Shown here: positions 1 through 56,845 of the stretch, piece by piece | How positions within the stretch are numbered: the stretch's first letter is position 1 | Layout of the letters: each line of letters starts with the position of its first letter | NCBI RefSeq assembly: GCF_016888135.1 | Contig: NZ_JACSWB010000143.1 | Location: forward strand, 1-56,845 | DNA: 56,845 bases | Source: Leptolyngbya sp. CCY15150 | GTDB lineage: Bacteria; Cyanobacteriota; Cyanobacteriia; RECH01 | Direction of reading: 5' to 3' | Translations under genes and position numbers: made by a program | Notes under the pieces: model-generated | What the model was told of the DNA's origin: nothing | Databases searched by the model: none | The model's input: only the letters and a program-made list of their open reading frames with translations

Positions 1-1
1 C

Positions 2-88
2 AATCAACAACGGCATTTTCGACGTTCCCCTGCAGCTTATTTAGCTAACCTGGAGCAGAAGGCTCTCCAGCTAGTTTTGCCGCCCTAG
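2..88 (+). CDS. C-terminal tail of an unidentified protein cut by the window edge
   Basis: An open frame runs from the first bases of the window to a TAG at 86-88, giving 28 residues that begin NQQRHFRRSPAAYL and end QLVLPP. The basic start and helical, Ala/Leu-rich end look protein-like and could be the tail of a transposase or other DNA-binding protein, but I do not recognise the family. The start lies outside the window. It may equally be chance, since the following 500 bases hold no intact gene. Confidence 0.2.
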   Translation, partial: NQQRHFRRSPAAYLANLEQKALQLVLPP

Positions 89-602
89 AAAAAAAGAACT
101 TCACTCATATTTTGTATACTATACAGATTTGCGTCAGGGCGGTGGACTAAGATGCGCAGGAGCTCTTCTAGGTCGGCTGGAACACGGTATAGATTAAGAT
201 CTTGAGCACCTCACGCGTTTGGCTATCGAACTGTCCAAGCTGCCAGATATTGCCCGTTGAGATAGCGCCGTGCAAGATAGGTTATTCAGACTCGATCCAC
301 TGGTCAAGGGCGATGAGTTCGATCGCGAGATGCACAAAACCACGCTCTAGATCTTCGTCGGATTCGTCACGGCCGAACTAGCAGAACGAACACTCTATGT
401 GCGCTATCTCCGGTGCTGTGATCGCAGGTCATGATCTGGAGTAGGACGGCGTGGCTGTTCCAAGTTTATAAAATTTTCTTTGAGACTGCCTCAAAGTCTG
501 CTATCATACATTTCTTGTGGCTGGTTATGCATTGTTCGTCCTTGATTAGGAAGAGCGATCGCCCGCCAAGTGAATTGAATATCAATTCCGAAAAAGTACC
601 CT
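89..602. other. Gene-poor, probably decayed region upstream of tRNA-Ser
   Basis: No complete gene is visible. On the minus strand a stop-bounded frame from 377 down to the TAA at 284-282 reads like coding sequence (FGRDESDEDLERGF, then HLAIELIALDQWIE) but has no plausible start and only 31 residues. This suggests the remnant of a disrupted gene. A short frame at 431-721 on the plus strand only overlaps the tRNA and is not believed. Confidence 0.35.
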
Positions 603-689
603 GGAGAGATGGCCGAGTGGTCGAAGGCGCAGCACTGGAAATGCTGTATAGGGGTGACTCTATCGAGGGTTCGAATCCCTCTCTCTCCG
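603..689 (+). tRNA. tRNA-Ser (anticodon GGA)
   Basis: An 87-nt class II tRNA folds directly. The acceptor stem GGAGAGA (603-609) pairs with TCTCTCC (682-688), followed by discriminator G689. The D-arm holds the usual TGGCCGAGTGG block. The anticodon stem CAGCA/TGCTG encloses loop CTGGAAA with anticodon GGA at 637-639, read as serine for UCU/UCC codons. There is a long variable arm, and the T-loop GGTTCGAATCC is canonical. CCA is not encoded, as is common in cyanobacteria. A run of Ts follows at 690-695. Confidence 0.96.
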
Positions 690-1014
690 TTTTTCATCCC
701 AGCTCTGTTCCGGTCTACTAGTCTATGTAGTAGATGATGTTGATCCTGACTAGTTCTAGGTTCTACCGCCAGTTCTTGGGAGACCAAGGCTAGAATAGAG
801 AGACATTGTTATTCAGGAACGCCAGCGTTCACACGTTGTGATCAATCCCAAGGGGCGATCGCCTAGGCTGAACTTAGAGGTTGCCATGGTTAGGACTGGC
901 TTGTGGTTTCACCGCAGTCAACGTCTACCTTGGGTCTAGGGTCAGTTCCCCCTGTCTATTGCTGCATCTCCCATGCATGGAGAATTGCTCTACGGGTGAA
1001 ACGTATTATTAACT
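690..1014. other. Intergenic region upstream of ftsH
   Basis: This 325-base gap presumably contains the ftsH promoter and leader. It carries one HIP1 octamer near 857. I see no open frame, hairpin or recognised riboswitch that I can support. Confidence 0.4.
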
Positions 1015-2946
1015 ATGAAACAGTTCTTGCACTCTCGTTCAACCCTTCAACCTCGCCGCACTCGACCCGCCCATGCTAGAGCGAAAGGAACGGTCGTAGC
1101 CGGGATGGCAGCCGCAGGCTGGATGATGCTCCAAAGCGTCTTGCCAGCCCCAGCCCTAGCCAATGGCCAGACTGGGCAAAACGGTCGAGACCTCAGCTAT
1201 AGCAACCTGCTGGAAAGAATCCAGGCAGGGCAAGTCGAGAGCATCGCCATCGATGAGAGCCGCAATGTGGTTCAGGTGACGCTTGAAAATCAAGACGACG
1301 ACGAAACCCCCGTTGAGGTGCAGATCTTCACCGGCGACCTCAACACCGAACTGGTTCAGCTTGCCCGGGAAAACAATGTAGCGATCGAGGCAGCGCCAGC
1401 CAACAGCGGCAGCACCGCCAGTTGGTTTTTCACCAACTTCTTCCTGGCCTTCCTGGTTGTGGTCTTCCTCGTGATGATTTTGCGGCGCTCTGCCAATGCT
1501 TCGGGGCAGGCTATGAACTTCGGCAAATCTCGCGCTCGTTTCCAAATGGAGGCGAAAACGGGGGTGATGTTTGACGATGTGGCTGGAATTGAGGAGGCCA
1601 AGGAAGAGCTGCAAGAGGTTGTCTCGTTTTTGAAGAAGCCTGAGAAGTTCACCGCCGTGGGGGCTCGGATTCCCCGAGGGGTGTTGTTGATTGGCTCGCC
1701 AGGTACTGGGAAGACGCTGCTGGCCAAGGCGATCGCTGGCGAAGCTGGCGTTCCTTTCTTTAGTATCTCGGGCTCAGAATTTGTTGAAATGTTTGTGGGC
1801 GTCGGTGCATCCCGCGTGCGTGACCTGTTCCGCAAGGCTAAGGAAAATGCGCCCTGTATTGTGTTTATTGATGAAATTGACGCCGTCGGTCGGCAGCGCG
1901 GTACGGGCATCGGCGGCGGCAATGACGAACGGGAGCAAACCCTCAACCAGCTTTTGACGGAGATGGATGGCTTTGAGGGCAATGCCGGGGTGATTATTAT
2001 CGCCGCTACTAACCGCCCGGATGTGTTGGATTCGGCGCTGCTGCGTCCCGGTCGCTTCGATCGCCGTGTCATGGTCGATTTGCCAGACTTTAATGGACGT
2101 CTCGGCATTCTAGAGGTGCATGCCCGCACCAAAAAAGTAGCGGCGGATGTTTCTCTAGAAAACCTAGCCCGCCGGACACCAGGACTATCTGGGGCCGATT
2201 TGGCGAATCTGCTCAATGAAGCCGCTATCCTCACCGCCCGTCGCCGCAAGGATGCTATTACTCTTGCAGAAATCGATGATGCGTTCGATCGCGTCATTGC
2301 TGGCATGGAAGGTACACCCCTGGTAGACAGCAAGAAAAAACGGCTGGTTGCCTACCATGAAGTCGGTCATGCCATTGTGGGCACCTTGGTGAAAGGTCAT
2401 GAGCCTTTGCAAAAGGTTACCCTGATTCCTCGGGGGCAGGCCCTAGGGCTCACCTGGTTTACCCCCAATGAGGAACCAGGTCTAACGACGCGATCGCAAT
2501 TTATGGCCCGGATTATGATGGCCTTGGGTGGCCGAGCTGCGGAGGATGTGGTCTTTGGACATGATGAAGTGACCACCGGCGCTGGCAATGATCTGGAAAA
2601 GGTGACCGACATGGTGCGTAATATGGTGACGCGCTACGGTATGTCTGATCTCGGTCAATTTGCCATGGAAACCGGCAATCACGAAGTCTTTCTCGGACGC
2701 GATCTCGGTCGGCAAGGGGCAGAATATTCTGAAGATCTCGCCACTCGCATCGACCAACGGGTACGAGAGATGGCTCTGGATTGCTATACCCAAGCCTGTA
2801 CTTTAATCCGCGATAATCGCGCCTTGGTGGATGATCTGGCCGAGCTGCTGGTTGAATGTGAAACCATTGACGGCGATGAGTTTCGCAAAATTGTCGGTGA
2901 ACGGGTGGACTTACCCCAACCGGAACTGGCCAGCAGCAGCGTGTGA
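1015..2946 (+). CDS. ftsH: ATP-dependent zinc metalloprotease FtsH
   Basis: This is a membrane-anchored AAA+ protease that unfolds and degrades damaged membrane proteins; in cyanobacteria FtsH hexamers remove photodamaged PSII D1 in the thylakoid. Of 643 residues, 25-50 form a hydrophobic export or membrane segment ending ALAN, followed by a lumenal domain and a second membrane helix at about 137-157. The AAA module shows Walker A GSPGTGKT (227-234), Walker B VFIDEID (283-289) and the second region of homology around 331-350. The peptidase has the zinc motif HEVGH (448-452), with D526 at the expected spacing for the third ligand. Length is normal for the family. The core resembles the FtsH2/FtsH4-type cyanobacterial paralogs, but the exact paralog cannot be assigned. 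The ATG at 1015 has no strong Shine-Dalgarno; an upstream start is unlikely because the signal segment is already complete. Confidence 0.97.
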
Positions 2947-2984
2947 CCCCTAGGGGAGCGATGTGTGACCCCTAGGGGAGCGAT
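2941..2984. repeat. Perfect 22-bp tandem duplication across the ftsH stop codon
   Basis: The unit GTGTGACCCCTAGGGGAGCG plus AT occurs at 2941-2962 and again, identically, at 2963-2984. The first copy contains the ftsH stop codon (TGA, 2944-2946). Each unit contains the palindrome CCCCTAGGGG, and the second copy runs into a HIP1 octamer. It looks like a recent slippage duplication. Confidence 0.9.
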
Positions 2985-3010
2985 CGCCCTCAGTAGAAGG
3001 ACGTCATTCG

Positions 3011-3187
3011 TATGGTGCCAGCGCTCCTGCGTTGACACCTGACTTGGTCGCTCCTGCGACCCTTGGTGTCTGGGCGCAGGAGCGCCGCTTGGAGCATTCC
3101 CACGCTCAGCGTAGGAACAATATTTATGGTGTCAGCGCTCCCGTATTGATACCTGATCTTGGTTGCTCCTGCGACCCTTATCGTCTT
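3011..3187. repeat. Two imperfect ~65-70 bp direct repeats between ftsH and pyrR
   Basis: Copy A begins TATGGTGCCAGCGCTCC at 3011 and runs to about 3073. Copy B begins TATGGTGTCAGCGCTCC at 3125 and runs to about 3187. Both continue through TTGAYACCTGA, then GCTCCTGCGACCCTT, then a GTCT block. GC-rich inverted segments around GCGCAGGAGCG suggest secondary structure. I know no named family for it; it may be a degenerate dispersed palindromic repeat. Confidence 0.65.
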
Positions 3188-3298
3188 GCCCGAGCTGGTT
3201 GAAAACAGGATGACTAGATTTGATGATCCAGTAGTTTGCTGAAGGCATCCGGCCACGGTAGGATGCAGTATCCCTACGCGAGTGAGCGCAAGTCAGCC

Positions 3299-3841
3299 AT
3301 GTCGCCTAAAGTTGTCGAAATTCTGTCAGACGATGAGATTCGCCGCACCCTAACCCGGCTAGCGTCCCAAGTGATCGAGCGCATTGGAGATGTTTCCAAG
3401 CTGGCGCTGCTCGGCATCTATACCCGAGGGGTGCCTTTGGCGACGATGCTGGCCCAGCAAATTGAACAGTTGGAGGGGCAGGCGGTGCCAGTGGGAGCCA
3501 TCGACATTACCTTTTACCGCGATGACCTCGACAAAATTAAAACGCGCACGCCAGCTAAAACTAAAATTCCCATGGAGCTATCGGGCAAAACGGTTGTGCT
3601 GGTCGATGACGTGATCTACAGCGGCAGGACGATTCGCGCCGCCCTGAATGCGGTGAATGACTACGGCCGCCCTGATGTGATTTGGTTAGTAACGCTGGTG
3701 GATCGAGGGCATCGCGAGCTGCCCATCCATCCTGATTTCACCGGCAGATGCCTGCCCACGGCCCGCGATGAGGTGGTGAAGGTCTATGTGCAGGATGTGG
3801 ATGGGCGCAATGCTGTGGAACTCATGAACCCCAGCGAGTAG
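3299..3841 (+). CDS. pyrR: Bifunctional pyrimidine regulator / uracil phosphoribosyltransferase PyrR
   Basis: This is a type I phosphoribosyltransferase fold protein of 180 residues. In Gram-positives PyrR attenuates pyr operons and has weak UPRT activity converting uracil and PRPP to UMP. The PRPP-binding loop is clear at about residues 99-112 ([14 protein letters not shown]), and the flanking blocks YTRGVPLA and DITFYRDDL match PyrR. The frame is open from 3236, but the ATG at 3299 (MSPKVVEIL) gives the normal family length and places the first helix correctly, so it is preferred. It is a single gene, not beside other pyr genes here, so its regulatory targets are unknown. Confidence 0.93.
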
Positions 3842-3870
3842 CTGCAGGTCTGTTCAACCTAAGGTCTGGT

Positions 3871-4923
3871 TTAATTGAGGGGCGATCGCTCCCTGGTGAG
3901 AAAGGGCACATCCAGAATCTCCCCTTGGGCCGTACCCACTTGAACTGTGAGCCCTGGGCCACCGGCCTTGGTGCGCAGGTAGGCTAGGCCGATCGCGCCG
4001 GATTCTGCAGGGGTAACGCTGGTGAGCAAACCCACCTTGGTATCGTCCACGGTTAACGCTGTGCCTGGCTCCACCCAGTCCGATAGGCGAATACCCCAAA
4101 GCTGTTGCTTGACGCCTTTATAGGTGTCCAGTCGGGCAATGGTTTCCTGGCCGATGTAGCATCCCTTGGAAAATGAGATCCTGTGCCACAGGCCAGCCTC
4201 TAGGGGATTGTAGTCTTCTGTGAGTTCCTGATCTGGCATGGGTCGCCCCTGCTGGATGCGCAGCGATTCCCATAGATCTTGCCCAAATGGGATGGCTCCA
4301 GCTCCGGTGAGCTGTTGCCAGAGGTCGGCTCCCTGGTCGCGATCGCAGATTAAGGTATAGCCGGGGGTAGCCAAGCCGCTACCTGCCGCCACCCGCACGG
4401 TCATACCGTTGATGTCCGTTTGGGTATGGGTATGGGGAGGAGCGATCGCCAATCCTACCTGCTGCAGTAAGCGATCGCTATCCGGCCCCATGATGCTGAA
4501 GCAAGCTGTGGCCTCGGTGAGGTCAGCCAAGTCCACCTTGTCGGCAAAGAAAATAAACCGATCCATCCACTGCATCAGCTTGCTGCCATAGCCAGGGGAG
4601 GTCAATAGGCAAACGTGATCCTCCAAGACGTAGGCGCTGACGAGGTCAATGGTTCGGGCCGTTGAGGTTACAAACACCGTGTCGCAGCTTTGCCCTGGCT
4701 GCAGCGGCTCCATGGCATGGGTCGTTTGGTTGTGCAAAAACCGGAGGCGATCGCCTCCGCCCACACGCAGGCGGCCCCAGTGGGAGCGATCGCACAGGGC
4801 CACACCAGCAGCGATCGCTTGCCGAGCGGCAGCATCTTGGCCAAACTGTTGGGGTACCGTTTGGTCGGCAACGGTCATAAAGGTGGCTCCAGCAGCAGCC
4901 TGCACCTCTTGCAATGTAGTCAT
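3871..4923 (-). CDS. ygfZ: Folate-binding YgfZ/GcvT-family protein
   Basis: The 350-residue protein belongs to the GcvT-like family of YgfZ/IBA57 proteins, which bind tetrahydrofolate and help assemble or repair certain Fe-S enzymes. The diagnostic YgfZ motif KGCYIGQE is at about residues 253-260, and the N-terminal block RLRFLHNQTT is typical of the folate-binding fold. It is not a glycine-cleavage T-protein: it stands alone, and the KGCxxGQE cysteine motif marks the YgfZ branch. The frame is open from 4995, but the ATG at 4923 (MTTLQEVQ) starts where homologues normally begin. The next gene, ctpA, is on the same strand upstream with a 126-bp gap, so co-transcription is possible. Confidence 0.88.
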   Translation of the reverse strand: MTTLQEVQAAAGATFMTVADQTVPQQFGQDAAARQAIAAGVALCDRSHWGRLRVGGGDRLRFLHNQTTHAMEPLQPGQSCDTVFVTSTARTIDLVSAYVLEDHVCLLTSPGYGSKLMQWMDRFIFFADKVDLADLTEATACFSIMGPDSDRLLQQVGLAIAPPHTHTQTDINGMTVRVAAGSGLATPGYTLICDRDQGADLWQQLTGAGAIPFGQDLWESLRIQQGRPMPDQELTEDYNPLEAGLWHRISFSKGCYIGQETIARLDTYKGVKQQLWGIRLSDWVEPGTALTVDDTKVGLLTSVTPAESGAIGLAYLRTKAGGPGLTVQVGTAQGEILDVPFLTRERSPLN

Positions 4924-5049
4924 ACAGCGTCCATTAGCTTCAGTCCCCGGCTTCATCGGGATGTATCCCCTTGATTCTACCGAACCTCGGCCCACAGGTT
5001 GCTTGACTTAAGGTGCAGAGCCGCCACGCTATGACCATGGACTAGAGAT

Positions 5050-6390
5050 TTAGTCGCCCCTAGGACTGATGCGATCCCGCTGACCGACCTGGGTGGTCAC
5101 CGAACGCATCCGATAGGTCAATATTCCAGGCTGTAGCGACTCTAGGGCTTCTGCATAGAAAGGATCTGCCCCCGTGCCAATCAGCTCCGGTCGCTCCGCA
5201 AGTGCTAGCTGCTGCTCTTGGCTCAGCCGTACTTCAATGTTGGGCGTAATGCCGCGCTGGCTGATATCAGTTCCATCAGGCGTGTAATAGTGGGCAACCG
5301 TAACGGCTAGACCTGAGCCATCGGAAAGAGGGTGAACCGATTGCACCAAAGCCTTACCAAAGGTTTGCCGACCAATCACGATAGCGCGATCATTATCCAG
5401 CAGCGCCCCGGTGAGGATCTCGCTCGAACTAGCAGAGTTGCCGTTCACCAACACCGCTAGGGGCAGATCGGTCAACGCTGTTTGGTTGGCAGAAAAGTCT
5501 TCCGTGCGCCCTCGCCGATCCACGGTTTGCACAATAGCGCCTTCATTAATCCACATGCGGGAAATGTCAATGCTGGCCTGCAGTAGACCGCCCGGATTAT
5601 TGCGCAAATCTAGGACAAATCCATTGGCCCCATCATCTAGCAAGGCTTCGATCGCTTGCTGCATTTGCTGAGGAGAATGGGAGCTAAATTCGGTAAGTCG
5701 GATATAGCCAATTCGATTGGCTCCCTCTTCCCGTAGCGTGTAGTTAACGGCAGGAACTGCAATACGCGCCCGGTTCAGCGAGACTTCAAAAGCACCCACC
5801 GTATCGCGCTCAAGGCGCAGCATCACTTGGGTACCCACTTCGCCGCGAATTCGTTCTGAGGCCTGTTGTACCGTCATGTTGGCTGTAGATTCGCCATTGA
5901 TCGCTAGGATGCGATCGCCCGTGCGTAGACCAGCAGCCATGGCCGGCGAACTCATCAACGGCTCAACCACCACAATGGAGCTGGTGTCCGGGTCGGCCTG
6001 TAGGCGAATCCCTACGCCGGAGAGTTCCCCAGAGGTTTGATTGGTCAAGGTTTCAAATTCTTCGGGATCCATAAACCGCGTGTAGGGATCCTCCAAAAGC
6101 TCTAGGGCATCCACTAGAGCAGCGTAGGCCTGCTCCGGGGACGCATACTCGGTTTCCAACAAGTCTTGGCGAACCGCTTGCCAATCGACTTGGTTAAAAT
6201 CTTCATCTACATAGCTGCGGTTCACGATTTGCCAGGCTTCATCCAAAACAGCTTGGGGATCATCGTGCAGGGCGATCGCTGCCCTGGAAACAGCCATGGG
6301 GGTTAGGGTTGAGACCGCCATGGCGACAGCTAACGCTCCCCCGAGGCGACGAACCGATCTAGAACGAGAAAAAAGGTGCATTCGAGTCAT
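5050..6390 (-). CDS. ctpA: Carboxyl-terminal processing serine protease (CtpA family)
   Basis: This is an S41 peptidase of 446 residues. In cyanobacteria CtpA removes the C-terminal extension of precursor D1 in the thylakoid lumen so the manganese cluster can assemble; related CtpB/CtpC proteins process other targets, and the paralog cannot be fixed from sequence reading. A signal peptide with a hydrophobic core ALAVAMAVSTL lies at residues 19-36. A PDZ domain spans about 105-200 (GVGIRLQ, GLRTGDRILAING). The catalytic Ser-Lys dyad is in NGNSASSSEI (S321) and FGKALVQ (K346), 25 residues apart as in the family. The ATG at 6390 is preferred; 6381 is also possible, and the frame is open to 6435. 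Confidence 0.92.
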   Translation of the reverse strand: MTRMHLFSRSRSVRRLGGALAVAMAVSTLTPMAVSRAAIALHDDPQAVLDEAWQIVNRSYVDEDFNQVDWQAVRQDLLETEYASPEQAYAALVDALELLEDPYTRFMDPEEFETLTNQTSGELSGVGIRLQADPDTSSIVVVEPLMSSPAMAAGLRTGDRILAINGESTANMTVQQASERIRGEVGTQVMLRLERDTVGAFEVSLNRARIAVPAVNYTLREEGANRIGYIRLTEFSSHSPQQMQQAIEALLDDGANGFVLDLRNNPGGLLQASIDISRMWINEGAIVQTVDRRGRTEDFSANQTALTDLPLAVLVNGNSASSSEILTGALLDNDRAIVIGRQTFGKALVQSVHPLSDGSGLAVTVAHYYTPDGTDISQRGITPNIEVRLSQEQQLALAERPELIGTGADPFYAEALESLQPGILTYRMRSVTTQVGQRDRISPRGD

Positions 6391-7502
6391 ATCAATACCT
6401 AGCCCTGAACGTGGACAGCGCAGCCTGCAAACCAATTAGCCAGAAACAACGGAGACCGCTTGGGGTCTTGATGCATTACCCATACGCTCCAACACCATCG
6501 ATGCTTGGCATCGCTGAACCGAGGCGGCGATCGCACCCCAACTGAAACGAGGGAGAAGGGATACAAACGACTCTGACCTGAGACGACCCCCTAGACGGAT
6601 GAGCCAAGGCGATGACTATCAACCAAGAGTTGTGCTCAGAATACCCACCCTGGTTCAAGAAATCTCGATGCGTGGGCTTGAGTAGACATGAATGATTGAG
6701 TCAACATCAGCTCAGACCTTGGAACGCCACCAGAGGTGCGTCTCTAACTCCAGCTAGTCGATAGGCAGACAATCTGGGTGCATCCCACTTTTATAGCCCT
6801 CACCCTAAATCCCTCTCCCAAGCCGGGCGAGGGACTTTGAATCCGGCTCCCCTTCACCCTTTTTTGGGAGAAGGGGTTGGGGGATGAGGGTCAACTTGCA
6901 AAACTGGGATGCACCCGACAATCTAGCTGCAGACCATCTAGCTATGGAGATCTGGCCATAGATGGGAGCCACTACAAAGGCGATCGCCAGGATTCCGGTC
7001 GCGGATCGGACTATCTTGAACGTAAAAGCGCGATCGCCCCTGTCCCATCAGCATAGCCACAAGAACCTAGAGGCTCCTAAAACCCCTGTGCCAGTTTTGC
7101 TAAGCGTCCCTAGATACCCCTAAACCTAAGGACAGCAAGATGTTGTCCCGACACCATGCCTCGTTTTCCATCTATGGGCGTCATAAATTTACTGATTTGC
7201 TTAAGGGTTTTACCACCCATGGGTTATGAGCGCACTCAAGCCAAGCCTTGGCTCCTGCTTAGCGACCCCATGGAAGCCAGGGCAATCCCTGACATCATCA
7301 GCGATCGCCTTTATGACCCATCGCTCTATCGTCCCCGATTCCTAAGATCACACCTGCCACACAACCTACAGCCCAGGGCAGGTAACTTCACCGAAGGGTG
7401 ACCACTACTTGGGCATGGGTATGTCACAATGTAAGCGGCTTTGCCAACTTTACATTTGCAAACCACCTACCCCTATACAAAAGATTGGAAAACTTGTGAG
7501 TT
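6391..7502. other. Long intergenic region between divergent ctpA and ndhF
   Basis: This gap of about 1.1 kb separates ctpA (minus) from ndhF (plus), so it must contain both promoters. It holds a 141-bp MITE at 6776-6916 (separate entry) and HIP1 octamers near 6529, 6980 and 7031. The frames at 6476-6658, 7156-7401 and 7409-7603 lack recognisable protein features and the last overlaps ndhF; I do not call them genes. Confidence 0.5.
6776..6916. mobile_element. 141-bp MITE-like element with 12-bp TIRs and 8-bp target duplication
   Basis: Outer inverted repeats are perfect: GGGTGCATCCCA (6776-6787) and TGGGATGCACCC (6905-6916). Inner arms also pair (CCCTCACCCTAAATCCCTC against GGGTTGGGGGATGAGGG), so the whole element can fold into a long hairpin. 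It is flanked by the identical 8-bp GACAATCT at 6768-6775 and 6917-6924, a target-site duplication. It has no coding capacity and must be mobilised in trans. CCCTCACCC/CCCCAACCCC hairpins of this look are familiar as multicopy repeats in cyanobacterial genomes. An 8-bp duplication would suit several IS families (for example ISL3 or ISAs1), but I cannot assign one. Confidence 0.85.
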
Positions 7503-9593
7503 ATGGAACCGATTTATCAGTACGCCTGGCTGATCCCGGTTCTGCCCTTAGCAGGGGCAATGTTGATCGGACTAGGTCTTGTTTCATACGGCACCACCGT
7601 TAATCGCCTGAGGAAAGCCTCTGCTTTCTTCATCGTGTTCCTGATTGGAGCTGCGATGGTGTTCTCTTTTGCCCTGCTATGGAGTCAGATCCAAGGGCAC
7701 GAATCCTACACTCGCACCATAGACTGGGCTGCCGCCGGAGACTTTCATCTCAGGATGGGCTACACCATTGATCACCTAACGGCAGTGATGCTGGTGATTG
7801 TGACCACCGTAGCTCTACTGGTCATGGTCTACACCGACGGCTACATGGCTCATGATCCGGGCTATGTACGCTTTTATGCTTACCTGAGCTTGTTCAGCTC
7901 ATCTATGCTCGGTTTGGTGATTAGCCCAAACCTGGTTCAAATTTATGTGTTCTGGGAACTGGTCGGGATGTGCTCCTACCTCCTGATTGGGTTTTGGTAT
8001 GACCGCAAGGCGGCGGCAGACGCCTGTCAAAAAGCCTTTGTCACCAACCGGGTTGGTGACTTTGGGCTGCTGCTTGGCATCCTAGCCCTGTACTGGGCTA
8101 CCAGCAGCTTTGAATTTGAGGAAATTGGTGTTCGCCTGACGGGCCTGGTCGAGTCCGGTAGTTTGAGTGTTGGGTTAGCCTCCCTATTCTGCATCTTGGT
8201 CTTTCTGGGCCCTGTGGCCAAATCGGCTCAGTTTCCTTTGCATGTATGGCTCCCCGATGCCATGGAGGGCCCTACGCCCATTTCTGCCTTGATCCACGCG
8301 GCAACCATGGTTGCGGCTGGAGTATTCCTCATTGCCCGGATGTTTCCGGTCTTCGAAGGTCTACCGGGCGTGATGGACGTGATTGCCTGGACTGGAGCCA
8401 TCACAGCCTTTTTGGGAGCCAGCATCGCTATCACCCAAAATGACATCAAAAAAGGACTCGCCTATTCCACCATGTCTCAGTTGGGATACATGGTTATGGC
8501 CATGGGGGTAGGTGCCTATGGTGCGGGGCTGTTTCACCTGATGACCCATGCCTACTTCAAAGCGATGCTCTTCCTAGGATCAGGCTCTGTGATCCACGGT
8601 ATGGAAGAGGTTGTGGGTCACGATCCTGCCCTAGCTCAAGACATGCGGCTTATGGGTGGTCTGCGCCGCCATATGCCCGTCACCGCGATTACGTTTTTGA
8701 TTGGTACCCTGGCGATCTGCGGGATTCCTCCCTTTGCTGGTTTTTGGTCGAAGGATGAAATTCTTGGATCAACCTTTGCGGTGAATCCGCTCCTCTGGGC
8801 TATTGGCTGGGGAACGGCGGGGATCACGGCCTTCTATATGTTCCGCATGTACTTCTCCACCTTTGAAGGAGACTTTCGCGGCAACCGGGACGACATTCGC
8901 CAGCAACTGCAAGCTGAGAAGCTGCAGCGCATGGGATTAGCCTTTGGCCCCGGTGCGATGGATCCGCAAGAGCTGACGGTGGATACCGATCCCCATGGGG
9001 ATCACGGTGATGACCATGGCCACGCCCACAGCGAGTTTCCCCATGAGTCGCCTTGGGCTATGACGATTCCTCTGATGGTTTTGGCGGTTCCGTCGATGCT
9101 GCTGGGTCTGGTCGGGACGCCCTTCGTCAATTACTTTGAGGCCTTCGTCCATCCGCCGGGCGAGCTGGTGGAAGAACTCCCTGCCTTCGGCATTCCGGCA
9201 GAGTTTGAATGGTCTGAGTTCATCATCATGGCCGGCAGTTCCGTCGGTATTGGTCTGATTGGGATCAGCCTAGCCTCGTTGATGTACCTCACCTACAAGG
9301 TCAGTGCCGCAGCGATCGCCCAACAGATTCAGCCGCTGTACCAACTTTCCCTGAACAAGTGGTACTTTGACGAAATTTACGATGCCGTGTTTGTGAAAGG
9401 CAGTCGTCGTCTAGCGCGGCAAGTGCTAGAAGTAGACGTGCGCATTGTAGATGGCGTGGTCAACCTGGCAGGGTTTGTTACGTTGATTACAGGAGAAGGG
9501 CTGAAGTACCTCGAAAATGGTCGGGTACAGTTCTATGCTCTGATTGTGTTTGGTGCAGTGCTAGGCCTGGTGCTCGTATCAGGCATCACCTAA
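7503..9593 (+). CDS. ndhF: NDH-1 subunit NdhF (NuoL-like, NdhF1 type)
   Basis: This is the 696-residue proton-pumping antiporter-like subunit at the distal end of the membrane arm of cyanobacterial NDH-1, used in respiration and cyclic electron flow around photosystem I. It has many membrane helices. Characteristic antiporter blocks are FWELVGMCSYLLIGF (TM5 glutamate), KSAQFPLHVWLPDAMEGP with the key lysine, and SALIHAATMVAAGVFL. The C-terminal extension follows GIPPFAGFWSKDEIL and ends with the long lateral helix region and final membrane segment. A His/Asp-rich hydrophilic loop (HGDHGDDHGHAH) lies near residues 499-510. The pairing with ndhD downstream, at 298-bp spacing, fits the constitutive NdhF1/NdhD1 form rather than the CO2-uptake NdhF3/D3 operon, which also carries cup genes absent here. 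Confidence 0.96.
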   Translation: MEPIYQYAWLIPVLPLAGAMLIGLGLVSYGTTVNRLRKASAFFIVFLIGAAMVFSFALLWSQIQGHESYTRTIDWAAAGDFHLRMGYTIDHLTAVMLVIVTTVALLVMVYTDGYMAHDPGYVRFYAYLSLFSSSMLGLVISPNLVQIYVFWELVGMCSYLLIGFWYDRKAAADACQKAFVTNRVGDFGLLLGILALYWATSSFEFEEIGVRLTGLVESGSLSVGLASLFCILVFLGPVAKSAQFPLHVWLPDAMEGPTPISALIHAATMVAAGVFLIARMFPVFEGLPGVMDVIAWTGAITAFLGASIAITQNDIKKGLAYSTMSQLGYMVMAMGVGAYGAGLFHLMTHAYFKAMLFLGSGSVIHGMEEVVGHDPALAQDMRLMGGLRRHMPVTAITFLIGTLAICGIPPFAGFWSKDEILGSTFAVNPLLWAIGWGTAGITAFYMFRMYFSTFEGDFRGNRDDIRQQLQAEKLQRMGLAFGPGAMDPQELTVDTDPHGDHGDDHGHAHSEFPHESPWAMTIPLMVLAVPSMLLGLVGTPFVNYFEAFVHPPGELVEELPAFGIPAEFEWSEFIIMAGSSVGIGLIGISLASLMYLTYKVSAAAIAQQIQPLYQLSLNKWYFDEIYDAVFVKGSRRLARQVLEVDVRIVDGVVNLAGFVTLITGEGLKYLENGRVQFYALIVFGAVLGLVLVSGIT

Positions 9594-9632
9594 GCGTTAA
9601 GCGATCGCTCGTCTAAGATTCTTAGCTATCCC

Positions 9633-9668
9633 GGTTGGGATCAGGGGCGATCGCTCCTTGTCCCAACC
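9633..9668 (+). terminator. Hairpin after ndhF (possible terminator)
   Basis: GGTTGGGA (9633-9640) pairs with TCCCAACC (9661-9668), and the 20-nt interior is itself nearly palindromic around a HIP1 octamer. No T-run follows, so this may be a factor-independent hairpin terminator of the U-less type or only an mRNA 3' end stabiliser. Confidence 0.5.
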
Positions 9669-9891
9669 GTCGCACTAATAAGATCTTGACTGATTTTGAA
9701 GAAACGCAGAGTATTCGATAGTTTCACTCATACTGTTGATACGTTGCCTGAAGCTGATCCCACGTACCCGTTCAACGTCAGGTTCTACGACGAGCGTTTA
9801 GGGACATGATGATGACAACTACCTTTAGGGAAGCATCCTTTCTCCCGGCGCGCTGGTTTGAATAATCTGGCTTAACGATCATAAATTTTCG

Positions 9892-11487
9892 ATGAGTATG
9901 GCTGATTTTCCCTGGCTAAGCACCATAATCCTATTCCCGATCTTGGCAGCATTGCTAATCCCAATCCTGCCTGACAAGGATGGCAAAGGCCGAGTGATCC
10001 GTTGGTATGCACTAACGGTAGGTCTCATTGACTTTGCCCTGATTATTTACGCGTTTTACAACTTCTACGACGTCTCTAACCCAGACATGCAGCTTGTCGA
10101 AAGCTACAGTTGGGTATCGTCTCTTGATCTCAAATGGTCAGTGGGGGCAGATGGTCTATCCATGCCGTTGATTTTGCTCACGGGGTTTATTTCCACCCTA
10201 GCAATTTTGGCATCTTGGCCGGTGACCCTGAAGCCCCGCCTGTTCTACTTCTTGATGCTAGCCATGTATGGCGGGCAGATTGGAGTGTTTGCCGTCCAGG
10301 ATATGCTGCTGTTCTTCTTTATGTGGGAACTGGAGCTGATCCCGGTCTACTTACTCCTCTCCATCTGGGGCGGCAAGAAGCGGCTCTATGCGGCCACCAA
10401 GTTTATTCTGTACACCGCTGGGGGATCGCTGTTTATCCTAGTGGCAGCCCTAGCCATGGCTTTCTATGGCGATTCTGTCACCTTTGACATGCGATCGCTC
10501 ATGGACAAAGACTTTCCGCTGAAGTTCCAGCTTTTAGTCTATGCCGGCCTCTTTGTGGCCTATGCGGTGAAACTGCCCATTTTTCCCCTACATACCTGGC
10601 TGCCCGATGCCCATGGGGAAGCTACGGCTCCAGTGCATATGCTGCTGGCGGGCATTCTCCTGAAAATGGGCGGCTATGCTTTGATTCGCATGAACTGCGA
10701 GATGTTGCCCGATGCCCATGCCTACTTTGCGCCTGTCCTTGTCGTCTTGGGGGTAGTGAACATCATCTACGCAGCCCTCACCTCCTTCGCCCAGCGCAAC
10801 CTCAAGCGGAAAATCGCCTATTCGTCGATTTCCCACATGGGCTTTGTGCTGATTGGGATTGCCTCCTTCACCGATCTGGGCATGAGCGGCGCGGTCTTAC
10901 AAATGGTCTCCCATGGCTTGATTGGGGCTAGCCTCTTCTTCCTGGTGGGAGCCACCTACGATCGCACCCATACCCTGATTTTGGATGAAATGGGCGGCGT
11001 GGGACGGTTGATGCCCAAGATCTTTGCCATGTTTACCACCTGCTCCTTGGCTTCCTTGGCCCTGCCGGGCATGAGTGGTTTTGTGGCAGAACTGATGATC
11101 TTCGTAGGCTTTGCCACTAGTGATGCCTATAGCCTCACCTTCAAGGTGTTGATTGTCATCCTGGCGGCGATCGGCGTGATTCTCACTCCGATTTACCTGC
11201 TATCGATGCTGCGGGAGATTTTCTATGGCCCTGAAAATAAAGAGCTGACCTCCCACGAAGTGCTGATCGATGCAGAACCTCGGGAAGTGTTCATCATTGC
11301 TAGTCTGCTGGTGCCGATTATTGGCATTGGCCTCTATCCCAAGCTGATGACCCAGGTCTATGACGCCAAGACTCTGCAACTGACAGCTCGGATGCGCAGC
11401 TCCGTGACCACCCTGACCGCCCAGCGGCAGGCAACGGCCGATGCCCTAGCGATCGCTCCCCTGCAGGCCCCGTCCCTGCCTCGCTAA
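9892..11487 (+). CDS. ndhD: NDH-1 subunit NdhD (NuoM-like, NdhD1 type)
   Basis: This is the 531-residue proton-pumping membrane-arm subunit of NDH-1 adjacent to NdhF in the complex. Multiple membrane helices carry the antiporter signatures [20 protein letters not shown] (TM5 Glu) and [19 protein letters not shown] (TM7 Lys), followed by [21 protein letters not shown]. The C-terminal ~50 residues are hydrophilic. Start ATG at 9892 (MSMADFPW); the second Met two codons later is an equally good start. It lies downstream of ndhF on the same strand and ends before a strong terminator, so the two may share a transcription unit, though a hairpin separates them. Confidence 0.95.
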
Positions 11488-11506
11488 ATTATCCGCAACT
11501 ATCCTG

Positions 11507-11539
11507 AACCTGGGTTGGCATGTCCGACCCAGGTTTTTT
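11507..11539 (+). terminator. Rho-independent terminator of ndhD
   Basis: AACCTGGGT (11507-11515) pairs perfectly with ACCCAGGTT (11527-11535) across an 11-nt loop, and the T-run extends to 11539. It lies 20 bases after the ndhD stop and just before the converging glycosyltransferase gene. Confidence 0.9.
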
Positions 11540-11548
11540 CATGGCCAA

Positions 11549-12613
11549 CTAATCATTGAAGGGGGTATCTAGGGGATCGTCTTCTATATAGAGCGATCGC
11601 ATCCGGCGACGCTGGCCCGTCGGTCGTGCTTCCCGTCCCTTGGAGACCACTTGGGGGCTGGCCTGGGGCGGTGGGTCTAGATCTAGGCGGCGCATCCGTT
11701 GCTGAATATCTTCCACGAGCTTGCGGTTGGCGGCCATCAGATCGGCGACGAGACCAAAGATCCAAATCTGTACACCAATCAAAATCAAAATAGCCGCCAA
11801 AATCAAACTAGGAATGCGGGTGCGCTCTGCCCCCATCAACAGAAAAATTAACCAGCGCGTTCCTAGCAAAAAGCCTAATCCAAAGGGAATACTGCCCAGC
11901 AAGACAAAAAAACGCATCGGCTGATAGATCATAAAGATGCGGAAAATGGTCAGAATCGATCGCTGAACATAGGACGGAATGCTTTTCACCAGCCGTGACG
12001 GCCGGGCTACATAATTCGTGCGAATAGGCACCGAGGTCATGGCAATCCCTTTCTGCCCCGCCTGGATAATCGTTTCTAAGGTATAGGTATAGCGATTGAA
12101 CACATTAATTTGCAGCGCCGCCCGGCGACTGTAGGCGCGAAAACCGCTGGGCGCATCGGGAATATCGGTATTACTTGCCAAGCGCACCACCCAACTGCCT
12201 AGATTTTGCAGCAGTTTCTTGATTGGCGAAAAATGTTTAGTCTGCCAGATGGGGCGCGCCCCGATGACAATGTCTACCTCACCTTGGAGAATCGGCTGGA
12301 TCAACGCCGGAATATCCTCAGCACAATATTGATTGTCAGCATCGGTGTTGACAATAATATCCGCTCCTGCCCGCAGCGCCGCTTCCAAGCCAGCCATAAA
12401 AGCCCTCGCCAGTCCTTGATTGTGGGGTAGACGCACAATGTGATGCACCCCACTCGCCTTGGCTACTGCTACGGTGCGATCGCGACTACCATCATCAATC
12501 ACTAACCATTCAATACAGTCGATGCCTGGCAACTGGCGCGGCAGTGCTGCCAAGGTTGCGCCCAAGGTCTCTTCTTCGTTGTAGCAGGGAATTTGGATAA
12601 TCAGCTTTGTCAT
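11549..12613 (-). CDS. Family 2 glycosyltransferase with C-terminal membrane helices
   Basis: The 354-residue inverting GT-A glycosyltransferase is similar to dolichyl/polyprenyl-phosphate sugar transferases (DPM1/GtrB type). It starts IIQIPCYNEEETL, has VIDDGSRDRT (DDGS 40-43) for nucleotide binding, and has the metal-binding DAD at 91-93 within NTDADNQY. Two membrane helices (about 234-259 and 268-292) anchor it, followed by a basic and proline-containing cytoplasmic tail of ~60 residues. It probably transfers a sugar from a nucleotide donor to a lipid-phosphate carrier for envelope glycans; donor and acceptor cannot be read from sequence. No glycan gene cluster surrounds it. Confidence 0.88.
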   Translation of the reverse strand: MTKLIIQIPCYNEEETLGATLAALPRQLPGIDCIEWLVIDDGSRDRTVAVAKASGVHHIVRLPHNQGLARAFMAGLEAALRAGADIIVNTDADNQYCAEDIPALIQPILQGEVDIVIGARPIWQTKHFSPIKKLLQNLGSWVVRLASNTDIPDAPSGFRAYSRRAALQINVFNRYTYTLETIIQAGQKGIAMTSVPIRTNYVARPSRLVKSIPSYVQRSILTIFRIFMIYQPMRFFVLLGSIPFGLGFLLGTRWLIFLLMGAERTRIPSLILAAILILIGVQIWIFGLVADLMAANRKLVEDIQQRMRRLDLDPPPQASPQVVSKGREARPTGQRRRMRSLYIEDDPLDTPFND

Positions 12614-13449
12614 AGATGACCCTTTTCAGCGCGGTATAGAAGCTTGGTGTTCCTACCAGTAGTGGTATGAGGCATGTCTAACGAAGAGCGATCGCTTCGG
12701 TACTATTTTAGAGAGAGAAGTGTCGTTGTTGAACCTGATGAGTCCTCCTGTTGAGCAAATGGCTAGCACCTGATGACGATCACTATACGACCTATGTTTA
12801 TGGCCTAGCTAGGGATGGTTGCCTAAATTCCTAGCCACTGATGATTGGGTGGTGCTGAATCAGGGTGTCAAGCTTAAATGAGAAGTACTGAAACCTCCTG
12901 CAAACGTTTAGCGGAGTCATACGACTATCACTCATGTACGGACTAGCATAGGGATGTACTGTCCCAGAAATTAATGACACCTACATCACGCGATCGCCCT
13001 CTTTGTCCCTTCCTTGTCTCTAGCTTTATTTCCTATCCTATTCCGTCCTGCTATCGCTTTACAGAACCACCCAGCGATGATAGAGGTTTACTGAACCTAA
13101 CTGAATCATGCTCAACAGCGACTGCGGTATCGTGTAACATGTGTCTAATCTTTTTGTTTAAAAATTCTCAAAAAATTAATCTACATAACACTCCTATTGG
13201 GTGAGATGCTCTAGTGAAACTTCACATAACATCCCAGGAAGAGTAACTATGCAAGCAAAAGAGCGTGCAAGTTAAGTGGTGGTTATGTTGACTGATGGCT
13301 TTTTTGGGGAATACTGATCTCAGTGAAATTGATAAAGACATAGCTCGATTTAGGAGCCTAGTGTCTTGTTTACTGTGCAACTGTTAGCAGCTCTCAATCA
13401 TGAGCATTGTTGACATTGGCTGAGCAGCAGTTTAGTAGGAATTTTCAGA
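12614..13449. other. Intergenic region upstream of the dynamin-like operon
   Basis: The gap is 836 bases between divergent genes. It contains a degenerate MITE-like copy at 12849-12936 (separate entry) and an AT-rich stretch near 13140-13200. An eight-codon frame with a good Shine-Dalgarno (AGGAAG near 13234, ATG at 13249) could be a leader peptide or chance. A 76-codon frame at 12974-13204 has no protein-like character. Confidence 0.45.
12849..12936. repeat. Degenerate copy of the 94-bp MITE found at 21212
   Basis: The left end GGTGGTGCTGAATC matches GGTGTTGCTGAATC of the 21212 element. After the same spacing (48 versus 49 bases) both carry CTGAAAC, followed by a shared block ending in GCGGARTCATACGRCTAT. 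The right inverted repeat is largely lost here and no target duplication is visible, consistent with an older, decayed insertion. Confidence 0.55.
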
Positions 13450-15963
13450 ATGGCAGTTAAGGACTCCTCAGAATACTGTGAAACCCTAAATTACAGTTTC
13501 CTATTATTGGTTCATATTATTTGTGCTGACCAGCAAATCCACAGCCAAGAGTCACGAGCACTGCGGGATCTTGCTCAGCAAGCACATATCAATGAATTGA
13601 CACTCCAAGAGATGGAGAAAATCCTAGGGCAAGATGCCACCCACCTCTCCTGGGAAGAATGTGCACGAAATGTTCCTGTAGGTCAGCGAAGTGAGGTTTT
13701 GAAGCAAATCTTGGCGATCGCTTACATTGATGGCTATTTTTCGCCACTAGAACGTGAAGTTGTCGATCAAATCGCCACAATTTGGGGCATCCATGGGAGC
13801 GAAATCCAACGAATGCTGGAAGCGGCTCAGGGGTTTGGTCAGTGGAGTTCTGATACAGACGATGATGAAGATAGTCTTTCGGTTGGAGCAAAGCTACTCA
13901 AAGGAGCTGAGTCTGTCCTGTCGCGATCGCTCATTACCAAATTAGCTGAACTGGCTCCTGAGAATATTGGACAACGCATCGAACGCCTGCAGCGTGAAAT
14001 TCTACTGGCTGGGCCGGAATATGATGAAGCCATTCAAAAATGTGCTTCTATTGCCCAAGAAGATTATAAATACTCACATCACGCGTTGGAGCGTTCCTAT
14101 AACGCGTTGAGAACGCTGGCAGGCCGACTTCAGGAAAGCATCTACACTATTGAGCGAACAACAACTGGGCAAGGGAAATATAAAGCTGCAAAAGAAGTCT
14201 CGGAGAAGCTGGAGCAGACCCGCCGAAATCTATTAGGTGAGATTTTGCGTGACCTAGAAAATATGCGTGAAGCAATACGGGCCAAGAAACGGGCACTTAA
14301 CTACTTCAGTATTGCATTTTTAGGAAAGACGAAAGCTGGGAAGAGTACGCTTCATGCGGTTGTGACTGGAGAAGGATGGGAATCCATCGGCATTGGTAAA
14401 CAACGAACAACGCGTTATAACCGTGTCTATGAGTGGAAAAATATTCGTATTATTGATACTCCGGGAATTGGCGCACCCGGTGGTAAAACTGATGAGGAAA
14501 TTGCTCAAAGCATTATTGAAGAAGCGGATGTAATTTGCTACGTCGTTACGGATGACAGCATTCAAGAAACGGAGTTTGAGTTTCTGAAGGCGTTGAAAGG
14601 GAAAACAAAGCCGCTCATCATCTTGCTGAATATTCAGTACAACTTACGGGATTCTCGACGACTAGAGCATTTTCTCAAAAATCCTGATCGCTGGTTTGCA
14701 TTAGACGGAAAAAATGGCATTAGCGGACATTTGAATCGCATTCAACGCTATGCCAAGCAGCACTATGCCAACGATTATCTGTCTATTGTTCCTGTTATGC
14801 TGCTAGCGGCCCAACTCTCAAGCGAGCCAAAGCATCAACAGCAGTCTCAACGATTATTCAAAGCTAGTCGGATTCAGGATTTTCTAGACTCAATCCGAGA
14901 ATCGATTATCGATTACGGTGCAATTCGGCGATCGCAAACACTTCTAGGATCAACCGTTGGTGCAATCGATATGCCTTATCAGTGGATTACTGGACAGGCT
15001 AGTGTCTACGACAATTTGGCAACACAGCTTCAAGAAAAACACAAGGACTTTAGTCGAAAGGTTCAACGAGCACAGCAGGATCACCAAGAAAATTTACAAC
15101 AGAAAATCCGGGAAACCTTTCAGATTGCCCTCAATCAGGTGACACCGTTCGCTGAAGAGCACTGGGAGGCAAAAGAGGCTCACATGAGTCGAGCCTGGAA
15201 TAATCTACTCAAACAAAACAAATTTGAAGAACGCATTCATACATCTGTTGAACAAGCCTGTCACGCGTTCCAAGAAGAGATTCAAGAAGCACTTGAAGAA
15301 ATTGGTAATGAGCTTGAAATCCTAGCTCGACTTCAGAGTGGAAACTTCAAATTTACGGAACAAGACTCTAATTTCTTTGACAAAGACTTCATTCGTATAA
15401 CAGGTGTAATTATGTTGGCTCTGGGAGTATTAGGAGGGCTTTTTTTCCCGCCGTTGGCTTTGATTTCTATTGCAGGAACTGCTGTAGGAATCATTTCAAA
15501 CTTTTTTAAGTCAAAGGATGAAAAACGTCGTGAAGCAGTAAATAATATTACGTCTGTTCTGCAAGAGCAGCTTAATGAGCATCAAGCAAAGGTTCTTCAG
15601 CAGTCTAGGAAAAGCTTTGAAAAGTATTGTCAATCTGCAAATGACACTATTGAAGCTTATTTTGAAGAGTTGATTCAAGGCATCCAGGCGATTGCTAGCA
15701 AACTTGAAACGGCTCAACATGAATTGAATAGTTCGGGAAATTATCTAAATCGTGCCTATGCCAAACGCATTATTGATTGGGCAACGGATCGGACTGAGCC
15801 ACTCACAGATACTGCCATAGCCAAGACTATTCGGAAGGTGGATCGTGAATTCGGAAAGAGTCTCAACATTCGAACAACAACAGCCATATCGCTCAGCAAG
15901 TCGCTTGATGAAATTTGTACAGTTTTACAAGAACGTGTGACGCTTCATCCTACAAAACACTAA
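13450..15963 (+). CDS. Dynamin-like GTPase with TerB-like N-terminal domain and membrane hairpin
   Basis: The 837-residue protein has several parts. Residues about 8-125 are all-helical with acidic clusters (HIICADQQIHSQE, AYIDGYFSPLERE), the look of a TerB/tellurite-resistance-type domain. A helical linker precedes a large GTPase domain: G1 GKTKAGKS (292-299), a switch I-like RTT (319-321) and G3 DTPG (336-339). The expected G4 NKxD is absent; LLNIQYNL occupies its place. A hydrophobic hairpin at 648-685 (ALGVLGGLFFPP then ALISIAGTAVGII) lies between long helices, the plan of a bacterial dynamin that inserts a paddle into membrane. A Shine-Dalgarno-like TAGGA (13436-13440) precedes the ATG. 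It is followed after 26 bp by a second dynamin-like gene, the paired arrangement typical of bacterial dynamins. Membrane remodelling or stress/phage response is inferred, not shown. Confidence 0.8.
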   Translation: MAVKDSSEYCETLNYSFLLLVHIICADQQIHSQESRALRDLAQQAHINELTLQEMEKILGQDATHLSWEECARNVPVGQRSEVLKQILAIAYIDGYFSPLEREVVDQIATIWGIHGSEIQRMLEAAQGFGQWSSDTDDDEDSLSVGAKLLKGAESVLSRSLITKLAELAPENIGQRIERLQREILLAGPEYDEAIQKCASIAQEDYKYSHHALERSYNALRTLAGRLQESIYTIERTTTGQGKYKAAKEVSEKLEQTRRNLLGEILRDLENMREAIRAKKRALNYFSIAFLGKTKAGKSTLHAVVTGEGWESIGIGKQRTTRYNRVYEWKNIRIIDTPGIGAPGGKTDEEIAQSIIEEADVICYVVTDDSIQETEFEFLKALKGKTKPLIILLNIQYNLRDSRRLEHFLKNPDRWFALDGKNGISGHLNRIQRYAKQHYANDYLSIVPVMLLAAQLSSEPKHQQQSQRLFKASRIQDFLDSIRESIIDYGAIRRSQTLLGSTVGAIDMPYQWITGQASVYDNLATQLQEKHKDFSRKVQRAQQDHQENLQQKIRETFQIALNQVTPFAEEHWEAKEAHMSRAWNNLLKQNKFEERIHTSVEQACHAFQEEIQEALEEIGNELEILARLQSGNFKFTEQDSNFFDKDFIRITGVIMLALGVLGGLFFPPLALISIAGTAVGIISNFFKSKDEKRREAVNNITSVLQEQLNEHQAKVLQQSRKSFEKYCQSANDTIEAYFEELIQGIQAIASKLETAQHELNSSGNYLNRAYAKRIIDWATDRTEPLTDTAIAKTIRKVDREFGKSLNIRTTTAISLSKSLDEICTVLQERVTLHPTKH

Positions 15964-15989
15964 CAGAGAACTAATTAGAGGTTTTTCCC

Positions 15990-17753
15990 ATGTCTTCAGC
16001 CCCATCTTTCGAAGCTGCAATTCTAAGCAAGCAGATTAAAGAGGTATGTCAACAGTTTGATGATCTTCTTTCTACGGCAAAATCAGACGAGATTACTCAG
16101 CTTCGGCAAACATTTCGCAGTGAGTTCAAAGAGTATCAACAAAATAAAGCGCTGACGGTTGCATTTGTGGGTCAATACAGTGCAGGAAAGTCAACCATTA
16201 TTTCTGCACTTACCGGGCGACGAGATATTCATATTGATACGGATATTGCTACGGACAAGACCACATCCTATGACTGGAACGGCATCCAAATTATTGATAC
16301 TCCGGGACTGTTTACCGATCGTAAGGATCATGATGATATCACTTACCAGGCGATAGCAAAAGCAGATTTACTCGTATTCTGTCTGACCCATATGTTGTTT
16401 GATACCCTGACCGTCGAAAACTTCAAGAAGCTGGCTTACACTGAAGGGTATCGCTGGAAAATCATGCTGGTGATCAACAAAATGTCGGCTGCTGCCGGTG
16501 AAGAAGATCAGAAAATTGCTAGCTATCGTCATAGCTTAGCTGACGCACTTAAGCCCTACTCTCTTGATGAATTTCCCATCTGTTTTATTGATGCCCAAGA
16601 TTACTGCGAAGGTGTTGATGAAGATGATGAATTTCTGGAAGAGGTTAGCCGCTTTGAGACATTCATTGCAGAACTCAATCAGTTTGTGAAGCAGCGATCG
16701 TCCCTAACAAAATTTGATGTTCCGATCAGGATTACGCTTAAGAATCTTGACGAATCTCAGATTTTATTTGCTCGAAATTCTGATGAAGATACGGCATTTT
16801 TATTAATCCTATCCCACCTTTCTCGGCGTATCGAGAGAGAGAGAGAACGACTGCGAACAAATATCAAACGTATTGCTCTTGATCTATCAATAGCAATTAA
16901 CGAAGAAGGAAGGAATCTTGCTGCGGCTGTCGGCGATCCAGAATTTGAATCACTAAATAGTAAATCCGAACTCAATGTTCGTGAATATTATGAATCAGCC
17001 TCGGAAGAACTTTATAAGGTTCTTGAAGCAGCAAATTTATCCATTCAAAATGAAGTTTTAGATGAACTAAAAAGTGGCTTAACAACAGCATTTATAAGAC
17101 AACTTAATCTCAACGATGAACTTGGAAACCATCAATCTCCAAAAGAGAAAGGTAATGCTAAGCAAGCTCAAAGTCAGTTTAATTTCTTTAAGGAGATTGG
17201 AGAAAAAATAGGTGTTTCTCTTGCGAAGTCTGCAACGGGAAGATTTGCTACAGGAACAGGTAAGATTTTTCTTCGTTCTATGGATGCTACTGGTAGTGCA
17301 TTGCATAAAGGAATTTTAGAGATTGGCAAACTGATCGGTTTCAAGTTTAGACCATGGCAGGCTGTAAATATGGCCAAAGGCATCGGCAATGCTGCAAAAT
17401 TCCTGGGGCCAGCCTTAGGGATCTTAGCGATTGCTGCAGAATTCTATGGCATGGCAGAGGAACAAAAGCGTGAACAAGAAATGGCAGACATTCGTCGTGA
17501 CATTACCAGTACATTCAAAGCGCTAACGATTGATCTTGAACAGCAGATTAACGAAATTCGTACTGAATTTGAACAGCAGGTGTATGGAACACTAGAACGC
17601 AATATTGATGCCGCCAAGCAGAAAACATTCAGTGCAATGAATACTTCCAGTACTGAACTAGCAAGGGTTGAGCAAATTCGCACCAATCTACGCACCATCC
17701 TTGACGACATCCAAAAGAGTGTCTCTAGTCCCCTGCTTGACCAACAAAACTAA
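15990..17753 (+). CDS. Second dynamin-like GTPase of the tandem pair (LeoA-like)
   Basis: The 587-residue GTPase has G1 GQYSAGKS (61-68), switch I threonines around 91-92 (DKTTSYDW), G3 DTPG (103-106) and a G4-like NKMS (163-166) in place of NKxD. A heptad-rich middle and C-terminal helical region follows, with Gly/Ala-rich hydrophobic stretches (SATGRFATGTGK; FLGPALGILAIAAEFYGMA) that could touch membrane. The order GTPase, long helical stalk, hydrophobic segment resembles LeoA/LeoB-type bacterial dynamins. It starts 26 bp after the first GTPase with an AGAGG Shine-Dalgarno, so the two are surely co-transcribed and probably form a heteromer. No HIP1 octamer occurs from about 14940 to 17777, unlike most of the window, which hints at transfer. 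Function in this organism is unknown. Confidence 0.78.
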   Translation: MSSAPSFEAAILSKQIKEVCQQFDDLLSTAKSDEITQLRQTFRSEFKEYQQNKALTVAFVGQYSAGKSTIISALTGRRDIHIDTDIATDKTTSYDWNGIQIIDTPGLFTDRKDHDDITYQAIAKADLLVFCLTHMLFDTLTVENFKKLAYTEGYRWKIMLVINKMSAAAGEEDQKIASYRHSLADALKPYSLDEFPICFIDAQDYCEGVDEDDEFLEEVSRFETFIAELNQFVKQRSSLTKFDVPIRITLKNLDESQILFARNSDEDTAFLLILSHLSRRIERERERLRTNIKRIALDLSIAINEEGRNLAAAVGDPEFESLNSKSELNVREYYESASEELYKVLEAANLSIQNEVLDELKSGLTTAFIRQLNLNDELGNHQSPKEKGNAKQAQSQFNFFKEIGEKIGVSLAKSATGRFATGTGKIFLRSMDATGSALHKGILEIGKLIGFKFRPWQAVNMAKGIGNAAKFLGPALGILAIAAEFYGMAEEQKREQEMADIRRDITSTFKALTIDLEQQINEIRTEFEQQVYGTLERNIDAAKQKTFSAMNTSSTELARVEQIRTNLRTILDDIQKSVSSPLLDQQN

Positions 17754-17777
17754 GAAGTTGGAATGCGTCAACTGAGG

Positions 17778-17890
17778 GCGATCGCCCTCTGGTTTACAGA
17801 AAAGCGATCGCCCCTTGGTTCAAAGAAAAGCGATCGCTCCCTGATTTACAGAAAAGCGATCGCTCTCCCGGTTTACAGAAAAGCGATCGC
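17778..17890. repeat. 26-bp tandem repeat built on the HIP1 octamer, five HIP1 copies
   Basis: GCGATCGC occurs at 17778, 17804, 17830, 17856 and 17883, spaced exactly 26, 26, 26 and 27 bases apart. The intervening bases are also conserved: a CTC/CCC block, then GGTTTACAGAAAA with small changes. It sits between the stop of the second dynamin-like gene and the converging end of the RTX-like gene. Unit-to-unit variation lies outside the octamer. Confidence 0.93.
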
Positions 17891-17930
17891 TCTACATTAA
17901 GCTTCAGCTAGTGATTCAAGGAAGATTACC

Positions 17931-20900
17931 TTAAACAAAGTTGCTGACATTATTGATTTGATTGATGGTTGTGTTGGCAATTTGGGCGATCGCTTCTTCA
18001 CCGACAAAGATAAATGCATCGGCAGCTTCTGAACCTGTTCCTTGATAGAAACTGAGGTCAGCGAGACTCAGACTTGTGAGCTGTAGGGCATCGCTGCCAA
18101 CTTCAAAGTCACCGATGAAGTTGTAGGCTCCTGTTCGTAAGACGAAGGTATCATTACCGGCTCCGCCTAACAGGGTATTCAGCCCTAGACCACCATCAAT
18201 CAGGTCATCCCCTGAACCCGTGGCAATGTAGTCGTCTCCACTACCGGTGAGGATATCTTTATTGCCAGCAGGTTGAGCCGCATCCACCATGTAGATAATG
18301 TTATCGCCTCCTGCATCTTGAACAATATCTGTTCCAGTGCCTAAGCCAATCGAGTCGTTGCCGATGCCGGTGAAGATGTTGTAATCACCGTTTTCTAGCC
18401 AAACGATGTTATTGCCATTGCCGAGATTCAAGAGGTCAGTACCACCGCCACCATTCACCGCATAGACAAAGTCATCTCCGTCGCCGACAGTCACAATGTC
18501 GTCACCAAGTCCAATCCCAACCAGGTTGTTCCCGGCACCTGCATTAATGGTGTTATCGCCACTAGGCAGCCAGATGTTATCATCACCCACGCCGGTTGTA
18601 ATGGTATTTGTACCTCCATTGGCAGCCGCAGGGTCAGCAAGGTAGACGAAATTATTGCCATTACCTGTTGTAACGACATCGTTTCCGCTACCCATGCCAA
18701 TGATATTGTTACCACTGCCAGCGATGACTGTATTGTTACCACTTTCGTTGTAATAATTGTCATCACCCTCACCGCCGCTTAAGACATCATCGCCGGTATC
18801 ACCGAAGAGGAAGTCTGAACCAGGGGTTCCGGCAAAGAAGTCGTTGTTTGTGAAGCCAACAAAGCTATTGCCACTATAGGTTCCAGGAGATCCTTTAGTG
18901 TCGATAGAGACTCCCCGCGTGTTACCGCCGGTTGTGTTATCGAAGGTGTTGTTGATCAGGCTAGAGTTTGGCCCACGGGAGCGTAAGGCCGTAGCAAAGC
19001 GATTTGTGAATCCAGTGAATGAATTATTTTCAAATAAAACCGTATCGGCATCAATGGTGACTAAGTTATTCCCCTGTTCCGATACGCCATCATTTGAGCT
19101 AATACCGCCAGCAATGCCAGTAATACTGTTGTTGGAGAAGGTAATCGTGTTGCTGACATAGGGCCCCGAACCACCGTTGCCCATGGTCACCAGTTGGCGC
19201 GGTACATTGTTGCCAACATTAAACTGAGTGCCAAATCCAATGCCACCTGGATTACTGCCTTCAAAGGTCTGTCCCGAGAAGGTATTGCTGTCAATTAACG
19301 TATTGGTGATAGCCGCTCCAAACTCGGATAGGAGACCTGCATCACCGTTGGCAACAATATCGTTACCTTGGATGACAAGACCACTATTGCTACCTTGAAT
19401 GTAGACGGCGGCTTTTTCAATGGCACCATTGCCATTCAACCCAATGATGGTAAAACCTTGGGTCATATTGCCGAGCCTAACAAAATTAGTATTCGGCTGA
19501 ATTTGTACCGTTCCTAGAGGAGAGCCAGCTACTCCCTGGATCGTCGTAGCATCCTGTCCATTCACGGATAGCAGGGTGATGGACTGATCAATGATAACGT
19601 TCTCGTTGTATACGCCATCATCGACTAGGACTAGATAGCCTGTTGAAGCAGCATCCACACCCGCCTGGATCGTGTCAAAGGTGCCCACTAAGTTATTGCT
19701 TGTGTCAAAGACTTGGACAGGCTTTGTCAAATCAAAGGTTACGCCATCTCCTTGGAAGGTAATAACTTCAATGCTGGATAGCGTATCTACACCATCATCT
19801 CCGTCGATAGGATCGATATCGGTGACACCGGTAAATCCAACGACTTGTCCGCTGGGTGCAGTGGTCAATCCAATGGAATAGCCATCACGGGATCCGCTAT
19901 AACTTGCCGTGTCAACGCCTGTCCCTCCTATCAGGGAGTCATTTCCACCACTACCTTCAAAGAGGTTACTGCCGCCAACTCCAGTCAGCACATCATCACC
20001 GGTGCCGCCTAGGAGCTGATCATTACCTTCAGATCCTTCAAAGACATTTGTGCCAGATAATACCCGAGTAGCACCATTGATATTGGAAACTCCTGGGAAC
20101 GTGCCATTAAAGGTATTGTTTTGAACAACAACATCTTCAAAGGCTTCAGTGGGTAGTCGATTATCCAAGGCAACAGCAGCACTGGCGATCGCATTAAACG
20201 TGTTACCAGTGACCTGAATATCAGACTGTGTGCCCTGAGTTGCAGTGCCCGTCGCAGCGGCAAATCGAGTTCCAAAGAAGAAGTTGGTGAAGGTGTTGTC
20301 TGTAATGTCGAGCCCTGTCAAATCTCGATCATCTAGGGTAACAATCCCGTCATAAGCTCCGGAAAACAGGTTGCCAGAGATGGTCACATTAGAGGTGGAG
20401 TTGACTGACCCATCCGCATCTAACGATAGCTGAACGGCATAGCGAGCCGCGGTAAAGGTGGTGGCGGCATCGGACAGATCGGTTATACCGAGATCAATGG
20501 TATTGCCTGTGATCTGAACATTTTGGGAGTTATCAATCTGAATGCCGCGTCGCCCTGATGAACCTACGTTATCGTGGGTTGCTACATTATTGGCAATCAC
20601 TAACCCATCAATGTTATCAATCCGAATCACAGATGCGTCGTTGCCGGTAATTCCATCAAAGCGGTTGCCTGTTATGGCCCAGTTCGTCCCGCCTGTCGGT
20701 GCGCCACCGTTACCAAAACCATTGGTGATGAACTGAGCAGCGTTATTACTAAGGGCTACAAAGTCGTTAAATGCGATCGTGATGTTGTTGTAGTTAACAC
20801 TCCCATTGGCTCCGCCTCGAATGGCTGCGCTGGGATTGGAAAACTCAAAACCACGAATCGTAATGTCATCTGAGCCTAGAGTAAATGATCCTTGAATGAT

Positions 20901-21086
20901 AGATTCTGCACCACGGGACGGATCATTCCCTGTTAACCCATCATTGGCACCAATCAGGGTCAATGGTTTGTTGATGGTCACATTGCCAACATAGGTGCCT
21001 GCACCAATCAGCAGGGTATCACCTGGATTCGCTGCATCTACAGCCGCTTGAATACTTGTAAATGTGCCGACGCTGATAATAGCCAT
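17931..21086 (-). CDS. Large beta-helix / RTX-type calcium-binding surface or secreted protein
   Basis: The 1051-residue, Gly/Asn/Asp-rich protein has no lysine-rich or catalytic motifs I can identify. The N-terminus (TFTSIQAAVDAANPGDTLL) and a second segment near residue 460 begin right-handed parallel beta-helix domains of the pectate-lyase/NosD type, with repeated NVTISGN and VIQGND rungs. A short RTX-like block (GGTGDDVLTGVGG) separates them. The last ~300 residues are nonapeptide-like calcium-binding repeats (GSGNDVVTTGNGNN, GGAGNDTF). The C-terminus carries a hydrophobic FIFVG segment of the kind that follows RTX repeats in type I secreted proteins. There is no N-terminal signal peptide, which also fits type I export. 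The secretion genes are not here. Specific role unknown. Confidence 0.82.
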   Translation of the reverse strand: MAIISVGTFTSIQAAVDAANPGDTLLIGAGTYVGNVTINKPLTLIGANDGLTGNDPSRGAESIIQGSFTLGSDDITIRGFEFSNPSAAIRGGANGSVNYNNITIAFNDFVALSNNAAQFITNGFGNGGAPTGGTNWAITGNRFDGITGNDASVIRIDNIDGLVIANNVATHDNVGSSGRRGIQIDNSQNVQITGNTIDLGITDLSDAATTFTAARYAVQLSLDADGSVNSTSNVTISGNLFSGAYDGIVTLDDRDLTGLDITDNTFTNFFFGTRFAAATGTATQGTQSDIQVTGNTFNAIASAAVALDNRLPTEAFEDVVVQNNTFNGTFPGVSNINGATRVLSGTNVFEGSEGNDQLLGGTGDDVLTGVGGSNLFEGSGGNDSLIGGTGVDTASYSGSRDGYSIGLTTAPSGQVVGFTGVTDIDPIDGDDGVDTLSSIEVITFQGDGVTFDLTKPVQVFDTSNNLVGTFDTIQAGVDAASTGYLVLVDDGVYNENVIIDQSITLLSVNGQDATTIQGVAGSPLGTVQIQPNTNFVRLGNMTQGFTIIGLNGNGAIEKAAVYIQGSNSGLVIQGNDIVANGDAGLLSEFGAAITNTLIDSNTFSGQTFEGSNPGGIGFGTQFNVGNNVPRQLVTMGNGGSGPYVSNTITFSNNSITGIAGGISSNDGVSEQGNNLVTIDADTVLFENNSFTGFTNRFATALRSRGPNSSLINNTFDNTTGGNTRGVSIDTKGSPGTYSGNSFVGFTNNDFFAGTPGSDFLFGDTGDDVLSGGEGDDNYYNESGNNTVIAGSGNNIIGMGSGNDVVTTGNGNNFVYLADPAAANGGTNTITTGVGDDNIWLPSGDNTINAGAGNNLVGIGLGDDIVTVGDGDDFVYAVNGGGGTDLLNLGNGNNIVWLENGDYNIFTGIGNDSIGLGTGTDIVQDAGGDNIIYMVDAAQPAGNKDILTGSGDDYIATGSGDDLIDGGLGLNTLLGGAGNDTFVLRTGAYNFIGDFEVGSDALQLTSLSLADLSFYQGTGSEAADAFIFVGEEAIAQIANTTINQINNVSNFV

Positions 21087-22072
21087 GACGTCAAGAAGTC
21101 CTTATTAACCAATAACTACAAAGCCATCAAATACAGAAAAAACAGAGGAACATGAACCATGTTCTATGTGGGTAAGCATCCAAAACTAGCAGGTCATGCA
21201 TAAAAAACCTGCGGTGTTGCTGAATCTACGGTACGAACCTCTAGCTAGAGATTCTGAAACTCTATGCAACATGTTGCGGAATCATACGGCTATTCAGCAA
21301 CACCGAACCTGCTATCAGGGTCTTGAATGGATCACACCTCTGTTTTATAGATCTCTAGGCAATGGTTTGAAACCTCTGGAAACTTTGATTTCTTGTATAG
21401 AAGAATCAGAGTTCGGCCAAGGTTTCAAACATGTCCTAATGCACCCCAAGGTCTAATTCAATATGTGGACAAAAGGTAAGCATATTGAATGAACGGTGGT
21501 CTTGAAGAGTGCTTACTCTTGCTGGGAGATATACTTACTTTGTAACTCATTGATTAGCAGAGTTCAATGAATACACGTAGAACTTTATCATCCCTTTAAA
21601 GAAAATAGCCTTAAAACAGTTGGCTTTAAAGACTGGAATAGCCTTGAACTTTGCCCCGTAGCTGTTTTTACACGAAAAATATTAAGTGTTGACAACAGGA
21701 CGCATTGTATTGCAACCGTAAAGACCATGTTCCAAAACCACATTCAAAAGCAGCTCACTTTAAATACTTTCTTTAAAATATTTGATCTTAGGGGCAATGA
21801 CTTGTAAAGAGACGGATCTCTAATTATTCTGCTGGGGTGCTATGGAAACAAGAGAGAAAAATCTATGCCTAGGTTATTCTGTACATCGCTGTTGTTGATG
21901 GTCTAGCCTGAAAAGCGATCGCTCTCGTTCAATATCGTGACGTATGATGATCTAAATTAGACTGTGTACCCATGTCGGTACCAATTCTCATTTCGAGACG
22001 AATATTTCTTATTTTAATTGTTGGGTTAATTAGCCCTACTGGTTTAGATGGATAATCAAGGGAGCGATCGCC
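21087..22072. other. Intergenic region upstream of the RTX-type gene
   Basis: The gap is about 986 bases between two minus-strand genes. It contains the MITE at 21212-21305, AT-rich stretches near 21540-21800, and one HIP1 octamer near 21916. An 86-codon frame at 21196-21456 is created mostly by the MITE and is not believed. I see no RNA gene. Confidence 0.45.
21212..21305. mobile_element. 94-bp MITE with 14-bp TIRs and 6-bp target duplication
   Basis: Perfect 14-bp inverted repeats CGGTGTTGCTGAAT (21212-21225) and ATTCAGCAACACCG (21292-21305) bound a 94-bp element. The hexamer AACCTG flanks it on both sides (21206-21211 and 21306-21311) as a target duplication. It has no coding capacity. 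A decayed relative is at 12849-12936. The mobilising transposase family is unknown to me. Confidence 0.82.
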
Positions 22073-22909
22073 CTAGAATTGCACTTGATGGGTAAACAGA
22101 AGATTGAACAATCCGTGATCGTAGGCTTGATGGGCTGCTAGTTTGATCAACTGTTCGCTCCGCCCATCGAGGAGGTAGCTGTCATACCCTAAGGATGCCA
22201 TGAAGCTTCTTAACTGCATTTGGCTCGATCCCAGTTTTTGCAGCCCAAACGCATTGATTTCCACAATCACGAAGGGTGGACGCAGGGTTTCTAAGGTATG
22301 TTGACCACCCCGTAGGATCAGGTGTTCGGCACCCTCGGTATCAATTTTGATCAGTTTAATCGCGTCTAGACCATGCTGCTGCACCAGAGCATCTAGGGTG
22401 GTCATGGGTATGGTTTGGACAAAGGGATTATCTTGGCTCTTGGTATTAAAGGGATGGTCTCCCACATTCCACAGGGCATGACCACCATCATTGTCTAGAT
22501 TGAAGAAAAACTGCGTTTCTTGTTGAGTATCGCCGATCGCTCCATGGATCACCTGCACCTGCTGAAAATGATTAATCGCTACATTATGGAGAATTCGCTT
22601 GTAGTTGGATGTTTCTAGCTCACAGGACATAACCATACCCGTCTCGCCCACGAGCATGGCGGCAATCAGGGTGTAATAGCCAATATGTGCGCCAATATCA
22701 ATCATGCGATCGCCGGGTTGCAAAAACTGAGGAAACCATCGAACGACCTCAGGTTCATACATCAGCCCTTGGGAAAAAGCATCCAGCATCAACGCTTGGG
22801 TAAACTCCTGGGGATTGAGGAACAGCTTGAGGATGGTCGATCCCTCCCCCTGTTGAATACTAAGCTGAATGGTTTTGCCGATGCCTGGCTTGGACGGAGA
22901 TGAACTCAT
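22073..22909 (-). CDS. FkbM-family SAM-dependent methyltransferase
   Basis: The 278-residue Rossmann-fold methyltransferase of the FkbM type modifies sugar or polyketide hydroxyls in characterised members. The SAM-binding motif I is DRMIDIGAHIGYYTLIAAM (about 68-86). Later blocks include VMSCELETSNYKRI (acidic residue binding the ribose), AIKLIKIDTEGAEHLIL (the FkbM hallmark KIDTEGAE), and PPFVIVEIN. The substrate is probably an envelope polysaccharide or glycolipid, but no neighbouring glycan genes specify it. The ATG at 22909 (MSSSPSKPG) fits the family length. Confidence 0.9.
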   Translation of the reverse strand: MSSSPSKPGIGKTIQLSIQQGEGSTILKLFLNPQEFTQALMLDAFSQGLMYEPEVVRWFPQFLQPGDRMIDIGAHIGYYTLIAAMLVGETGMVMSCELETSNYKRILHNVAINHFQQVQVIHGAIGDTQQETQFFFNLDNDGGHALWNVGDHPFNTKSQDNPFVQTIPMTTLDALVQQHGLDAIKLIKIDTEGAEHLILRGGQHTLETLRPPFVIVEINAFGLQKLGSSQMQLRSFMASLGYDSYLLDGRSEQLIKLAAHQAYDHGLFNLLFTHQVQF

Positions 22910-23020
22910 GGAACCATCGTTACCGTAGAGGGATGATCAAAAAACTGCCCCCAACCTAGCGGATGAAGGGCAGTTCTGTCTATGAGCTTTAGTTTTGCTT
23001 AGCCTACGCTAAGACCTAGG

Positions 23021-25381
23021 CTAGGGTGTTTCTGAGGCTTCTGCGGTGATGCTTTCAGCGCGTAGCTGTTTCGCGGCAGCGATCGCGTCCTCGGTCTTCT
23101 TGGCATCCAGCTTCAGAATTAGAGTAGACAGGGGCGGTAGGCAAAGATCGATGGAGAAGGGACGATTGTGGAACGCCCATTCTTCTGCCCATTTGCCGCC
23201 TAAGTTGCCCATGTTGCTGCCGCCGTAGTCGCGGGCATCACTGTTAAATAGCTCGGTGTAGAAGCCGGACTTGGGTACACCGATGCGATAGTGGGAATGG
23301 GGCTGGGGCGTGAAGTTGCAGACCACGACAATAAATTCATCGGAGTCCTTAGCCCAGCGAATGAACGAAACCACGCTATGGCGATTGTCATTACAGTCGA
23401 TCCATTCAAAACCCTGTTGGTCAAAGTCTTGGGTATAGAGAGCGGGTTCACTGCGATACAGCTCATTCAGCTTAGTGAGGCAGTGCTTGAGTTTTTGGTG
23501 CGGTTCATACTGCAGCAGCCGCCACTCTAGATCTCCCCAAACGTTCCACTCACTCCACTGCCCAAACTCCATGCTCATGAACAGGGTTTTTTTGCCAGGA
23601 TGGGCAAACATATAGGTATAGAGACAGCGAAGACTAGCAAACTTTTGCCATTCATCGCCGTGCATCTTGCCAATCATGTTGCTCTTGCCATGCACCACCT
23701 CATCGTGGGACAGCGCCAGCATGAAGTTTTCGGTGAAGGCATACATGATGCTGAAGGTGACGTTGTTCTGATGGAACTGGCGGAACCAGTGATCCATGTG
23801 GAAGTAGTCGAGCATGTCATGCATCCAGCCCATGTTCCACTTGAGATTGAAGCCCAAGCCGCCGACGTAGGTGGGCCAAGACACCATGGGCCAAGAGGTA
23901 GACTCTTCGGCAATAGATAGAATGCCGGGGAAGTAGCTGAAGATGACGTGGTTCATCTGGCGGATGAATTCTGCCGCTTCGATATTTTCCCGACCGCCGT
24001 ACTGATTGGTGACCCATTCTCCGGGCTCGCGGCAGTAGTCGAGGTAGAGCATGGAGGCGACGGCGTCTACCCGAATGCCATCAATGTGGTACTTGTCGAA
24101 CCAGAAGAGAGCATTGGCCACGAGGAAGTTGCGCACTTCATTGCGGGCGTAGTTGAAAACGAGGGTGCCCCAGCCCTTATGTTCACCTTTGCGAGGATCG
24201 GCATGTTCATACAGGTGGGTGCCGTCGAAGAAGGCCAGACCGTGGCCATCCTTGGGAAAGTGCCCCGGTACCCAGTCCACAATCACACCGATGCCATGGG
24301 CATGGCATTGATCCACGAAATACATGAAGTCTTGAGGGGTGCCGTAGCGGCTGGTGCAGGCGTAGTAGCCCGTCACCTGATAGCCCCAGGATCCGTCAAA
24401 GGGATGCTCGGCCACCGGGAGCAGTTCAATGTGGGTGAAACCCAGGTCTTTGACATAGGGAATCAGTTTGTCCGCCAACTCGCGATAGGTGAGGAAGCGC
24501 GCGCCGGGCTTGAGATCTGATACTTGGATGGCGGGCTCAGGCTTGCCGTCGGCTCCCAGAGCCGGTTCGTCAGAGGCGGCATGGAGCCAGGAGCCTATGT
24601 GAACTTCGTAGATCGATACGGGCTGGGTGAGGGGTTCGGAATGGCGGCGTTGCTCCATCCACTCTGCATCGTTCCAGGCATAGGAATCTAGGTCAGCCAC
24701 GATGGAGGCGGTTTTGGGTCGTATTTCTTGCTGGAAGCCGTAGGGATCCGATTTTTCGTAGATGTGACCGTCGTGGTTTTTGATCTCGAACTTGTAGCGA
24801 TCGCCCACCCCGACTTGAGGAATAAACAAATCCCAAACTCCGTTACCGGTGCGGCGCATTTGGTGTTTGCGTCCATCCCAGAGGTTGAAGTCACCCAGCA
24901 GGGACACATTGCGAGCATTGGGTGCCCAGACGGCAAAGTAAACGCCCTTGATGCCGTCCATTTCAACGGTGTGGGCCCCAAGCTTCTCGTAGATGCGGTG
25001 GTGATTGCCTTCGGAGAACAGGTGAATGTCTAGATCGGTGAGCCCCGGAGAGCGGAACGCGTAGGGGTCATACACGACTCGCTCGTGCTCCCCTTCTTTA
25101 ATACGCAGTTGGTAGTTGCTGAGTTCGGGGCGATCGATGACGCATTCAAAAAAGTGGGGATGGTGTACCGACTGCATCGCGTGCTCAGTGGGCACTGGAT
25201 AATCTTTGCCAGCGTTGGGGCAAATCACCCAAGCTTCACTAGCTTCTGGTAGATAGGCGCGAATGACCCAGACCGATTTGCCGTTGAGGTCAATGGGGTG
25301 AGGCCCCAACACATCAAAAGGATCGTGATGCTGATTCCAGACAATGCGATCGATTTGATCGGAAGCAACGGTCTGCGTCAT
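23021..25381 (-). CDS. glgB: 1,4-alpha-glucan (glycogen) branching enzyme
   Basis: GlgB cuts alpha-1,4 glucan chains and rejoins them through alpha-1,6 links during glycogen synthesis in the cytoplasm. The 786-residue protein has an N-terminal CBM48-like region, a second CBM48 ([20 protein letters not shown]) and a GH13 TIM barrel. Catalytic residues are the nucleophile D439 in [13 protein letters not shown] and acid/base E492 in ILSIAEEST; the transition-state Asp is in [17 protein letters not shown]-terminal beta domain follows, ending in [14 protein letters not shown], and length is normal. The frame extends to 25408, but the ATG at 25381 (MTQTVASDQ) is the likely start. It is alone rather than in a glg operon, as usual for cyanobacteria. 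Confidence 0.97.
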
Positions 25382-25864
25382 ATAAAGTACCTTCCTAGGG
25401 TGAATCACTCAATGAGCTGGGCTAAAGAAGAGTAGCGATCGCCTGCTGATGGGCAAATCGCAATTAGGCTTGCTGTGATACTATAGGCTGCTTTGAGTCA
25501 ACCGAGAGAATGACAAAGAACAAGTCATGCCATTAAATTCTGTAAATCTATTGTTATAAACTGTAACAGAACAGCGGGAAGTCTCACCTTTTCGTTCCAA
25601 CATTTTGAGAATAGCAGGTGTTTTAGTCAGCCGTGCATCCCTCTCTAGTCTGGTGGAGCGGCTAGGCTGTGATCTAGATCGTGCTTTTGGAACCTTTCGG
25701 TCACACTACAGCGTCGTTGGGCATGTCATAGATAGGGTATCGGTAGAGGTGGTCAGGCTTGCGCTCTGGGGCAGGAATGTTCCTGACGCACAGTGTAGCT
25801 GTAAACGATTCCTAAATAATGCATTCGTCCTCCTCGACCCTTTTGTCTCTTGGAGTGTGGTGGT
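25382..25864. other. Intergenic region upstream of glgB
   Basis: The gap is 483 bases, with a HIP1 octamer near 25435 and an AT-rich stretch (25525-25570) likely to include the glgB promoter. The 102-codon frame at 25605-25913 is not convincing: odd composition, and it overlaps the better small frame at 25865. Confidence 0.4.
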
Positions 25865-26017
25865 ATGGCTACGTCTTCTCAAGCCCGACTTGTGGCATTA
25901 CTTCATGCCGTGATTGTGACCTTGACTCTCGCAATTCTGTTTGCATCCCAATCTGAACCAGAACCCTATAGTACTAGCCAGGCTCCGATCTCCTTTTTCC
26001 GAGTCCTGCTGCGTTGA
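25865..26017 (+). CDS. Possible 50-residue single-pass membrane peptide
   Basis: ATG at 25865 opens a 50-codon frame ending TGA at 26015-26017. The peptide begins MATSSQARLV and has a clear membrane helix LHAVIVTLTLAILFA (13-27), followed by an acidic/proline linker and an amphipathic end FFRVLLR. This N-cap, single helix, short-tail layout is like small membrane subunits, but I recognise no family. A GGTGG about five bases upstream could serve as ribosome binding site. It ends 20 bp before the converging tlyA gene. Confidence 0.4.
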   Translation: MATSSQARLVALLHAVIVTLTLAILFASQSEPEPYSTSQAPISFFRVLLR

Positions 26018-26036
26018 GGGCGATCGCTCTATGCCT

Positions 26037-26867
26037 TTACGTTACCAAACTTGTTTGGGCCGTTTGGGTCACGGTCTTGAGCTGCTCTAGAGTGGGCATT
26101 GACTGATCACCGCGATCGCTCAGCCATAGCAAATATTCGATATTCCCGGCGGGGCCCGTAATTGGCGACCAGGTGAGCCCCTGGTAGCGCCAGCCCAAGG
26201 CCTCGGCTGCCGTGCAAACCTGGGCGATCGCATCGGCCTGCACCGTTGCCTCTCGCACCACGCCCTTTTTACCCACCCGCTCACGCCCCACTTCAAACTG
26301 AGGTTTCACCAGCAGTATCACCTCTCGGGGAGGCTGCAAAAGTGCCCAGAGGGCCGGCAGAATTTTGGTCAGCGAAATAAACGACACATCCACCACGCCT
26401 AGATCCGGGAAGGCGATCGCCTCGGTTGGCTCAGCAACGCCATAGAGATCCATGGGCGTCAGATGGCGAATATTGGTGCGTTCTCGCAACACCACTCGGG
26501 GATCCTGGCGCACTGTCCAGGCCACTTGCCCATAGCCCACGTCGATGCCGTAGACTTTGGCCGCACCGTTTTGGAGCAGACAGTCCGTAAAGCCGCCGGT
26601 GGAAATGCCGCCATCCAGGGCCAGGCGATCGGCAAGGGGAATGGCAAAGTCTGCTAGGGCCTTGGCCAATTTTTCACCGCCCCGAGACACATAGGGCGAT
26701 CGCGCTTTGACGGTAATCTCTGCAGCGTCGTCAATATCGGTGCCAGGCTTGTCTACCAACTGTTGATTCACCCGCACTTCTCCAGCTCGAATCAGCCGCT
26801 GGGCCTGCTGACGGGAGTCGCATAGGTTGCGGTCTACTAGCAATTTATCGAGGCGTTGTTTGCTCAA
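26037..26867 (-). CDS. tlyA: TlyA-family rRNA 2'-O-methyltransferase (S4 and FtsJ domains)
   Basis: The 276-residue protein has an N-terminal S4 RNA-binding domain (KQRLDKLLVDRNLCDSRQQA) and an FtsJ-like SAM methyltransferase domain. SPYVSRGGEKLAKAL carries the first catalytic lysine, DGGISTGGFTDCLL is the SAM motif, and LLVKPQFEVGRERVGKKG supplies the later lysine. TlyA of mycobacteria methylates 16S and 23S rRNA cytidines; older annotations call it haemolysin A. The rRNA role is inferred from the family. The start at 26867 matches the family N-terminus (MSKQRLDKL). Confidence 0.93.
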   Translation of the reverse strand: MSKQRLDKLLVDRNLCDSRQQAQRLIRAGEVRVNQQLVDKPGTDIDDAAEITVKARSPYVSRGGEKLAKALADFAIPLADRLALDGGISTGGFTDCLLQNGAAKVYGIDVGYGQVAWTVRQDPRVVLRERTNIRHLTPMDLYGVAEPTEAIAFPDLGVVDVSFISLTKILPALWALLQPPREVILLVKPQFEVGRERVGKKGVVREATVQADAIAQVCTAAEALGWRYQGLTWSPITGPAGNIEYLLWLSDRGDQSMPTLEQLKTVTQTAQTSLVT

Positions 26868-27178
26868 GGGGCGATCGCCAACAGAAGAACGCTCCCTATT
26901 CTACGATTTTTTCCCCCACCTACCGGAATCCTGAGGCGGCGGGCTGAGGATGTTCATAGGCGTATGTGTTCGAGGATGCACGTGGGTCGTCAGCGATACC
27001 TTTAGGATGGATCTCTTGGATGCATCGAGGACAGGTTGTGAGTCCTACGCTAGCCCTACCTGTTGCTGAACCAGGTGATGAACTGGGCGCAGGAAGAACG
27101 GCGGTTCAACCGCACAGTTCAACCGCACAAAAGATATCAAACGCTGGAGTGGAGCGTCATTTTCAGCAATGCCCGTAC
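26868..27178. other. Intergenic region with a 13-bp tandem repeat upstream of the PstS-like gene
   Basis: Between divergent tlyA and the binding-protein gene lie 311 bases. A perfect tandem repeat GTTCAACCGCACA occurs at 27104-27116 and 27117-27129, about 50 bases before the start codon. It could be an operator (direct-repeat Pho boxes are a cyanobacterial theme), but the sequence does not clearly match a Pho box and this is speculative. The upstream frame opening at 26966 is read as leader, not protein. Confidence 0.4.
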
Positions 27179-28261
27179 ATGAACGAAACTATTCCTATGA
27201 CTCAAAAAAATGATACGGCTGTCCTCGTCACATCCCTGATCGTCACCATTGGATTGCTGGGAGTTGGTGCCTGGTGGTTGCTGGGGCAATCTGGGCTAAA
27301 TCTCAGCGGCTCACCAGACAATACCTCCAGCTCATCATCGACCAGCACCTCTAGCAGCACGTCGTCGAGTACGGGGCAAACAGCCAACACCTTTGCCGCC
27401 GTGACCGATGTACCGGAGGGGGTGTTTAACTATGGCGGTAGCACTACTTGGGCTCCCATTCGCGGCACCCTCGACCCGGTTTTGCAAACTGTGCATCCTC
27501 AGTTTCAGTTGCGCTACACTGATTCGCCCAATGCACCGCCGGGGTCGGGGACGGGCATCACCATGCTGCTGAATAACCAACTAGCCTTTGCCCAATCGTC
27601 GCGATCGCTGCGTACGGATGAATATGAGCAGGCCCAGCAACGCGGCTTTAGTTTGGTGGAAATTCCGGTTGCCCTTGAGGGGATTGCGATCGCTGTCCAT
27701 CCTGACTTAGATGTTCCAGGGTTAACGGTGCAGCAGGTGCAGCAAATTTATCGCGGTGAGATTACCAACTGGAATCAGGTGGGTGGCCCCAGTCTACCGC
27801 TGACGCCCTATTCTCGTCCTATGGATGGCGGGACAGTGGAGTTTTTTGTAGATACGGTACTTGGCGGACAAAGTTTTGGCGGCAATGTGCAGTTTATCTC
27901 AACTACGACAGAAGCACTGCGCGTGATTTCATCTGATGTTGGCGGTATTTACTACGCCTCTGCACCAGAGGTGGTGGGTCAATGTACGGTGAAACCGCTT
28001 CCCCTAGGGCGATCGCCAGATCAGTTTGTGGCTCCCTATCAAGCTCCTTTGGTGTTGCCCGACCAATGTCCTGCCCAGCGCAATCAGTTAAATATCGATG
28101 TGTTCCGCAGTGGTGACTATCCCATTACCCGACAGATGTTTGTGATTGTGCGTCAAGATGGGCGATCGGCTCAGCAGGCGGGGGAAGCCTATGCTAATTT
28201 ACTTCTCAGTGACCAAGGTCAGGAACTGTTGGAACAGGCTTATTTTGTTCCGTTGCGTTAG
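27179..28261 (+). CDS. PstS-like phosphate/oxyanion substrate-binding protein
   Basis: The 360-residue periplasmic-binding-protein fold resembles PstS. After a short N-terminus (MNETIPMTQKND) there is one membrane helix (VLVTSLIVTIGLLGVGAWWLL) acting as an uncleaved anchor, then a Ser/Thr-rich linker. The binding domain begins GVFNYGGSTTWAP, which contains the ligand-loop GGSTT. Family blocks ITMLLNNQLAFAQSSRSL, AIAVHPDL and QVQQIYRGEITNWNQVGG follow. It ends LLSDQGQELLEQAYFVPL. The anchored architecture and lack of pstCAB nearby suggest a stand-alone sensor or scavenging protein rather than the transporter's main PstS. Starts at 27179 and 27197 are both possible. Confidence 0.85.
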   Translation: MNETIPMTQKNDTAVLVTSLIVTIGLLGVGAWWLLGQSGLNLSGSPDNTSSSSSTSTSSSTSSSTGQTANTFAAVTDVPEGVFNYGGSTTWAPIRGTLDPVLQTVHPQFQLRYTDSPNAPPGSGTGITMLLNNQLAFAQSSRSLRTDEYEQAQQRGFSLVEIPVALEGIAIAVHPDLDVPGLTVQQVQQIYRGEITNWNQVGGPSLPLTPYSRPMDGGTVEFFVDTVLGGQSFGGNVQFISTTTEALRVISSDVGGIYYASAPEVVGQCTVKPLPLGRSPDQFVAPYQAPLVLPDQCPAQRNQLNIDVFRSGDYPITRQMFVIVRQDGRSAQQAGEAYANLLLSDQGQELLEQAYFVPLR

Positions 28262-28447
28262 GGTGTAGATTATCTATGTTCAGCTTGGGTTGATTGTAGG
28301 GAGAGGGGCGATCGCCCTTCTGCTATCCCAATGAATGACTCTGGCTGTCCTATGCCTAAAGCAAGCTGCACTCGAACTAGGTCACGACGTCGTCTCACCC
28401 AGCCGCCAGACCTCTACAATTGAATGTAAGCGCGTGAGAGCATCCTG

Positions 28448-28699
28448 ATGCAAATTACCCTAAACCTACCTGATAGCCTGAGTCAGACTGAAACCTTTAC
28501 CCAGAGGAACTAGCTCCGAGAAATTGCCATTGCCCTGTTTCAGCAAGAACGGATTTCCCTCGGACGAGCTAGCAGAATCGCCGAGATGGAAATCATGGAC
28601 TTTCAACAACTGCTGTCAGATCGCGATATTTGTGTCCACTACGATGTGGAGGACTTTGCGCAGGATGTTCAGCACCTACGCGATCGGGGCTGGCTATGA
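28448..28699 (+). pseudogene. UPF0175-family antitoxin with an in-frame stop
   Basis: The frame from ATG 28448 reads MQITLNLPDSLSQTETFTQR, then meets TAG at 28511-28513 (codon 22). It continues in the same frame as a convincing UPF0175 antitoxin (EIAIALFQQERISLGRASRI; DFQQLLSDRDICVHYDVED) to TGA at 28697-28699. Family members run without this stop, so the gene is probably inactive unless the TAG is read through or translation restarts at an internal site. UPF0175 genes normally overlap a DUF3368 PIN toxin by ATGA. Here an ATGA at 28696 starts MIIY as a toxin would, but the match ends at once, so the toxin appears deleted. Confidence 0.82.
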
Positions 28700-28893
28700 T
28701 CATCTATGCAGCGTGTTTTAGCCATTGCTCAAAAACCTCAGTCAAAAAAGTCAAGGTAGTCAGTAGAAAGACATCTAACATTGCGTTGGGGTGGGGAATC
28801 AAAAAAGATTATTGGTGTGTGAAGAAGGGCTGATTTTATGGGTACTCTATATCAAATCAAGACTTCTTCTGGAATTGTAGTGAAATCGTAGCA

Positions 28894-30837
28894 ATGACTA
28901 AGAGTAGCACAACACAACTTGGGTATTTCATAAATTCTGATCTATGGCAAGATGCACTGGATCTTCTTAATTTTCAGATCAAACAGAAGAGGAATAATAG
29001 GCACTTTAATACCCTTAGCATGTTTTATTATGAGAAGTTAGATACAAATTGCCTAGATCATCTTACAGAAGAATATTTCAAGACAAAAATATCCAGCAGC
29101 CTTTTTTATGGCTTAAAGGAAGAGTTCTCTGTTCTTTCCTATGTCATACCCAAAACAGGTCTTGGACTAAGAGATTATAAATTTTTTACCTACCCAATGA
29201 GAGCTTTGTACTATTCTATTGGACTTTATTTTCTTAAGTTGTCGCAGGAATTTCTGGTTGAAACATACAAGAAAATTAATAGTATTGAAGCTTTTTATGG
29301 TGGGAACCTCGTCTACAAATCTAACGAGCTCCAAATTAATCCCAAGAACATGTATTACCGTAGCTTTCATGAAAGCTTTAAGTCAAAGATTAAAGAAGAA
29401 ACCAAGCTAGAAAACCCAAATAAAATAGTGCTAAAACTTGATATCGAGAATTATTTCAATGAGCTGTCGATACACATATTATTAAATCTTCTTGGTCGTT
29501 TTATTAAGCCAAGCGTTCAAGCTAACTTGGCTTATGATGTATTCACAAGAGAGCAAATCGTCTGCTTATTCCAATTTATCTCAGGCGGCAAGTCCGGCAT
29601 TCCTCAGTCAGACAATAATATTATTTCAAGCTTTATTGGTTATTTGTATTTGGTTTTTGGCGATCTATTTATTGACGATATACTAAATAGCTATAAACAC
29701 GTTATTGACTCGCACAAAATTATTAGATATACCGATGATATTTATATATCTATAACATTCAAGGATGCTATTGATCAAAAAGATCAGGGACTACTTGTGC
29801 ATTCGATTGCTTCTCAAATTGCCGAAGATCTATATAGTAAGCTTGGTCTTAAGCTTAATCTCAAAACACGGCTTTTTAGATTATCTCAACAAGATGAGAA
29901 AGAAGAGTTATTGAAAAAAATTAAAAAATCATCACTCGGTGACGAGTATTTCAGTGCTACCCAGGAAGAGGAGGAAGAGGAAGAGTCTGAACCTCCTGCT
30001 AAAAACCCCCAAAAGAAACTAGACGAAATATTTGAAGAGTTAGGGAAAATTAAAAATTCCAGAGTAGAAGACTATTTTGTTAGAGATAACTCAGTACAAG
30101 AGGAAATTCTTCAAGAAGTATTTGACAAAAGTGTTGAGCAGATTCTCGATAAGCCAGAGAACAAAGAGAAGATAGAAGAAATTTTTAATGGTTTCGACTT
30201 TAACTTGGTTAAAGCACAACCTCTTGAAATATTAATCATCCTACTTAAAGACGCAAATGCAGTTAATAAGTTTAAGGAATTTTATTTAAGCAAGAAAATT
30301 ATCACCATAGGTGATGCCGACTTGATCGTCAAGTTCTTGTGCCAGACTGACTTTGCTGATCAAGGATTCTTAGAGAAGTTGAGGCAAAACTTTCACATGA
30401 GAAGTATTGTTGACATTTTTCTCGATGGCAAGCTAAATTGCTCTCAACCTGGGTATTATAATCTTACCTGTATGCAGATGAGAAAATTATCTGACATGCC
30501 TGACGTTCTTGAGCAGACGAGATTACGAGTTTTGAGTGAGAAAGGTGCATCTTATTCCGTTGCACTCAATCATTTGGTTAATGAAATCCATGCTGTCTGC
30601 ATAAAGCAAGAACAAGCAAATAAGAAGACTTATGATGTTAATGATGTAGTCAAGTTTTTGCAGTCGAAGGGTATCCATCATGAGGTATGTATAAAAGTCA
30701 GAAACCTATTTGATCGTAGAAACTCTAATCGTGTTTCACATCCAGGTTCTGATGAAAGTCTTGCTTGGGAAGTCACAGAGGAGGAGTATCTGGATTACTA
30801 TAAGCATGTTGGGCGATGCTTAGATTTTCTCTTGTAG
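28894..30837 (+). CDS. Abi-type reverse transcriptase with C-terminal HEPN motif (AbiA-like)
   Basis: The 647-residue protein has an RT palm in the N-terminal half. Motif A KLDIENYFNEL has D183, the template-grip motif is GIPQ (235-238), and the catalytic YTDD is at 279-282 (D281, D282). There is no maturase or group II intron domain, and no retron or DGR features nearby. An acidic linker (E358-E364) and a long helical region follow. The C-terminus has FDRRNSNRVSHPGSDESLAW, where R609-N610 through H616 forms an Rx6H (RN-x5-H) HEPN ribonuclease-like motif. RT plus helical region plus HEPN is the layout of lactococcal AbiA, a phage abortive-infection protein; AbiK and Abi-P2 are relatives. The gene is visibly AT-rich, with no HIP1 octamer, unlike its neighbours, so it was probably acquired. 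Assignment rests on motifs; phage defence is inferred. Confidence 0.82.
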   Translation: MTKSSTTQLGYFINSDLWQDALDLLNFQIKQKRNNRHFNTLSMFYYEKLDTNCLDHLTEEYFKTKISSSLFYGLKEEFSVLSYVIPKTGLGLRDYKFFTYPMRALYYSIGLYFLKLSQEFLVETYKKINSIEAFYGGNLVYKSNELQINPKNMYYRSFHESFKSKIKEETKLENPNKIVLKLDIENYFNELSIHILLNLLGRFIKPSVQANLAYDVFTREQIVCLFQFISGGKSGIPQSDNNIISSFIGYLYLVFGDLFIDDILNSYKHVIDSHKIIRYTDDIYISITFKDAIDQKDQGLLVHSIASQIAEDLYSKLGLKLNLKTRLFRLSQQDEKEELLKKIKKSSLGDEYFSATQEEEEEEESEPPAKNPQKKLDEIFEELGKIKNSRVEDYFVRDNSVQEEILQEVFDKSVEQILDKPENKEKIEEIFNGFDFNLVKAQPLEILIILLKDANAVNKFKEFYLSKKIITIGDADLIVKFLCQTDFADQGFLEKLRQNFHMRSIVDIFLDGKLNCSQPGYYNLTCMQMRKLSDMPDVLEQTRLRVLSEKGASYSVALNHLVNEIHAVCIKQEQANKKTYDVNDVVKFLQSKGIHHEVCIKVRNLFDRRNSNRVSHPGSDESLAWEVTEEEYLDYYKHVGRCLDFLL

Positions 30838-30921
30838 TCTTGGCTAGAGTAAGTTAAGCCACGCTTCCTACTTTGATATTCGGCATTGCTGAATTGTCCG
30901 ATGATTTAGTACTGATAGCTT

Positions 30922-31242
30922 TTACATACCAACTACTATAGCTTGACCTTTAACTACGGCATCTAAAACATCCAAAACCTTAGGTGCTAGAGGCTTAAGA
31001 TCTGCTAAACGATTCGATGATGCTTGTAAAACAACTATTGCGATATCTAATTGAGATAGGTTCTGCTGAAATGACAAGTTGCGATCAACTGTGATGAATA
31101 CATCAAACTCTTGTTCCGCAAGCGCAAGGAGCTGACCGTTCTTCACGCCTGCCCATCCCATCTGTGGAACTGTTTTCACCTCATGGTTAGGAAACTCTCT
31201 CGCAAGTTTGCGATCAATGCACTCATCCAGCAGGATTTTCAT
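30922..31242 (-). CDS. DUF5615 PIN-like toxin of a toxin-antitoxin pair
   Basis: The 106-residue protein starts MKILLDECIDRKLAREF, the hallmark N-terminus of DUF5615 PIN-like proteins, with the first acidic cluster LLDEC. The later block FDVFITVDRNLSFQQNL supplies the second acidic site. Such proteins are predicted ribonuclease toxins partnered with DUF433 antitoxins (VapC45/VapB45 type). The frame is open to 31401, but ATG at 31242 is the correct family start and sits one base after the stop of the upstream DUF433 gene. It converges with the RT gene, 84 bp between their stops. Confidence 0.88.
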   Translation of the reverse strand: MKILLDECIDRKLAREFPNHEVKTVPQMGWAGVKNGQLLALAEQEFDVFITVDRNLSFQQNLSQLDIAIVVLQASSNRLADLKPLAPKVLDVLDAVVKGQAIVVGM

Positions 31243-31243
31243 C

Positions 31244-31462
31244 CTATGCCACCATGCCAACAAGTCGTTTTCCAGCTTCTTCCAGTAGGGTGATGACCTG
31301 TTCTTGAGTGACAGTCGGAAACCCATCCAAAAAATCGTTGATAGATTCTCCTGCTTTGAGATAGTCCAGCAGCGTCTGAATAGGAACCCTAGTACCAGCA
31401 AAAACTGGAGTACCGCTCATAATGTCAGGAGATGCGCTGATGACTGGGGAGTTTTCAAGCAT
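31244..31462 (-). CDS. DUF433 (VapB45-like) antitoxin
   Basis: The 72-residue protein matches DUF433: ISASPDIMSGTPVFAGTRVP at the start, then IQTLLDYLKAGESINDFLDG, and a final FPTVTQEQVITLLEEAGKR helix. This family is a winged/HTH-type DNA-binding antitoxin paired with DUF5615 toxins. The stop TAG (31246-31244) is one base before the toxin ATG, so translation is coupled. It is likely autoregulated as in other such pairs, but no operator is identified. It forms the right-hand end of the HIP1-free islet. Confidence 0.9.
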   Translation of the reverse strand: MLENSPVISASPDIMSGTPVFAGTRVPIQTLLDYLKAGESINDFLDGFPTVTQEQVITLLEEAGKRLVGMVA

Positions 31463-31683
31463 ACGTCGTTGACCTCTAGACTTCGTACCTACAGTCTACC
31501 AATTCTCCACAGCAGCATCGTCTAAGATGGCTTCAGGGTAAGCGATCAACGCAGTTCAACAAGTATTGACAACAACACTTGCGGGGCAGAGTTGCTATTG
31601 CTGTTCATTTTGGCTTACGAGATAATTGCTTACACAGATTGGGCAGAAGGTCGTTAAGGGCGATCGCCCCTAGGAGGACATGT

Positions 31684-32055
31684 ATGGCGAAAGTTGAACG
31701 GGATGAAGAGCGGGAAGAACGGATCACGATGGAGATTGTGGTGGATACCTACGGCCCGGAAGAGCAAGCGATGGGCTGGTACTACTACTTGCAGGACACC
31801 CTACAATTTCCCTTCACCGCCACCCGTATCCTTCAGCGGCGTATTGTCCCGTTGAAGGAAGACGCACCGGTGACTGTGGTGGGTATGGCATCGGAGGGTG
31901 AGTGTGAGCAGGAAATGTTTGTGGAAATTGAGTCGGATGGCGATATCTTGGCAGTGCCCTTGATCCAGATTGAAGCCCCAGAGGCCGATGCAAAGACCCA
32001 GCAAGCGATCGCTGACTGGCATTATTGGGTGAATCAGGGATATGAGTTTGGGTAG
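31684..32055 (+). CDS. ccbP: CcbP-type calcium-binding protein
   Basis: The 123-residue acidic protein has ERDEEREERITMEIVVDTYG and EEQAMGWYYYLQDTLQFPF, matching the cyanobacterial CcbP family (PF11535). Its members bind calcium through acidic surface clusters without EF-hands. In Anabaena PCC 7120 CcbP is a negative regulator of heterocyst differentiation; in non-heterocystous species the role is unclear. The frame is open from 31579, but a perfect AGGAGG (31672-31677) six bases upstream fixes the ATG at 31684 (MAKVERDEE). It is a single gene. Confidence 0.9.
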   Translation: MAKVERDEEREERITMEIVVDTYGPEEQAMGWYYYLQDTLQFPFTATRILQRRIVPLKEDAPVTVVGMASEGECEQEMFVEIESDGDILAVPLIQIEAPEADAKTQQAIADWHYWVNQGYEFG

Positions 32056-32127
32056 GAGATGGTTCAGACTGGATTGTTTTGGCTGTTGGAACGCAAGGTG
32101 ATCCAGTCTATGAACCTGCCTGAGTGA

Positions 32128-32751
32128 TTAGTCCTGCTCTTGGAGCTGACGAGATTCTAGCCAGAGGGGAATCACAATCCAAGCTGCTACTAGCGCTAGG
32201 GCAAAGAGGGCAAACTTGGCCACGTCGCTAATCAACTCCTCTAGGGGAATAATCTGCCCGGCAAAATAAGCCAGGGTCACCATGATTGAGGCCCAAGAGG
32301 CTGCACCAATGAAGTTACAGAGCAAAAACTTGGGATAGGGCATTTGGGAAAGACCGGCTAGGGGGCCAGCAAAGATGCGTAGGAGCGCCACAAATCGCCC
32401 TAGGATGACGGCTCGCACAGCATTTTGGGCAAACCGTACCCGCACCTCAAGCATTTGCTCTTCCTTGAGACGAAACAGTCGCCCAATGCGAACCATGAGC
32501 GGCCATCCGCCATAGTAGCCAATCCAATAGCCGATGTTGTCGCCTACCACGGCACCGGCGATCGCACTGGGCAACACAAACCAATAGTTGAGTTCTCCAC
32601 TGCCGGCGAGGAAGCCACCAATGAGCGTAATGGTTTCACCGGGGAGGGGAATGCCTGCGTTTTCAAGCATGATGCCAATGCCGACCGCCCAGTAGCCATA
32701 CTGCTGAGCAATTTCTTGTAGAGTTTCTAGCGACATTAGCTCCAGGGACAT
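32128..32751 (-). CDS. DedA-family membrane protein
   Basis: The 207-residue integral membrane protein has the DedA/VTT-domain signatures GIMLENAGIPLPGETITLIGG, GDNIGYWIGYYGG and LGRFVALLRIFAGPLAG. Hydrophobic helices fill most of the length, and the C-terminus is short and charged. DedA proteins are proposed undecaprenyl-phosphate or phospholipid flippases/scramblases and affect membrane homeostasis. The start MSLELMSLETL at 32751 could alternatively be the second Met (32736). It stands alone and diverges from the azoR gene. Confidence 0.9.
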   Translation of the reverse strand: MSLELMSLETLQEIAQQYGYWAVGIGIMLENAGIPLPGETITLIGGFLAGSGELNYWFVLPSAIAGAVVGDNIGYWIGYYGGWPLMVRIGRLFRLKEEQMLEVRVRFAQNAVRAVILGRFVALLRIFAGPLAGLSQMPYPKFLLCNFIGAASWASIMVTLAYFAGQIIPLEELISDVAKFALFALALVAAWIVIPLWLESRQLQEQD

Positions 32752-33009
32752 AGAGGTCAGCCTTTACATGGGTTAACATTTTCTTTCAATATCGTGACGC
32801 AGGTGAAAGGGTCGTGTCAATTGACATCTCTCAGTTAGCCTGCGGGCGAGTCTGGGTTTAGCCTAAGAATTCGGTGCGGTGGGCCAGATCCTGAGAAGAT
32901 TTGTAGGGCAAGCAGATCCATCGGCTGTTCTGGGGCACTCTGAAGGGGCCTGGCTGGTCTTAGATGATGTCTTTGCTGTTTACTGTGTTCTGTATCGGCG
33001 TTCAACACT

Positions 33010-33639
33010 ATGTCTACCTTGCTACATATTGACTCCAGCCCGCGAGGCGAGCAGTCGGTTTCCCGGCGGTTCACGCGCCGGTTTGTCACGTTGTGGAAAA
33101 TTAAACACCCCGGCGATCGCGTCATCTATCGAGACTTGGGCCGCCATCCTGTTCCCCATGTGAATGAGGAATGGATTTCCTCTGCTTTCACGCCACCGGA
33201 TGCGCGATTGATAGACCAGCAGCAGGTTCTCAGTCTGTCGGACATGTTGATCGATGAGTTGATTACGAGCGAGCGCTATGTGTTTGGGGTGCCCATGTAT
33301 AACTTGAGTGTACCCTCCACCTTTAAGGCCTATATCGATCAGGTGGTGCGCATTAACCGTACGTTTAAATATGTAGATGGGGAGTATCAAGGATTACTTC
33401 AAGATAAAAAAACATTGGTGGTGACCACGCAGGGCGATCGCTCCTCTAAAACAACGGTGCATCCGCTGCCAGATTTTCAGGAGCCCTATATTCGATCGAT
33501 TCTGGGGCTCATTGGTATTACGGATATCACCTTTGTAAACTTAGATAACCTAGAGGGCGATCGCGAAGCTCGGGCGCAGTCTATCAGTTCTGCGAAGGTG
33601 CAGGTGAAGCAACTGGTCAAGGACTGGTCTGGTCAGTAG
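33010..33639 (+). CDS. azoR: FMN-dependent NADH:quinone/azo oxidoreductase (AzoR)
   Basis: The 209-residue flavodoxin-like-fold enzyme opens with STLLHIDSSPRGEQSVSRRF, the phosphate-binding loop for FMN. It carries VFGVPMYNLSVPSTFKAYID, the isoalloxazine-contact block PMYN typical of AzoR. It catalyses two-electron reduction of quinones (and azo dyes) by NADH, probably protecting against thiol or quinone stress. Length is as usual for the family. It is a separate transcription unit between dedA and the merR cluster. Confidence 0.9.
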   Translation: MSTLLHIDSSPRGEQSVSRRFTRRFVTLWKIKHPGDRVIYRDLGRHPVPHVNEEWISSAFTPPDARLIDQQQVLSLSDMLIDELITSERYVFGVPMYNLSVPSTFKAYIDQVVRINRTFKYVDGEYQGLLQDKKTLVVTTQGDRSSKTTVHPLPDFQEPYIRSILGLIGITDITFVNLDNLEGDREARAQSISSAKVQVKQLVKDWSGQ

Positions 33640-33715
33640 TCTGTGGCTGCAGGGTATGACCTAGGGAGCTTCTACGTCATGCCATACCGCGATCGCCGCT
33701 ATTCGGCTGGAGATG

Positions 33716-34159
33716 TTAGGCCGTTTGGGGCTGCCTGGCAGAGGATTGTAGGATGGGGCAAATCATGGTGTCTGATGAGCGATCGCTGGCCTCGTCGGGA
33801 ATTTGCATGAGGGCGGTTAGCTCTTGCTTAAGGGTTTGCAGTTGCTGGATGCGATCGTCTATGTCGTGAATTTTGCGCTCTAGGTTCTCGCGCACCTCTG
33901 CACAGGGCAACTGACCTTGGTCGTGAATCTCTAGGATATGTCGGATTTCCTGGAGGCTAAAGCCCAGCCGCTGAGACCGTTTGACAAAGGCTAGGCGGGT
34001 CAATGTGTCTGGGGAGAACAGCCGAAAGCCTCCTTCTGTGCGGCTAGCGGCCTGCAGCAGTCCAATTTCTTCGTAGTATCGAATGGTTTTGATAGACACC
34101 TGGCTCTGGGCATGGAGTTCGCCAATTTTGAGCAGGGGTAGAGAAGCAGATTGGGTCAT
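33716..34159 (-). CDS. MerR-family transcriptional regulator
   Basis: The 147-residue regulator has a winged-HTH reading LLKIGELHAQSQVSIKTIRYYEEIGLL, followed by RLAFVKRSQRLGFSLQEIRHIL and a dimerisation helix. Cysteines C86 (LPCAEV) and C134 (MICPIL) are the likely effector ligands. This is fewer than MerR or ZntR use, so the metal or oxidant sensed is uncertain. It is transcribed in the same direction as, and downstream of, the mercuric-reductase-like gene (89-bp gap), so it may be in that operon. The frame reaches 34204, but the ATG at 34159 (MTQSASLPL) fits better. Confidence 0.88.
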   Translation of the reverse strand: MTQSASLPLLKIGELHAQSQVSIKTIRYYEEIGLLQAASRTEGGFRLFSPDTLTRLAFVKRSQRLGFSLQEIRHILEIHDQGQLPCAEVRENLERKIHDIDDRIQQLQTLKQELTALMQIPDEASDRSSDTMICPILQSSARQPQTA

Positions 34160-34248
34160 ATCATTGACGTCATAATAGATTGCCAGCGCAGGGGGGCAAC
34201 GCAACAGCGATCGCCCATGGTGTAGCGATCGCTGGATGGAACTTACCC

Positions 34249-35796
34249 TTAGGATAGCTTGGTTAGCAACCCTAGGAAGCGTTTCGAGGTAGGAGTTAAC
34301 AAGGTACGGCGATAGGCATCGGCTGCTTTTTTGATGCCCTCGGCTTGGGTCGGGTAGGGATGAATGACGCCGGAGAGGGTGCTAAGCCCCAATCCACCTA
34401 CCATGGCGGCGGTAATCTCGCTGATCAGGTCACCGGCATGGCGGGCAACAATGGTCGCACCGAGGATTTTATCGCCCCCACGGGTGTGGATGATTTTGAC
34501 AAAGCCTTCCGTCTCACCATCGGCGATCGCTCGGTCTACGGCGCTCATAGGAATTTTGATCACATTGATATCAATACCTTGTTTCTGGGCATCTCGTTCA
34601 TAGAGACCCACATGGGCAATCTCTGGATCCGTGTAGGTGGCCCAGGGCATCACGAGATTGCTGAGGCGATAGCGACCGAGACCAAAGGGAGAAAAGAGAG
34701 TATTTTTTAGAACAATCCGAGCTGCGGCATCGGCGGCATGGGTAAATTTCCAGTTCATGCAAATGTCCCCAGCGGCGTAGATTTTGGGGTTGGTGGTTTG
34801 CAAATAGTCGTTGACCACCACACCGCGCCGCTGATCGTAGTCCACACCGACGGCTTCTAGGTTCAGGGTCTCGACATTGGGTGCCCGACCAGCTCCAGCC
34901 AGAATCTCGTCCACCTCTAAGGTATGGGTTTCGCCTTGACAGCTATAGTGAATCACCTTGCCGCTGGGGGTGCGTTCCACGCGCTGCAGGTCGCAACCGA
35001 GGACGAGTTGAATGCCATCTTGGATGAAGGCCTGTTGCACAATGGCGGCAGCATCCGGATCTTCTTTGTTGAGCAAATGCTCGCCCCGGTGGAACAGCAC
35101 CACCTGGCAGCCGAGGCGGTGGAAGGCCTGGGCCAGTTCACAGCCAATCGGGCCGCCGCCGATCACCGCTAGGCGTTGGGGGCGCTCGGTGAGGTTAAAG
35201 ACCGTTTCGTTGGTGAGAAAGCCGGCCTCGGCTAGACCTTCGATGCTGGGACGCACGGCCCGGGCTCCGGTGGCAATCACGGCTTTCTTAAACGTCAGCC
35301 GTTGCCCCTGCACAACGACGGTATTGGAGTCCACAAAGGCACCGTCACCGAGGAAGACATCAACGCCAATTCCCTGAAAGCGATCGGCGGAATCATGATG
35401 ACTAATGCCGGCCCGCAGTTGGCGCATCCGTGCCATGACGGCGGCAAAGTCTACGTCAATCTGGTCGGGTGGATGGATGCCAAAGGGAGCTGCGTTGCGC
35501 ATGTCTGCCACCACCCGCGAAGAGCGAATCAGGCATTTTGAGGGCACACAACCCACGTTTAAACAATCACCACCCATCAAATGCCGCTCAATCAGCGCCA
35601 CCTTCAAACCCAGTCCCATACCTGCAGCTCCGGCGGCCACTACTAAGCCCGCCGTGCCAGCACCAATCACCACCAAATCGTAGCGATCGCTTGGGGTAGG
35701 ATTCGTCCAATCCGCCGGATGGACATGGTTCACCAACTGTTGGTTATAGTCATCCATCGGGGAGATGGGCGCAGCTTCAAAGGCAGAATAGGACAT
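34249..35796 (-). CDS. Mercuric-reductase-like FAD pyridine-nucleotide disulfide oxidoreductase
   Basis: The 515-residue flavoprotein of the dihydrolipoamide dehydrogenase/MerA family has the FAD motif VVIGAGTAGLVVAAG, the redox-active disulfide GGDCLNVGCVPSK, the NAD(P)H motif VIGGGPIGCELAQAF and the C-terminal FAD motif IYAAGDIC. The dimer-interface region ends GVIHPYPTQAEGIKKAADAY. MerA's extra N-terminal metal-binding domain and C-terminal vicinal cysteines are absent, so mercury reduction is not assured; Synechocystis slr1849 is a similar type. It sits between merR and a TVP38 membrane protein on the same strand, a recurrent association. The start is uncertain: ATG 35796 chosen, and 35757 possible. 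Confidence 0.88.
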   Translation of the reverse strand: MSYSAFEAAPISPMDDYNQQLVNHVHPADWTNPTPSDRYDLVVIGAGTAGLVVAAGAAGMGLGLKVALIERHLMGGDCLNVGCVPSKCLIRSSRVVADMRNAAPFGIHPPDQIDVDFAAVMARMRQLRAGISHHDSADRFQGIGVDVFLGDGAFVDSNTVVVQGQRLTFKKAVIATGARAVRPSIEGLAEAGFLTNETVFNLTERPQRLAVIGGGPIGCELAQAFHRLGCQVVLFHRGEHLLNKEDPDAAAIVQQAFIQDGIQLVLGCDLQRVERTPSGKVIHYSCQGETHTLEVDEILAGAGRAPNVETLNLEAVGVDYDQRRGVVVNDYLQTTNPKIYAAGDICMNWKFTHAADAAARIVLKNTLFSPFGLGRYRLSNLVMPWATYTDPEIAHVGLYERDAQKQGIDINVIKIPMSAVDRAIADGETEGFVKIIHTRGGDKILGATIVARHAGDLISEITAAMVGGLGLSTLSGVIHPYPTQAEGIKKAADAYRRTLLTPTSKRFLGLLTKLS

Positions 35797-35908
35797 GGGA
35801 GGTATGGGGTAAGGGAATGCAGGGCAAGTGGTGGATGGCGAGGGGGGATTCAGCATTGAAGGCAATCTAACGCACAAGGCTGGCGCTAGGGGACGAGGTG
35901 AGCGCTAT

Positions 35909-36685
35909 CTAGCTGGGTTCATCCATGGCTGCGGCTGGATTGTCGAGATCACCGACTTCCTGAGCCAAGGCCCGGCGAGCAATGCGGGTGACAAACCAGG
36001 TGACCCCAAAGGTGGTGATCAAACCGACGATGAACAGGGCATATTCTGCAGGGCTCTTGGGGCGATTGCTCTGGGTGAACAGAGCCGCTAAACTGCCGAC
36101 AGCAGAGCCCAGGTAGGTATAGAGAAGAGTGCCGGGAATCATGCCCACAAAGCCGATGACGTAGTCGCGCAGGGAGACCCCCGTGATGCCAAAGGCGTAG
36201 TTCAGCAGCACAAAGGGAAAGACGGGGGAGAGGCGGGTGAGCAAGACTATTTTTAGCCCCTCGCGACCCACGGCCTGGTCAATCGCCTGGAACTTGGGAT
36301 AGGCTTCTAGCTTTTTCGAGACCCAATCGCGGGCTAGGTAACGCCCAACGAGGAAGGCGGCTGTTGCACCTAAACTGGCACCGATGAACGCATAGATCGA
36401 TCCAGCCCCAACGCCAAACAGGGCACCTGCCCCCAGGGTCAGCAAGCCACCGGAGACGAAGGCTACCGTCGCAACCAAATACACAGCAATCAACGCGATG
36501 GGCCCGATCGCTCCCAGACCGGCAATCCACTCTAGGGTAGATTGAATCGTGGTCTGAATGGGAGAGCCGGGGGTGGTATCTTGAGCGATCGCTGTGCCGG
36601 TGCTCAGGAGTAAACCGAGGATGGAAAATCCTATCATCAATACAAGGGTTGAGGATAAACGAACTGGAGACAGGTAACGCGTCAT
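35909..36685 (-). CDS. TVP38/TMEM64-family membrane protein (VTT domain)
   Basis: The 258-residue protein has a signal-anchor region (LVLMIGFSILGLLLSTGTAI) and several further membrane helices. The VTT/SNARE-associated signatures are GALFGVGAGSIYAFIGASLG, LVGRYLARDWV, and VLLTRLSPVFPFVLLNYAFG followed by GVSLRDYVIGF. This family is distantly related to DedA and is often encoded beside, or fused to, mercuric-reductase-like flavoproteins, as here (112-bp gap, same strand, upstream). A role in lipid movement or membrane redox stress is inferred. ATG at 36685 is preferred over 36709. Confidence 0.88.
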   Translation of the reverse strand: MTRYLSPVRLSSTLVLMIGFSILGLLLSTGTAIAQDTTPGSPIQTTIQSTLEWIAGLGAIGPIALIAVYLVATVAFVSGGLLTLGAGALFGVGAGSIYAFIGASLGATAAFLVGRYLARDWVSKKLEAYPKFQAIDQAVGREGLKIVLLTRLSPVFPFVLLNYAFGITGVSLRDYVIGFVGMIPGTLLYTYLGSAVGSLAALFTQSNRPKSPAEYALFIVGLITTFGVTWFVTRIARRALAQEVGDLDNPAAAMDEPS

Positions 36686-37188
36686 AGGGATAGTCCGGTG
36701 AGGAAGCAAGGGTGGTGTATTGCTAATCCTAATTTAGAGGGACGTTGCCCCTAGGACATGATGCCTATCTAAGCAAAACATAAATGTTTCCTGAGAAGAT
36801 TGGAATCTACAGGATGTCGGTGATGGGCAGGATACCTAGGATCTGTTTGGTCAGAACGTATGTACTAAATCTCGGGATTTGGTGTAGGATGGCAGTAGAT
36901 TTTGATAGGCATGACTCCAGTCTTAGTGAAGAGCTTCCTCCAGCCTCTTCTTCAACCTGTGATACAAATCCTGGATTTTGACCTAGTAGGGTGCCGTTAG
37001 GCGAAGCCGTAACGCACCATCTTGGTACAACACACCTAAAAAGATGCATTAGGGACTACTTGCAAGTCTTGTTAAAAGATAATTTTCAGGTTTTTCTAAT
37101 GCGCTGCTTTAGTTGTGTTGTAGTACTTGGAGCGATCGCGAGGGATTGGGTCGATCGATGAATTGAACATAGCTTGTGAGCGATCGCC
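36686..37188. other. Intergenic region between TVP38 and nurA
   Basis: The gap is 503 bases between divergent genes. It carries a palindromic dispersed repeat at 36986-37020 (separate entry), an AT-rich stretch, and a HIP1 octamer just before the nurA start. No convincing gene is present; frames at 36784-36981 and 36807-37049 are antisense to each other and lack protein features. Confidence 0.45.
36986..37020. repeat. Dispersed palindromic repeat, copy 1
   Basis: The stretch GTAGGGTGCCGTTAGGCGAA continuing to GCCGTAACGCACCAT is a hairpin: GGTGCCGTTAGGC pairs imperfectly with GCCGTAACGCACC. Its reverse complement recurs, with few changes, twice in the 93-bp tandem at 49612-49797. Such GGTGCGTTACG/TAACGCACC palindromes are familiar multicopy repeats in cyanobacteria. 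Confidence 0.75.
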
Positions 37189-38376
37189 GTGTTAGATCTG
37201 ACCAAGTTGGCCCAGCAAATGCAAGGCATAGGGCAGCATTTAAATCAGGAAGCCGCTACGGTGCGACAGCGTCTCGACCGGGCGACGGTGCTGGTGGCCC
37301 AGGCGGCAGAGCGACAGGCTGAGCTGGTGGCACACCATGACACCTGGGGCGATCGCTTAGGGTTCACCGCTGCTTGCCCCATTGAGCCCTTGGACACGGC
37401 TGTACCCCTGACGGCGGCCCCCAATGCCCACAGCGTTTTGGCTACCGACGGTTCTCAAATCGCGCCCAGCCACCATGAAATTGCCTACTGCTATCTGGTG
37501 AATGTGGGGCGGGTGGCGTTGCACTACGGGCAGTCGCGCTATCCGCTGCTGGATAGCTTGCCTGAGGTGTTTTATCGCGCCGAAGATCTCTATGTATCGC
37601 GGCAGTGGGGCATTCGCACTGAGGAGTGGATGGGCTACCAGCGCACGGTGTCGGAGGCGGCAGCTTTGGCAGACTTGGCGATCGCCTGCCAATCTCCCCA
37701 GCCAGGGGCAGCTCCGAGCCTAGCTATGGTGGATGGCTCGTTGATTTACTGGTTTTTAGATCCCCTGCCCCATGAGGCCCGCGATCGCCTTCTGCCGCCT
37801 ATTCTTGCCGCTTGGGAACGCCTACGGGCCGCCCGCATTCCCCTGGTGGGTTACCTGAGCGCCTCCCGCAGCAGTGAAGCACTGAACTTTTTGCGGCTGC
37901 ACACCTGCCCCCACGCCACGCCCGACTGCCAAACCCACTGTGCCGGCCAGTCGGAGACTGCTCCCTGCCAGGTGTTGACGCCCCTGCGGGATACGGTGCT
38001 TTGGGGATTACGGCTGCAGCCGGGGCAGCGCGGCCCCTTTTGGCGCAGTTCGGCCCACATTCTGTCTCTCTATGGTGAGCATACGATTTACTTTTGCTAT
38101 GCCCATGTGGGGTCTGAGATTGCCCGCATTGAAATGCCGGAGTGGGTGGCGCTGGATGACACTCTGCGGGACATCGCGCTTAGCTTGACGCTCACCCAGG
38201 TGCAAAAGGGCTACGGCTATCCGGTGGCGTTGGCGGAAGCTCATAACCAAGCGGTGGTGCGAGGGGGCGATCGCTCTCGGTTTTTTGCGTTGCTGGAACA
38301 GCAGATGATCCGGGCAGGTTTGCAGAATATTGGCACATCTTATAAAGAAGCCCGTAAGCGGGGCAGCATTGCCTAA
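37189..38376 (+). CDS. nurA: NurA-domain 5'-3' nuclease
   Basis: The 395-residue protein has NurA-domain signatures: VLATDGSQIAPSHHE with the metal-binding D87, and SLAMVDGSLIYWFL with D182. In archaea NurA works with the HerA helicase to resect double-strand break ends; bacterial relatives are less studied. The N-terminal helices (residues 1-55) form the usual coiled lead-in. The start is GTG at 37189, immediately after a HIP1 octamer; no closer ATG gives the full domain. The herA partner is not in this window. Substrate and role in cyanobacteria are inferred from the family. Confidence 0.85.
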   Translation: MLDLTKLAQQMQGIGQHLNQEAATVRQRLDRATVLVAQAAERQAELVAHHDTWGDRLGFTAACPIEPLDTAVPLTAAPNAHSVLATDGSQIAPSHHEIAYCYLVNVGRVALHYGQSRYPLLDSLPEVFYRAEDLYVSRQWGIRTEEWMGYQRTVSEAAALADLAIACQSPQPGAAPSLAMVDGSLIYWFLDPLPHEARDRLLPPILAAWERLRAARIPLVGYLSASRSSEALNFLRLHTCPHATPDCQTHCAGQSETAPCQVLTPLRDTVLWGLRLQPGQRGPFWRSSAHILSLYGEHTIYFCYAHVGSEIARIEMPEWVALDDTLRDIALSLTLTQVQKGYGYPVALAEAHNQAVVRGGDRSRFFALLEQQMIRAGLQNIGTSYKEARKRGSIA

Positions 38377-38412
38377 AGACGTCTAGGGAAATAATGGTTG
38401 GGTTGTAGAGGG

Positions 38413-38464
38413 CGTTCCCTGAGCGAAGTCGTTGGCGTAGCCGCCCCAAGGGGGCTAGGGAACG
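38413..38464. repeat. REP-like imperfect palindrome after nurA
   Basis: CGTTCCCT (38413-38420) and AGGGAACG (38457-38464) are perfect inverted ends. The interior includes GAGCGAAGTC and the nearly self-complementary AGCCGCCCCAAGGGGGCT. The ends resemble widespread bacterial GTTCCCTGAGCGAAGTC repeats. It may act as a terminator for nurA; no T-run follows. Confidence 0.6.
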
Positions 38465-38597
38465 GGGAGCACGGGTATTGACGTACAACTCCTAGGACTG
38501 GGGATATCTGGGGGCGATCGCTTGGAACTCGGGTTAGCATGAAGCTGTCAGGAACAAAGAGTAGGATGAATCAATCTAACACCGGGGGCTATTGAGG

Positions 38598-39437
38598 ATG
38601 CGTAACCTGCAAGAGGTTCAGGACAACCAGGCTCAAAATCAAGAGATGCAGAGCCAGGATAAACAAGGCACAACAGCGCCAGCTAGCGATCGCCCCTTGG
38701 ATCGGGCACCAGAACCGAGGCGATCGCGCCCTGTGCTGACGGCGCTGCAATATATTGCTCTGCTGTCGGTGGCGGGTCTGTTTGGATCCTTGTCCTTTGG
38801 TCTGATTAGCACCTGGCGCACGGGCTCTAGCCTGATGTCGCGGTTAACCGCTCCCCAACCGCCCGCCCAGGTAGACGTGCGCACCGTGCTGGTGCAGCAG
38901 GTGCGGGGCGCAAGTGAATTAACGACGGCAGTCTTTGCTATGGAATCGGTGGTGCCGGCCAGCCGCGATCGCACCCTAGCTGGCTACACGGTTGGCACCA
39001 CGACGCTGCTCTACATGGCCTATGGAGAAGTGCGGGCTGGCGTGGATCTGAGTGACATGACGCCCCAAAATATTCAGGTTGATGGCGACCAAATTACCGT
39101 CACCCTACCGCCACCCCAAATTCTAGATAGCAAAATTGATGTAGCTCGATCGAGCGTTTATGACTACGATCGCGGCTTTTTGGGTCTCGGCCCCGATGTG
39201 GCTCCAGAACTCCAGCAGCTTGCCCAAACCGAAACCCTGGCCAAAATTGTGGAAGCTGCCTGTCGGGAAAATTTGCTAGACGAGGCCAATGTCCGAGCTG
39301 AACTTGTGGTAACGCAGCTTTTGAGCACCGCTGGCTATGGAAACGTGACCGTTGAATCTCAGTCTGCCGACCCTGCCGCCTGTGCTGCCGCTTCAACGAC
39401 TCCAGCCCCCACCCCTGCGACAGAGACCCAACCGTAA
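38598..39437 (+). CDS. DUF4230-domain membrane-anchored protein
   Basis: The 279-residue protein has a Gln/Asn-rich cytoplasmic start, one membrane helix (ALQYIALLSVAGLFGSLSFG, about 48-68) and an extracytoplasmic DUF4230 domain (LAGYTVGTTTLLYMAYGEVR; QVDGDQITVTLPPPQILDSK; SVYDYDRGFLGLG). A Pro/Thr-rich tail ends it. Function of the family is unknown. The frame can begin with TTG at 38592, but ATG at 38598 is preferred. It precedes the SGNH-repeat membrane protein by 180 bp on the same strand and both are single-pass proteins, so they may be linked. Confidence 0.8.
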   Translation: MRNLQEVQDNQAQNQEMQSQDKQGTTAPASDRPLDRAPEPRRSRPVLTALQYIALLSVAGLFGSLSFGLISTWRTGSSLMSRLTAPQPPAQVDVRTVLVQQVRGASELTTAVFAMESVVPASRDRTLAGYTVGTTTLLYMAYGEVRAGVDLSDMTPQNIQVDGDQITVTLPPPQILDSKIDVARSSVYDYDRGFLGLGPDVAPELQQLAQTETLAKIVEAACRENLLDEANVRAELVVTQLLSTAGYGNVTVESQSADPAACAAASTTPAPTPATETQP

Positions 39438-39617
39438 TCTAACCGTCATCGGCTGGTCATCTAAAGCACCCCATCTGCCGAGCCCTTTGGGAATGTCTGC
39501 CCAATTAGTTGCCAAATCATTGGCAATCTCCTAGTGTTGTAACCGCGAATATTGACTAGAATTGGCCCAGCGGGTTCACCTTTGAACGGCTCATGGTGCA
39601 GAGGACTATCAACGCTC

Positions 39618-42600
39618 ATGTCGAATGGTGCAGACAATTCGTCTCCAGCTAGCCCCAAGTCTCGCCTAGCCCGTTGGATTCATCGGGTGCTAGGCGATCG
39701 GCGCATCCGCGTCAAGTTTCGCCTGCAGGGTAATCATCTTTACATCCTGTGCGAAGGCTCGCCCTGCCCTGATCAATCTCGGGCCCTGCTACGGCTGCTG
39801 CCGGCTTTGAAAAAGGCCCCTATCAACAAGCTGCTGCCGTCTTCCGAGCCGGAAATTTATCAAATTTTTCTCTACGGTCGAGTCACTGGGCATTCCCATC
39901 CGCTTTGGCAGGTGCCCATTTCTCTACACCAGCTCGATCGCCACTTAGAGGATCTTTACGGGGAGCCGTCAAGGGCGCAGCCTACGATCCCAGAACCCCA
40001 GCCCGCTTCCGCCATCACCCTATCCAACCGAAGCTTGGCACGGCAGGGCAAGGTGGAGGCGATCGCAGCCTACCTCAGCGAGACCCTAAGTAAGCTGGGG
40101 GTTTCGGTACAGGTACGCAGCCGACCCTTGCCCTACGAAAATCCTACCGCTGCGGTGGTGGATGGAGCCCAGATGCCTGCGGTCAGTCAGCGTCTATGGG
40201 TGACCTGTGAGGCCAGCTATAGTCCTGATCCGTCCCTGATTTCTGAGCCGGTGACCCAGCAACTGCGTGGGTTGGAGCTAGAAGGATTTCGAGATGCGGT
40301 GGTGTTCATCCAAGTGCGGGGTGAGTCGCGGCCGGATTGGGTGCTGCGGGTTGATCTAACTCCGGCCCAGGAAATTTTGAAGGAATGGGCCCGTTGGGGC
40401 GATGTTGATGCTCTAACTCGGCTGTTGAACCAGGCGCTGGCCGAGGCGCGGGTGGGCATTGCCACAACGCTTTTGAAGCAATCCACTCTGCATTTAACCT
40501 GCTGCTGGCTGCCGGCGGCGGCGCGGCAACTGGAGACCCATACACCGCCTCCCATGGAGCGGGTGCGATCGCTGATTACGCAAACCATCGATCGCCTTGG
40601 GCCCCAAGGCATTCACCAGGCTGTGCTCTATGGGCAAGTGCCCGAGCAAAACGATCCGGGCTGGGTGGAATGGCTGAGCTTGCCAGCTAGCCAGCATCAG
40701 GCTTTGGCAGAACCACCGACGATTTTGGCGCGGCGGGGAGATTGGGAAGCGATCGCCTTCTTGCTGAGTCGGCTGCTGAATCCTAATCTCGATCGCCATC
40801 TGGCTACCGCTGGCATTCGCCTCAAGCTGCTGCCCAAGGGCGATTTACTTCATGTCATGTGTGATGCGGCCATCTGTCCCGATCAACAGAAAGTGGGACG
40901 GGCGATCGCTAAATTTTTGAAATCTCTGCGCATCCCCAACCTATCTGGCGTCCGGGTCTACGGTCGGCGGGCAGGGCAAAAACGTCCCCAGTGGAGCTAT
41001 GGCATAGACTTTGTGCGCCGCCAGCGGTTTGTGCCGGAAGCCAGTCCAGACTTTGCCGCCACCGATGCCCTGGTGGGCGATCTGCTCCTGCGCCCCGATG
41101 ATGGTATTTTCCGACCGGATATTACCCCAGAGGATCTGAAAAACCGCTGGGATCAACGGTGGCGATCGCTCTTGCCGGCGATTCAGACGGGCCTGATTCG
41201 TTCGCAGTTGTTCAGCCCCTGTGATCAGACCGAATCGATCAGCGTGCCTGAAGCCAGCAACCGGCAAATGGCGTCGCCTCAGTCCCCGCGCAACGTGGCC
41301 TTGATCTGGGGAACCGTGGGGCTCTTGCTGCTGCTCCAGTGTGATTGGCTGTTGGGGCAATGGCTCTATGCCGCGCCAGAACCATCGGCGGATGACCTAG
41401 CTTATCTAGAAGACCATTCATCCCTGCTCTCGACTTCGCCGCTGCCACCCCTGCGATCGCCCGACCCGGCTGAGGAACCAGTCGCCCCTGAGTCCACGGC
41501 TCCAGCCAACTTGGCCCTGCCCGAGGATTGGACAGCAGCAGATGTTGATGAAAATGCCTTTGATGCCGGTGCTTTCACTCAGCCCGATGAGACGGTGGTG
41601 GTGGGAGATGCTGCGGGAGAACCTGAGGGCGATCCCGCCGCTAACGCATCTCCGCCCGTTGCCCCTCTCCCTTCGCCAACCGCGTCTCCTGCCCTTCCCC
41701 CCATTAACCTACCCCAAGTAGAACTCGCCGATCCTGATCTAGAGCTGCCCCTCCCCTCCTTCAACAACCCTCAGCTCGATCAAAAACTCGCCCTGTATTA
41801 CCAGCATCTGGAGCAGTATGGTGCGCCGGATGTGTTGATTATCGGTAGCTCTCGGGCCTTGCGTGGGGTGGATCCTACAGCTCTGCAGGCAGAACTGGCC
41901 ACCCTTGGCTATGAAGATGTGACCGTGTTCAACTTTGGCGTGAATGGGGCGACGGCTCAGGTGGTTGATTTAGTCATCCGGCGGCTCTTGGTGACTGAAC
42001 ATTTACCCAAGCTGATCCTGTGGGCCGACGGAGCAAGGGCATTTAACAGCGGCCGCACCGATCGCACCTATACAGGCATTGCCTCCTCGGAGGCCTACCG
42101 GGAATTAAATGCGGGAACCTTGGCTTTGCCGGTGGTGGATGCTAACCGGATTACTACCCGTCCTACTGCCCAGACCACGAGGGAAAATGTAGGATTTTCG
42201 CTCCAGGAAAGCTATCAGACGATGGATCGGTGGCTGAGCGATCGCTTGGCCCAAGGCTCCACGGTTCATGCAGAACGCGATCAGGTTAAATACTTGTTGC
42301 AACGTCAGTTCGCTGATTGGCTGCCCCGGCCGGCCGCTTCGGATACCCCCGTGATGATGACCCTCCCGGCAGAGTCTGCAGCAGTAGATGGCACTCTTCC
42401 CACCGATCTAGAAGCTATGGACAGCCAAACCCGCACAGACATTCGGGGATTTTTGCCCCTAGCTGTGGAGTTCAACCCTGCTACCTACTATCAGCAATAT
42501 GCAAGGGTGTCTGGCAGCTACGATCGCGACTATGAAGCCTTTCGCCTAGAAGGTCAGCAGGCCGAAGCCACCCAGGCCGTTCTAGCTACTGCCCAAGAGC

Positions 42601-42872
42601 ATGGCATTCCGCTGGTCTTTGTGAACATGCCGTTGACCGATGAGTATCTTGACTCGGTGCGTCTTGGCTATGAGCAAGAGTTTCGCCAGCAGCTTGTGAA
42701 TCTATCGGTGAACAACAGCGCCTTCATCTTCCGAGATTTGGGTGAAATTTGGCTGGATCAATACCAATACTTCTCGGATCCAAGTCACCTTAACCGGACT
42801 GGGGCCTTTTCGGTTTCCCAACGTCTTGCCCAAGATCCAATGATTCCTTGGGCTGTAACTACAGAAGACTAG
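39618..42872 (+). CDS. Large single-pass protein: four N-terminal repeats, TM, SGNH-like hydrolase domain
   Basis: The 1084-residue protein has four related ~100-residue units in its first ~500 residues, each with a beta-rich start (VKFRLQGNHLYILCEG; LKLLPKGDLLHVMCDA), a helix after a CPDQ/PD block, and a YGR-type strand ending P-x-W. Helical linkers such as LARRGDWEAIAFLL join them. A membrane helix (WGTVGLLLLLQCDWLLGQWL) lies near 565-585, then a Pro/Ala/acidic linker. The C-terminal domain is SGNH-like: VLIIGSSRALRGVDP with S744/S745, FNFGVNGATA (block III Asn) and SDPSHLNRTGA with D1054 and H1057. A DUF1574-type or AlgJ/AlgX-like acyl-ester role is possible. TTG at 39552 is an alternative start; ATG 39618 is chosen. 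Confidence 0.72.
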   Translation: MSNGADNSSPASPKSRLARWIHRVLGDRRIRVKFRLQGNHLYILCEGSPCPDQSRALLRLLPALKKAPINKLLPSSEPEIYQIFLYGRVTGHSHPLWQVPISLHQLDRHLEDLYGEPSRAQPTIPEPQPASAITLSNRSLARQGKVEAIAAYLSETLSKLGVSVQVRSRPLPYENPTAAVVDGAQMPAVSQRLWVTCEASYSPDPSLISEPVTQQLRGLELEGFRDAVVFIQVRGESRPDWVLRVDLTPAQEILKEWARWGDVDALTRLLNQALAEARVGIATTLLKQSTLHLTCCWLPAAARQLETHTPPPMERVRSLITQTIDRLGPQGIHQAVLYGQVPEQNDPGWVEWLSLPASQHQALAEPPTILARRGDWEAIAFLLSRLLNPNLDRHLATAGIRLKLLPKGDLLHVMCDAAICPDQQKVGRAIAKFLKSLRIPNLSGVRVYGRRAGQKRPQWSYGIDFVRRQRFVPEASPDFAATDALVGDLLLRPDDGIFRPDITPEDLKNRWDQRWRSLLPAIQTGLIRSQLFSPCDQTESISVPEASNRQMASPQSPRNVALIWGTVGLLLLLQCDWLLGQWLYAAPEPSADDLAYLEDHSSLLSTSPLPPLRSPDPAEEPVAPESTAPANLALPEDWTAADVDENAFDAGAFTQPDETVVVGDAAGEPEGDPAANASPPVAPLPSPTASPALPPINLPQVELADPDLELPLPSFNNPQLDQKLALYYQHLEQYGAPDVLIIGSSRALRGVDPTALQAELATLGYEDVTVFNFGVNGATAQVVDLVIRRLLVTEHLPKLILWADGARAFNSGRTDRTYTGIASSEAYRELNAGTLALPVVDANRITTRPTAQTTRENVGFSLQESYQTMDRWLSDRLAQGSTVHAERDQVKYLLQRQFADWLPRPAASDTPVMMTLPAESAAVDGTLPTDLEAMDSQTRTDIRGFLPLAVEFNPATYYQQYARVSGSYDRDYEAFRLEGQQAEATQAVLATAQEHGIPLVFVNMPLTDEYLDSVRLGYEQEFRQQLVNLSVNNSAFIFRDLGEIWLDQYQYFSDPSHLNRTGAFSVSQRLAQDPMIPWAVTTED

Positions 42873-42945
42873 CTCAGAATGTTGCTGCATCAGGGGTTGA
42901 CCTGCTTGTAGCGTTACCTTGCGATATGGTTTGCGATCACGAACC

Positions 42946-43009
42946 GTGAGCGAGACGCTCACGCTCGCCATGCATGCACCATCAAGGTCGTGGGAGCATC
43001 TTGCTCCCA
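42946..43009. terminator. Two perfect adjacent hairpins between convergent genes
   Basis: Hairpin 1 is GTGAGCG/CGCTCAC (42946-42952 with 42956-42962, 3-nt loop). Hairpin 2 is TGGGAGCA/TGCTCCCA (42991-42998 with 43002-43009, 3-nt loop). They sit between the SGNH-repeat gene and the converging 68-aa gene and probably end transcription in both directions. No T-run is present, so activity as an intrinsic terminator is inferred. Confidence 0.55.
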
Positions 43010-43081
43010 TGGATTCCCTATCTTCCTTCAACAACGCCCTCTGTTTCCGAGCGCGATCGGAGCACCCGTTAGCAACGCCGC

Positions 43082-43288
43082 CTAGCTGAGCTTGAGGGCG
43101 TTGACGGGGACGTCATCCCAGGAGTCTACGGTGCGCAGACGGGCCACCCAGCCATCTGCTTTTTGGTCGGCGGTGAGGTTTTCTTGAAACGAAACATGGC
43201 AGGCTTCGGCCTCGGTCTCGCTATCGCAGGCAATGCAGGCATAGATAATACCCAGGGGATCAAGCTGCTCATTTATCCAAATAGTCAC
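43082..43288 (-). CDS. Small hypothetical protein, 68 residues
   Basis: The compact protein starts MTIWINEQLDPLGIIYACIA, has an acidic and Cys/His-containing middle (CDSETEAEACHVSF), and ends DSWDDVPVNALKLS. Composition and codon use look genuine, and it resembles short conserved cyanobacterial hypotheticals, but I cannot name a family. It has three cysteines and one histidine, so metal or redox binding is conceivable. It is transcribed toward the SGNH-repeat gene and away from the sensor kinase gene. Confidence 0.65.
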   Translation of the reverse strand: MTIWINEQLDPLGIIYACIACDSETEAEACHVSFQENLTADQKADGWVARLRTVDSWDDVPVNALKLS

Positions 43289-43503
43289 GGTGTGGTTTTT
43301 CCCCTATATGATCGCTATGGCTAGGTTCTTGAAATTGCGGATGTCTCAACGAACACCCGCAGTCTATCCTACAGAATTCGCCCAGGAATTGCAGCCGAGA
43401 TGGGGTATTTCTTCCAATTTGGGACAGGGCTGGAAACCCTAGCCTATGATTGAACTACAGCCGCTTCTGCTCCATGTGTCTCAGGATCGGCTAGCTGCGA
43501 CCT

Positions 43504-45675
43504 ATGGTATCTATTAGCTATCCCGATGAATCTGTACACTTACCGGCCCTGCGCGATCGCCTCCTGGCCCTAGAGCAGGATATCGCCGAGCATGGCTCTG
43601 GAACGGCGGCAGCTCGGTGGCGGGCAGAACTGGCAGCGATCGCCGCAGATCTCGACCAAGCCTCTTGCCATCCCAAGCCTGCTGAACGGGTGGCGAAGGA
43701 AAGCGATCGCCCCTCTTTAGATTACCTGCGTCATGCCTACCAGGTGCTGGACTTCCATCTAGAAAACTTGCCCCTCGCCTTTATTGAATGGGATGCCCAG
43801 TCTAGGATCCGGCGTTGGTCAACCCAGGCGGAGGCAATTCTAGGTTGGCAAGCCGAGGAGGTCATGGGTAAGACATTGCAGGATTTAAACTTTATTCATG
43901 AGGATGATTGCCAAAGCGTCATGCAGGTGAAAGAACGTCTGCTGCGAGGAGAACAGCGGATCATTCATCGCAACCGCAACTATCATAAAAATGGCTCGGT
44001 GGTGTATTGCGAATGGTATAACTCGTCGCTAACCGACGAACAAGGGCAGGTAATTTCAGTGTTGTCGGTGATGCAGGACATTACCGAACGCCAGGCAGCA
44101 GACCTGGCCCTAGAAACAAGTGAACAACGCTATCGCCAGCTCTTTGATAGCGCCAACGACGCAATCTTTGTGCATCCATTGAGCGCCGAAGGGCAGTTAT
44201 CTAACTTCTCCGACGTGAATACCGTAGCTTGCCAGCTCTTGGGCTATAGCCGTGAGCAACTCATGCAGCGATCGCCCAAGGATATTAACCTGCCGGAGAT
44301 GAATGACCAGTTGCCAGAGATTACCCAACGCTTGCAGCAGGATCACCAAGCTCTGTTTGATATGGTGTTGCTTAGCCAGACGGGTGAACCCATTCCCACG
44401 GAGATCAACTCCCATTTGTTTGAGCTAGAGGGAAAGCTGACCGTGCTGTCTGTGGTGCGTGATAGTCGCGATCGCAAACAGGCAGAGCTAGAAATCCAAG
44501 CCTGTATCCAGCAAGAACAGTCTCTCAACCGCGTGGTGCAGACCATCCGCAATTCGTTGGATATTCAAACTATTTTTTCTACTGCGACTCGCGAGATTGT
44601 GGATCTCTTGGGCATTAGCCGCGCCTTAATTGTGCAGTATTGTCCTGAGCAAGAATACTGGCAACATGTTGCCGAGCATCGATGTCACGAGAGTTTACCG
44701 GATACATTAAACACCATCATTCCCGATCGCCATAATCCTTTTGCCGAACGCATCAAGCGCGGAGAAATCATCTGTATTGATCAAACCAGTACCATTGAAG
44801 ACCCCATTAACCAAGCGCTTGCCGATCAGTTTCCCGGTGCTTGGCTGATTGTGCCCCTCAGAGTCAATGGTGAGACGTGGGGGGCGCTGACGCTGATGAA
44901 AGAGGCTAGTCATGCCGGATGGCAGGCGTCTGAACTCGAACTGGCGCACCGAGTCACGGATCAACTGGCGATCGCTATCCAGCAGGCCCAGCTCTACCAT
45001 CAGGCCCAAGAGCAACTGGCCGAACGGCAGCGGGCTGAAGCTGCGTTGCGAGAATCTTTGGCGGAAAAAGAGGTGCTGCTGGCGGAAGTGCATCACCGGG
45101 TCAAAAATAACTTACAGATTATTTCTAGCCTACTCGATCTCCAGGCCAACCGCACTCAGGATCCAACCGCTCGGGACGTTCTGCGGCAAAGCCAAAGCCG
45201 GGTCAGCAGCATTGCCCTGATCCATGAACACCTTTACCAGTCCCATGACCTGTGCAACATCAACGTTGCCCAATATGTTCGTCGGCTGACCGCAGACCTC
45301 TATCGCACCTACGCCACCTCCATCCATCCTGTCACCCTAGAGCAGGTCATGGATCCCAGCATCCATATTGGCGTCGATCGGGCGATCTCCCTAGGTTTGA
45401 TTCTCAATGAACTGATTGCCAATGCTTTGAAACATGGCTTCAAGTCCGGTCAATCTGGCACTCTCACCATGTCCCTCCAGGCTGTTAGTCCTGATGAATA
45501 TGCACTGTCCGTTGGTCATGACGGCCTTGCCTTGCCCTCCGACTTTGATCCCCAAGCTCCTCAATCCATGGGACTCAAGCTCGTCTCTATTTTGATCCAG
45601 CAGCTTAAGGGACGTCTAGAGTGCGATCGCAGCCCTCAAACGGTGTTTACCGTTTATTTCCCATCGCAAAGTTAA
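43504..45675 (+). CDS. PAS-PAS-GAF sensor histidine kinase (HisKA_2 type)
   Basis: The 723-residue soluble kinase has no membrane segments. A PAS/PAC pair (about 85-200: LAFIEWDAQSRIRRWSTQAE; DITERQAA) is followed by a second PAS (about 205-325), a GAF domain (about 345-495; SLDIQTIFSTATREIVDLLG) and a short coiled coil. The dimerisation/phosphoacceptor block EVHHRVKNNLQIISSLLDLQ has H531 as the likely site, marking the HisKA_2 subfamily. The ATPase N-box LILNELIANALKHGFK is intact, but the G1 box reads HDGLALP where DNGxGLP is expected. No response regulator is adjacent except the receiver fused to the next kinase. Signal unknown. Confidence 0.9.
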   Translation: MVSISYPDESVHLPALRDRLLALEQDIAEHGSGTAAARWRAELAAIAADLDQASCHPKPAERVAKESDRPSLDYLRHAYQVLDFHLENLPLAFIEWDAQSRIRRWSTQAEAILGWQAEEVMGKTLQDLNFIHEDDCQSVMQVKERLLRGEQRIIHRNRNYHKNGSVVYCEWYNSSLTDEQGQVISVLSVMQDITERQAADLALETSEQRYRQLFDSANDAIFVHPLSAEGQLSNFSDVNTVACQLLGYSREQLMQRSPKDINLPEMNDQLPEITQRLQQDHQALFDMVLLSQTGEPIPTEINSHLFELEGKLTVLSVVRDSRDRKQAELEIQACIQQEQSLNRVVQTIRNSLDIQTIFSTATREIVDLLGISRALIVQYCPEQEYWQHVAEHRCHESLPDTLNTIIPDRHNPFAERIKRGEIICIDQTSTIEDPINQALADQFPGAWLIVPLRVNGETWGALTLMKEASHAGWQASELELAHRVTDQLAIAIQQAQLYHQAQEQLAERQRAEAALRESLAEKEVLLAEVHHRVKNNLQIISSLLDLQANRTQDPTARDVLRQSQSRVSSIALIHEHLYQSHDLCNINVAQYVRRLTADLYRTYATSIHPVTLEQVMDPSIHIGVDRAISLGLILNELIANALKHGFKSGQSGTLTMSLQAVSPDEYALSVGHDGLALPSDFDPQAPQSMGLKLVSILIQQLKGRLECDRSPQTVFTVYFPSQS

Positions 45676-46519
45676 GTAAATAATCTTTATAGTGTATTTT
45701 GTTTGCTAAGGGTTAAGATGAGCATAGGTTCAAGCAACCGGTTCAAGCACCACTCTGTTACCCTCAACAGAGTCATCTTGTCCCCTGTTATCCGTAGGAT
45801 GAAATGTAGATGATAGATGCATGGCTGGCTGGATAGTCCGCTGCCACCAACTGATTCATACTCAGCTCCCTGTGATGAGCAGGGGGAAAGCAGTACGAAT
45901 CCATCTTTAATCCTATTGCTCTTAATCCTATTGATACGTCGTACAGGTTCTACAAGAGTGTTTCACGGGAGATTTGCTTGAGTCTATGGTGTAGATGTGG
46001 ACTGAGTCTGAGCCATTGTCACGCAACAGCTCACTCTATTTCTACTGTGGTTGCTCACCATCATCATGAACGCCTAAGAAGGCTTTTCACGTCTCAGCTT
46101 AGGCGCGATCGCTACCAGACCGGCCAAACATGTACAGTATGAGTGGATTTAGGCAGCTTATGGCTGAATGTAAGCATTTTATGACGTTTTAACTAGAGGT
46201 CACTCCTGTTGACGGATATCTGCTAGCCCGATGGGTAGATAGTTTTACGCATGAGGGCTACTGCGATCGTGACGATGTCTGTCTAGGAGTCTATCGTAGT
46301 TGATATAAGAGTTCTGTGCTCCAGAGGGAGGGACTGAATACATCAGGTATTAGCCCAAGGATGTGACACGTTGCTCTGAGCGTGCATCTTTACATGAGTG
46401 CTACTGTTGTCTATGGTCAGCATGATCCAGCAGTGCTTAGGCTGAAAAGATCTACAGTTCCTGAACTATTCCTCCGCGATCGCCCTCAGGGCAACCTTGC
46501 ACCTTACGAGACGAACGTT
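45676..46519. other. Intergenic region between the two sensor kinase genes
   Basis: The gap is about 840 bases. A hairpin CGCCTAAG/CTTAGGCG (46071-46078 with 46098-46105) lies in it, followed at once by a HIP1 octamer. The frame of the second kinase is open from a GTG at 46382, but residues before MAKILIV show no domain, so I treat 46382-46519 as leader. No RNA gene is seen. Confidence 0.45.
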
Positions 46520-49504
46520 ATGGCAAAGATCCTTATTGTTGAAGATGAACCGATTGCGGCCTGGCATTTGCAGGAGTCTTTGGAGTCCTTGACGCACCAA
46601 GTTGTGGGCTGCGTGAGTTCTGGGCGTGAAGCGATTCAGGTCACCCAGTCCTTGCAGCCTGACATCGTGATCATGGACATTCGTTTAGAGGGAGACCTAG
46701 ATGGCATCCAAACTGCTACGATTATCAACCATGACTATGAGGTGCCGGTTATTTATCTGACCGCGCACTCTGATGAGGTAACCCTAGAGCGGGTGCTGAA
46801 AACATCGCCCTTTGGTTACTTAATGAAGCCCTTTCGGCTGAAGGAACTGCAGACGAGCCTCAACATTACCCTGCAGCGATCGCAATTGGAGCAACGGCTA
46901 GAAGCCTCAGAGCAACGGTTAGCGGTCACGCTCAACAGCTTAGGTGATGCGGTGATTGCTACCGATACGTATCAGCATATTACCTTTATGAATCCGGTGG
47001 CCGAGCGCCTGACTGGATGGGATACCGAGGCAGCCATGGGGAAACCGATCAGCGCTGTCATGCGGCTGCTGGATGCTCAAACTCGCCAAGATCTTATCAA
47101 CCCTCTCACCCAGGCGATCGGTGATGGACAGGTTTTCCGGCTTCCCGAACCGACTGTGCTGCAAAGCCTAGCCGGACAGGAATATCTGGTGAGTGACTCC
47201 GCTGCTCCGATTCAGACGACAGAAGGAGACATTATTGGTGGTGTTTTGGTGTTCACCGACCTCACCGATCGCCAAGCGCTGGAAGCTGATCTACGGCGCA
47301 GTCAGGATCGCTATCAACTGGCGGTGCAGGCTGGGCAAGTGGGAGTGTGGGACTGGGTCTTAGATACCCATGACATTTATCTTGATCCTATCCTCAAGTC
47401 GATGCTGGGCTATGACGAAGAGGACATTCCCAATCATCTGGATGAGTGGTTAAAACATGTGCATCCGGGCGATCGCTCTAAGGTGGCGATCGCTTTGAAT
47501 ACTCACCTCAATGATGCCACCCATCAATTTGTCTGTGAACACCGAATGCTGCATAAAGACGGTAGCATTCGCTGGGTTTTAATGCGCGGGAGTGCAGAAA
47601 AGGATCGTCACGATCGCCCCTGGCGGGTGATGGGTACCTATGTAGATATTACGACTCAAAAGCAGGCGGAGAATGCCTTTCAGCAGCAGGCAAAGCAGGA
47701 GCAGGTGCTGAACCAGATTGCTCAACATATTCGTCAATCCCTAGATCTTGATCAGGTATTGAAAACAACGGTGCATGAGGTGCGTCATCTGTTGCAGGCT
47801 GATCGCACGCTGATCTATGAACTGCCTATCAACCTCCGGGGCAAGATTGTGATGGAGTCTTTAGCACCGGGATGGGTGTCTATGCAGGGATGGGAAATTT
47901 TTGATCCTTGTTTTAGTTTAAGTCCTTGTTTAGAAAAGTATCGCCAAGGTGCAACCCAGGCGATCGCAGATGTGCATCAGGCAGGTTTATCCCAGTGCTA
48001 TGTAGAACTACTGGATCAGTTTCAGGTCAAAGCTAATCTAGTTGTCCCCATTATCTCGGGCGATCGCCTCTGGGGGTTGATGGTGGCGCAGCAATGTACA
48101 GCGCCCCGGCATTGGGAAGGATGGGAAATTAGCCTAATGACCCAACTTGCTACTCAGGTGGCGATCGCGATTCAGCAGGCAGAGCTTTACCGTCAATTAC
48201 AGACTCTAAACAGTAATTTAGATCACCAAGTTCAGAAGCGCACCCAGGATCTACAGCAGGCGCTCAACCTTGAAGCGATCCTCCAGCGAATTACCGATCG
48301 GGTGCGGGATTCGCTCAATGAACACAGTATTTTACAAAGCACCGTCCAAGAAGTGACTCAGGGATTAGGCACATTGGGTGGACGGATCTCGCTCTACGAT
48401 CTGTCCGCTCATCAGTCTCGGATCTATTATGAATATTCTGAGCTGAGTTGTGCCTATGTAGGACAAACTATTTCTATGGCAGATGATCCACAGCTTTATC
48501 AACCATTACTGGAGCGACAAACTGTACACTATTGTCCATGCTGGTCAGATCCGTTGTGGGGAAAGCAATCTTTTCTCGTTTATCCTATTTTTGACGATCA
48601 GGGTGCGTTGGGCGATCTCTGTCTTTTTGACCATTGCGATCGCTCGTTTTCTGTTCAGGAACGCCGCTTAGTGCAGCAGGTGGCTAGTCAATGTGCGATC
48701 GCCCTGCGTCAGTCTCGCCTCTACCGCGCTGCCCAGCAGCAGGTGGATCAACTAGAGCGATTGAACCATCTCAAAGATGAGTTTATCAGCACCATTTCCC
48801 ATGAATTGCGTACCCCCATCGCTAATATTCGCATGGCGACGCAGGTGATTGAAATTGTCCTCAAGCAACTGGGGCTTCTTGATGCCCATGAGCATTTAGC
48901 GCGCTATCTGAGCATCCTGCATGAGGAAGGTCAGCGAGAGCTTGATTTAATTAACGATCTGCTAGACTTATCTCAACTAGAGGTTGGAGGGCAGAGTGAT
49001 GCGTTGGAACTCTTAGACTTGAAACAGTGGTTGCCCCATCTTGTCGATTCCTTTAGCGATCGCGTTCAGCAACACCATCAGCTCCTGCTTTTGGATCTGC
49101 CAGATAACTTACCGATTCTGCAGATTGAGTCGCTCTACTTTGAGCGAGTTCTCCTAGAGCTTCTGAATAATGCCTGTAAATATACCCCAGCAGAAGGTAG
49201 TATTCAGCTTACGGTGCGGGCAAGGCGGCAGGGAATTGAGCTACAGCTTGCTAATACCTGTCTGAATCTAAGTCCAGACGAGTGTGAGAAGATGTTTGAC
49301 ACCTTCTATCGCATTCCCAGTCGAGATCCCTGGAAGCATGGCGGCACAGGTTTAGGATTAGCTTTGGTGAAAAAACTTATGGCTCGCCTAGAGGGTACCA
49401 TCCAAGCCAGCAGTCAGGATAATCAAGTCACGTTTACCCTATGGGTGCCGATCTTGGATGAAGATAGCGCCAGCCCTGAGATCGGATCCCGCGATATTGG
49501 ATGA
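46520..49504 (+). CDS. Hybrid sensor kinase: receiver, PAS, PAS, GAF, GAF, HisKA, HATPase
   Basis: The 994-residue soluble hybrid kinase has an N-terminal CheY-type receiver (MAKILIVEDEPIAAWHLQES) with acidic pocket E8/D9, phosphoacceptor D53 (IMDIRLEGDLDG), T81 and K103. PAS domains follow at about 130-245 and 260-385, then GAF domains (about 395-560 and 600-740), a coiled coil, and HisKA with FISTISHELRTPI (H761). The HATPase has N-box ELLNNACKYTP and G2 box GGTGLGLALVKK. The G1 region reads ANTCLNLSPDE, lacking the usual DxGxG Asp. One GAF contains CEHRMLH-type PAC upstream but no obvious bilin Cys. ATG 46520 is fixed by the start of the receiver; the frame is open from 46382. Confidence 0.92.
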   Translation: MAKILIVEDEPIAAWHLQESLESLTHQVVGCVSSGREAIQVTQSLQPDIVIMDIRLEGDLDGIQTATIINHDYEVPVIYLTAHSDEVTLERVLKTSPFGYLMKPFRLKELQTSLNITLQRSQLEQRLEASEQRLAVTLNSLGDAVIATDTYQHITFMNPVAERLTGWDTEAAMGKPISAVMRLLDAQTRQDLINPLTQAIGDGQVFRLPEPTVLQSLAGQEYLVSDSAAPIQTTEGDIIGGVLVFTDLTDRQALEADLRRSQDRYQLAVQAGQVGVWDWVLDTHDIYLDPILKSMLGYDEEDIPNHLDEWLKHVHPGDRSKVAIALNTHLNDATHQFVCEHRMLHKDGSIRWVLMRGSAEKDRHDRPWRVMGTYVDITTQKQAENAFQQQAKQEQVLNQIAQHIRQSLDLDQVLKTTVHEVRHLLQADRTLIYELPINLRGKIVMESLAPGWVSMQGWEIFDPCFSLSPCLEKYRQGATQAIADVHQAGLSQCYVELLDQFQVKANLVVPIISGDRLWGLMVAQQCTAPRHWEGWEISLMTQLATQVAIAIQQAELYRQLQTLNSNLDHQVQKRTQDLQQALNLEAILQRITDRVRDSLNEHSILQSTVQEVTQGLGTLGGRISLYDLSAHQSRIYYEYSELSCAYVGQTISMADDPQLYQPLLERQTVHYCPCWSDPLWGKQSFLVYPIFDDQGALGDLCLFDHCDRSFSVQERRLVQQVASQCAIALRQSRLYRAAQQQVDQLERLNHLKDEFISTISHELRTPIANIRMATQVIEIVLKQLGLLDAHEHLARYLSILHEEGQRELDLINDLLDLSQLEVGGQSDALELLDLKQWLPHLVDSFSDRVQQHHQLLLLDLPDNLPILQIESLYFERVLLELLNNACKYTPAEGSIQLTVRARRQGIELQLANTCLNLSPDECEKMFDTFYRIPSRDPWKHGGTGLGLALVKKLMARLEGTIQASSQDNQVTFTLWVPILDEDSASPEIGSRDIG

Positions 49505-49611
49505 TAGTTAGATCCCATAGGACGTAAAAAACTCTATTGATATGTAGAATGCCTATGGTCTACTCTGTGAAGAGTAAGCTACAGCATGGTTACGTGCGAT
49601 GCATCAACATC

Positions 49612-49797
49612 CTGTGCGATGGTGCGTTACGGCTTTGCCTAACAGCACTCTACAATTTATACATAAGGTATCATAGCTCAGGATTACCAAGGGCTGCTAA
49701 TGCTCTGTGCGATGGTGCGTTACGGCTTTGCCTAACAGCACCCTACAATTTATGCATACGTTATCCTAGTTCAGGATTACCAAGGGCTGCCAATGAT
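49612..49797. repeat. 93-bp tandem duplication with palindrome and copied gene end
   Basis: Unit 1 is 49612-49704 and unit 2 is 49705-49797, differing at a few bases. Each starts CTGTGCGATGGTGCGTTACG, contains the dispersed palindrome seen at 36986-37020, and ends GGATTACCAAGGGCTGC plus YAATG. In unit 2 that end is the reverse complement of the last codons and stop of the CHAT gene (SPW-stop at 49777). Unit 1 therefore holds a second copy of that gene end outside the gene. Confidence 0.9.
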
Positions 49798-52700
49798 TGT
49801 AAAAGAAGACCAGTAGTAGGGATGAGATACGCTCTGCCGTCCTGGTGCCTGGTAGCTAGAGGGAAGGTCTAGAGAGGAGGTTGTGGTCTGCAGTTGTCCA
49901 TCTTGAAGCACTACCTCGCCTCGCAGCATGGCTAGCTGGGCCTGTCGAAGGGCATCGGCACGGATGCTTGTTGTGCCCACGCGATCGTAAAATTCTGACA
50001 TGAGCGCTAAGGTTCCTAAATCACTGACGTACCAAAGGCTAGCGATGGCAGAGTTAACGCCAGCTTGAATCGCTAGTCCAGCAAAGCCCAGCTCGGCTTC
50101 CGAGTCTCCTAGGGCTGTACGGCAAGCGCTGAGTACCATCAGTTCCACGGGTGGGTTATTTAAGCCAAGCGATCGCAACCCGTCTAGCCCCAAGCGTCCA
50201 TCCCAAAACTGGATATAGGAATTACCTGGGCCACCGGGTAAGAATTCACCGTGGGTGGCGAGATGGATAATGCCGTAGGGGGTACGCTGGCGTTGGCGTT
50301 TTAAGTCTTCTGGCGTAAAGTCTTCGTTCAAGAAGGGTACTGACGAAATATGGTTCAACTCAGTAGGCACGGCTGGCAACGGTTCTTGGTCGGGAAACTC
50401 AGAGGCTCCCATCGCTAAGATACCTAGATTTTGCAGACTGACGTAGCGGTTATCCGTTAAGCTCAGGCTAGGCATTAGGCCAACACTATAGTTTTCAATC
50501 AAAAAGCGATCGCCATCATAGAGCGCCGCCATGGGGAGCGATCGCAATCCACCATCCAGAACGAAGGAAATATGCTGAATGCCTTGGGCTTCTAGTTCTG
50601 CCTCGATAGGTTCGATCAGCCAATTGTAGAGCTGTTGGGCAGGAGCCTGGTAGAGGCGAGTATTAGCCAGGCTGCTATCGGTGACGGACAGATAAAATTG
50701 CCGGGCAACGTTGGCCACTCGTTCGCGGGTAGCGTCGGATATCAGCACCCGAATCGGCTGTCCTTCTTGGGTAACCAAGACGATCTCAAGGCGATCGCTG
50801 CTGGCGTTAGGACTATTGAGACCGACCGCAAGGGTTTCCAATTCTTGCAAAGGGTCGGGGCTGAGAACGGGAGGCGTGAACACAGCGTAGACGACGGCGG
50901 GCCGCACACCAACGCTATCAGAAATAACTCTTAAATCGTCCTGGATTTCTTCCAGAGTCGAGATCTCAGCTTCAGGTAAGGATAGGTAGGAAATATACTG
51001 TTCCGTAAAGAAGGTCTCTAGATCTGTCAAGGTATCTAGAGTGACCTCCGAAAGATCAGTAGTTTGAAGGGGGGAGAGAACGTCTTGTTCTGGAGGGGCG
51101 ATCGTGGGTGATGGGTCATTGGGATCGACGGGCCCCGGTGGTTCTGGATCGACGGGCCCCGGTGGCTCTGGATCGACGGGCCCCGGTGGTTCTGGATCAA
51201 CTGGCTGCGGTACGCTGACAATGCGGATCCGTCCAGCTCCCTCACCTTCTTGGTAGGTAAACAGAAAAGAATCGGGATCAATTGTAAAAGTACGACTGCT
51301 GAGGACGGCTGCGCTACCGTTGGTGCTGGCATCACCCACGATGAAGGGTACGATACCGTTACCACCATGGCGCAGGGTAATGTTACCGCCGCCCGCACCG
51401 CCGCCCGTGGCGATACTGGCTGCTAGCCCCGTATCATCAATAAACGATCCGGTGATCCGAATGGTGTTGCTGGCGGTGATATCCACATTGCCACCCCGGC
51501 CAGCATTGCCACCTTGGGCATCAATCCAATCTACCACCACATCAATGGGATCAATGGTAACGTTGCCGCCATCGCCTACCGTGCCGCGACTGCGGATGCT
51601 GCCAGTGCGCAGAGTGGTAATCGCATTCAGGTTAATATCTCCACCCTGGGAACCGGAGGTATCTAGATTGCCGACGGTGAGCGCGCCGGTTTCTGACGTA
51701 GCGGTAATGCGTCCACCGCTGCCGGTACCGCTAGCGTCAAGATTGCCTAGGATAAGATCTTGTCGAGCGATCGCTGTGATATCACCGCCTTGATTTCCCG
51801 CCGTAGTTAAATCCCCAGCCGTGAGGTTGCCGGTGGTGGCTTGCAAAAACAGGTTGCCGCTCCTAGCACCAGCCGTCGATAGCTCAATCGCCTCAGAAAT
51901 CTGTAGATTGGTAGCTACAAGACGCAGATCATTGCCGTTGGTGGCGATCGCTCCACTGCCGAGAATCCTCAGCGCGCCATCACTTTCTAGGCTAAACTGT
52001 CCGCCGCCCGTGGCGATGGTGGCATCTACTAAGCGGAGGTTGCCATCAATATCTAGGCTAATGGGACTGTTGTTGGTGCTCAGGTCATCGGTGATGCGTA
52101 GGTTGGTAGCAGCGAGGGCGATCGCTCCCCCCCGCCGGCCATCTTGGGCATCAATGGCGGAGGTGGTGAGGTTACCGCGACTGGTCACCGTTAAATCACC
52201 GCCGCCCGTGCGAATGTCACCCATCTGTACGGCTTCGCCGACAACCGCGATCGCTCCTCCCTGGGACTCTAGATCGCCGGTACTTACGCGACCCTCCTGG
52301 CTGCTGATGTCTAGATTACTGGTTCCCGAGGCGATCGCTCCGGTGGTAATCGTGCGCTGGGCTGCGATCGCCACTGCGCCATCTTGCACCCTGCCTAGGG
52401 TATTGATGGTTAAGCCTGGATCGATACTGATGCCACCCTGGCTGGTGAAGGAAACCGCTCCACCATTCGTTCTAATATCACCATTTCCGAGAATTTGCAG
52501 ATTATCCCGAGTGCGAATAGATAAGTTACTGTTGTCTTGAAAAGCAGTAGCTGCATTCTGCCACCGGAAGGTATCGGCCACCACCTCCATATCCCCGCTG
52601 TCGGTTAGGGTACCGCTGAGAGTTAGATCTGAGGGTGCCGTGGTGGTGCCGATACGAATAGCGGCTCCATTGGCCGTGATCACGTCATTGAGTGTGATCC

Positions 52701-55305
52701 GACCAGGGGCATCCACCGTTAGCTGGCTAGGGTTGCCGCCGTCGTCACTCCCCAAGGTCAACGCACCGCTGGTTATATCGTCTGCTGCCGAGAGGGCGAT
52801 CGCCCCGCCATTGCCGGTGGGGGCTAGGCTATTCAGGGTGCCGCCGCTGGTATCGATGCTGCCGCCGCTGTTGAGGTCAATCCGTCCCCCCGCTGTGGTG
52901 ATGTCGCCCGTGATGATGTCGTTGGCAGCGGTGATGGAGACGCGATCGCCCCGCCCGCCACCCAGACCAGTGTTAATCGCGCCGCCGCTGGTATCCACGG
53001 CACCTTGAAGGCTTTCCAGGGTAACAGGTGCTTGAGCTGTCGTCATATCACCGGTGGTGATATCGCCTGAAGTTGCAAAGGTTACGGCATTATTACTGAC
53101 GATGGCAAATCCACTGGTATCAATGCTTCCTCCCGGCCCACCAGCTTGCAGCGTCAGAGCATTGTTAAAGGTAAGATCTTGAGCCGACTGAATGGTGCCA
53201 CGACCATCCTCCCGACCGATAATAACCTCTGCAAAATCACCTTGAGTGGCGGCTAGGTCTGCTAAATCCAGGTTTAAGGATAGTGCACCTGCCCCACCTA
53301 AGATAATATCTTGGGCAGCATTGCTGGGACGAAGCTGGAGATTGCCTTGACCTTGGAGAGCGGCGTTTAAATCAATCTCGCTACCCGCTAATACCAGATC
53401 CCCAGCGCCGGTATTAATCCCCGCATTCACCGTCAGAGTACCCAGCCCATCGCCGTCCTGATCCGCCGTTAGATTCACGGTGCCGCCGTCACTGATCAGC
53501 GGTGCATTCATATTCAATTGGGTATCAGCACTGATGGTAACATCGCCACCCTCAGACTGCAGTGGTGCAATCACATTGGCGATCGCATCAGAGCTGATTT
53601 GTATATCGCCGCCGCCGCTGTTGAAGCCGTTAAATACGTTAACGACTCCCCCGGCGGTTAAGGTCACTGCTCCGCCGTTACTGGTCATCGGTTGATTCAC
53701 CTGAATGGCATCCCCCGCTATCAGGGCGATTGCTCCATTGGTTGTTGTTAAGGCAGCATTCACTTCAATATTGCCGCCCGCTTCTGCCCGTAGCCCCACA
53801 CCGTTAGTGGGAATGGTGACGGCCTCGTTGAAGAAAATGCTGTCCGTTGCCTGCAGGATAATATTGGTGGTAGCGGCTGCCAGGGTGCTGGGGGCAATTT
53901 GGGAATAGTCGGAAACCACTCCTGGCGCACCGACGATGCTATCGGGGTCGGCCAGCTCATCCACGCCGTCTAAATCGACTAAGGCTCCGGGCAAACCCAC
54001 CTCCGCCACAATGATATTGGTAGGATCAAGCAACAGCGTCCCCGTCCTGCCACGGGGGGCTAGGGTATTCACCTGTCCCAAAAACTGCAGGGTTTGGAGC
54101 CCCGATACTTCCACCAAGCCACCATCCCCCGATCGCCGTCCACCTCTGGCCCAGATATCTCCTGCAAAGCTGGTGGTGTCGTCACTCCAGATAATCACCC
54201 GACCGCCATCTCCCTGAGCGATCGCATCCGCCCAGATCCGCGAGCTAGCATCCACCACCGTCCGCTGGCTGGTGAACACCGACCCCTGACCTTGGTAATC
54301 ACCCCCAATGCGAATCGTGCCGCCTCCCTGGCGTCCTGACGCATCAATCTGTGCGCCGACTAGACCGACGCGATCGCCTAGGATGTTCACCTCAGGGTGA
54401 TGGGGCGCACGGGTGACGTTAGCGGTGTTGATCGATCCCGAGGCGATCGCCGTTCCGCCCGTGGTCGGCAGCGCTACCCCCGATCCGACGAGGCGTACGG
54501 TACCATCCGCGTCCACCGTCACGCCTGTGGCGTGCTGGATATTGGGATCGGTCAATAAATCCGGCAAGGCCAAGGGGGTGATCGGACTGGGGGATAAACC
54601 TGGCTGATCGGCCGTCTCCAACTCCAGGCTCAGCACCTGCCCCGCCTGGCTCATGCGCACCACCTGCTGCTCCGGCACCGCCACAATCGACACCTGCCCG
54701 CCCGGCGCAATCAGGTCACCGGTATTGATCACCACGCCCCCGGCTAGCATCAGGCTCTCGCCAGCCGGCACCGCCAGCCGTCCTGCGTTGATCAGCGTCG
54801 CGGCGTCGCCCGTAAAGGCTAGGGCCGTCGGCGTCCCTACTAAATTGGCATAATCTGTTTCTGTGCTTGTCAACCAGCGATCGCCAAATTCCAGGCTGGT
54901 CGCCGTTGTTGCCGTAAAGGAGCCGTCTATATCTAGGCGGGCATTGGGCCCAAAGATGACCCCCGCCGGATTGATTAACCACAGATTAGCCGAACTGCCA
55001 CTCACCCGCAGCAATCCATCCACCACCGATACATCACCACCCACCACACGCCCCAGGACGTTCTGCACCGTTGACGGGGTGCGGAAGGTGGCCCGCTGCC
55101 CTGCATCTAGACCAAACTCGTCAAACCGATGGAACAGGTTTGCCCCATCCTGCGATCGCTGCCCGCCACGAATCAGGAAGCGATCGCCCTCTTGCGTCAC
55201 CTGCGTATTTGTACCATCTGCTGCTGGCGTCACCTGTGCCTGCACAGAAACAGTCCAGCCGATCACCGTCATAGCAATCGCTGCCCCAGTCATTCCGTTG
55301 TTCAT
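49777..55305 (-). CDS. Secreted haemagglutinin-type beta-helix protein with C-terminal CHAT protease domain
   Basis: The 1842-residue protein has a signal peptide (MTGAAIAMTVIGWTVSVQAQ). Then comes a two-partner-secretion domain of the filamentous haemagglutinin type (FDEFGLDAGQRATF; NVLGRVVGGDVSVVDG; ANLWLINPAGVIFGPNARLD). A very long Gly/Asn/Thr-rich beta-helix runs to about residue 1360, followed by a PVDPEPPG repeat linker. The C-terminal ~270 residues are a CHAT caspase-like peptidase, with the catalytic dyad H1685 (IIHLATHGEF) and C1728 (VLSACRTALGD). The end PYYWSSFTIIGSPW is the normal CHAT terminus. A TpsB-type outer-membrane transporter would be expected elsewhere in the genome. Substrate unknown. 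This fusion occurs in other cyanobacteria, to my knowledge. Confidence 0.9.
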   Translation of the reverse strand: MNNGMTGAAIAMTVIGWTVSVQAQVTPAADGTNTQVTQEGDRFLIRGGQRSQDGANLFHRFDEFGLDAGQRATFRTPSTVQNVLGRVVGGDVSVVDGLLRVSGSSANLWLINPAGVIFGPNARLDIDGSFTATTATSLEFGDRWLTSTETDYANLVGTPTALAFTGDAATLINAGRLAVPAGESLMLAGGVVINTGDLIAPGGQVSIVAVPEQQVVRMSQAGQVLSLELETADQPGLSPSPITPLALPDLLTDPNIQHATGVTVDADGTVRLVGSGVALPTTGGTAIASGSINTANVTRAPHHPEVNILGDRVGLVGAQIDASGRQGGGTIRIGGDYQGQGSVFTSQRTVVDASSRIWADAIAQGDGGRVIIWSDDTTSFAGDIWARGGRRSGDGGLVEVSGLQTLQFLGQVNTLAPRGRTGTLLLDPTNIIVAEVGLPGALVDLDGVDELADPDSIVGAPGVVSDYSQIAPSTLAAATTNIILQATDSIFFNEAVTIPTNGVGLRAEAGGNIEVNAALTTTNGAIALIAGDAIQVNQPMTSNGGAVTLTAGGVVNVFNGFNSGGGDIQISSDAIANVIAPLQSEGGDVTISADTQLNMNAPLISDGGTVNLTADQDGDGLGTLTVNAGINTGAGDLVLAGSEIDLNAALQGQGNLQLRPSNAAQDIILGGAGALSLNLDLADLAATQGDFAEVIIGREDGRGTIQSAQDLTFNNALTLQAGGPGGSIDTSGFAIVSNNAVTFATSGDITTGDMTTAQAPVTLESLQGAVDTSGGAINTGLGGGRGDRVSITAANDIITGDITTAGGRIDLNSGGSIDTSGGTLNSLAPTGNGGAIALSAADDITSGALTLGSDDGGNPSQLTVDAPGRITLNDVITANGAAIRIGTTTAPSDLTLSGTLTDSGDMEVVADTFRWQNAATAFQDNSNLSIRTRDNLQILGNGDIRTNGGAVSFTSQGGISIDPGLTINTLGRVQDGAVAIAAQRTITTGAIASGTSNLDISSQEGRVSTGDLESQGGAIAVVGEAVQMGDIRTGGGDLTVTSRGNLTTSAIDAQDGRRGGAIALAATNLRITDDLSTNNSPISLDIDGNLRLVDATIATGGGQFSLESDGALRILGSGAIATNGNDLRLVATNLQISEAIELSTAGARSGNLFLQATTGNLTAGDLTTAGNQGGDITAIARQDLILGNLDASGTGSGGRITATSETGALTVGNLDTSGSQGGDINLNAITTLRTGSIRSRGTVGDGGNVTIDPIDVVVDWIDAQGGNAGRGGNVDITASNTIRITGSFIDDTGLAASIATGGGAGGGNITLRHGGNGIVPFIVGDASTNGSAAVLSSRTFTIDPDSFLFTYQEGEGAGRIRIVSVPQPVDPEPPGPVDPEPPGPVDPEPPGPVDPNDPSPTIAPPEQDVLSPLQTTDLSEVTLDTLTDLETFFTEQYISYLSLPEAEISTLEEIQDDLRVISDSVGVRPAVVYAVFTPPVLSPDPLQELETLAVGLNSPNASSDRLEIVLVTQEGQPIRVLISDATRERVANVARQFYLSVTDSSLANTRLYQAPAQQLYNWLIEPIEAELEAQGIQHISFVLDGGLRSLPMAALYDGDRFLIENYSVGLMPSLSLTDNRYVSLQNLGILAMGASEFPDQEPLPAVPTELNHISSVPFLNEDFTPEDLKRQRQRTPYGIIHLATHGEFLPGGPGNSYIQFWDGRLGLDGLRSLGLNNPPVELMVLSACRTALGDSEAELGFAGLAIQAGVNSAIASLWYVSDLGTLALMSEFYDRVGTTSIRADALRQAQLAMLRGEVVLQDGQLQTTTSSLDLPSSYQAPGRQSVSHPYYWSSFTIIGSPW
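51123..51194. repeat. Three 24-bp repeats encoding the PVDPEPPG linker
   Basis: GATCGACGGGCCCCGGTGGT plus TCTG occurs at 51123, 51147 and 51171, one base different in the middle copy. Read on the minus strand it encodes the eight-residue unit PVDPEPPG between the beta-helix and CHAT domains. Length variation between strains is expected. Confidence 0.92.
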
Positions 55306-55921
55306 GCACCCTGTCCTTCATCGCGCCCTACGTTATGGGTTCGGCAACGGCTGTGACCCCACATGCCAAGCCAACGCCAGCCTATGAGTTGTCTCTTAGT
55401 GTTGCACTGAACTCAGTCACCGAGACTCCATTCAGCCTATTTTGTTTCACAAACCCATGGACGGGCTGCAAACCTCAGACGGCTAGGTCACTCTAGAATG
55501 AAGGGCGATCGCTCTTCGTCCAACCGTATAAGTCCTGAATCTGGGTGAAATCTGGATACTGAGATGTGTAGACAGAGGCTGGTTGACTGACAAGCCTGAG
55601 TTAACCTTAATGCGGCTAAAGCCTTATACGTTAAGCATTTCGGCTAGTTTTAGGCTCTTCTTAAAACCCTTGTGCAGCAAGGGGGCGACTACGTTCAGCT
55701 ATATCTATTGGAGGGATCAAACGGTGTCAAATTCTGGTGCAGCCATTGCGTAGTTGGGTTGACTATTCCGTGAATGACATCATGGAAACCGGCTGCGGTT
55801 TGCACAATTTTCGCCTGACCCATCGAGCAAAGCAACGGAATTCTCTGGCAGAACCGCTTAATCTCAAACAACCACGGGCGAAGTTGACTGGCAGTGACTT
55901 CTCTCCTATTGCCGATAAAGT
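55306..55921. other. Intergenic region upstream of the CHAT gene
   Basis: About 616 bases. A HIP1 octamer lies near 55504. Minus-strand frame 55695-56228 and plus-strand frame 55737-56006 overlap each other and the membrane-protein gene and are rejected. The downstream part (55740-55910) is open on both strands and could be a decayed gene, but I cannot identify it. Confidence 0.35.
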
Positions 55922-56449
55922 CTATTCTGAGAACAGGGCGATCGCCCAACCGATGCCCAAGGCCCCGGCAAACAGTCCGGCTAGTCTGATAAAAGCTTGT
56001 TGGTGACTCATTAGGGTCAACATCGTGGTTCCTAGGGTGCCAAAGATCCAAGCGTTGATGGCGAGGGTCATACCGATGATGTAACCAGAAAGGCTGGAGT
56101 CTTGAGTAGAGTAGACGATCGCCACCAAAACCGCCATTCCTGTCGCGCCCCAGATGGCTCGCTGCTGAAATTGGCATACCAGCTTGGCGTAGACAATGGC
56201 GATCGCTAATCCGCTCAACCCGACCCATGCAGGCAGAAGAGAAAAGAAAATCCCAGTGATTCCTGCCCAGAACACACCAAAGATGAGTAAGAACCAGCTA
56301 TCCCTAGAAAATTTGGGGGATAACGGTTCAGTGGCTTGATCTGGATCGTTAGGTTTGGGTGGTTTGTTCAACAAGGTTTCCTTTTGCTGTAAGGATAAAA
56401 GATCAACTGACGATAAGTCTATGTTCCTGCAAAACTCGCTCTTCATCAT
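55922..56449 (-). CDS. Small hypothetical membrane protein, four predicted helices
   Basis: The 175-residue protein has a charged N-terminal ~50 residues (LNKPPKPNDPDQATEP) and then about four hydrophobic helices: WFLLIFGVFWAGITGIFFSL, VGLSGLAIAIVYAKL, WGATGMAVLVAIVY, and a C-terminal pair around LAGLFAGALGIGWAIALF. No family recognised. The start is M at 56449 or 56446. It is separated from the PIN fragment upstream by 65 bp on the same strand. The overlapping frame 55695-56228 is its shadow. Confidence 0.75.
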   Translation of the reverse strand: MMKSEFCRNIDLSSVDLLSLQQKETLLNKPPKPNDPDQATEPLSPKFSRDSWFLLIFGVFWAGITGIFFSLLPAWVGLSGLAIAIVYAKLVCQFQQRAIWGATGMAVLVAIVYSTQDSSLSGYIIGMTLAINAWIFGTLGTTMLTLMSHQQAFIRLAGLFAGALGIGWAIALFSE

Positions 56450-56514
56450 ACAGAGTTTACGATTTTCATCTCTGGGCGATCACTCTCATCGGTGCCGGAT
56501 TTCGAGTTTGATTG

Positions 56515-56775
56515 TTAGAGACTTATCTGACCTAAAAAAGCTTGATAGGTGACAATTTTTGTTCCTTTGAACTCTTCAAGAATTAATAAGTCCGCATCTC
56601 CTGTAATCATAAATTCTGCTTGACTATCTTGGGCGAGTGCGAGCAGAAAATTGTCCTTTTCGTCTCGACAGACTAAAACCTCTGATTTGATTTCCACGAA
56701 CAAGCCAACAACTTTTAGAAGCTCCAGCAGCTCAGAAACTTTTTGGGGTGATACCAGTTCAATGTGAGGCGGCAT
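56515..56775 (-). pseudogene. Truncated PIN_3-type toxin (C-terminal half)
   Basis: The 86-residue frame from ATG 56775 contains the second half of a PIN ribonuclease: VSPQKVSELLELLKVV, then EVLVCRDEKDNFLLALAQDS with the catalytic Asp, and FMITGDADLLILEEFKG, the PIN_3 hallmark TGDxDLL. The N-terminal half with the first catalytic aspartate (xDTNV) is missing. The frame can extend upstream only to 56820 before meeting a stop at 56835-56833, and those added residues do not look like PIN. So the toxin is truncated, or frameshifted near 56775. A partial frame overlaps its start (next entry). Confidence 0.7.
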
Positions 56776-56845
56776 AGAACAGTGCTTCCAGGATAAAGTC
56801 GTAGGCAGAAACTGATGCAACCTGCTCCAGTGTTAGTTGATCCAA
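56759..56845 (-). CDS. C-terminal end of a possible antitoxin, cut by the window edge
   Basis: On the minus strand a frame open from the window end reads LDQLTLEQVASVSAYDFILE, then ALFYAASH and stop (TGA 56761-56759). The start resembles the helix found near the end of small antitoxins such as DUF2281-type proteins, which would suit the PIN gene whose ATG at 56775 overlaps it. Only 28 residues are visible, so this is tentative; it could instead be a frameshifted part of the PIN gene. Confidence 0.3.
   Translation of the reverse strand: MDQLTLEQVASVSAYDFILEALFYAASH

Follow-up and report, generated by a model that had tools for sequence, protein, structure and literature searches.

The open reading frame at positions 28894-30837 (+) of the window, the 56,845-nucleotide contig of Leptolyngbya sp. 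CCY15150 analysed here, is a full-length, intact, single-gene cyanobacterial AbiA, a member of the RT-HEPN phage-defence family. The frame runs for 647 codons from an ATG start with zero internal stops, and the NCBIfam AbiA model (TIGR04499) matches residues 11-643 of the protein over model positions 1-615 with 511 bits (E=4.6e-153). This score is about twice the curated cut-off of 250 bits and far exceeds that of every RT model of group II, retron or CRISPR type, the next NCBIfam models being those for group II RT (29.9 bits) and retron RT (19.9 bits). PADLOC likewise assigns the protein to AbiA (PDLC03741, E=4.3e-83), which leads by about 200 bits and surpasses the generic RT models by tens of orders of magnitude, while Pfam yields a sub-threshold RVT_1 match only. 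The match to the AbiA family is full-length, and no difference that would exclude the protein from it was found. The genome carries one copy of AbiA. A first-pass annotation of the same DNA had read the gene as an AbiA-type RT-HEPN fusion in a cyanobacterium; both parts are borne out, the family by TIGR04499, PADLOC and the top fold match described below, and the host by 13 phycobilisome-family matches in the genome. The motifs that it named lie exactly where it had placed them (D183 in KLDIENYF, GIPQ at 235-238, YTDD at 279-282 and RNSNRVSH at 609-616), and the acidic linker it described corresponds to an acidic stretch at about 359-367. That the frame and its motifs are beyond chance follows from the E-value of the TIGR04499 match, the dN/dS of 0.086 against the nearest homolog and the invariance of the RT and HEPN motif residues in 14 proteins. 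Broken copies do occur in some relatives (G178, G417, G582 and G552), but there is next to no chance that the window copy is itself a decayed gene that has lost its function, given a frame open over all 647 codons, a complete set of active-site residues and the low dN/dS.

The predicted structure supports the assignment over the whole length of the protein. An AlphaFold2 model built from a 14-row alignment reached a pLDDT of 83.8 and a pTM of 0.86 (a 5-sequence input gave a poor fold, with a pLDDT of 48). The top four matches of this model in a Foldseek search of the PDB are the four chains of Lactococcus lactis AbiA, 8OZ7 (E 4e-15 to 1e-14, TM 0.65-0.74), followed by Abi-P2 (E 2e-7) and then by DRT6, DRT9, AbiK and DRT4. 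The match to 8OZ7 spans the whole chain, with a TM of up to 0.74; residues paired in the fold alignment are only about 15-16% identical, and neither the window protein nor a 5-row profile picked up 8OZ7 when PDB sequences were searched. The comparison with AbiA and AbiK folds that had been proposed as a check of the family assignment therefore places AbiA first and AbiK lower.

Four regions can be delimited along the gene. An RT-like polymerase domain of fingers and palm (residues ~1-330, 28894-29883, +), defined by the model and by invariant residues, carries D183 and RYTDD at 278-282. It is followed by a disordered acidic linker (residues ~331-371, 29884-30006, +) that holds Y352 (codon 29947-29949) and is delimited by model pLDDT and the homolog alignment; the sole long low-confidence stretch of the model (346-368, pLDDT<50) falls inside it. 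An alpha-helical domain takes the place of the thumb (residues ~372-525, 30007-30468, +), being all helical in the model and in the same order as in 8OZ7. The chain ends in a HEPN domain (residues ~526-647, 30469-30834, +) with the motif FDRRNSNRVSHP at 606-617. Because a Pfam search of the C-terminus by sequence alone found no HEPN, this last assignment rests on the fold, the motif and the full-length family model. The helical C-terminal fold that had been anticipated is present, the model being all-alpha over residues ~526-647, and a helical domain in the thumb position followed by a C-terminal HEPN thus occurs in a confident model that matches 8OZ7.

Conservation was assessed in an alignment of 14 intact cyanobacterial AbiA proteins, comprising the window protein and 13 others with identities down to 23%, all of which match TIGR04499. 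Invariant residues concentrate at the RT active site, where D183, R278, D281 and D282 are found in all 14 proteins, and at the HEPN motif, where FDRRNxNxxSHP (606-617), including RNxNxxSHP, is equally unchanging. The window's RNSNRVSH (609-616) is an R-x6-H motif that conforms to the R-x(4-6)-H pattern; the lactococcal counterpart is RNSNPVSH (PMC11077055). Purifying selection, measured by region against the nearest homolog, is similar in the RT (dN/dS 0.065) and HEPN (0.067) domains. The linker around Y352 differs in length and sequence among the 14 homologs; Y352 itself is kept in 13 of them, placed about +68 to +77 relative to the second of the catalytic Asp residues, the sole exception being L045 (G505). 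Within the acidic region only this tyrosine, which immediately precedes the poly-Glu run, is conserved, the run itself being common only to the window protein and its nearest homolog.

The mechanism of the family has been worked out in L. lactis, whose AbiA synthesises untemplated DNA linked to the protein itself (PMC11077055). Priming there uses Tyr298, the only one of the two that the family conserves, and Tyr303; both sit in a flexible loop (290-310) that joins the RT domain to the helical one. The substitutions D240N and Y298F/Y303F abolish both polymerisation and defence (PMC11077055). The lactococcal HEPN domain mediates the dimer, and its deletion abolishes dimerisation and polymerase activity (PMC11077055). 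The window protein possesses a counterpart to each part of this enzyme, which makes a shared mechanism the best inference: the window AbiA very probably acts as a standalone anti-phage DNA polymerase that performs protein-primed, untemplated synthesis as a dimer held together by HEPN. By extension from L. lactis, AbiA would dimerise through HEPN, the first dNTP would be attached to the linker tyrosine Y352, a long untemplated single-stranded DNA would be made that stays covalently on AbiA, and this polymerisation would block phage growth. Y352 is likely the counterpart of Tyr298. As identity is about 15-16% and PDB sequence searches missed 8OZ7, the priming role is transferred by position and conservation rather than by direct residue alignment.

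HEPN domains are usually RNases, and the first-pass annotation had cast the domain as the toxic RNase effector of a single-gene abortive-infection system. Such an arrangement, in which infection is sensed or marked through the RT activity and HEPN thereupon becomes an active, toxic RNase that brings the cell to a halt, was also suggested in a 2013 prediction (PMC3710099). An R-x6-H motif with N after R that is invariant in the 14 cyanobacterial proteins and closely matched in L. lactis would suit a toxin, as would the strong purifying selection on HEPN (dN/dS 0.067). The lactococcal HEPN domain, however, showed no RNase activity, R581A, H588A and the double mutant all kept full defence, and infections at high MOI (MOI 10) gave no indication of cell death or suicide (PMC11077055). 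An RNase-toxin role is thereby contradicted for L. lactis AbiA, the one member tested, and a HEPN toxin is quite unlikely to be the effector here; the invariance of the motif can also stem from a part played at the dimer interface, in structure or in nucleic-acid binding. The description as a one-gene defence system stands, while its suicidal component finds no backing in the MOI 10 assays. Invariance of the HEPN motif is nevertheless the point least well explained by a structural account. A structural role does not obviously demand that a motif be invariant across two subfamilies that are about 24% identical, and on this ground the AbiA HEPN might be a genuine conditional nuclease, missed since the lactococcal enzyme was assayed untriggered, or against phages that the polymerase alone stops. 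We regard this as unlikely, and protein-primed polymerisation by a HEPN-held dimer remains the preferred reading.

An origin of the gene as an ordinary retroelement RT, from a group II intron, retron or DGR, is hinted at by weak matches to RVT_1 and group II RT models (28-30 bits). These are dwarfed by the AbiA score of 511 bits (group II RT 29.9, retron RT 19.9), the fold search favours 8OZ7 by a wide margin, and no intron, retron RNA, other Rfam element or surrounding repeats accompany the gene: an Rfam scan of the window returned no family except one tRNA-Ser, and no substantial repeats were found around AbiA. The probability of a retroelement RT is accordingly negligible, as the first-pass annotation had already held in separating the gene from retron, group II and DGR enzymes. 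Some defence RTs, namely DRT2, DRT9 and DRT10, use ncRNAs, and a DRT-like system requiring a flanking ncRNA template would find its best candidate in a 76-nt upstream leader (about 28803-28877), the only conserved flank, which is 78% identical in the nearest homolog. The leader is absent from the other homologs, folds no better than shuffled sequence (z -0.01) and has no Rfam match, for which reasons an ncRNA was rejected. L. lactis AbiA, moreover, is a template-free Class 1 enzyme, and a DRT-like dependence on RNA is very improbable. Nothing at the locus thus points to an RNA of retron, DGR or DRT type, and the lack of a conserved flanking RNA fits template-free synthesis. A leader peptide (17-codon ORF, 28838-28891) was also considered and rejected, as the nearest homolog has a stop there.

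Comparison with characterised systems places the protein closest to L. lactis AbiA (8OZ7; PMC11077055), with which it shares a single-gene organisation, the order of RT-like, linker, helical and HEPN domains, the RYxDD and RNSN-VSH motifs and a tyrosine in the flexible RT-helical linker. It differs in its sequence (about 15-16% identity in the fold alignment), in a longer linker with a poly-Glu run, and in being chromosomal in a cyanobacterium and known from sequence and model, whereas the lactococcal gene lies on a plasmid. AbiK and Abi-P2 (7R07, 7R08) belong to the Class 1 Abi polymerases as well and likewise have an RT-like and a helical domain, but they are without HEPN, assemble into trimers or hexamers and are much poorer matches to the model. 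Next-best fold matches include the DRT4, DRT6 and DRT9 enzymes in the PDB; DRT9 requires an ncRNA, and none of the three is known to carry a C-terminal HEPN. A further AbiA-related protein, AFZ16538.1, is presumably from the cyanobacterium Microcoleus PCC 7113. It has already been reclassified as AbiA (PMC8934634). The view that such systems are little studied is apt for cyanobacteria and not for the family, since the architecture and the HEPN nature of the AbiA-CTD were described in 2013 (PMC3710099), structure and mechanism were published in 2024 (PMC11077055), and NCBIfam and PADLOC already hold AbiA models. The window AbiA is a distant member of a family that is already solved, and thus largely ordinary. 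For a family in which one structure has been solved, it contributes an intact and divergent branch from cyanobacteria, made up of two subfamilies, and the homolog set makes two questions testable: whether the linker tyrosine is a universal AbiA primer, and what keeps the HEPN motif constant although it seems to be dispensable.

Among cyanobacteria the distribution of AbiA is sparse. Among 386 genomes sampled across the phylum, three, including the window's own, score above the TIGR04499 cut-off; within one order, 16 genomes out of 342 give AbiA profile matches, and four of the 16 hold only broken or fragmentary copies. Another full copy is found in Candidatus Paraprochloron terpiosi. Nine of the 14 intact proteins form a window-like subfamily, in which the other eight are 41-85% identical to the window AbiA, and five form a second subfamily about 24% identical to it; G505 carries one AbiA of each (L035 and L045). 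The broken or fragmentary copies, in G178 (L032), G417 (L043/L046), G582 (L042) and G552 (L044), suggest that AbiA may often be lost after gain. A tblastn search with the window AbiA retrieved no relatives from plasmids and phages, nor did IMG/VR contain any. When a sister homolog was used as the query against plasmids, weak RT-domain matches only were obtained, mostly from Lactobacillaceae. On one Lactiplantibacillus plasmid (L027:1294-3352) a SLATT-domain gene overlaps an AbiA-like RT gene, a pairing unlike RT-HEPN.

The chromosomal context favours movement of AbiA between genomes as defence cargo, with a patchy, horizontally spread distribution. A close congener (G002), with an NdhF 99% identical to the window's, lacks AbiA: the two sequences run in parallel at about 91% identity as far as 28522 and match again from 31511 onward (84-93%). 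This break and the G002 ORFs delimit a variable cargo segment at 28523-31510 that holds AbiA and a DUF433/DUF5615 pair. The DUF433 and DUF5615 (PIN-like) genes overlap, lie directly downstream of AbiA (30922-31462, -) and converge with it; the pair is probably of toxin-antitoxin type. The same site in G002 is occupied by a SocA/Panacea-type gene and a small gene with a weak ParE-like match only, a replacement pair that appears toxin-antitoxin-like. Horizontal transfer is further favoured by mismatched identities between AbiA and NdhF, which are 85% and 74% between the window and G591, a member of a different family, and 69% and 75-77% between the window and G146 and G339. Neighbouring genes also differ among AbiA homologs: read by eye from translations, they include a methyltransferase, a putative restriction gene and a Fic-like gene at L009, a large helicase-like ORF at L022 and NDH genes at L023. 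AbiA can thus be seen here as mobile cargo for defence, lodged at a chromosomal site whose content varies.

Several smaller features were also observed in the window. A small-gene remnant at 28449-28718 (+) contains an in-frame TAG and resembles, by eye, a UPF0175-type antitoxin; G002 retains its first part only. A pattern search of the genome for a segment-edge repeat found nothing. At 21205-21310 lies a palindromic element of about 95 bp with GGTGTTGCTGAATC ends, which has 38 matches in the genome and so appears to belong to a MITE-like repeat family. Pieces related to this element are present at the edge of the AbiA segment (30882-30894) and at the matching edge in G002 (L058:12698-12737).
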